Shown here: positions 1 to 32,315 of the stretch, in pieces
How positions within the stretch are numbered: the first letter of the stretch is position 1
Layout of the letters: the number at the start of each line of letters is the position of its first letter
Assembly (NCBI GenBank): GCA_020847515.1
Contig: JADLBW010000047.1
Coordinates: 1 to 32,315 of the forward strand
DNA length: 32,315 nucleotides
Direction of reading: 5' to 3'
Source: Pirellulales bacterium
Lineage (GTDB): Bacteria; Planctomycetota; Planctomycetia; Pirellulales; Lacipirellulaceae
Notes under the pieces: model-generated
What the model was told of the DNA's origin: nothing
What the model saw: the letters and a program-made list of their open reading frames with translations, nothing else
Databases searched by the model: none
Translations under genes and position numbers: made by a program

Positions 1-327
1 ATCGGCACAGACCAACCAGTCGCAAAAGCCTCCCGACCCCTTTCCCCAACCCTCAAACAAATCATCGCCCTCACCGCCCGCTACTTCGGCGTCACCCAAG
101 CGGCCCTCGCCGGTCCCTCGCGCCGCAGCTCGCTGGTCCAGGCCCGCAACATCGTGGTTCATCTCGCTCGCCGCCTGACGGATCTCAGCTACGCCGACAT
201 CGGCCGCGGCCTGGGCGGTCGCGACCACACCACCGTGATGCATGCCGACCGCCGCGTCGCCGACCTGCTGGACCGCGACCCGACGACGCAACAGGCCGTG
301 GAAGAGCTCGATCGGCTGCTGCGTTAG
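1..327 (+). CDS. dnaA: Chromosomal replication initiator DnaA, C-terminal part (5' end outside window)
   Basis: The reading frame is open from base 1 to a TAG at 325-327 and gives the last 108 residues of DnaA. Domain IV, the helix-turn-helix domain that binds DnaA boxes, is complete: the segment TARYFGV, the basic stretch SRRSSLVQARN, and the family signature GGRDHTTVMHA at about residues 73-83 of the fragment. DnaA binds the origin, oligomerises and opens it for helicase loading. The AAA+ domain lies upstream of the window. The first 20 or so residues belong to the variable linker between domains III and IV. Bases 16-42 of this linker closely match an arm of an intergenic palindrome at 22335-22431, which is unusual for an essential gene. 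dnaN follows on the same strand after 535 bp. Confidence 0.97.
   Translation: MGTDQPVAKASRPLSPTLKQIIALTARYFGVTQAALAGPSRRSSLVQARNIVVHLARRLTDLSYADIGRGLGGRDHTTVMHADRRVADLLDRDPTTQQAVEELDRLLR
16..42 (+). repeat. Copy of a dispersed palindrome arm inside the dnaA coding sequence
   Basis: Bases 16-42 match the reverse complement of 22344-22370 at 25 of 27 positions by direct counting. Bases 16-40 also match the other arm, 22396-22420, at 22 of 25. The copy is read in frame as part of the DnaA domain III-IV linker (about PVAKASRPLSP). The partner arm, if it exists, would lie before base 1 and cannot be seen. Confidence 0.65.
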
Positions 328-862
328 CCGTTGCGACCCGCGCAGCCCTGGGGGATAAACCGTCAAAAACGCGTCGACAATTACCGCGATCGAACTAGTC
401 GGACAACAGCCATCACCGCGTCCCCGAAAACGCCTCCCACGATCGACGCCGGCCCAACAGCCAACCAACGCCCTGTCAACGAGTTATCCCCCTTGCCGCA
501 AGCGACGTATCAACCATGCAATGAATGCCTTAGCACTATAGATCGATCGCTATCGACAGTCGTCGGCGTCGCTCTTCTGTTACTACTACCAAAGAAGAAT
601 TTATATAGGGCCGAACACGCCCGCCGCCGCTCGCCATGACGTCCATCCTCGCCGCCGACAATTCCTGCAACCAGCAATTCTCCTATCCCTCGCTTGGATG
701 CGGAGAGATAGGGAGGGTTGAAGAAGTGCATACTCGCTACCGCCCCCAGCTCTCCTGATCGGAGCTGGGACCGCTGACCGTACAGCAACGCGCTGCTAAG
801 CGACCACCCATCCGCCGCCAATACGCAAAGCACATATCGTTTCCCATACAGGTCTCACCTCT
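328..862. other. dnaA-dnaN intergenic region, weak oriC candidate
   Basis: This 535 bp gap has no convincing gene; the short open frames in it lack family features. The 9-mer TTATCCCCC, which resembles a DnaA box (TTATCCACA), occurs twice: on + at 484-492 and on - at 350-358. At 580-590 the + strand reads TTACTACTACC, so the - strand carries TAG-TAG-TAA, similar to the DnaA-trio element of bacterial unwinding regions. It is followed by an AT-rich run, AAAGAAGAATTTATATAGG, at 591-609. Bacterial origins often sit beside dnaA. The boxes are imperfect and few, and the trio is about 90 bp from the nearer box, so this is only a candidate. Confidence 0.3.
745..769. promoter_or_regulatory. Hairpin in the dnaN upstream region
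   Basis: CCCAGCTC (745-752) and GAGCTGGG (762-769) form a perfect 8 bp stem with a 9-nt loop, about 93 bp before the dnaN start. No T-run follows, so it is not a classical terminator. It could be a dyad operator or a 5' leader structure; function unknown. Confidence 0.35.
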
Positions 863-1978
863 ATGAAAATCTCTTGCGATCGCGAACAGCTTCTCCAAGC
901 CTTCCAGACCGTCGCCGCCGTCGCCCCGGCCCGCAGCCCCAAGCCGATCCTGCAGAACGTCAAGCTCGACGTTGCCGATGACGGCGCCTATCTCACCGCG
1001 ACCGATCTGGAAATCGGCATTCGTCACGCCGTCGCCGGCGTCGATGTGCAGGCCCCCGGCTCCGTCGTCTTGCCGGTCACCCGCTTCGGTTCGATCCTTC
1101 GTGAAAGCACCGACCAGTCGCTTCAAATCGAATCGGACGGCAGCGGCGCCACGATTCGCGGCGAACGAAGCAAGTTTCAGCTCCCCGCCGAAAACCCCGC
1201 TGAGTTCCCCTCGGTTCAGGGCTTCGCCGAAACGGCCTACTTCGAGGCCCCGGCTCGATTGCTCCGCGAGCTCATACGCCGCACCGTCTTTGCCACCGAC
1301 AACGAATCGAGCCGCTACGCCCTCGGCGGCGTGAAGCTCGAGTTCGAGGGCTCGCAAATCACCGCCGTCGGCACCGACGGCCGCCGCCTGGCCCGCATGG
1401 TCGGCCCGATCGCCAGCCAGGGGGAACCGGCCGCCATCCAGCAGAACACGATCGTCCCCACCCGCGCGATGCAGCTCATCGAGCGGGCCGTCGCCCCGCA
1501 GGACGCCGAGGTGCAGCTTGCCGTCCGCGGCAACGAGTTTCTGGTCCACAGCCCGCGGGCGACGATCTCGGCCCGCTTGCTCGAAGGCCGCTTCCCCGAT
1601 TGGCGTAAGGTCTTCCCCGAACGGGGCGCCGGCACGCAGATCGAGCTCGCCGCCGGCCCCACCTATGCGGCGGTCCGCCAGGCGGCGATCGTCACCAGCG
1701 AAGAGAGCCGCGGCATCGACTTTACCTTCGGCGACGGCACGCTGGTGCTCGCCGGCCAGGCCGCCGACGTCGGCCAGTCGCGGGTGGAGCTGCCGATCGG
1801 CTACGACGGCCAGGAGATCACGATCACGCTCGATCCGCGATTCGTCATCGACTTCTTGAAGGTCCTCGACGCCGAGAAGACCTTCACGATCGAGCTCCGC
1901 GACGGCGAGAGCGCAGCCGTCTGCACCACCGACGACGGCTACGGCTACGTCATCATGCCGCTGGCGCGGGATCGATAA
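863..1978 (+). CDS. dnaN: DNA polymerase III subunit beta (sliding clamp)
   Basis: This gene encodes a 371-residue beta clamp, the usual length for the family. The clamp dimerises around DNA and tethers the replicative polymerase and other partners. The N-terminus MKISCDREQLLQAFQ and early motif PILQNVKLDV are typical, as is GGVKLEF at the start of the second domain. TDGRRLARM in domain II contributes to the partner-binding groove. The protein ends in YVIMPLARDR, matching the conserved hydrophobic C-terminus (usually IMPMRL) that lines that groove. The ATG at 863 has only a weak AGGT (850-853) upstream as a possible ribosome site. It lies between dnaA and dciA on the same strand, and a large palindrome follows 11 bp after its stop. 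Confidence 0.98.
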   Translation: MKISCDREQLLQAFQTVAAVAPARSPKPILQNVKLDVADDGAYLTATDLEIGIRHAVAGVDVQAPGSVVLPVTRFGSILRESTDQSLQIESDGSGATIRGERSKFQLPAENPAEFPSVQGFAETAYFEAPARLLRELIRRTVFATDNESSRYALGGVKLEFEGSQITAVGTDGRRLARMVGPIASQGEPAAIQQNTIVPTRAMQLIERAVAPQDAEVQLAVRGNEFLVHSPRATISARLLEGRFPDWRKVFPERGAGTQIELAAGPTYAAVRQAAIVTSEESRGIDFTFGDGTLVLAGQAADVGQSRVELPIGYDGQEITITLDPRFVIDFLKVLDAEKTFTIELRDGESAAVCTTDDGYGYVIMPLARDR

Positions 1979-1989
1979 GAACCAAGCGG

Positions 1990-2123
1990 AACCATACCAG
2001 GCACGGAGGATGTAATGACCAGACCAAGCACCAATGACCAAACGAGTAACGCGTTGCTTCAATCATTGGTCATTGGTGCTTGGTCATTGGTCATTTGTAA
2101 TCCCCTCTGTGCCTGGTGTGGTT
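1990..2123. repeat. Palindrome A: 134 bp imperfect inverted repeat between dnaN and dciA
   Basis: Two nested arms are visible. The inner stem is a perfect 20 bp inverted repeat: GACCAAGCACCAATGACCAA at 2022-2041 and its complement at 2066-2085, with a 24-nt loop containing ACGCGT. The outer arms, 1990-2020 and 2089-2123, pair imperfectly and share AACCAyACCAGGCAC, then GAGG and a TGACC end. The core is made of GACCAA/TGACCAA-like heptamers. A 25-base stretch of the right arm (2068-2092) recurs exactly at 32276-32300 in the opposite orientation. This is a dispersed, probably non-autonomous element; it may also fold in the transcript ahead of dciA. Confidence 0.85.
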
Positions 2124-2126
2124 AAC

Positions 2127-2132
2127 AAAGGA
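2127..2132 (+). promoter_or_regulatory. Ribosome binding site fixing a TTG start for dciA
   Basis: AAAGGA at 2127-2132 lies 6 nt before the in-frame TTG at 2139. The longer reading with ATG at 2034 would translate through palindrome A and give an N-terminus with no family resemblance, so this site and the TTG are preferred. Confidence 0.6.
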
Positions 2133-2138
2133 CTCACA

Positions 2139-2510
2139 TTGACCGAACCCCGCTCCGACGACTGGCAGGACCTCGAGCGTCGCCGCCGCGCGCACCGGGC
2201 GTGGTTCTACGCCCGGCAGCCCAAACCCGTCAGCGAGGTGATCGCCCAGCTCGTCCAGCGTCGCGGCTATGCACAAGTCCGCGCAGCGGGTCAGTGGAAC
2301 CAGGCGTGGCAGGACGCCGCCGGCGAGCACTTCGCCCGGGTGACCGAAGTCGGCCAGCTCCGCCGCGGCGTACTGGAGGTGGTCGCCGCCAACTCGCTGG
2401 TGATGCAAGAGCTCGGCTTCGAAAAAGAGCGGATCCTCGCCGCCCTCCAAGCCGCCCGTCCCGACGCCGGCCTAAAACGACTCCGCTTCCGAATCGGCCG
2501 CATCGGGTGA
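2139..2510 (+). CDS. dciA: DUF721 domain protein, DciA-like replicative helicase loader/operator
   Basis: This is a 123-residue protein of the DUF721 family. DciA, the ancestral helicase-loading partner of DnaB, belongs to this family and replaces DnaC/DnaI in most bacterial phyla. The DUF721 core spans about residues 30-115: VSEVIAQLVQRRGY, WNQAWQDAAGEHFARVT, GVLEVVAANSLVMQELGF and a basic C-terminal strand, KRLRFRIGRIG. The start chosen is TTG at 2139, with AAAGGA 6 nt upstream; a GTG at 2118 and an ATG at 2034 are alternatives that fall inside palindrome A. Its position between dnaN and gyrB fits a replication role. The family assignment is firm; DciA function is inferred from family and context. 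Confidence 0.85.
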   Translation: MTEPRSDDWQDLERRRRAHRAWFYARQPKPVSEVIAQLVQRRGYAQVRAAGQWNQAWQDAAGEHFARVTEVGQLRRGVLEVVAANSLVMQELGFEKERILAALQAARPDAGLKRLRFRIGRIG

Positions 2511-2530
2511 ACAGTACACATACCAAACAT

Positions 2531-5318
<2,788 letters not shown>

Positions 5319-5320
5319 GT

Positions 5321-5354
5321 CCCCTTTCAGCGCATAGAAAAGCTGCGAAAGGGG
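5321..5354 (+). terminator. Hairpin after gyrB, possible terminator
   Basis: CCCCTTT-CAGC (5321-5331) pairs with GCTG-CG-AAAGGGG (5342-5354), with a 2-nt bulge, starting 3 nt after the gyrB stop. There is no clear T-run; the next bases form a perfect 12 bp palindrome, ATTTGGCCAAAT (5356-5367), which could itself be a protein site. Termination is likely but not proven. Confidence 0.5.
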
Positions 5355-5511
5355 AATTTGGCCAAATCAGCAAGCCAACGTATGTCATGGCAAGAGCGTA
5401 TCGTCCTATCGAGAGCTGCGTGACTGAATGAGAATATCTCGCCGTCGGTCCACAGACGATAGCCTCCTGTAGCCGCGGGCTGCGCCCGAGGTGGGTCTCT
5501 GCCAGGGCGGA

Positions 5512-5528
5512 GCCGGGCGCGCCCCGGC
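5512..5528 (-). terminator. GC hairpin downstream of the DUF4838 gene
   Basis: GCCGGG and CCCGGC form a 6 bp stem with a 5-nt loop 13 nt past the end of the - strand gene. A second small stem, CGGGC-TGC-GCCCG, lies at 5476-5488. Neither has a T-run, so the terminator call is tentative. The region between gyrB and this gene holds no other feature I can support. Confidence 0.3.
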
Positions 5529-5540
5529 CAGCGCCCGCCG

Positions 5541-7328
5541 CTATCGGCCCGCTGCACCCATCTCTTCTGCCCAATCCTCGAGCGACCGCCCCTCGCTGAT
5601 GTGCGAAATCCCCGCCTCGCGCGCCACGGCAAGGAACCGCTTCAGCGTCTCGCTGCGCTGCTCGCCTCCGACCCGATTCGTCGCCAGCTTCACGTACCAG
5701 ATCGGTAGGCGGGCCGTCTGCACGCGCTGGCGGACGGCGGCGTTTTCGGCAAGTCCCTCCGCTTCATCGAACAACCGCTCGGCCTGGTCGAGCAGTTCGT
5801 CGGTCAGGTAAGGGGCCGTCGGACGGTCGAAAATGTGAGCGTGCGCTCCCTTGGTCTCCACCTGCTGTTCCGCCAGATCGAGGTACTGGCGAATCTTCTC
5901 GGCCGCGTTGCCGTAGTAAGCCTTCAGGAATTCGTCGGCGTGCCGCTGGACGTCGGCGTCCGGATCCCACAGCAGTTTGGCCAGCAGGTACGCCCGTAGC
6001 GGTTCCATCTCGCCGTGTCCGCCCCTGGAGTAATTCCCCTGCTCGAACAGCCCCTTCACGCCATGGTTCACGAAGAACTGCACATTGGCCTGTAGCGCAT
6101 GGAGGTTAGGAAACGGCTGTTGGTAGTGGCCGAAGTTGGTCGTGTAATCCCAGACGTACAATCGCGGGGCGATCGGCTGCCAGGCGCGAATGTCCTCCAC
6201 AAACCGGCGATTCTCCTCCGCGGGACATTGATCCAGCGGATGAGCAAAGCAGCATTCGATCGAGCACAATCGCATAATCACGTTCTTATGCGGCCGGATC
6301 GTCTTGGGCGGTTTGCGGGTGTACTGGTACGCCAGGGTGTCAATGCGGATCTGCGGATGCTGTTTCTCGACCGCTGCGGCGATCGCGTTGACGAACCGCA
6401 GCAGCGAGGCGGCGGGGCTCCCTTCGGCGTCGTCGATCGCCTTGCACTCCGGGCATTGGCAGTTGTTGAACGCATCATTCTGCGACACGCTGATGATGGT
6501 CGCTTCGGGGTGCTCCTGGATCCATTGCTCTACGCGCTCCGTCGACATCCGCAGCACGTCAGGATTCGACAGGCACCGCTGCACATAGCCTCCCCGCCGC
6601 TCGCCGTCGATGAGCGGAAAGTACTCGGGATGAGACTCGAACAGCGCTGGAGGCACAAGCAGATCGAAGCTGTGGACAAACGGGTGATACACGGCCATCC
6701 GTCCGCCATGCTTGTCCGCCAGACTGTAGCTGTTGCCATTGAGTCGATGCCTGGCGGCGAAATCGGCGTTCTGCATGAATTCCGACCAGAAGACCTCCCG
6801 GTACTCAAACGCCGGATTATGGGTCTCGCTCAACGCCGGCAGGACGACGCTCTCCATCCGCGGAACGATTTCGGCGTCCGGCGCAAACCAGCGGACGCCC
6901 AGCTTCTCTTCCAGCAGCGCATATACGCCGTACAGGGTTCCGCGCGGGCCCTCGCCGGCGATCGCCAGCCGCTCTCCGGCAGTCCGCAGGGTGAAGCCGT
7001 CGAGGATCGGGGCCTGAGCGGATTCGGCGCGAGATTCGCCCGGCGGCGTTGCCGACCCCAGGACGATCTCACGGTCCGTGCGCGGCTCGCCATCGGCGAC
7101 GATCGGCAGCCGCACGCCCGCTATCCGCTCCAGGTACTTCTGCAACTCTTCGGCCGCGTATTGCTCGGACGGAAGCGGATTGGCGGCGATGACGATCCTG
7201 TACTCGCTCCTGCCATGCTCAACAAGCGTTATGTCCGCTCGCACCGCGGATGCTCCAGACGCCGCCAGAAGCGAGGCTACGGCCAAGGCAGTACGGACTA
7301 ACTGCGCTGCAATGTGATAGAGATCCAT
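5541..7328 (-). CDS. Secreted DUF4838 domain protein (glycoside-hydrolase-like)
   Basis: This is a 595-residue protein with an N-terminal signal-like segment (LVRTALAVASLLAASGASAVRA, about residues 10-31). Residues about 33-145 look like the GH20/GH67-type N-terminal alpha/beta domain: AAEELQKYLERIAG, ivLGSA, then GTLYGVYALLEEKLGVRWF. The DUF4838 region follows at about 170-450, with ISVSQNDAFNNCQCPECK, which holds a Cys cluster typical of the family, then VWDYTTNFGHYQQPFPN and GLFEQGNYSRGGHGEM. The domain layout suggests carbohydrate binding or cleavage outside the cytoplasm; no substrate can be named. ATG 7328 is preceded by AAGGA 8 nt upstream. It is convergent with gyrB and stands alone. 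Confidence 0.85.
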   Translation of the reverse strand: MDLYHIAAQLVRTALAVASLLAASGASAVRADITLVEHGRSEYRIVIAANPLPSEQYAAEELQKYLERIAGVRLPIVADGEPRTDREIVLGSATPPGESRAESAQAPILDGFTLRTAGERLAIAGEGPRGTLYGVYALLEEKLGVRWFAPDAEIVPRMESVVLPALSETHNPAFEYREVFWSEFMQNADFAARHRLNGNSYSLADKHGGRMAVYHPFVHSFDLLVPPALFESHPEYFPLIDGERRGGYVQRCLSNPDVLRMSTERVEQWIQEHPEATIISVSQNDAFNNCQCPECKAIDDAEGSPAASLLRFVNAIAAAVEKQHPQIRIDTLAYQYTRKPPKTIRPHKNVIMRLCSIECCFAHPLDQCPAEENRRFVEDIRAWQPIAPRLYVWDYTTNFGHYQQPFPNLHALQANVQFFVNHGVKGLFEQGNYSRGGHGEMEPLRAYLLAKLLWDPDADVQRHADEFLKAYYGNAAEKIRQYLDLAEQQVETKGAHAHIFDRPTAPYLTDELLDQAERLFDEAEGLAENAAVRQRVQTARLPIWYVKLATNRVGGEQRSETLKRFLAVAREAGISHISEGRSLEDWAEEMGAAGR

Positions 7329-7560
7329 GCCGTGATTCCTTATCTGGCGCTACGGCGGCAAAGCCGCTCCGCCACGCTGCCGATTCTGCGCACCTCCGCG
7401 CACGAAAGCAAGAACCGCCAGGCAAGGCCCGCCTCTGTTCGGGCAGTGCCAACCGCGGCGCCGCTGATTGTGCTCGTTCCTTGGCGCGCGAGCCCGCGCA
7501 CGCCGGCACGCCGATCGGAGGGTTTCGCTCTGGTCGCTGTGCCGCGGCGTTGGGAGTGCT

Positions 7561-7740
7561 ATGTTAAGGTCGTCCGCGCTGAAGGATCCGCTGTTCGACG
7601 AACCGCTCGTCCATGATTGGAGCGCCGACGGTTACCGCCTCTACGGCGCCGGTCCGAACCGTTTCGACGACGAGGGGCGCTCCGCGAAATCGCAGGGCGG
7701 CGACGATTTGGGAATCATCGTCGTACCGCCGCAAAAATGA
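7561..7740 (+). pseudogene. C-terminal remnant of a planctomycete hypothetical protein family
   Basis: The frame from ATG 7561 to the TGA at 7738-7740 gives 59 residues. The run DPLFDEPLVHDWSADGY, then LYGAGPNRFDDEGR, then DDLGIIVVPP, resembles the C-terminal end of planctomycete proteins that finish with DPF-G-PL...GYLLYSVGPN--DDGG...DD-----PP. In those proteins this piece follows several hundred residues; here no matching upstream segment is visible in any of the three forward frames. I therefore read it as the tail of a lost gene. It could instead be a small independent gene. The family comparison is from memory. Confidence 0.4.
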
Positions 7741-7839
7741 TGTCGCGCTTGCCCCGGGGATCGCATGCAGATACGCCGCTTTTGGAGCGGCCGCTCGGAC
7801 TCGCCGTGCCGCACTCAAGCTCTCCAGGCGGACGCAAGG

Positions 7840-7845
7840 TATAAT
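7840..7845 (+). promoter_or_regulatory. Possible -10 box of the toxin-antitoxin pair
   Basis: A perfect TATAAT lies 36 nt before the antitoxin ATG at 7882, the expected distance for a short leader. No good -35 box is seen 16-18 nt upstream. Confidence 0.4.
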
Positions 7846-7881
7846 CTACTGCACTCAAACCCGGGCCCCGGAACCATCGAC

Positions 7882-8103
7882 ATGCAGACCTTCGACGGCA
7901 TCTACGAAAACGGCGTCGTCCGCTTCCCGCACCCGGTGGCCATTGCCGAGCACGCCAAGGTGAAGGTCATCGCCGAGGCACAGGCTCCAGAACAACCTCC
8001 GCATTCGCCAGAAGCGCTGCGGCAAGTCTACGCCATTCTGAGTGAACGATACGACTCAGGTTGCTCCGATACGGCGGCTCGGCATAACGAGCATCAACCA
8101 TGA
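7882..8103 (+). CDS. Antitoxin, DUF104-like (AF2212 type)
   Basis: This 73-residue protein starts with FDGIYENGVVRFPHPVAI, the beta-strand pattern typical of small antitoxins of the DUF104/AF2212-like class, which form a barrel-like fold and pair with PIN toxins. The C-terminal half, VYAILSERYDSGCSDTAARHNEHQP in total, likely wraps the toxin; families of this type end with a similar AARHNEH segment. Its TGA overlaps the next gene's ATG (ATGA at 8100-8103), so the two are translationally coupled. A TATAAT at 7840-7845 is a plausible promoter. A longer frame beginning at 7765 would add unrelated residues and is rejected. The antitoxin role is inferred from family and pairing. Confidence 0.8.
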   Translation: MQTFDGIYENGVVRFPHPVAIAEHAKVKVIAEAQAPEQPPHSPEALRQVYAILSERYDSGCSDTAARHNEHQP

Positions 8104-8501
8104 GGCGCGTGTTCCTCGACACGGTGGGTCTGCTGGCGGTCTGGGACGCTCACGACCAATGGCACGCTGCTGCTGAGCCGACGTTTCTTCAGCTTCTGCA
8201 GGCGAAGATCCCCCTCGTAACAACCGAGTATGTTCTTCTCGAATGCGGTAATGCCGCCGCACGTCGACCCTATCGAAAGCGGGTCAGTGCGCTTCGCCAG
8301 CAGTTGGAGGCAGCCGGACTGATCGAGAGCGTTACGGCTACGGAATTGACAACGGCCTGGGCCGCCTTCGACCGCGGCGATGCAGCCGGCGCCGGCATCG
8401 TCGACCAAATCTCCTTCGCCGTGATGCGCCGTCTCGGCCTGACCGAGGCCTTCACCAACGACCAGCACTTCGCGACGGCCGGCTTCACGATCCTCTTCTG
8501 A
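8100..8501 (+). CDS. PIN domain ribonuclease toxin (VapC-like)
   Basis: This 133-residue protein has the layout of a PIN nuclease. The conserved acidic residues are all visible: D7 in VFLDTVG, E48 in YVLLECGN, D102 in IVDQISFAVM, and D121 in FTNDQHFATAGF. These residues would bind Mg2+ for RNA cleavage. PIN toxins act in the cytoplasm on tRNA, rRNA or mRNA; the target cannot be read from sequence. The gene overlaps the antitoxin by 4 bp, the classical toxin-antitoxin arrangement with the antitoxin first. Its 3' end overlaps the convergent PEP-CTERM gene by 17 bp. Confidence 0.88.
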   Translation: MRRVFLDTVGLLAVWDAHDQWHAAAEPTFLQLLQAKIPLVTTEYVLLECGNAAARRPYRKRVSALRQQLEAAGLIESVTATELTTAWAAFDRGDAAGAGIVDQISFAVMRRLGLTEAFTNDQHFATAGFTILF

Positions 8502-9900
8502 AGCGACGCCCCGTCTGACGATCGCCAACGCGGGTCGCTCCTTTCAAAAAGCCGTAACGCGCCAAACCTCCTCGCCCGCCCCTCCGCCAGCGAAAGCCTG
8601 TCGCCGCCAGCGCGCACGCCGCGCCGATCACCCGCCCCCGCGGCTCCGGCACGGTTAGCACGTACGCCGCCCCGGCCTGCTGGTCCGCCTGGTCGTCCAG
8701 CCGGGCGCCTACCGCCAGCCGGCCGCCGTCCATATCCATGGCGATGCCGAACTGGTCGACGCTGAAAGGAACGTCGTCGTCGATCCGGCCAATCTCCTGC
8801 CACTGCTCGCCCCTCTTGCCGAACAGGTAGATCCGCGACTGGTCGCGATTGGTCGCCAGCACCGCCGCCACGTCGCCGGAGATCGCCACGTTCGAGCCGA
8901 ACCCGTCGTTCAAGAAGCCGTCGCTCGCTAGCAGCTTTGCCGACTCGACCCACTTCTCGCCGACCTTCTGGAAGATATACGCCGCCCCCTGAAACGGCCC
9001 GACGGCCGCCGATCCGCCGGCGGGCCGGCCGATGATCGCCGTATCGCCGCGGAAGTCCAGCGCGTAGCCGAACGACCCGCGAAACACCGGGTCCGACGGC
9101 CGCAGCACGCCGGTCTCGCGCCAGCCGAAGCCGTCCCGCTCGTAAGCGAACACGGCGCCGCTGTTGACGAGGCTCCCCGAATCGAACGAGCTGGCTCCGA
9201 TCAGCGCGACGTCCCCATGAAGCACCATCCCGCCGCCAAAGCCGCCCCCCAGGCCGTATCCGTCGGCGATGGAAGGCGCTAGCGTCGCCTGAGCGACCCA
9301 GCCGCCCGCGCCCTTTTCATAAACATGGACGCCGCCGCCTGCGACCAGCGCGGTCGACCCGCTTACGGCCACCTGCCCGCCGAACCGGCGATCAACCCCC
9401 AGACCCCCCGGCGTCAGCGATTGAACGAGCTCCCATCCGAAAGCCGATTTCTCATAGACGTAGGCCGCCCCCGACGACCGGACCGATCCAGAGGGTCCCG
9501 GAGAGGAGAAATCGGGATCGCCCACGACGATCGTCTCGCCGTCAGTGGCGACCGCCGCGCCGAATCGGCCCGCCCCCTGATTGCCGACGGCTGGCAAATC
9601 GGCAGTCAACTGCCACTGGCCGCCGGCATACTCGAAAACGGTCGCCGAGCCCCGCCCGCGTACCCGCGCGTGCCGCCACTCGGCCCCGACGACCAGGGTA
9701 GTGCTCTTCAGGGCGACATCACCGCCGAACCAGCCCCGAATCCCCCCCTCCGGCGGCAAGAGCTTGACGCCAGCCTCCGGGGTTCCTGGCAGGGCGAAGG
9801 CGGCGCTGGGGAAGCAGAGGCCGCCGGCCATTAGGCCAAGCCACAGCAGGTGCAGGCCGGCAGCGTCAATCGCTTGTCCCGCCCACGCATGACGATGCAT
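8485..9900 (-). CDS. FG-GAP repeat protein with PEP-CTERM sorting signal
   Basis: This is a 471-residue exported protein. The start is ATG 9900, chosen because AGGAGG lies 5 nt upstream and a signal peptide follows directly (LLWLGLMAGGLCFPSAAFA). The body has about six or seven repeats of the form fG-av---GdtavvGa......G-aYvye..., seen as RFGAAVATDGETIVVGDPD and FGSNVAISGDVAAVLA, the pattern of a beta-propeller built from FG-GAP-like blades. Near the end is VPEPRGRVIGAACALAATGF followed by RWRRGGR, a PEP-CTERM anchor that exosortase would process. Unusually, about 28 more basic residues follow the Arg cluster, whereas such proteins normally stop there. No exosortase is in the window. The substrate or ligand is unknown. 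Confidence 0.85.
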   Translation of the reverse strand: MHRHAWAGQAIDAAGLHLLWLGLMAGGLCFPSAAFALPGTPEAGVKLLPPEGGIRGWFGGDVALKSTTLVVGAEWRHARVRGRGSATVFEYAGGQWQLTADLPAVGNQGAGRFGAAVATDGETIVVGDPDFSSPGPSGSVRSSGAAYVYEKSAFGWELVQSLTPGGLGVDRRFGGQVAVSGSTALVAGGGVHVYEKGAGGWVAQATLAPSIADGYGLGGGFGGGMVLHGDVALIGASSFDSGSLVNSGAVFAYERDGFGWRETGVLRPSDPVFRGSFGYALDFRGDTAIIGRPAGGSAAVGPFQGAAYIFQKVGEKWVESAKLLASDGFLNDGFGSNVAISGDVAAVLATNRDQSRIYLFGKRGEQWQEIGRIDDDVPFSVDQFGIAMDMDGGRLAVGARLDDQADQQAGAAYVLTVPEPRGRVIGAACALAATGFRWRRGGRGGLARYGFLKGATRVGDRQTGRRFRRGS

Positions 9901-9905
9901 TAGCG

Positions 9906-9911
9906 CCTCCT
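9906..9911 (-). promoter_or_regulatory. Strong ribosome binding site for the PEP-CTERM gene
   Basis: The complement of CCTCCT gives AGGAGG, 5 nt before ATG 9900. It decides the start against an in-frame ATG at 10077, which would add 59 residues before the signal peptide. Confidence 0.75.
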
Positions 9912-10131
9912 GGTCGAATGAGAATGAACCCCTGCCGCTGGATCCAGAATAATGGCGATGAACTGTTCCTACCATCATGGCCGGACGCCGCTCGCCGCGC
10001 CACGCCCCGCATGGCCGCTGGCGTTCGTTCGCTCCCGAAGTCGCGCGCGGCGGCCCTCTGAAGGTCATCGCAGCCACTATCGGGGCGCTGCTTTTTCATT
10101 GCTTTTGTGCCAGCCGATCCACTAGGGTTGA

Positions 10132-10173
10132 GCCCGTTGCCCGGCGCCCGTTGCCCCGCGCCCGTTGCCCGGC
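10132..10173 (+). repeat. Three tandem 14-nt repeats
   Basis: The unit GCCCGTTGCCCGGC occurs at 10132-10145, 10146-10159 (two differences) and 10160-10173, directly joined. Such a tract can change copy number by slippage. It lies 270 bp before the membrane-protein start with no other sign of function. Confidence 0.85.
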
Positions 10174-10444
10174 GCCGCCGCGCGGCCCTCGAACTGCACC
10201 GGACGGAGGGCGGATTCTGTCGCGACGAGCCCGTCGACGGCCCGCGTCCATGGCGCGCAACCCCAAGGAGGCCAATGAGTTTGAATTTTGTCGCCAAAAA
10301 TGCACACCGCGATTCGCCGCCCCACCCGCGCCCGCCGACTCGCCCGCCGCACTTTCCCTTCGCCGCTGCCGCAGGCCTGGTGACCTAGAGTTTGGGGGCC
10401 GCTTGCGCCCTCGTTCGCAGTATTCGCAATGTCCTGGCCGCTCC

Positions 10445-10858
10445 ATGGACCGCCCCCAGATCGAAGCCGTAATCGCCGCCCTCGACGCCTGCTTTCCCAG
10501 GGAAGACGCCTGCGTCGCCATCCGCCGCGCCGGCGATAGCGATCAGTGTACCGTCGTAGCCAACCAGCGGGGATATCAGCGCCTCGGCGTCGAGCTGCTC
10601 AAGGCCGCCTACGCCCCGACCAACGCCGGCGGCCAGACCGACGCCGTTTGCGTCGATCTCAGCTACCTTCTGGCCGGCTACTCGCAATTGCAACTCACGG
10701 GGTTCGAGCGCCGCGATCCCGAGCCGCGCACGCTCATCGGCGACGGCATCCTCGCGGGGCTCAGCAATGCCGCGGTCGCCCTCGGCATGCTCAGCGTCTT
10801 CATCGTCGGCTGCTATACCGTCGCTAACTGGGTGACAACCGTCGTCTTGGCGTTCTAG
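10445..10858 (+). CDS. Hypothetical protein with a C-terminal membrane segment
   Basis: I do not recognise this 137-residue protein. Residues 1-85 are soluble and of normal composition (DRPQIEAVIAALDACF, then VANQRGYQRLGVELLKAAY, then VCVDLSYLLAGYSQLQL). Residues about 103-136 are strongly hydrophobic (LSNAAVALGMLSVFIVGCY, then VANWVTTVVLAF) and form one or two membrane spans, so the protein is probably anchored by its C-terminus. The ATG at 10445 was chosen because upstream in-frame residues (a frame extends to 9977) are Arg/Pro-rich and look non-coding. No good ribosome site precedes it. It stands alone, 188 bp before the reductase gene. Confidence 0.6.
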   Translation: MDRPQIEAVIAALDACFPREDACVAIRRAGDSDQCTVVANQRGYQRLGVELLKAAYAPTNAGGQTDAVCVDLSYLLAGYSQLQLTGFERRDPEPRTLIGDGILAGLSNAAVALGMLSVFIVGCYTVANWVTTVVLAF

Positions 10859-10909
10859 CAAACCGCGGGCGGCCCTCGCCGGCTTATCGCTCGCCGACAG
10901 CGGCGCGCT

Positions 10910-10915
10910 TATAAT
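10910..10915 (+). promoter_or_regulatory. Possible -10 box upstream of the reductase gene
   Basis: TATAAT at 10910-10915 is a perfect -10 match 131 nt before ATG 11047. No clear -35 box is at the right distance, so it is tentative. Confidence 0.25.
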
Positions 10916-11046
10916 CAGCGCTGTTCATCCTGCATCGGCCCTTCGCAGCCGCAGGCCCCGCGGTGCATGCCTCGTGCACGCTCATCGCCGCGCGGCGTGC
11001 GGCGAGCGGCTGGGGCTAAACGTCTCGCTGTAAGCTTCGTGCCATC

Positions 11047-12048
11047 ATGGACCCCGCCCGCTCCTTCCCCTGCCTCATGGTCCGCCGCAGCGACGCCGGC
11101 GTCGTTTCCTACGGCCTGGAAGAGACGACTATCGGCGAGCTTCCGCCGGGCGAAGTGATCATCGAGGTCGCCTGCTCGTCGCTGAACTACAAGGACGCAC
11201 TCGCCTGCCGCGGCCATCCGGGCATCGTCAAGCGATTTCCCCACGTGCCGGGCATCGATTGCGCCGGCCGCGTCGTCCAAAGCGACTGTCCCGCCTATTG
11301 CCCCAGCGACCCGGTGCTCGTGACCGGATACGGCCTGGGCGCCGAGGTGTGGGGCGGCTTCGCCAAGTACGTCCGCGTTCCTGCCGAGTGGATCGTCCTG
11401 CTCTCGCCCAACCTCACCGCCGAAGAGGCGATGACCTACGGCACCGCCGGCTTCACCGCCGCCCAGTGCGTGATGGCGATCGGCAAGCACGGCGTCATGC
11501 CGGATCGCGGCGAAATCGTGGTGACCGGCGCCAGCGGCGGCGTTGGCTCCATCGCCGTCGCGTTATTGGCCGGGCGCGGTTATCGAGTCGCCGCCGTCAC
11601 CGGCAAGCCCGCGGCCGCAGAAACGCTGCTCGCGCTGGGCGCCCAGCGGGTCCTCAGCCGCGACGAAGTAAACGACGAAACCGATCGGCCGATGCTCACC
11701 TCCCGCTGGGCGGCGGCCGTCGACACCGTCGGCGGCAACGTCCTTTCGACGTTGCTCCGCAGCGTCGCTTATCGCGGCTGCGTCACCGCTTGCGGCCTGG
11801 TCGCCGGCGAACAACTCGCCCTTACGGTCCACCCCTTCTTGCTCCGCGGCGTCGCTCTGTACGGCATTGACTCGGCCAAGTGTCCGCGCGAGCAGCGGCT
11901 GGAAGTCTGGCGGCGGCTTTCGCAGGAGTGGCAGATCGACCTGTCGCGCATTCGCCGCGAGGCGACGCTCGCCGAACTCTCCTCCGCCGTCGAAGAGATG
12001 CTCGCCGGCAGGTCCTTCGGCCGCGTCATCGTGCGGCCGACGAAGTGA
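11047..12048 (+). CDS. acuI: YhdH/YhfP-family NADPH oxidoreductase (acrylyl-CoA reductase AcuI type)
   Basis: This 333-residue protein is a zinc-independent medium-chain reductase of the YhdH/YhfP group. The family pattern runs through it: SSLNYKDALACRG at about 45-57, FPHVPGIDCAGRV at about 64-76, LVTGYGLGAEVWGGFAKYVRV, YGTAGFTAAQCV, and the nucleotide-binding VVTGASGGVGSIAVALLAGRGY at about 159-180. AAVDTVGGNVL and GCVTACGLVAG follow. Characterised members reduce acryloyl-CoA to propionyl-CoA with NADPH, which detoxifies acrylate from DMSP or 3-hydroxypropionate; others are only named quinone oxidoreductases. The exact substrate here is therefore inferred. The gene is single, and a small hairpin follows at 12156. 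Confidence 0.9.
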   Translation: MDPARSFPCLMVRRSDAGVVSYGLEETTIGELPPGEVIIEVACSSLNYKDALACRGHPGIVKRFPHVPGIDCAGRVVQSDCPAYCPSDPVLVTGYGLGAEVWGGFAKYVRVPAEWIVLLSPNLTAEEAMTYGTAGFTAAQCVMAIGKHGVMPDRGEIVVTGASGGVGSIAVALLAGRGYRVAAVTGKPAAAETLLALGAQRVLSRDEVNDETDRPMLTSRWAAAVDTVGGNVLSTLLRSVAYRGCVTACGLVAGEQLALTVHPFLLRGVALYGIDSAKCPREQRLEVWRRLSQEWQIDLSRIRREATLAELSSAVEEMLAGRSFGRVIVRPTK

Positions 12049-12155
12049 CAATCGCCGGCCCCGCGAACACGGATGAATGGATCGTCAACCAACGCTTTCG
12101 GAGGGCGACTGTTGATCGATGGCGAATCGTCGTACAGGCCATGGGCCAGTGCGCG

Positions 12156-12178
12156 GGCGCTTCAGCGGCGTAAGCGCC
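12156..12178 (+). terminator. Hairpin after the reductase gene
   Basis: GGCGCTT (12156-12162) and AAGCGCC (12172-12178) form a perfect 7 bp stem with a 9-nt loop, 107 bp past the stop. It lacks a T-run; it could be a terminator or a regulatory dyad 67 bp before the next gene. Confidence 0.3.
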
Positions 12179-12244
12179 ATCTGCTTCGCCCTAGATTAAC
12201 GCGAAATCAGCGCTGCTGAACAAACCTCTTACATCAGGCCGCCG

Positions 12245-14452
12245 ATGCGTCTTTCGATCGTACTGCTGATCAGCCTTCTCGCGGGATCATCGGCCGTTTC
12301 TGCAAGCGTAGCGGACGAACCGGCGGCGGGAAGCGCCGCACAGCTTCGACAGCGCGTCACGATCTTTCGCGATGAATACGGCCTGGCCCACATCATCGGC
12401 GAGGATGACGAAGCGACGATTTTCGGCTTCGGTTACGTGCAGGCCGAGGACTTCTTCTGGCAAGTCGAGGACGTCTACATTCTCGCCCTCGGCCGCTACA
12501 GCGAAGCCTATGGCCCGCAGGGCCTCAACTCCGATCTGCTCAATCGTGCGTTCGAGATCGTGCCCCGCAGCCAGCGCGACTTCCCCGCGCTCGATCAAAC
12601 CTCGCGCCAACTCTACGCGGCGTTCGTCGGCGGAATCAATTATTACCTGGATACTCACCCCGCGGTGCGGCCGCGATTGATCAGCCGCTTCGAGCCGTGG
12701 CACGTGCTGGCCTACTACCGGCACGTGGCCCTGGAGCTCACGTTTCGGATGACGGGCCTGTCGAACGACTTCCTCCCCCGACGGAACCCGCGCATTTGGG
12801 CGGCCGCAGGCTCCAACGGTTGGGCCGTCAGCGGGGTGCGCACCGCCGCCGGACATCCCATGCTGCTGGCCAGTCCGCACATGCCCTGGTTCGGATTCTC
12901 CCAGCTCATGGAGGCCCATCTCCACAGCCGCGGAGGCGCCGGCGGGCAGTCGTGGAACTTCATCGGCGCGGGCTTCTACGGCAGCCCCATGCCCGCCATG
13001 GGGCGCAACGACCGACTGGGGTGGACGCTCGTCACCAATCGGCCCGACGTAGCCGACCTGTGGCGGGTGAAGTTCACCGACCCGCAGCGACCGCTCGCCT
13101 ATCAGTACGGCGAAGACGTCCGCCTCGCCGAGCAATGGACCGAGACCCTGGCGGTGCGCAAGGCGGGGGGCGTCGACCGCCGCCGCCGGACGTTCCGCAA
13201 AACCCACCACGGCCCGATCGTCAAGGACGAAGGCGACGGCGCCATGCTGGCCGCGCAGATCTCCGGCCTGTTCGACGCGGTCCCGATGCGCCAAGCCCTG
13301 CGAATGGTCAAAGCGCGGAACCTCGCCGAGTTTCGCACCGCCCTGGCGCCGATGCAGTTGCTCTATATGAATCTCATTTACGCTGACTGCGACGCCAACG
13401 TCTGGTACCTCTACAACGGCCGCGTGCCCCGGCGGAACCCCCGGTTCGATTGGTCCCAGCCGGTCGACGGCGCCGATCCCGCGGCCGAGTGGCTCGGCAT
13501 CCACGAGCTGGACGAGTTGCCCGAAGTGCTGAACCCGGCCGCCGGCTTCGTGCAGAACTGCAACTCGACGCCGTTCATGACGACCGACGGCGAGAACCCG
13601 CGCCCTGAGGATTTCCCTTCCTACATGATTGGGGACGGCGAAATCCGCAATCGCCGGTCGCTGCGCTCCCTGCAACTGCTGCGCGGGCTGCAGCAGATCA
13701 CATTCGACCAGTGGCAGGCGGCGGCCTTCGACACCGAGGTCTACTGGGCACGGCAGGAATTGCCTAAGTACGCCGCCGAACTGGAGCGCTTGCGGGCGAG
13801 CGATCCGCGGGCCGCCAAGCAGGCGGAGCCCTACTTGCAGCACCTGTTGGCCTGGGACGGCCGCATCTCCGCCGAGTCCACCGCCGCGACGTTGTGCACC
13901 GCGTGGTATGAGTTGCTCTACGGCCCCGGCTATCCCGGCGAGACGATGCGGCCGCAGTTTGACGGTCGGCCGGCCGAACAGCTTGCCGCGCTGGTTCGCG
14001 TCGCCGAAACGCTCGTCGACTTGCATGGCGACTGGAAAGTCCCCTATGGCGATCTGTACCGCCTTCAGCGGGCGAGCCGCGTGGCCGATCTCATTGACGT
14101 CCGCTTCGCCGACGGCCTGCCCAGCTTGCCGTCGATCGGCGGGCACGGTCCGATGGGGGTGGCGCTGGCGCAGTACTACACGCCGAGCATCAAGGTCCCG
14201 CTCGTGATGACGCAGCGGCGCCGGTACGCGATCGCAGGGACGTCGTATCTGGCGGCCTGGGAATTTCCGCCCGAAGGCGCCCGCGGCGCGAGCCTGGCCC
14301 CGCTGGGAGTCAGCGGCGATCCGGCTTCCCCGCACTATTTCGATCAGGCCAAGCTGCTCTCGGAAGGCAAGCTGAAGCCCGAGCTCTTCACCGAACAGCA
14401 GGTGACCGGCCACGCCGTGCGAAGCTATCACCCCGGCGACGAGCTGAAATAA
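12245..14452 (+). CDS. Secreted penicillin acylase family protein (N-acyl amide hydrolase)
   Basis: This is a 735-residue Ntn-hydrolase precursor. It starts with a signal peptide (LSIVLLISLLAGSSAVSASVA, about residues 3-23). The alpha-subunit region shows RDEYGLAHIIGEDDEATIFGFG, then YVQAEDFFWQVE. The self-cleavage site with the nucleophile is AAAGSNGWAVSG with S190, which becomes the N-terminal Ser of the beta subunit. MLLASPHMPW and FVQNCNSTPFMT are further family motifs. The layout resembles acyl-homoserine-lactone and aculeacin acylases, which remove fatty acyl chains from amides in the periplasm; penicillin itself is an unlikely substrate. Quorum-signal or lipopeptide degradation is possible but not shown. 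It is convergent with the alpha/beta-hydrolase gene. Confidence 0.9.
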   Translation: MRLSIVLLISLLAGSSAVSASVADEPAAGSAAQLRQRVTIFRDEYGLAHIIGEDDEATIFGFGYVQAEDFFWQVEDVYILALGRYSEAYGPQGLNSDLLNRAFEIVPRSQRDFPALDQTSRQLYAAFVGGINYYLDTHPAVRPRLISRFEPWHVLAYYRHVALELTFRMTGLSNDFLPRRNPRIWAAAGSNGWAVSGVRTAAGHPMLLASPHMPWFGFSQLMEAHLHSRGGAGGQSWNFIGAGFYGSPMPAMGRNDRLGWTLVTNRPDVADLWRVKFTDPQRPLAYQYGEDVRLAEQWTETLAVRKAGGVDRRRRTFRKTHHGPIVKDEGDGAMLAAQISGLFDAVPMRQALRMVKARNLAEFRTALAPMQLLYMNLIYADCDANVWYLYNGRVPRRNPRFDWSQPVDGADPAAEWLGIHELDELPEVLNPAAGFVQNCNSTPFMTTDGENPRPEDFPSYMIGDGEIRNRRSLRSLQLLRGLQQITFDQWQAAAFDTEVYWARQELPKYAAELERLRASDPRAAKQAEPYLQHLLAWDGRISAESTAATLCTAWYELLYGPGYPGETMRPQFDGRPAEQLAALVRVAETLVDLHGDWKVPYGDLYRLQRASRVADLIDVRFADGLPSLPSIGGHGPMGVALAQYYTPSIKVPLVMTQRRRYAIAGTSYLAAWEFPPEGARGASLAPLGVSGDPASPHYFDQAKLLSEGKLKPELFTEQQVTGHAVRSYHPGDELK

Positions 14453-14453
14453 T

Positions 14454-14611
14454 CGCTCGCCAAGACGCCGAGAAGAACAACAGAACGCTCAGGAAGTTGA
14501 ACGCTGATCTGCGCTAATCAGCCGCTAATGGGCGGCGAACGTACACATCATTAGCGAAGATAAGAGTGTATTAGCGTTCCCTTGTCTTTGCGCCGTCGCT
14601 TCTCCGAGCGA
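14454..14611. repeat. Element C: degenerate palindrome of the CGCTAAT class
   Basis: The left inner arm, 14499-14529, matches the complement of palindrome B bases 2622-2651 with one mismatch and one extra base. The right arm, 14549-14580, is its imperfect inverted partner; both share GAACGCTrAT and CGCTAATG at the ends. Outer flanks CGCTCGCCAAGACGCCGAG and GCTTCTCCGAGCG are weakly complementary. It fills the gap between two convergent genes. Confidence 0.7.
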
Positions 14612-14622
14612 CAACTGCACGA

Positions 14623-15456
14623 TCACTTTCGGCTCTGTGCAAAGAGCCAGTCCCACAGCAGGCGATTGTTGAACGTCTCGGTCCAGGAGTCGTGGCCGAC
14701 GCCTTCATATTCGGTGTAGATGACATGGCCGCCGACGGCCTGCAGCGCATCGACCATTTCGCGCGAGCGCTGCGGCATGACGGTCGGATCCGCGCCGCCG
14801 TGGAAGACCCACGCCGGCGTGTCCTTGAACTGCTCGACCTGGTGCGTATCCCCGCCCCCGCAGATGGGGACCGCCGCGGCAAGCAACTCGGGCCTGCGCT
14901 GAAGGATGTCCCAGGTCCCGAAGCCTCCCATCGACAGGCCGACCGCATAGATCCGCTGCTTGTCCACGGGGAACTCTGCGGCGAGGGAGTCCAGCAAGTC
15001 GAACACGGCTTGCATGGCTCGTCCGGGCGATTCCGGCATGCGGTGGGTGCGGCCGTCCCACGGAACCTCCACCCATTTTTGCTCGGCCGGGCATTGCGGT
15101 ACGACAACCAGCGCCGGATGACGCCGCCGCAGCGCCTCGTCAGCGAGGTTCCGGCCGCCGTGGATGAGTTGCCGTTGGTTGTCGTCGCCCCGCTCGCCGG
15201 CGCCGTGCAGAAACAGCAGCAGCGGATATTTCTGCTGCGGATCGCGATTCTCCCCCTCGAAGTCCAGCGGCTTCAGCAGCCGGTAGGGGAGCGCCAGCCC
15301 GCCCTCGCCTTTGAACTCGCGGGCCTCGAACGCCTCCAGCGGATCGACGGCCGGTTCCTTCGCAGCAGGCGCGGCGAGGGCATCGGGAGCAGACATGGCA
15401 GTTGCCGCCAGCGGGATCATTAGGGCGGCCAGACGCAGCCGGCGGTGCATCCACAT
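14623..15456 (-). CDS. Secreted alpha/beta-hydrolase, esterase/PHB-depolymerase-like
   Basis: This 277-residue protein is an exported serine esterase. From ATG 15456 (GGAG 7 nt upstream) the first residues MWMHRRLRLAALMIPLAATA form a signal peptide. The fold is shown by YPLLLFLHGAGERGDDN (oxyanion-hole region), the nucleophile motif GLSMGGFGTWD, the acid region WVFHGGADPTVMP, and the catalytic His in EGVGHDSW. This arrangement is common in feruloyl-esterase and polyhydroxybutyrate-depolymerase-like enzymes, which are often secreted for polymer breakdown. The substrate cannot be fixed. A longer frame to 15804 is rejected as it adds basic, low-complexity residues before the signal peptide. Confidence 0.85.
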   Translation of the reverse strand: MWMHRRLRLAALMIPLAATAMSAPDALAAPAAKEPAVDPLEAFEAREFKGEGGLALPYRLLKPLDFEGENRDPQQKYPLLLFLHGAGERGDDNQRQLIHGGRNLADEALRRRHPALVVVPQCPAEQKWVEVPWDGRTHRMPESPGRAMQAVFDLLDSLAAEFPVDKQRIYAVGLSMGGFGTWDILQRRPELLAAAVPICGGGDTHQVEQFKDTPAWVFHGGADPTVMPQRSREMVDALQAVGGHVIYTEYEGVGHDSWTETFNNRLLWDWLFAQSRK

Positions 15457-15846
15457 GGCGAATCTCCGCGGGAAAAGTAGGGGTGACTGGTGCGGGTCAT
15501 TGTACCCGGTCCGAAGTCGATCCCTAGGGCGCCCGGGCGACGGCCATGGGGCTTGCCGCAATCCGCGAGGCCCCCCTGGGGCCAAGCGCCGGCATGGTCG
15601 CCCCCTCCCGCGTGGGATATACTGCGGCGAACTGGTGGGGATCGCGATGCTGTTGCCATTGGCCGCGCCGATTAGGCGAGCACGCTTTATAGCCGCAACA
15701 GGTCGCGACCCCTCATTATCGCATTCCCTCGGCGAGAGGCGTCTGTGACGCCGGTAACGCCCTTGCGCCGCCCGCACGGCGTCCGGGGCATTTCGGTATA
15801 GCACGCGCCGCCCGCCGCTTGCCTATAGCCGCTGGCTTCGCCGCCC
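15457..15846. other. Divergent promoter region, esterase (-) and ricT (+)
   Basis: This 390 bp gap holds the regulatory sequences of two divergent genes and no gene I can support. A TATACT at 15618-15623 is the best -10-like box for the + strand. A small stem, GGCCCC-CCT-GGGGCC, is at 15569-15583. No further structure is evident. Confidence 0.4.
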
Positions 15847-16782
15847 ATGCCCAAGTATGTCGTTCGTCATGGCGTTATGCGCAACCTCGGCGTGTTCAGC
15901 ACGAGGGGCGAGTTGTATGCGCGAGGCATGCAGGTCATCGCCCGCACCAATCGGGGCCTGGAGGTGGGCGAAGTTCTCTGCGAGGCCACCGAGCAGGTGC
16001 TCCAGGGCATGAGCGAATCTAAAGGAGGCCAAATTCTTCGCAGTCAGACCGACGAAGACGTCCGCGAGCTCCGTCGCCTGGCCGAGCAGCAGCAGCGCGA
16101 ACACGAGCTCTGCCGCGCATGCATCGCCGAGCTCAGTCTCGACATGCGACTGGTCGACGTCGAGCGGCTGTACGGCGGCGAGCGGGTCGTCGTCTATTAC
16201 CTCGCTGAAGAGCGGGTCGACTTCCGCCAGCTCGTAAAGAACCTCGCCAAGGAGTTCCAAACGCGGATCGAGATGCGGCAGATCGGCGTGCGGGACGAGG
16301 CCAAGCTGCTGGCTGATTACGGCGACTGCGGCAAACCGGTATGCTGCAACACCCATCTGTCGGAAATGCCCCCGGTCTCGATGCGGATGGCCAAATTGCA
16401 GAAGGCGACGCTCGATCCGAGCAAGATTTCCGGCCGGTGCGGCCGCCTGAAATGCTGTTTGCGCTACGAGTACGACGTATACCAGGATCTCCAAAAAGAC
16501 TTGCCGCCCATCGGGGCGCAGATTATTACGAATAAAGGCCGGGCCCAGGTCCTCGCGCACGAGATCTTGGCTGGACAGGTGCTCGTGCAGATGGAGGACA
16601 TGCGGCGACTGGTAGTCGACGCGGCCGATGTGCTGACGGTCCTCAACCGCGGCAGCGGCCGAGGGAAATCGAAACGCCAGCCTCAGCAACAGCAGCAGGA
16701 GGCCGACGACGTCGCCCCAGCCGAGCTACTGACGGAAGAAGCCGCCGACGCGGAGCCCTGGGAGGAGAACGGGTCTGCATAG
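15847..16782 (+). CDS. ricT: PSP1-domain protein, RicT/YaaT-like
   Basis: This 311-residue protein has the PSP1 domain, from GVFSTRGELYARGMQVIAR to DFRQLVKNLAKEFQTRIEMRQIG. A conserved Cys set follows: C161 and C166-C167 in GDCGKPVCCNTH, then C198 and C203-C204 in GRCGRLKCCLRYE. In Bacillus, RicT (YaaT) works with RicA and RicF in an Fe-S-containing complex that steers RNase Y and mRNA processing, and these cysteines serve the cluster. RicA and RicF partners are not visible in this window. The last 45 residues are a Gln/Glu-rich tail without family resemblance. Family membership is firm; the RNA-processing role in this organism is inferred. Confidence 0.92.
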   Translation: MPKYVVRHGVMRNLGVFSTRGELYARGMQVIARTNRGLEVGEVLCEATEQVLQGMSESKGGQILRSQTDEDVRELRRLAEQQQREHELCRACIAELSLDMRLVDVERLYGGERVVVYYLAEERVDFRQLVKNLAKEFQTRIEMRQIGVRDEAKLLADYGDCGKPVCCNTHLSEMPPVSMRMAKLQKATLDPSKISGRCGRLKCCLRYEYDVYQDLQKDLPPIGAQIITNKGRAQVLAHEILAGQVLVQMEDMRRLVVDAADVLTVLNRGSGRGKSKRQPQQQQQEADDVAPAELLTEEAADAEPWEENGSA

Positions 16783-17150
16783 CTCCGATCGGCGAGGCGA
16801 GGTTGCGCGGCGCGGCCGCCAGGATCAGGGCGGCGCCGGGTGGTAGCCCGACGCCCTGGCAGCAGACAGCAGATTTCGACGTAACGAAGCGTATAAAGCT
16901 TGTCACCGCACTATTGCGAACTGCGCTGCTAGTGAAGTGGCTGGCGGTCGGCTGACGGTGGACGGATATCGGCCGTCGGCAAGACGGAAATAGGCTCATG
17001 CTCCCCCGCAAGTCGCTGGCGAGAGCCGGCGGCCAAGTCTGCCACGGTTCATGAGCGGCGCAGGAATCAGTAGATGCACAACGGCCGCTCCGCCGTATAA
17101 TTGGATTGCACCGACGTGGCGAGGCGTCGCCCAGACCTGAAGAGACCACG
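16783..17150. other. ricT to Minf_1886 intergenic region
   Basis: This 368 bp stretch has no gene I can support. Its one clear signal is the TATAAT near its right end, listed separately. Confidence 0.4.
17096..17101 (+). promoter_or_regulatory. Possible -10 box of the Minf_1886 gene
   Basis: A perfect TATAAT ends 49 nt before ATG 17151. The hexamer 17 nt upstream (GATGCA) is a poor -35 match, so the promoter is plausible but unproven. Confidence 0.4.
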
Positions 17151-17573
17151 ATGTCCAGTTCCGTTCATCCGATTGCCGAGTTACTGCGGCGCGACCGGCG
17201 TTACCACTTCGACGCGTATGTGTTTGTCTTCGAGGCGCTGCGCTACGCCCAGGAAAAGATGGGTCTGGGCGCCGACGCCGACGATGGGGCCGACGACCAG
17301 CCGGAGCGCCACGTCACCGGCCAGCAGTTGTGCGAAGCCATGCGGCGGTATGCGCACGAGCAATACGGCTATTTGGCCAAGCAGGTGCTCAACCATTGGG
17401 GCGTCAAGAGCACGGGCGACTTTGGCGAGATCGTGTTCAATCTCATCAAAATCGGCCAGATGAAGAAGACGGCCGACGATCGCCGCGAGGACTTCGACGA
17501 CGTTTTCGACTTCGACGAAGGCTTTCAGCATAGTTTTCAGATTTCGTCCGTCGATTCTGAGGAGCCGCGATAG
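17151..17573 (+). CDS. Minf_1886 family protein
   Basis: This 140-residue protein belongs to the uncharacterised Minf_1886 family, found widely in Planctomycetes and Verrucomicrobia. The family pattern is clear: YHFDAYVFVFEALRYAQEKMG at residues about 19-39, then HVTGQQLCEAMRRYAHEQYGYLA, VLNHWGVKSTGDFGEIVFNLI, and the acidic C-terminal run DDVFDFDEGF. No catalytic motif is known. The acidic tail and helical body suggest a protein-binding role, but that is inference. The start at 17151 is preferred over one at 17106 because the family begins near here. Its TAG overlaps the GTG of a small membrane peptide, which suggests coupled translation. Confidence 0.88.
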   Translation: MSSSVHPIAELLRRDRRYHFDAYVFVFEALRYAQEKMGLGADADDGADDQPERHVTGQQLCEAMRRYAHEQYGYLAKQVLNHWGVKSTGDFGEIVFNLIKIGQMKKTADDRREDFDDVFDFDEGFQHSFQISSVDSEEPR

Positions 17574-17725
17574 TGGCTCGTCCCTTCGCCCGCTCTGCGG
17601 CAAGCGCCGCATCCGCCGAGCCTGGGGGCGGAATGCCGCAACCCCGTCGCGGACAACTGATTGCGTCCAGCGCACTGTTTGCGGCATGGCTCGCTTTTCT
17701 GGCCTGGATGGCCCTGACGGCTTGA
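17573..17725 (+). CDS. Small membrane protein (50 residues) coupled to the Minf_1886 gene
   Basis: A GTG at 17573 shares a base with the stop of the Minf_1886 gene (TAGTG), and AGGAG lies 9 nt upstream at 17559-17563. The frame runs to TGA 17723-17725. The product has a basic, Pro/Ala-rich start (VARPFARSAAS) and one clear membrane span, LIASSALFAAWLAFLAWMAL, close to its C-terminus. I recall short single-span proteins in this position in other planctomycetes but cannot name a family. The overlap, ribosome site and membrane span together support a real gene. Function unknown. Confidence 0.6.
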   Translation: MARPFARSAASAASAEPGGGMPQPRRGQLIASSALFAAWLAFLAWMALTA

Positions 17726-17831
17726 AGGCGGCCCGCCGGCGGTGTGAAATAGGCTCTTCTGCACGCGGCTTTACGAACCTCGCCGCCGGGGTCGCCGCGC
17801 CGTACAACGTCACCCGTCGAGCCTGGCCCTC

Positions 17832-18119
17832 ATGAAAGTGGTACCACTGGGCGACAAGCTGGTTGTGAAACGCCTGGATTCATACGAAAAAACCGCCGGC
17901 GGCATCGTGCTGCCTGACGCAGCCCGTCGCAAGCCGCAGCAAGGACGCGTCCTCAGCGTCGGCGACGGACTGATGCTACCCGACGGCAAGCGGGTCGCCC
18001 ATGAGGTCAACGAGGGAGATCGAGTCGTCTTTGGCAGCTATGCCGGCGCCGAGGTAACCATAGACGACGAAAAACTGCTCATTCTGAGCGCCGACGACGT
18101 GCTGGCAATTGTGCTGTAA
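17832..18119 (+). CDS. groES: GroES-type co-chaperonin (Cpn10), no adjacent groEL
   Basis: This 95-residue protein has the full Cpn10 pattern. VVPLGDKLVVKRLD opens the beta-barrel, SYEKTAGGIVLPDAARRK (residues about 17-34) is the mobile loop with the IVL contact that docks on GroEL, and GDRVVFGSYAGAEVTIDDEKLLIL closes the barrel. It caps the GroEL chamber during protein folding in the cytoplasm. groEL does not follow; the next + strand gene encodes an unrelated secreted protein. No CIRCE operator (TTAGCACTC with its inverted partner) is seen upstream. Planctomycete genomes often carry several chaperonin copies, so this may be a secondary one. Confidence 0.93.
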   Translation: MKVVPLGDKLVVKRLDSYEKTAGGIVLPDAARRKPQQGRVLSVGDGLMLPDGKRVAHEVNEGDRVVFGSYAGAEVTIDDEKLLILSADDVLAIVL

Positions 18120-18192
18120 GTCAGTGTTCCGCTGAACGCCGAGTCGTAAAATGCAGCGCCGGTGTCGACGCCATCGACCGCGGGCAAACTCT

Positions 18193-18215
18193 CGGCCCCG
18201 CCCGGAGAGGGGCCG
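18193..18215 (+). terminator. Hairpin after groES
   Basis: CGGCCCC and GGGGCCG form a perfect 7 bp stem with a 9-nt loop, 73 bp past the stop, followed by CTTTCG. A terminator is plausible, although the T-run is short. Confidence 0.45.
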
Positions 18216-18384
18216 CTTTCGCCCGAAACCGGCCGGATTATGCACCGTTCACGCTAGGTAGGCGCAGAGTATTCGCTCCGCGGGGTTCGTGCACGTGTAG
18301 GCATGCCGATTGCCCCCGACGACTCCTGCTGGCGCATTTTGCCGCCGCAGCGTGACGCATCGCCTTGCTCTTGGAGTACATAAC

Positions 18385-19506
18385 ATGCATCGGCGCCCGG
18401 CTGCTTGCCTTGCCGTACTGGTCAGCTCCCTCTTTGCGTCGGCCTCGTCTGCCGTGGATCCAACCGACGGACGGGCAGCCGCCTCCCAACCGGCCCGCGC
18501 CTCGGTTCTGGTCGATCGCGGCATCGCCTATTTGGCCGGGGTACAGGACGAGGACGGCGCCTTCAGCAGAGGGGCCGGGCCGGCTGTCACGGCGCTAGTC
18601 GCCACCGCGATGCTGGAAAACGGGCGTACGACCAGCGATCCGGTCGTCGCCCGCGCCCTGAAGTTTGTCGAGGCCCACGTTCGGCCGGACGGGGGCGTGT
18701 ACGCCGAAGGTTCTAAATACCGCAACTACGAAACCTGCCTGGCAATTCGCTGCTTTACGGCGGCCAACAAGGAGGGCAAGTACAACGACCTGATCCGCCG
18801 GGCCGAAGCCTACGTCAAGGAGGCTCAATGGGACGAAGGCGAAGGCTACGACAAATCGAGCGAATACTATGGGGGCGCCGGCTACGGCAGCCATAATCGG
18901 CCGGACCTATCCAACACCTCCTTCCTGGCCGATGCGCTGCAGGCCGTCGGCGAAGGGCCGGACGATCCCGCTGTACGGCGGATGCTGGTCTTCGTCTCAC
19001 GCTGTCAAAATCTGGAGTCTGAACACAACCAGTCGAAGTTCCCGGCCCTCAACCCCGACGGCGGCTTCTATTACACGATCGCCGCCGGCGGTTCGAGCCA
19101 GGCCGGCACGACGGCCAACGGCGGCTTGCGGAGCTACGGCTCGATGACCTACGCGGGCCTCAAGAGCATGATTTTCGCCGGCGTCGATAAGGACGACCCG
19201 CGGGTCAAGGCAGCCGTCGACTGGGCCCGCCAGCACTACACGTTGGAAGAGAATCCGGGCATTGGCGACGCTGGCTTATATTACTATTTCCACACGTTCG
19301 CCAAGGCGCTCGACGCCATCGGAGAGTCGAGGGTGACCGACGGCGAGGGCGTTGAACACGACTGGCGGCAGGAACTGGTCGATGCCCTGGCTGCTCGTCA
19401 ACAAGAGGACGGAAGCTGGGTCAACGCCAATCCTCGCTGGCTAGAGGGCGATCCGAGCCTGGTCACCGGCTACGCCCTGCTGGCGTTATCGTATTGCCAC
19501 GAGTAA
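18385..19506 (+). CDS. Secreted prenyltransferase/squalene-oxidase repeat protein
   Basis: This is a 373-residue protein with a signal peptide (MHRRPAACLAVLVSSLFASA) and GGAG 8 nt before ATG 18385. The rest is an alpha/alpha-barrel made of prenyltransferase/squalene-cyclase type repeats, with turns such as VQDEDGAFSRG, VRPDGGVYAEG, LNPDGGFYY and RQQEDGSWVNANPRW. The alternating helix pairs have the spacing seen in this class. The DxDD motif of cyclases is not visible, and proteins of this type in planctomycetes are exported and not shown to be terpene cyclases. The same fold forms the cobalamin-holding domain of transcobalamin. Binding of a hydrophobic or cofactor ligand is possible but unproven. 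Confidence 0.85.
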   Translation: MHRRPAACLAVLVSSLFASASSAVDPTDGRAAASQPARASVLVDRGIAYLAGVQDEDGAFSRGAGPAVTALVATAMLENGRTTSDPVVARALKFVEAHVRPDGGVYAEGSKYRNYETCLAIRCFTAANKEGKYNDLIRRAEAYVKEAQWDEGEGYDKSSEYYGGAGYGSHNRPDLSNTSFLADALQAVGEGPDDPAVRRMLVFVSRCQNLESEHNQSKFPALNPDGGFYYTIAAGGSSQAGTTANGGLRSYGSMTYAGLKSMIFAGVDKDDPRVKAAVDWARQHYTLEENPGIGDAGLYYYFHTFAKALDAIGESRVTDGEGVEHDWRQELVDALAARQQEDGSWVNANPRWLEGDPSLVTGYALLALSYCHE

Positions 19507-19779
19507 CGGCGCCCCAAGGGAACGTCGCGCTTGGAGTCCGGCGATCGTTTATGGGCGGCGGCATAGCGACTTACGCCGTTTCTTGCCCCGCAGTACGGGT
19601 GTGCAGCGTCTGAATTGGGCTTCTCTGCCCGCGGCGGATTTGGTACGACCCGCGCCCCTCGCGTCGCCGCGATTCTGTGGCGGCGTCCGTCAATGCGCTT
19701 GCGAGGCGTCAGCTTCAGGACGAAGCCAATCGCCTCGCGCCGTACCACCATACGTATACGATCGTCACGGGGTCATGGC

Positions 19780-22287
19780 ATGGATTACGCCGCAACACCC
19801 GCTCCGCCGCGCCGGATTCTTGGTCGCATGCTTCCCTGGGCCATGGCTCTAGGGCTATTTGCCGCCGGCGGATTTGGCGTCTATCGCTTCGCCGCGCCGG
19901 GGGCCGCCGCACTCGCGGCAGACGCCGCCGCGTACGAGGTCGCACCACGGGCAGCCGCCGGTCATGCTGCGCTCACGGACAAGCACGAAATTCAGCAATT
20001 ATTTTCTGCGACGCTCCCGACCGACGCCGCAACCGCCGCTTCCGACCAGCCGGTTGCCCTGGGGCGTCCAGCGGATCGCTACACCGCTCGGCTTGGCGCC
20101 GCGGTCGACGCTTCGACCGGCTCCCTAGCGGAAGGGCAAACCGCGCCTGCTCCGGCTGAAACGGCGCCCCGACCCTCCGTCGCTCCACTGAGAGAGGGGC
20201 CCGGAACCGACGCAGCAATGATGGGAGCAAATCCGCTGGTCGAGCACGTTGCGTCGCCGACCCCAGCGGCTGCTGCGCCACCGGAGGTCGAAGTGGCCCG
20301 CGGGCAAGAGCCGACCCCCGAGAACCCCCTCCGCACGGGCGTTGCAGCGGGGAGTCCGGCCGCCCGAGCTGCCTTTGCCGAGCCAGCGCCGACCGCCCAG
20401 CCCGCAGCATCGTCCGAGCCGGCTGCCGCGGCCGCTCTAGAAGGCGCCGACGCCACAGCCGCCACAGGCAACGGCGGCAATCCCTTCGCTCGATACTCGC
20501 GGGGCGCCCCTCCCGCCGCCGTATCGTCCAACCGGGACGCGGCGCCGACGGCGGCAAGCATGTTCTCTGCGGATCAGGCGGCGCCGGTAGCACAGTCGGC
20601 GGCCGGGGCCGAGCCGATCGCCGCCGACCTCGAGCCCGCGCCGGTCGAGCCAGTGCCCCAGGCTGACGCCGCCCCAGCGCGATTCGCGCCGCTGTCGGCG
20701 AAGCCCTTACGGCCGCAGGCGGCCACGGCGCCGCCAGATTCGACGGCGGTAAACGCCGCGGAGCCGCCGGCGCCCGCCACGTCCAGTGCCCTCCTAAGCG
20801 AGTCTCCCGCCGGCGCCGGGCAGTCGGTCGACGCCGCGCCGCTGGGTCCCCCCGACGCGGCCGCCCTCCCCGGCGCCGCCGCGATCGAAGGCGCGGGACG
20901 GCCAGGCGATCATTCGCTCGAAGGGCCGCAGGCGCCGACGCTGGTGATCCAAAAGCTGACGCCGGCGGAAGTCCAGGTCGGCAAGAAGTGCACCTTTGCG
21001 GTGAAAGTTCAGAACACGGGCCGCTTGGCTGCGCAGAGCGTTCAAATACACGACGAAGTCCCCCTGGGCGCTCAGTTGGTCGGTTCAGCGCCGAAGGCGA
21101 ACGTCGACGGCGCTCGGCTGACCTGGGATCTCGGCACGCTCGCCGCCGGAGAAGAGCGGATCGTCGAAATGGAGTTGATGCCCGTCGCCGAGGGCGAGCT
21201 GGGCAGCGTGGCCACCGTGACGTTCGCCGCGCAGGCGTCGGCGAAGGTTCGCTGTACGCGGCCCGAACTGGAGCTGCGCCTCTCGGCGGGGCCGCGGGTC
21301 ATGATCGGCCAGCAGCATGTCGTCGAGATCGAAATCGCCAATCCCGGCAGCGGCGATGCAAGCGGCGTCATGCTGCTGGAGAATGTGCCGGCCGGCGTGA
21401 CGCACGAGGCTGGCCCCGCTCTGGAGTTTGAAGTGGGGACGCTGAAGGCGGGCGAATCTCGGCGGCTGGATCTGGTGCTCACGGCGGCCGAAGCGGGCCG
21501 CATCAATAACGTGATGACCGCCCGCGCCGACGCCGGCCTGGAAGTGCAGGCGGGCTGCGAATTCGAGGTTGTGGCGCCCAAGCTCGCAGTGTCGGTCGAG
21601 GGTCCGTCGCGACGCTATCTCGAACGGCCGGCGACGTACACCGTGAATATTGAAAACCCCGGCACGGCCGCGGCGAAGGAGGTTCAACTCGTCACGCAGT
21701 TGCCGCCGGGACTGAAGTTCGTGAGCGCCAATAACCTGGGCGAATACGACGCGGCGACTCACAGCGTTCACTGGAGCCTGGCCGAGTTGCCGGCGAACGA
21801 ACGCGGCACGGTCGAGCTCACGGCGCTGCCCGTCGCCGCCGGCGAACATACACTGCAAATCGCCAGCCGGGCGGAACAGGGCCTGGAGGAGCGGACCGAG
21901 ACGCGGCTGTTGGTCGAAGGCATCGTCGCCTTGTCGTTCGACATCGACGCCGCCGACGGCGCCGTCGAGGTCGGCGGCGATACGGCCTTCGACGTGACGG
22001 TCGTGAACCACGGCTCGAAACCGGCCGCCAACGTGCAAGTGGTGGCCGCGATTCCCCAGGGTTTGCGGGCGATCGGCGGCCAAGGCGCGACCCGCCACGT
22101 CGTCGAAGGCGATCGCGTGGTCTTCGCTCCCGTTGCCCAACTGCCGCCCAAGGGCGAAGCGAAGTTCCGCATCCAGCTTCAGGGTCTCGCAGCGGGCGAC
22201 CAGCGGACTCGCATTATGGTGACGGCCGACGAAGTGCAGCAGCCGATCACGAAAGAAGAAAGCACCCGCGTCTACGCCGACCAATAG
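19780..22287 (+). CDS. DUF11 repeat surface protein with Ala/Pro-rich N-terminal half
   Basis: This is an 835-residue protein from ATG 19780. A single membrane anchor, MLPWAMALGLFAAGGFGVYRF, lies at about residues 17-37. Residues about 40-390 are low complexity, rich in Ala, Pro, Glu and Gly, with no folded domain visible. Residues about 395-835 hold at least four immunoglobulin-like DUF11 repeats, each with a motif like FAVKVQNTGRLAAQSVQIHD, HVVEIEIANPGSGDASGV, YTVNIENPGTAAAKEVQLV or FDVTVVNHGSKPAANVQVV. Such proteins are placed on the cell surface and used for structure or adhesion. A frame to 19615 is open but adds Arg-rich residues before the anchor, so the shorter start is preferred. A hairpin follows 3 nt after the stop. 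Confidence 0.85.
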   Translation: MDYAATPAPPRRILGRMLPWAMALGLFAAGGFGVYRFAAPGAAALAADAAAYEVAPRAAAGHAALTDKHEIQQLFSATLPTDAATAASDQPVALGRPADRYTARLGAAVDASTGSLAEGQTAPAPAETAPRPSVAPLREGPGTDAAMMGANPLVEHVASPTPAAAAPPEVEVARGQEPTPENPLRTGVAAGSPAARAAFAEPAPTAQPAASSEPAAAAALEGADATAATGNGGNPFARYSRGAPPAAVSSNRDAAPTAASMFSADQAAPVAQSAAGAEPIAADLEPAPVEPVPQADAAPARFAPLSAKPLRPQAATAPPDSTAVNAAEPPAPATSSALLSESPAGAGQSVDAAPLGPPDAAALPGAAAIEGAGRPGDHSLEGPQAPTLVIQKLTPAEVQVGKKCTFAVKVQNTGRLAAQSVQIHDEVPLGAQLVGSAPKANVDGARLTWDLGTLAAGEERIVEMELMPVAEGELGSVATVTFAAQASAKVRCTRPELELRLSAGPRVMIGQQHVVEIEIANPGSGDASGVMLLENVPAGVTHEAGPALEFEVGTLKAGESRRLDLVLTAAEAGRINNVMTARADAGLEVQAGCEFEVVAPKLAVSVEGPSRRYLERPATYTVNIENPGTAAAKEVQLVTQLPPGLKFVSANNLGEYDAATHSVHWSLAELPANERGTVELTALPVAAGEHTLQIASRAEQGLEERTETRLLVEGIVALSFDIDAADGAVEVGGDTAFDVTVVNHGSKPAANVQVVAAIPQGLRAIGGQGATRHVVEGDRVVFAPVAQLPPKGEAKFRIQLQGLAAGDQRTRIMVTADEVQQPITKEESTRVYADQ

Positions 22288-22290
22288 ACG

Positions 22291-22323
22291 GCGCCGTAGG
22301 TCCCGGCCGAAGCCGGCCGGCGC
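22291..22323 (+). terminator. Nested hairpin after the DUF11 gene
   Basis: An inner stem, CCGGC-CGAA-GCCGG (22303-22316), sits within outer arms GCGCCG (22291-22296) and CGGCGC (22318-22323), 3 nt after the stop codon. The T-run is absent, so the terminator call is moderate. Confidence 0.45.
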
Positions 22324-22334
22324 TGCAGGGAGCA

Positions 22335-22431
22335 GGGACGCTCAAGGGGTCGGGATGCCTTTGCGACTGGAGAGATTGATTAGCTAAGACACCCCCCTGT
22401 CGCAAAAGCATGCCGACCCCGTCAGCGTGCA
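22335..22431. repeat. Element E: palindrome with arms also found in dnaA
   Basis: The left arm, 22346-22370 (GGGGTCGGGATGCCTTTGCG then ACTGG), is an imperfect inverted repeat of 22396-22420 (CCTGTCGCAAAAGCATGCCG then ACCCC), matching at 22 of 25 positions. Weaker pairing extends outward (AGCGT on the right, ACGCT on the left). The 25-nt spacer contains TTGATTAGCTAAGAC. The element lies between convergent genes. I recall similar GGGGTCGGGA... sequences in planctomycete genomes near transposases of the REP-associated type, but cannot check that here. Confidence 0.78.
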
Positions 22432-22467
22432 CATGTTGCCGGTGAGCAGCGTTGAAGGCGAACCGGC

Positions 22468-23100
22468 TTATGTCGGATTCTCAGCCGCTTGGAAGGTGGC
22501 GGCCACGTCGATGGACAGCCCCGCGAGCAAGCGCGATGTCGCCTGCTGTCCGGGGGCGAATTCGCCATGGACGGCATAAGCCTGGCCGTCGAGCGTCAGG
22601 ACGGTGATGCGTTTTTCTTGCGGATCGACGATCCAGTACTCGGTAATGCCTGCGACGGCGTATTCGCGGCGCTTTTCCACGAGATCTCGCTGGCGGCTTT
22701 TGAGATCGCTGCTGACGACTTCGAGCACCAGACTGGCAGCGCTTAGATAATTTTCAGTTGCGTCTGCCGGCTCACTCCGGCCAACGAAAATTAAATCCGG
22801 TTCCCGAAATTTTTCTTCGTTCAATCGCAGCGGAAGGGCCGCAAAGAACATTTCACCAAGGCGCCGATCGCTTACAAAGGCGCTAAAGACGGCCATCAGG
22901 AATCGCAAGATCCGTTGATGGGCGATCGTCGGCATTTCGTGCACCTCAATGTAACCGCGGTTGAACTCCACGATTCGAACCGAGCCGTCTGCAAGGGCGA
23001 GGTATTCGTGCGCGGACCAATTTCCTTGCGGCGGAAAAAGCAGCGCCACTTCCCATGCGGGCTCCATGGCCGATGATGAGCTAAATGTAGGCAAGGGCAT
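22468..23100 (-). CDS. Uma2-family protein (PD-(D/E)XK nuclease fold)
   Basis: This 210-residue protein has the Uma2/DUF820 layout. VALLFPPQGNWSAHEYLAL and GSVRIVEFNRGYIEVHEMP open the fold. The active-site strand pair follows: EPDLIFV with D102, then SLVLEVVSSD with E127 and K134 in the PD-(D/E)XK pattern. REYAVAGITEYWIVDPQEK is the conserved C-terminal block. Uma2 proteins are common in planctomycetes, cyanobacteria and others, and are annotated as restriction-endonuclease-like; no biological target is established. ATG 23100 has AGG 6 nt upstream. A second, broken member lies at 30754-31424. Confidence 0.88.
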   Translation of the reverse strand: MPLPTFSSSSAMEPAWEVALLFPPQGNWSAHEYLALADGSVRIVEFNRGYIEVHEMPTIAHQRILRFLMAVFSAFVSDRRLGEMFFAALPLRLNEEKFREPDLIFVGRSEPADATENYLSAASLVLEVVSSDLKSRQRDLVEKRREYAVAGITEYWIVDPQEKRITVLTLDGQAYAVHGEFAPGQQATSRLLAGLSIDVAATFQAAENPT

Positions 23101-23145
23101 GGCGCCTAACCGGCAGAGATGAGGGACTGGCGCTATTATAGCAGC

Positions 23146-24105
23146 TTAACCGCTTGCGCCCCCGGAAGGCGGTTTCGCCTTCATCAAGCGTTCCACATGC
23201 AGCGCCACGCACTCGGCCAGCACCGGCGGGTTGTAGCCCCCCTCCAGGACGCTGACGACGCGGCAATCGGCGTAGCTGCCGGCGACGGCCAAGACTGCGT
23301 CGGTAAGTTCGCCGAAGTCCTCGGTCTCCAAACCGAGCGAGCCGATCGGATCGGCCGCGTGCGCGTCGAAGCCGGCGCTGATCAGCACCAGTTGAGGTTT
23401 GATGTGCGCGGCGAAGTCATCGAGCTCGCTGCGGAACCGCGACAAGTACTCTCGCCGCGACGTGCCGAACGTCATCGGCAGGTTTCGCGTTGCGCCGAGC
23501 CCGTCTCCGCGGCCGGTCTCGTCAGCCGCGCCGGTTCCGGGGTAGAACGGCCAGCGGTGGATCGAGAAAAAACCGACGCGCGGATCGTCGTAGAACATCT
23601 CCTGCGTGCCGATGCCATGATGTACGTCCCAGTCGACGACGAGGACGCGATCGAGCTGGAAGCGATCCGTGGCCCGCCGAGCAGCCGCTGCGATGTTGCC
23701 GAACAGGCAGAAACCCATGGCCCGATCGGCGCGGGCATGGTGTCCGGGGGGGCGCACCAGGCACAAAGCGTTGTGGTCCTGGCCGCCCAGCACCCGAGCG
23801 ACCGCGTCGCAGGCGGCGCCGGCGGCGAGGCGAGCGACGTCGAACGACGCCGGCGATACGACCGTATCGGCGTCGATCCGCCCGCCGCCGCTGCGGGCCA
23901 GCCGGTCCAGCCGCGCTAGGTGCGCCGGCGTGTGTACGGCGGCCAGCAGGTCTTCAGTGGCCTCCGGCCAGGCCGGCTGCGTACAGCGGTCGGTCATGCC
24001 CGAACTGTCCAGCAAATGCATCACCGCCTCCAGTCGCGAGGCGTTTTCCGGGTGGCAGCCGGTGTCGTGATCGAGAAAGCGAGGGCTGGCGTAAAGCAGC
24101 GTCAT
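23146..24105 (-). CDS. Histone deacetylase family protein (class II type amidohydrolase)
   Basis: This is a 319-residue zinc amidohydrolase of the arginase-deacetylase fold. The catalytic tandem histidines are H122-H123 in RPPGHHARADRAMGF. The zinc ligands are D160 and H162 in VVDWDVHHGIGTQE and D247 in SAGFDAHAADP. The substrate-orienting Tyr is Y291 in LEGGYN. All are present, so the enzyme should be active. Bacterial members remove acetyl or other acyl groups from polyamines, proteins or small amides; the substrate cannot be chosen here. The gene ends 45 bp before the Uma2 gene on the same strand, and the two may be co-transcribed. Confidence 0.93.
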   Translation of the reverse strand: MTLLYASPRFLDHDTGCHPENASRLEAVMHLLDSSGMTDRCTQPAWPEATEDLLAAVHTPAHLARLDRLARSGGGRIDADTVVSPASFDVARLAAGAACDAVARVLGGQDHNALCLVRPPGHHARADRAMGFCLFGNIAAAARRATDRFQLDRVLVVDWDVHHGIGTQEMFYDDPRVGFFSIHRWPFYPGTGAADETGRGDGLGATRNLPMTFGTSRREYLSRFRSELDDFAAHIKPQLVLISAGFDAHAADPIGSLGLETEDFGELTDAVLAVAGSYADCRVVSVLEGGYNPPVLAECVALHVERLMKAKPPSGGASG

Positions 24106-24436
24106 GGCTCGAGTCGCAGAGGAGGCTGTCTGTCGCCCGCCTGAAAAACAGCTCCCGCCGAGGGCCGCTTTTCACGTGCCCGCAGCTCTACAAAAGCGTC
24201 GAACGCTCCCGCCCGCCCTTGCAGCAGTCGGGCGTCTCAAACGCCCCGGGAGCGAACGGCTTCTCCAGGCGAGCAACTGCCGGGCGAGGTCAAAACGCCT
24301 CCCAGCTTGACATTTACGATGCTCGCTGAGTAGGGTGAATTGTGGAAAGGTTCGCGCCGGCGCCGGCTATTCTTGCCGCGACGCCCGCCGCCTTGCCGAG
24401 TTCTTCGGCCGTACGGAACTTTGAGGAGAAGAGGTC
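24106..24436. other. Divergent promoter region, deacetylase (-) and HEAT-like gene (+)
   Basis: No gene is supported in this 331 bp gap. It contains the best promoter match of the window (24307-24336) and a small stem, GGGCGT-CTCAA-ACGCCC, at 24230-24246. Confidence 0.45.
24307..24336 (+). promoter_or_regulatory. Possible sigma-70 promoter of the HEAT-like secreted protein
   Basis: A perfect TTGACA at 24307-24312 is followed after 18 nt by TAGGGT at 24331-24336, a poor -10 with the key T-A-T positions. It is 100 nt before ATG 24437. The -35 match makes it worth noting. Confidence 0.4.
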
Positions 24437-25849
24437 ATGTCTCGCTTTGGTCGTCCCTACTGCCGGTCTGCCGCGGCGCTATTGGCGGTCGCTTCGGCGG
24501 TCGCCCTTGCCGGCGGCGCCAGCGCCCAGCAATACGATCAAATCAAGCCCCGCATCGATATCAAGCAATTCAACGCCGCCAGCGGCAAAGTGGCGGTGAT
24601 CCTGCGGGACGCGACAACGCTCGATGCAGCCTCGACGAAGGAACTCGACGATTTCTTCGTCGGCTATCTCTACTCGTCGATGACCAGCACCGACCCGGTG
24701 GAGCTGGGATTGCTGCAGGAAAAACGGGGCCAGCTCTTTACGCGCTATTTGAATAATGCTCGATCGCAAGCCGCTCGCGACTATGTTACCGATGTGACGC
24801 TCAAGGCGATGAGCGCGCTATCCAAGGGGAACTATCATCCCGCGGTGCGCTACAACGCCGTTCTGATCCTGGGCCAACTGGAGGGCGAGCCGGGCAAGCC
24901 GCTGGCCGGCGCCACCGAGGCGCTGCTCGCAGTGTTGCAGAACGACAAGTTTAAGGATTCCAAGGGCCGCGAGATCGAAGTGCCGACGGCGGTCAAGGTC
25001 GGCGCGCTGGTGGGGCTCCAGCGACACCTGAGCCGGGGCGTCGACGCCAAGTATGCCGAGCCGATTACCAAGGCGGCGCTGGCGGTCGCTACGCGCGAGA
25101 AGGCCCCGGAAGACGTTTCCGCTACCGTGTACGGTTGGGTGCGCCGACAGGCCGCGCAGGTTTTGGCGCAGCAATTCGCCCAAGGCCTCACGCCGGAGGT
25201 GAATCAGGCCTTCGTGCAGATTATCGGCAGCGACGCCAACGACTTGGACGACCGCTGCGGCGTAGCTGAGTTGCTTACGCCGCCGATGTACGAGGGGAAG
25301 AATCTGGATACCCAAGCGATGGCGCAGGCGCTAGGCAAGCTCGCTCAAGACGTGCTGGCGGTGGAGTCGAAGGAAGCCGACGAATACCTGGATGAAGTCA
25401 CCGCCAGCGGCGGCATTATGCCCGGCGGCGGCTTTGGCGGCGGCTACGGTCGCGGCTACGAAGGGGGAGGCGGCTACGGTCGCGGCTTGGAAGGCATGAG
25501 CTTCGATCCGGCGGCTGATCTGGGGCCCAAGTACGAGAAACGCCGCATGATGGACCGCGCCAAGGCGATCGTCGCCGCGGCGCAGGCCGTCTCGACTGGC
25601 AGCCCGGAGGAGCTCCAAGGCCGCTTGCGGCAATTAGCCGCGGCGATTAGTGCGGTCATCGACACCGCGGCTACCGCGACCGATGCGGCGATCGCCGACG
25701 CGGTCTTCAAGTTGTCGACCGACGTTACCCAAATGGTCAGCAGTTGGGCGCCGGCGCAGGGGCCTGCAGGCGACGCGGGCGATGAAGGCTTCGGCCCGCC
25801 CGCCGAGACGCCGCCGGCGGCGGCCGCTCAGCCAGCCGCCGCTGGCTGA
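24437..25849 (+). CDS. Secreted hypothetical protein with HEAT-like helical body
   Basis: This is a 470-residue protein with GAGGAG 8 nt before ATG 24437 and a signal peptide ending at GGASAQQ. Residues about 30-320 are helical and repetitive, in the manner of HEAT repeats (YVTDVTLKAMSALSKGNYHP, VRYNAVLILGQL, VKVGALVGLQRHL, VRRQAAQVLAQQF). A Gly-rich insert follows at about 332-358 (GGGFGGGYGRGYEGGGGYGR). A second helical section and a Pro/Ala tail end the protein. I do not know a named family; similar secreted proteins occur in planctomycetes from memory. A scaffold or binding role is inference. Confidence 0.75.
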   Translation: MSRFGRPYCRSAAALLAVASAVALAGGASAQQYDQIKPRIDIKQFNAASGKVAVILRDATTLDAASTKELDDFFVGYLYSSMTSTDPVELGLLQEKRGQLFTRYLNNARSQAARDYVTDVTLKAMSALSKGNYHPAVRYNAVLILGQLEGEPGKPLAGATEALLAVLQNDKFKDSKGREIEVPTAVKVGALVGLQRHLSRGVDAKYAEPITKAALAVATREKAPEDVSATVYGWVRRQAAQVLAQQFAQGLTPEVNQAFVQIIGSDANDLDDRCGVAELLTPPMYEGKNLDTQAMAQALGKLAQDVLAVESKEADEYLDEVTASGGIMPGGGFGGGYGRGYEGGGGYGRGLEGMSFDPAADLGPKYEKRRMMDRAKAIVAAAQAVSTGSPEELQGRLRQLAAAISAVIDTAATATDAAIADAVFKLSTDVTQMVSSWAPAQGPAGDAGDEGFGPPAETPPAAAAQPAAAG

Positions 25850-26002
25850 CGGGGCGACGGTCCTATTCTGCCGATTCACCCTTCTTTCAGCCGCTTCGCC
25901 TCAGCCGGCTTTCATTGGGCGAGCGCGTGCCTCCAGCGGCGCTGCCGTCGCTGCCGTTCCTGCCTGGTTGCGGCAAGCTATTCGCCCCACCAGATGTCGC
26001 GG

Positions 26003-26554
26003 TTACTTGGCGGCGCGTTGCGAAATGGAGCGGGGCTGCAGAAGCTCGGCGGCGGCAAAGCAAGCGGTCATCAGGCTCACAAAGCAGACGTCGCCGGCGA
26101 GCATGGTGCGGTAGAACGGCAGCCCCGCGGCATAGCAGTCCAGCAGCCCGGCGAGCGTGGGCGCATAGAGGCTCTTGGAGGCCCAGACGGCAAAGTTAGT
26201 CGCTAAGAAGAACGCTGTCGCGGGCAATACGCCGCACAGCCCCCAGCAGGCCGCGCGCCGCCAGCCTTCGCTGCCGCGGGCGCGCCGACTTAAAACCAGC
26301 GGAACGATCGCCATCGCATGCACCGATAGCAATACCGGCAGGCTATCGTGGGCCGGCAGCATCAGGTCCGACGCGACCAGCACCGCCGAAGGAAGCAGGA
26401 TCGCCGGCAGCCAACTACGGAAGTAAAAGGCCCCCAGGGCCGTCACCGCCGTCAGCGGGGTGAAATTCCAGGCATGATCGGCCCACCGGCCCGCCACGCC
26501 GAAAGCCACTAAGAGGGAAAACACCAATAACTCGCGGAACGATTCTCGATTCAT
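26003..26554 (-). CDS. DUF6580-family integral membrane protein, putative transporter
   Basis: This 183-residue protein has five or six membrane spans. The DUF6580 pattern is visible: WNFTPLTAVTALGAFYF then ILLPSAVLVASDLML near the N-terminus, and FFLATNFAVWASKSLY, GLLDCYAAGLPFYRTMLAGD towards the end. Members are called putative transport proteins and resemble the small substrate-binding (S) subunits of ECF vitamin transporters in size and layout. ATG 26554 is favoured because AGG lies 8 nt upstream; ATG 26560, two codons earlier, is possible. It lies 61 bp downstream of the DUF4430 gene on the same strand and is probably in one operon with it. The transported molecule is unknown. Confidence 0.82.
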   Translation of the reverse strand: MNRESFRELLVFSLLVAFGVAGRWADHAWNFTPLTAVTALGAFYFRSWLPAILLPSAVLVASDLMLPAHDSLPVLLSVHAMAIVPLVLSRRARGSEGWRRAACWGLCGVLPATAFFLATNFAVWASKSLYAPTLAGLLDCYAAGLPFYRTMLAGDVCFVSLMTACFAAAELLQPRSISQRAAK

Positions 26555-26615
26555 GGTCATTACCTATGCCGGCAAAGAGGCCGTGTCGGACGTGTCGCAA
26601 GGCGCGACGTAGATT

Positions 26616-27140
26616 CTACTCCGGCGCCGAGAAAACCCACAAGACGCGGTCTCCTGTCGCCAGCGGCTGGACCGCGCAGCTCACCTCGCCTGCTTGGCCG
26701 TTGACGCTATAGATCCAAGATCGGCCGCCGGGACCCTGGTTCGCCACGCCATCGATCGAAGTCAGCAGCGTCATGGCGCCCTCGCCGCGGCGCTCCAGCC
26801 GTATGCCAGGACGGAACTGGGCGGCAGCCTCCATGAGGCTGCCGACGGTCATCCCCTCGTTCCAAGGCAGGCGCGAGAAATCTCGGCGGGCCCCATTGCC
26901 GAAGTCGATCGACAGCGAAACCGCCGGCCCGTCGGGCGGGGCGGGCGCCCAGCCGACGACGGCTCCCCGGTCTGCGCCCGCGGGAGGAATCGCCGCCGGG
27001 GGTTTGAACTTCAGCATCAAGCCGGTCATGATCGCCAGCGCCGTGAACAGGACCAGCGGCATCGCCCACCGGCCGCCCGGGGCGGGCGGGTCGAGCGACG
27101 TGCGGGCCGGATCGGCTGGGAGGAGGGGCGGATTCTCCAT
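26616..27140 (-). CDS. Membrane-anchored DUF4430 domain protein
   Basis: This is a 174-residue protein with one membrane anchor (WAMPLVLFTALAIMTGLML, about 25-43) and a C-terminal DUF4430 domain at about 74-174. The domain signature is clear: VSLSIDFGNG, TVGSLMEAAAQF, FLTSIDGVANQ-like TSIDGVANQG, then SWIYSVNGQAG and LATGDRVLWVFSAPE. The same fold forms the C-terminal beta domain of transcobalamin and intrinsic factor, so a role in holding a cobalamin-like ligand outside the membrane is possible. ATG 27140 is chosen; a TTG at 27158 is an alternative. It precedes the DUF6580 gene. Function inferred only. Confidence 0.82.
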   Translation of the reverse strand: MENPPLLPADPARTSLDPPAPGGRWAMPLVLFTALAIMTGLMLKFKPPAAIPPAGADRGAVVGWAPAPPDGPAVSLSIDFGNGARRDFSRLPWNEGMTVGSLMEAAAQFRPGIRLERRGEGAMTLLTSIDGVANQGPGGRSWIYSVNGQAGEVSCAVQPLATGDRVLWVFSAPE

Positions 27141-27158
27141 AGAATGCCATGGTAGCAA

Positions 27159-27176
27159 ATCCCGCCGGAGCGGGAT
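27159..27176. promoter_or_regulatory. Stem-loop just upstream of the DUF4430 gene
   Basis: ATCCCGC and GCGGGAT form a perfect 7 bp stem with a CGGA loop (TCCG on the - strand), ending 18 nt before ATG 27140. It lies in the gap between the divergent DUF4430 and fadJ-like genes and may be an operator or leader hairpin. The gap of 98 bp is too short for a full cobalamin riboswitch. Confidence 0.4.
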
Positions 27177-27238
27177 AACGCGCCTCCTTCTCTCTCGATC
27201 TGACCCTATTCCGCGGCCCCTTTTGGAGCAGACGCACG

Positions 27239-29461
27239 ATGATCGACGGCTCGATCTTGAACCTTGAGTTCCCTGCGCCGGATATCGCGGTGCTGACGCT
27301 CAACGATCCGCGCAAAGGCGCCAATATTCTGTCGCAAGCGGTGCTCGACGACCTCGATCAGCATCTTGATGCGCTGGAGAACCGCGACGGGATTGCCGGT
27401 TTGGTCATCCGCTCGACCAAGCCGGGCAACTTTATCGCCGGCGCCGACGTCCGCGAATTCCTCGCGCAGATCGACGCGCCGGCGGAGCAGATTGAGCGCC
27501 TCTGTCGCCGCGGCCATCAGCTTTTCGGCCGGCTGTCGAAGACGCCGTTCGTCACTGTGGCGGCCATTCAAGGGGTGTGCGTCGGCGGCGGGGCCGAGCT
27601 GGCCCTCTGGTGCGATCGACGGATCATGGCCGACACGCCCGATACGAGCTTCGGCTTCCCCGAAGTGAAGCTAGGGCTGTTGCCTGGTTGGGGCGGTACG
27701 GTGCGAGCGCCGCGGATCATCGGCTTAAGCAACGCGGTGGAGCTGATTACTGGCGGCGAACCGATCGACGCCCGCACGGCCTACGCGATGGGCCTCGTCT
27801 CAGACCTGGCGCTGGTGCGGCAAGCGGGCGGCGGACAACGGAATCGCGAGGGCGCCGGCGACGCCCCCGGCCCGTCCACGAGCCGCACTTCGACGACCGT
27901 CGCCGACGACCTGCTCGACGCCGCCGTTCGTCTCGTCCGTACCGAGCAGCAGAGCCGGCAATACCTCGAGGACCGCTGCCGCTGGTTCGGGCCCGTCGGC
28001 CTCAGCGAAACTGAACTCGGATTTCTCGGCGCCACAGCGAGCGCCTACATCCAAGGTCAAACCAAAGGTCGCTACCCGGCTCCGCTGGCGGCGCTTGAGG
28101 CAATGCTGGACGGTGCGGGCGTCGACGTCGAGACCGCCCTGAAGATCGAAACGGCAGCCTTCACGCCGTTGTTCGGCTCGCCGGTTAATCGGGCGCTGCT
28201 CAACGTATTCTTTCTGCGGGATCAGAACAAGAAGCCAGACAGGGTCCCCGGTTCGCCGCGCGAGGTTCGTAAGGTCAGCGTCGTGGGCGCCGGCGTGATG
28301 GGGCAAGGCATCGCGGCGGCGAATGCCAAACGAGGCATTCCCGTGGCCCTCGGCGACCTGTCCGCCGAGTCGGTCGCCCGCGGGGTGCAGGGCGTCCTCA
28401 GCGAAGCGAGCTACAACCGCCAGTCGAAAGGGCCGGACGTCGCCAAGACGCTTCAACTGGCGCCGCTGGTCAACGGTACGGTCAGCGACGCCGAGTTGTC
28501 CTCGGCCGATCTGGTGATCGAAGCGGTCTATGAGAACGCGGAAGCCAAGAAACAACTGTACCGGCGATTGGAACCGCAATTGGCCGCCGACGCGATCCTG
28601 TGCTCCAACACGTCGACCATACCAATTAGCGAGCTGGCGGCGGGACTGGCCCGGCCGGAGCGATTCTGCGGGCTCCACTTCTTCAATCCGGTGCGGATGA
28701 TGCCGCTGGTAGAAGTGATCCGCGGGCGCAGCACCAGCGACGACACGATCGCCACGGCGGCCGCCTATGCGCGGCGGATCGGCAAGTCGCCGATTATCGT
28801 CAATGACGGTCCCGGGTTTCTTGTCAATCGGGTGCTGCTGCCGTACATGAACGAGGCCCTGCTACTGTTGGAAGAAGGGGCGTCGATCAAGCAGGTCGAT
28901 CGCGCGGCGACGGCCTTCGGCATGCCGATGGGGCCCATCACGCTGTACGACACCGTGGGGCTGGACATCGCCCTGCACGCCGGCGAGGTGATGCGCTCGG
29001 CGTTTGCCGATCGCGTCGCGCCCTCGTCGATTCTGCCGGCCATGGTGGCCGCCGGACGCATCGGGCAGAAAGTCGGCCGGGGGTTTTTCGACCACTCGGG
29101 CAACAGGAGCGATCGCGGCAAGGAGAGCTCCGAGGCCGCGGCGATTATCGCCGCCCATCGCCGCGGCGAGCGGCGGTTTACGCCAGAGGAACTGACCGAG
29201 CGGCTATTCTTTCCCATGCTGCTGGAGGCCTCGCGGCTCTTGGAGGACGGCGTCGCCGCCAACGTTCGCGACGTCGATCTAGCGCTGATCCTGGGCATCG
29301 GCTTCCCGCCGTTCCGCGGGGGGCTGTTCTTTTGGGCTGACACAACCGGCGCTGCGGCGATTGTGGAGAAGCTAAAGACGTATAGCTCGCTGGGCGAACG
29401 ATTCGCTTTAACAGGATCGCTGAAGAATGCCGCAGCGTCGAAGTCCAAATTTTACGGTTGA
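27239..29461 (+). CDS. fadJ: Bifunctional enoyl-CoA hydratase / 3-hydroxyacyl-CoA dehydrogenase (FadJ/FadB alpha-type)
   Basis: This 740-residue protein carries out two steps of fatty-acid beta-oxidation. The crotonase domain (about 1-190) holds the oxyanion-hole motif FIAGADVREF, and the two catalytic glutamates E120 (GGGAELAL) and E142 (GFPEVKLGLLPG). The NAD-binding dehydrogenase domain starts with VVGAGVMGQG (about 349-357) and continues with CSNTSTIPISELA and the catalytic H480 in GLHFFNPVRMMPLVEV. The C-terminal dehydrogenase domains include NDGPGFLVNRVL and GFPPFRGGLFFW. A Gly/Arg/Ser-rich segment at about 193-222 interrupts the crotonase part and is unusual. GGAG lies 10 nt before ATG 27239. 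The thiolase gene follows after element D, so both form one pathway pair. Whether it is FadB- or FadJ-type cannot be settled. Confidence 0.92.
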   Translation: MIDGSILNLEFPAPDIAVLTLNDPRKGANILSQAVLDDLDQHLDALENRDGIAGLVIRSTKPGNFIAGADVREFLAQIDAPAEQIERLCRRGHQLFGRLSKTPFVTVAAIQGVCVGGGAELALWCDRRIMADTPDTSFGFPEVKLGLLPGWGGTVRAPRIIGLSNAVELITGGEPIDARTAYAMGLVSDLALVRQAGGGQRNREGAGDAPGPSTSRTSTTVADDLLDAAVRLVRTEQQSRQYLEDRCRWFGPVGLSETELGFLGATASAYIQGQTKGRYPAPLAALEAMLDGAGVDVETALKIETAAFTPLFGSPVNRALLNVFFLRDQNKKPDRVPGSPREVRKVSVVGAGVMGQGIAAANAKRGIPVALGDLSAESVARGVQGVLSEASYNRQSKGPDVAKTLQLAPLVNGTVSDAELSSADLVIEAVYENAEAKKQLYRRLEPQLAADAILCSNTSTIPISELAAGLARPERFCGLHFFNPVRMMPLVEVIRGRSTSDDTIATAAAYARRIGKSPIIVNDGPGFLVNRVLLPYMNEALLLLEEGASIKQVDRAATAFGMPMGPITLYDTVGLDIALHAGEVMRSAFADRVAPSSILPAMVAAGRIGQKVGRGFFDHSGNRSDRGKESSEAAAIIAAHRRGERRFTPEELTERLFFPMLLEASRLLEDGVAANVRDVDLALILGIGFPPFRGGLFFWADTTGAAAIVEKLKTYSSLGERFALTGSLKNAAASKSKFYG

Positions 29462-29463
29462 TC

Positions 29464-29545
29464 ATTCAAGAACACTAATAAGCGTCCATCTTCGCTAATT
29501 GTGTATTTTTAGGCGGATGATTGGCGTTTCTTAGTATTTCAACGC
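29464..29545. repeat. Element D: decayed copy of the CGCTAAT palindrome class
   Basis: Bases 29470-29500 match the complement of element C's right arm (14550-14580 region) at 23 of 31 positions by direct counting. A weak inverted partner lies at about 29511-29535 (GGCGGATGATTGGCGTTTCT). It fills the gap between the fadJ-like gene and fadA and is clearly more worn than elements B and C. Confidence 0.5.
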
Positions 29546-29558
29546 ATTTGATTGCCTT

Positions 29559-30716
29559 ATGAAAACCCCCGTCATTGTTGACTGTTGCCGGACCGCGATT
29601 GGTCGCGCCCATGCCGAGCGCGGCGTGTTTCGGGACGTCCGGTCGGACGATCTTGCCGCTGCCGTCGTGCAAGCATTGATCGAGCGGACCGGCGTCGACC
29701 CGGCCGCCATCGAAGACGTCGTCCTCGGCAACACGCAGCAGCAGCGCGAGCAGGGCTTCAACGTAGCCCGCATCGTCGGGCTATTGGCAGGCCTGCCCAG
29801 CAGCAGCGGCGGCGCCACGGTGAATCGTCTGTGCGGCAGCAGCCTGCAGGCGCTCAATCAGGCGGCCCACGCCGTGGTCGCCGGCGCCGAGGACGTACAG
29901 ATCGTCGGCGGCTTGGAGCACATGCACCACATCCCGATGGACTCCGGCGTCGACTTCAATCCCAAGCTGTTTCGCACGACCAGCCGCGGGGCCCTGCACA
30001 TGGGCTACACGGCCGAGTTTCTCGCTCAGACGCAGGGAATCAGCCGCGAAGCGCAGGATGAGTTTGCCCTGGCAAGCCACCGCAAAGCCGCTGCAGCGAC
30101 GGCCGCGGGGCAGTTCAACGGGGAAATCATCCCTGTATGGGGCCGCGACGAAGCGGGTCGTCGAACGCTCGTAAAAGTCGACCAGTGCGTCCGCGCCGAT
30201 ACGACGGCCGAGGCGCTGGCCGATTTGCAGCCGGCGTTCATGCCGAAGTTTGGCACGGTCACCGCCGGCAACAGCTCGCCGCTGAATGACGGCGCTGCCG
30301 CTTTGCTGTTGATGAGCGACCAGCGAGCAAAAGACTTGGGGCTGGCGCCGCTGGTGAAGGTCCGCGCCACGGCGGTCGCCGGCGTCGATCCGAGCGTGAT
30401 GGGGACCGGCCCGGTCCCGGCGACGCAGCTCGCGCTGAAGCGCGCGGGCCTGGCGCTCGCGGACGTCGATCTCATCGAACTCAACGAGGCCTTCGCCGCT
30501 CAGGCCCTGGCGTGCATCCAAATGCTCGATCTCGATCGCGACAAGGTCAACGTCCGCGGCGGGGCCATCGCCATCGGACACCCGCTCGGGGCCAGCGGCG
30601 CGCGAATCGCCGCCACGCTCATCCGCGCGATGATCGACCGCGACGCGACGCTCGGGCTCGCCACGATGTGCATCGGCATCGGGCAGGGGATCGCCACCGT
30701 GCTTGAGCGAGTGTGA
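29559..30716 (+). CDS. fadA: Acetyl-CoA acyltransferase (3-ketoacyl-CoA thiolase)
   Basis: This 385-residue thiolase performs the last step of beta-oxidation, splitting 3-ketoacyl-CoA into acetyl-CoA and a shortened acyl-CoA. The nucleophile is C92 in [17 protein letters not shown]341 in [16 protein letters not shown] and C371 in TMCIGIGQG complete the active site, and the NEAFAAQAL motif is present. The protein ends at the expected length. It follows the hydratase-dehydrogenase gene in the usual alpha-beta order with 97 bp between, occupied by element D. It is convergent with the broken Uma2 gene. Confidence 0.95.
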
Positions 30717-30753
30717 GCCGGCGCGCCCGTTAGTCCAGCGCCCGCTGGTTGTT

Positions 30754-31424
30754 TCATTTCCGATGCAGGCGATAGATCCAGTGCCCGCGTCGATGCCGCG
30801 ATGCTGCAGCAGGTATGCCGCGGCGAGAACTTCGCTGCGCTGGTAACCGTCGCTATCCGCCGCAACGCGGACGAACTGCGAATCGCCGCGGGCGTGTATG
30901 TGGAACCGAAGCTCCGGGCCGCGGGCGTCGACCAGCCAGAACTCGCGCACGCCGGCGGCGAAGTACGCCGGGGGCAGACGCTGCGAGTCTTTCTTGACCG
31001 AGCTGTCGCTAACGATTTCAACGATCAAATCCGGCCCGCCTTCGACTTCCACAAACCGGTCCGGCTCGCCGCTGGCTTTAGGGACGAGCCGCGCGCGGCC
31101 GGCGTCGAAGGCCTCGTGCGTGATTACGACTACGTCCGGCTCGGCCGATACATCGCCGGGCATGCTGGAAATGCGGGTCTCGGCAATCAGCGTGTGGCCG
31201 AGGTCTAGTTCCTCGACACGATCACTCACTTCCATGGCGATGCGCGTCTTCAACGTGCCGTGCGTAAAAAAGTCTTCCGGCGACAGGTCGACCTCGATTC
31301 GTCCCGCGATGTAATCGATCCGGCCCCGTTCGGGGAACTCCTCAGAGAGGGCCCACTGCCGGAATTCCGCCAGGTTGCGGATCGTGGGAATGAGCAGCTC
31401 TTGATCGAGTAGGACAGTGGCCAT
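30754..31424 (-). pseudogene. Uma2-family nuclease gene with a one-base frameshift near its end
   Basis: From ATG 31424 the frame gives a Uma2 protein: IDYIAGRIEVDLSPEDFFT, then the active-site strands EPDVVVI with D97 and LIVEIVSDS with E136, then YFAAGVREFWLVDARG. In this frame no stop is met for another ~970 bases, running antisense through fadA. Shifting by one base near 30784-30787 (a C run on +, G run on the gene strand) restores the expected end HWIYRLHRK and a TGA at 30754-30756. The intact protein would have about 223 residues, the normal length. Either the gene is recently broken or the run is misread; the long antisense tail cannot be genuine protein. Confidence 0.75.
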
Positions 31425-31582
31425 GATAACTAGCGCGCCTCGCGATAATTCGCTGTCAGTTTCAGCTATTTTAGCTCGGCGCGAGCCCTTGGCGAACTGC
31501 GAACAGAACGGCGGCGTCGGCCTGCAGGCCGAACGCCGCCGCAGTTAGCCGTTGCATCATCGCGCCGGCGCGTGGCGCCGCG

Positions 31583-32233
31583 CTAGAAACGACGCCTGGC
31601 CGTCCACAGGCCAAGCAGACCGGCGGCCGCCAGGCCGACTGTCGCCGGCTCCGGCGTCGCATGGCGGACCGTGACGTGGGTATCGGCGCGGATCACGCTG
31701 CCGATCGAAGCTGCCGAGATGAACACATTGCCGGCCGAGTCGTCGCTGCCGACGTTGTACCAGTCCGGGATCGATCCTGGGCTAAACGTCCCAGCAGCCA
31801 GCGCCACGCCGCCGGTGAAGCTGCCGAGGTCCGGATAGGGAGCCAGTTCGACCAAGTTAGGAAGATCGACATAGGTTGATGGATAGGTTCCGCCAACGAC
31901 GCCGATATCCAGGACGCGCGGGGGTTCGAGGTCGTCGCCAATGACCATTTCCAGTTTGACGCCGGAGTCGTGGAACCGCCGGACCTCAAACTCCGCCGGC
32001 GCGACGATAGAGATGCTGGCTGGATTGACGTTAATGAGACTCATCGCAACCCCGGCGATGCCGCGCGAATCGGCCTTGCCGACGATCGTCCACGCGCCGC
32101 CCGAATCGTGGTCTTGCGGGTTGTTGAACGCGAGGTTCATGCTGAGCCAGATGTTGGCGCCGTGGGCGGCGGAATGAAGAGCCGCGATGATTGCCAGGAC
32201 CAAGCCCTGGCAGATTTTAGAATGCCGGTTCAT
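31583..32233 (-). CDS. PEP-CTERM sorting domain protein
   Basis: This is a 216-residue exported protein. ATG 32233 has GGAG 8 nt upstream, and a signal peptide follows (ICQGLVLAIIAALHSAAHGA). The body is beta-rich without a named domain (IWLSMNLAFNNPQDHDSGG near the start). The C-terminus is a textbook PEP-CTERM anchor: ATPEPATVGLAAAGLLGLW followed by TARRRF. Exosortase cleaves such tails and moves the protein to the cell surface or matrix. The C-terminal anchor is complete and ends at the Arg cluster, unlike the other PEP-CTERM gene at 8485. Function of the body is unknown. Confidence 0.85.
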   Translation of the reverse strand: MNRHSKICQGLVLAIIAALHSAAHGANIWLSMNLAFNNPQDHDSGGAWTIVGKADSRGIAGVAMSLINVNPASISIVAPAEFEVRRFHDSGVKLEMVIGDDLEPPRVLDIGVVGGTYPSTYVDLPNLVELAPYPDLGSFTGGVALAAGTFSPGSIPDWYNVGSDDSAGNVFISAASIGSVIRADTHVTVRHATPEPATVGLAAAGLLGLWTARRRF

Positions 32234-32275
32234 TAGCAGTTCTCCAAACAACGGGATTAAGAAAGATAGTTCAAG

Positions 32276-32315
32276 GACCAATGACCAAGCACCAATGACC
32301 GAGGATCAATGATCA
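32276..32315. repeat. Partial copy of palindrome A at the window edge
   Basis: Bases 32276-32300 are identical to the complement of 2068-2092 (25 bases, counted directly). The following bases, GAGGATCAATGATCA, continue in the same heptamer style up to the window end. The rest of the element is cut off. It lies upstream of the PEP-CTERM gene. Confidence 0.8.

Follow-up and report, generated by a model that had tools for sequence, protein, structure and literature searches.

Bases 1-40 of the window, the 32,315-nt stretch of planctomycete DNA analyzed here, very probably form the 3′ half of a palindromic, non-autonomous element of 75 bp that inserted into the linker of the replication initiator gene dnaA in this lineage, where its in-frame translation would lengthen DnaA by about 25 amino acids. 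A REP-associated tyrosine (Y1/HUH) transposase (RAYT) acting in trans would most likely copy the hairpin family to which the element belongs, with insertions settling chiefly just 3′ of genes. Insertions within genes would be filtered by frame and phase, surviving in flexible linkers or surface loops where the reading frame is kept (75 bp correspond to 25 codons) and a hydrophilic phase is read, and the DnaA carrying the insert presumably stays functional. The source assembly comprises 282 contigs and is 68.6% complete; its gene content is planctomycete, with PSCyt/PSD domains present. The window corresponds to contig C47 of this assembly, and the features discussed are summarized in Table 1.

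Table 1. Coordinates of the dnaA region, the two dnaA-borne arms and the complete copy in the window (window positions unless another contig is named).
Feature	Location	Strand	Evidence or remark
3′ part of hairpin element (positions 36-75 of 75) in dnaA	1..40	+	Contig ends compared; canonical arm spacing 53; rare GAGGC variant on both arms
Right arm of element	16..40	+	25/27 to complement of 22344-22370; right-arm consensus CCAGTCGCAAAAGcATCCCGACCCC
Element positions 1-26, last 26 bases of contig C236	L158 4964-4989		Partner (left) arm
3′ part of dnaA, linker end and domain IV	1..327	+	PF08299, 1.4e-23
5′ part of dnaA	Contig C236, L042 1429-2178		PF00308, 1.8e-18
dnaN, short ORF, gyrB	863..5318	+	Conserved downstream synteny tying C236 to C47
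Complete 75-bp copy, intergenic between convergent genes ending at 22287 (+) and 22468 (-)	22346..22420	.	Covariance model score 76.5 bits

The first-pass annotation had noted a palindrome arm at bases 16-42 that resembled a distant element too closely for chance. Re-measured in a scan of the window, this segment agrees with the complement of 22344-22370 in 25 of its 27 bases and with that of 22396-22422 in 23, and these are the only two places in the window that it matches with seven or fewer mismatches. Chance is excluded by the abundance of the sequence elsewhere in the same genome: a BLAST query with the first 1.5 kb of the window returned dozens of matches over about bases 16-42, a query with 22335-22431 likewise returned dozens, and a covariance model, with at most 150 candidates scored, identified at least 84 distinct full copies beyond that in dnaA, 64 of them exactly 75 bp long, so that the repeat extends well beyond dnaA and the palindrome at 22335-22431. 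The plan of the element consists of a left arm (GGGGTCGGGATKCTTTTGCGACTGG), about 25 variable bases and a right arm (CCAGTCGCAAAAGMATCCCGACCCC), with arm starts 53 apart and a total length of 75 bp; the 25-bp arms flanking the 25-nt variable loop are far better conserved than the loops themselves. Stem cells are paired in 91% of cases, versus 35-51% when the arms are slid against each other, and the region 22335-22431 folds at -49.7 kcal/mol. Compensatory stem changes showed no excess over shuffles in a covariation test, and palindromy therefore rests on the pairing fraction rather than on covariation. In 45 of the 64 copies, stem pair 12/64 has stayed mismatched, so that the two arms can be told apart. 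Copies occur by the dozen in all five congeners, traces are present in two other genera of the same family, and none were found in the other relatives searched; this is a genus-level palindrome family. With gene boundaries taken from a simple codon-usage caller, the intergenic spacers that carry copies are mostly unidirectional (40) or convergent (17), with six divergent, and the median distance of intergenic copies is 32 nt to gene 3′ ends versus 124 nt to 5′ ends.

A candidate mobilizer of the family is suggested by the sequence of one congener, G004, in which a Y1 transposase gene of RAYT type (216 aa; L204 1228-1878) has a copy on either side, one about 25 bp and the other about 95 bp away, the whole locus covering L204 1129-2047. 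The encoded protein contains a PNHWHL (HUH) motif and a tyrosine-containing FYTVCRYVERNP stretch. This bracketed locus is the only one found in the six congeneric genomes, it lies next to a subfamily variant, and neither the other congeners nor the window genome yielded a close homolog of the enzyme at their Y1 loci. The two Y1 genes detected in the window genome at its 68.6% completeness are 25-27% identical to the G004 enzyme and have no flanking copies; with no copies nearby, they were rejected as the cognate enzymes. We prefer mobilization in trans by a RAYT-like enzyme that may have been lost from, or left unassembled in, the window genome. The strongest competing explanation accepts the element in dnaA and has the family spread without a RAYT, either as a miniature inverted-repeat element (MITE) belonging to a DDE insertion sequence or through gene conversion or template switching between hairpins; we regard it as unlikely, while granting it a real share of the probability. 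A 75-bp unit with 25-bp terminal inverted repeats has a layout compatible with a MITE, but no ends of a parent insertion sequence were seen, and inspection by eye showed no clear or consistent target-site duplications at boundaries that the palindromic ends tend to blur. Conversion between copies could also yield arms conserved so much better than loops, yet the mismatch kept at stem pair 12/64 speaks against arms that convert each other freely. The lack of a cognate transposase adjoining copies in the window genome fits either version of RAYT-free spread, and the bracketed RAYT gene of G004 argues against both.

Of the 84 copies, 16 lie within genes as delimited by the codon-usage caller, or 17 counting dnaA. 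Capture of the element by dnaA, as proposed at first pass, is upheld as an event, although not as a singular one, since it is one of 17 gene-interrupting copies. The host genes include those for an HI0933-like oxidoreductase, MoeA, a UDPGP-family uridylyltransferase, an ABC ATPase, a solute-binding protein, a 3-keto-disaccharide hydrolase, UvrA and a beta-lactamase/NamZ fusion, together with a DEAD-box helicase (two copies) and an RND transporter assigned by sequence; many hosts have recognized Pfam domains, and in several of them the domain spans the insert. All 17 copies, that in dnaA included, are read in a single phase, the element starting at codon position 2 and encoding RGRD[S/A]FATG...PVAK[A/E]SRPL. 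If the three phases were equally available, the chance of a single phase would be about 3 x 3^-17 = 2e-8, or somewhat higher because a few copies are neighboring duplicates. Two copies, on contigs C14 and C161, had appeared to be out of phase, an impression that came from antisense open reading frames; the coding-strand genes put both in phase. Because stop codons occur at similar frequency across the three phases, selection against the hydrophobic or aromatic readings (GVGILLRL and GSGFFCDW) is the most likely source of the bias, whose strictness suggests selection on the encoded peptide, through which gene-internal copies would survive. In the DEAD-box RNA helicase (L096 2382-4052), the two copies lie in tandem between the AQTGTGKT ATP-binding motif and the LVLAPTREL motif. 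The UvrA of G004 (L086, ORF 1-2382, minus strand) carries a copy in a different phase (GVGTLLRLEDAIGHESPQSQKSPDP) near its zinc-finger region, unlike the UvrA insert of the window genome, and the phase rule is therefore not absolute in the genus.

Comparison with relatives, which the first-pass annotation had proposed as a check, places the dnaA insertion within this lineage: neither the five congeners nor more distant relatives have the segment in DnaA, and no comparable linker hairpin was found in the DnaA of about 25 wider relatives. Measured from the conserved "GR" to LKQI, the linker spans 31 codons in G002, G003 and G004, which do not carry the element, 41 codons in the window genome (G000), 41 in G001 and 43 in G005; three of the five congeners thus have no insert of any kind, and their linkers are 10 codons shorter than that of the window genome. 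The G001 linker was tested as a decayed ortholog of the insert and gave no support for this, its ungapped identity of 34% falling among those of shifted controls (27-36%). Since G001 reaches 41 codons with unrelated sequence, linker length alone is not proof of insertion. Orthologous sites are empty in congeners for the uridylyltransferase (UAP), MoeA and the 3-keto-disaccharide hydrolase, and the insert in the solute-binding protein is common only to the window genome and G001, its closest congener.

The linker of G005 contains a different palindrome (PLPLEGRDGEG; C13:1162-1210), a member of a second dispersed family with 33 matches in the window genome and 36 in G005, so that the same DnaA linker holds different palindrome families in two species. 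The cysteine desulfurase gene that precedes dnaA in the window genome also contains an in-frame member of the second family (L158, contig C236, 3221-3346; SLPLEGRVGEGGRSRYTGSSPLPNSLHQGEG), an insert that is absent from G001-G004. The G005 palindrome and the very stable stem of the element could be taken to mean that a hairpin is kept in dnaA for a function, either mRNA cleavage or attenuation that sets how much DnaA is made or a cruciform close to the origin. This is improbable, given that three congeners have neither an insert nor strong hairpins in their linkers and that the family also occupies 16 unrelated gene-internal sites.

The structure of the dnaA copy itself was reconstructed from the ends of two contigs. 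Base 1 of the window is the end of contig C47 and lies inside the element, and the partner arm, which the first-pass annotation had recommended seeking upstream of this base, was found as the last 26 bases of contig C236 (GGGGTCGGGAGGCGTTTGCGCCTGGC), ending the DnaA AAA+ open reading frame. The earlier description of an arm in dnaA therefore holds for the palindrome match but not for a lone arm, the whole 75-bp element being involved with its other arm at the end of C236. Both dnaA arms carry GAGGC at element positions 9-13, a variant seen elsewhere in only 1 of 84 left arms and 1 of 84 right arms. Canonical spacing leaves 9 nt (element positions 27-35) in the C236-C47 assembly gap; this join is predicted in both length and sequence, as no read or assembly spans the gap. 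With these 9 nt the dnaA frame would be kept (250 codons, plus 3, plus window codon 1), and the predicted in-frame translation across the element reads ...RGREAFAPG-3 residues in the gap-IGTDQPVAKASRP... In the C236 fragment the Pfam domain Bac_DnaA stops at residue 182, and in the window fragment Bac_DnaA_C begins at residue 19; the insert follows the former and precedes the latter, which places it in the linker between domains III and IV, in agreement with the location assigned at first pass. The gene order cysteine desulfurase-dnaA-dnaN-short ORF-gyrB is kept in G007 and, within the reach of their contigs, in G001-G005.

Contig ends in this assembly coincide with copies elsewhere: C134 and C116 have copies at 3-29 and 12-86, respectively, and C45, 17828 nt long, ends 9 nt past a copy at 17744-17819, which suggests that the hairpin breaks the assembly at such ends. 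The position of the match at a contig end, together with those of C134, C116 and C45, could also mean that the window start is an assembly artifact, a contig end extended into a repeat foreign to dnaA. Such an artifact is very improbable, because an open, in-phase frame runs up to the break from either side, each half of dnaA ends in an arm complementary to the other and bearing the same private variant, amid conserved synteny, and 16 other in-gene copies stand in the same phase inside contigs; an assembly-breaking hairpin explains the contig end itself. That the family arose in dnaA and was then exported, the other origin entertained at first pass, has nothing in its favor except the sequence match and is virtually discounted, since the congeners carry dozens of copies genome-wide and none in dnaA, and the rarity of GAGGC in the family makes the dnaA copy look derived, not ancestral. 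The proposal of a REP-like element captured in frame is borne out instead by the linker insert, the 84 or more other copies and the absence from the DnaA of congeners.

The element is a new family of the known REP/Rickettsia palindromic element kind. Rickettsia palindromic elements (Ogata et al. 2000), as outlined in later reviews, are palindromes that interrupt many conserved but mutually unrelated genes in frame and encode a conserved peptide there, with additional intergenic copies (PMC2229807, PMC10969869). By that description the present element is alike in lying in frame in unrelated genes, in its conserved peptide and phase, in its empty orthologous sites and in its intergenic copies; it differs in its length of 75 bp versus about 105-150 bp, in its phylum, in the bracketed RAYT of at least one congener and in the copy in dnaA. 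REPs of the GTAG and CGTC superfamilies (Di Nocera 2013) form hairpins near gene 3′ ends with a preference for unidirectional and convergent spacers, some are intragenic in many bacteria, including in uvrA and RNA helicase genes, and RAYT genes are flanked by copies (PMC3733652). The present element is likewise mostly extragenic, close to 3′ ends and preferentially in convergent and unidirectional spacers, but it has no conserved GTAG or CGTC tag, its arms beginning with GGGGTCGGGA and finishing with GACTGG, and it consists of a single long stem of 25 bp, capped by a 25-nt loop, in place of a 20-40 bp REP or a REP dimer. The G004 Y1_Tnp gene with its HUH motif between two copies resembles a RAYT/REPtron (TnpA-REP, IS200/IS605 relatives), although a single such locus was found in the six congeneric genomes and no copies surround the two Y1 genes of the window genome. 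MITEs such as ERIC and Correia/NEMIS are similarly short, end in inverted repeats, encode nothing themselves and occasionally form in-frame fusions; neither a target-site duplication nor a parent DDE element was identified for the present element. DnaA is unmentioned in the main text of the REP survey (PMC3733652), and a text search of the literature turned up no palindromic element described in dnaA. The new aspects are the initiator as host gene, the counted phase rule and the repeated use of one DnaA linker.

Protein-coding palindromes are best known from Rickettsia, and the element extends the phenomenon to a planctomycete lineage with several assets: congeners with clean empty sites, a phase bias and, in a sister species, a candidate transposase. 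A copy in the replication initiator makes tolerance of an insert testable in an essential and well-understood protein, and the element accounts for the assembly break in dnaA, a reminder that such hairpins can split conserved genes in fragmented assemblies. A broader proposal, to which we give slightly less than even credence, is that this RAYT-linked family may act as a de facto protein-linker module across the genome, one that genes tolerate almost exclusively in a single hydrophilic phase and that has entered the linkers of core machines (DnaA, UvrA, RNA helicase, MoeA), with the DnaA linker as a recurrent landing site for two unrelated palindrome families in two species.

Some observations concern the dnaA locus more generally. 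Replication origins are often located in the dnaA-dnaN spacer; in the window (328-862), this spacer contains no DnaA-box-like site (TTWTNCACA, at most one mismatch). A search of genome contigs with the DnaA C-terminus returned only distant matches, mainly to actinobacterial DnaAs. The window genome also encodes a second full-length DnaA-like protein of 513 aa (L041 988-2529, contig C231), with an AAA+ score of 152 bits versus 68 bits for the dnaN-linked DnaA, and a comparable second DnaA-like gene, of roughly 450-640 aa, is present in most of the relatives searched.
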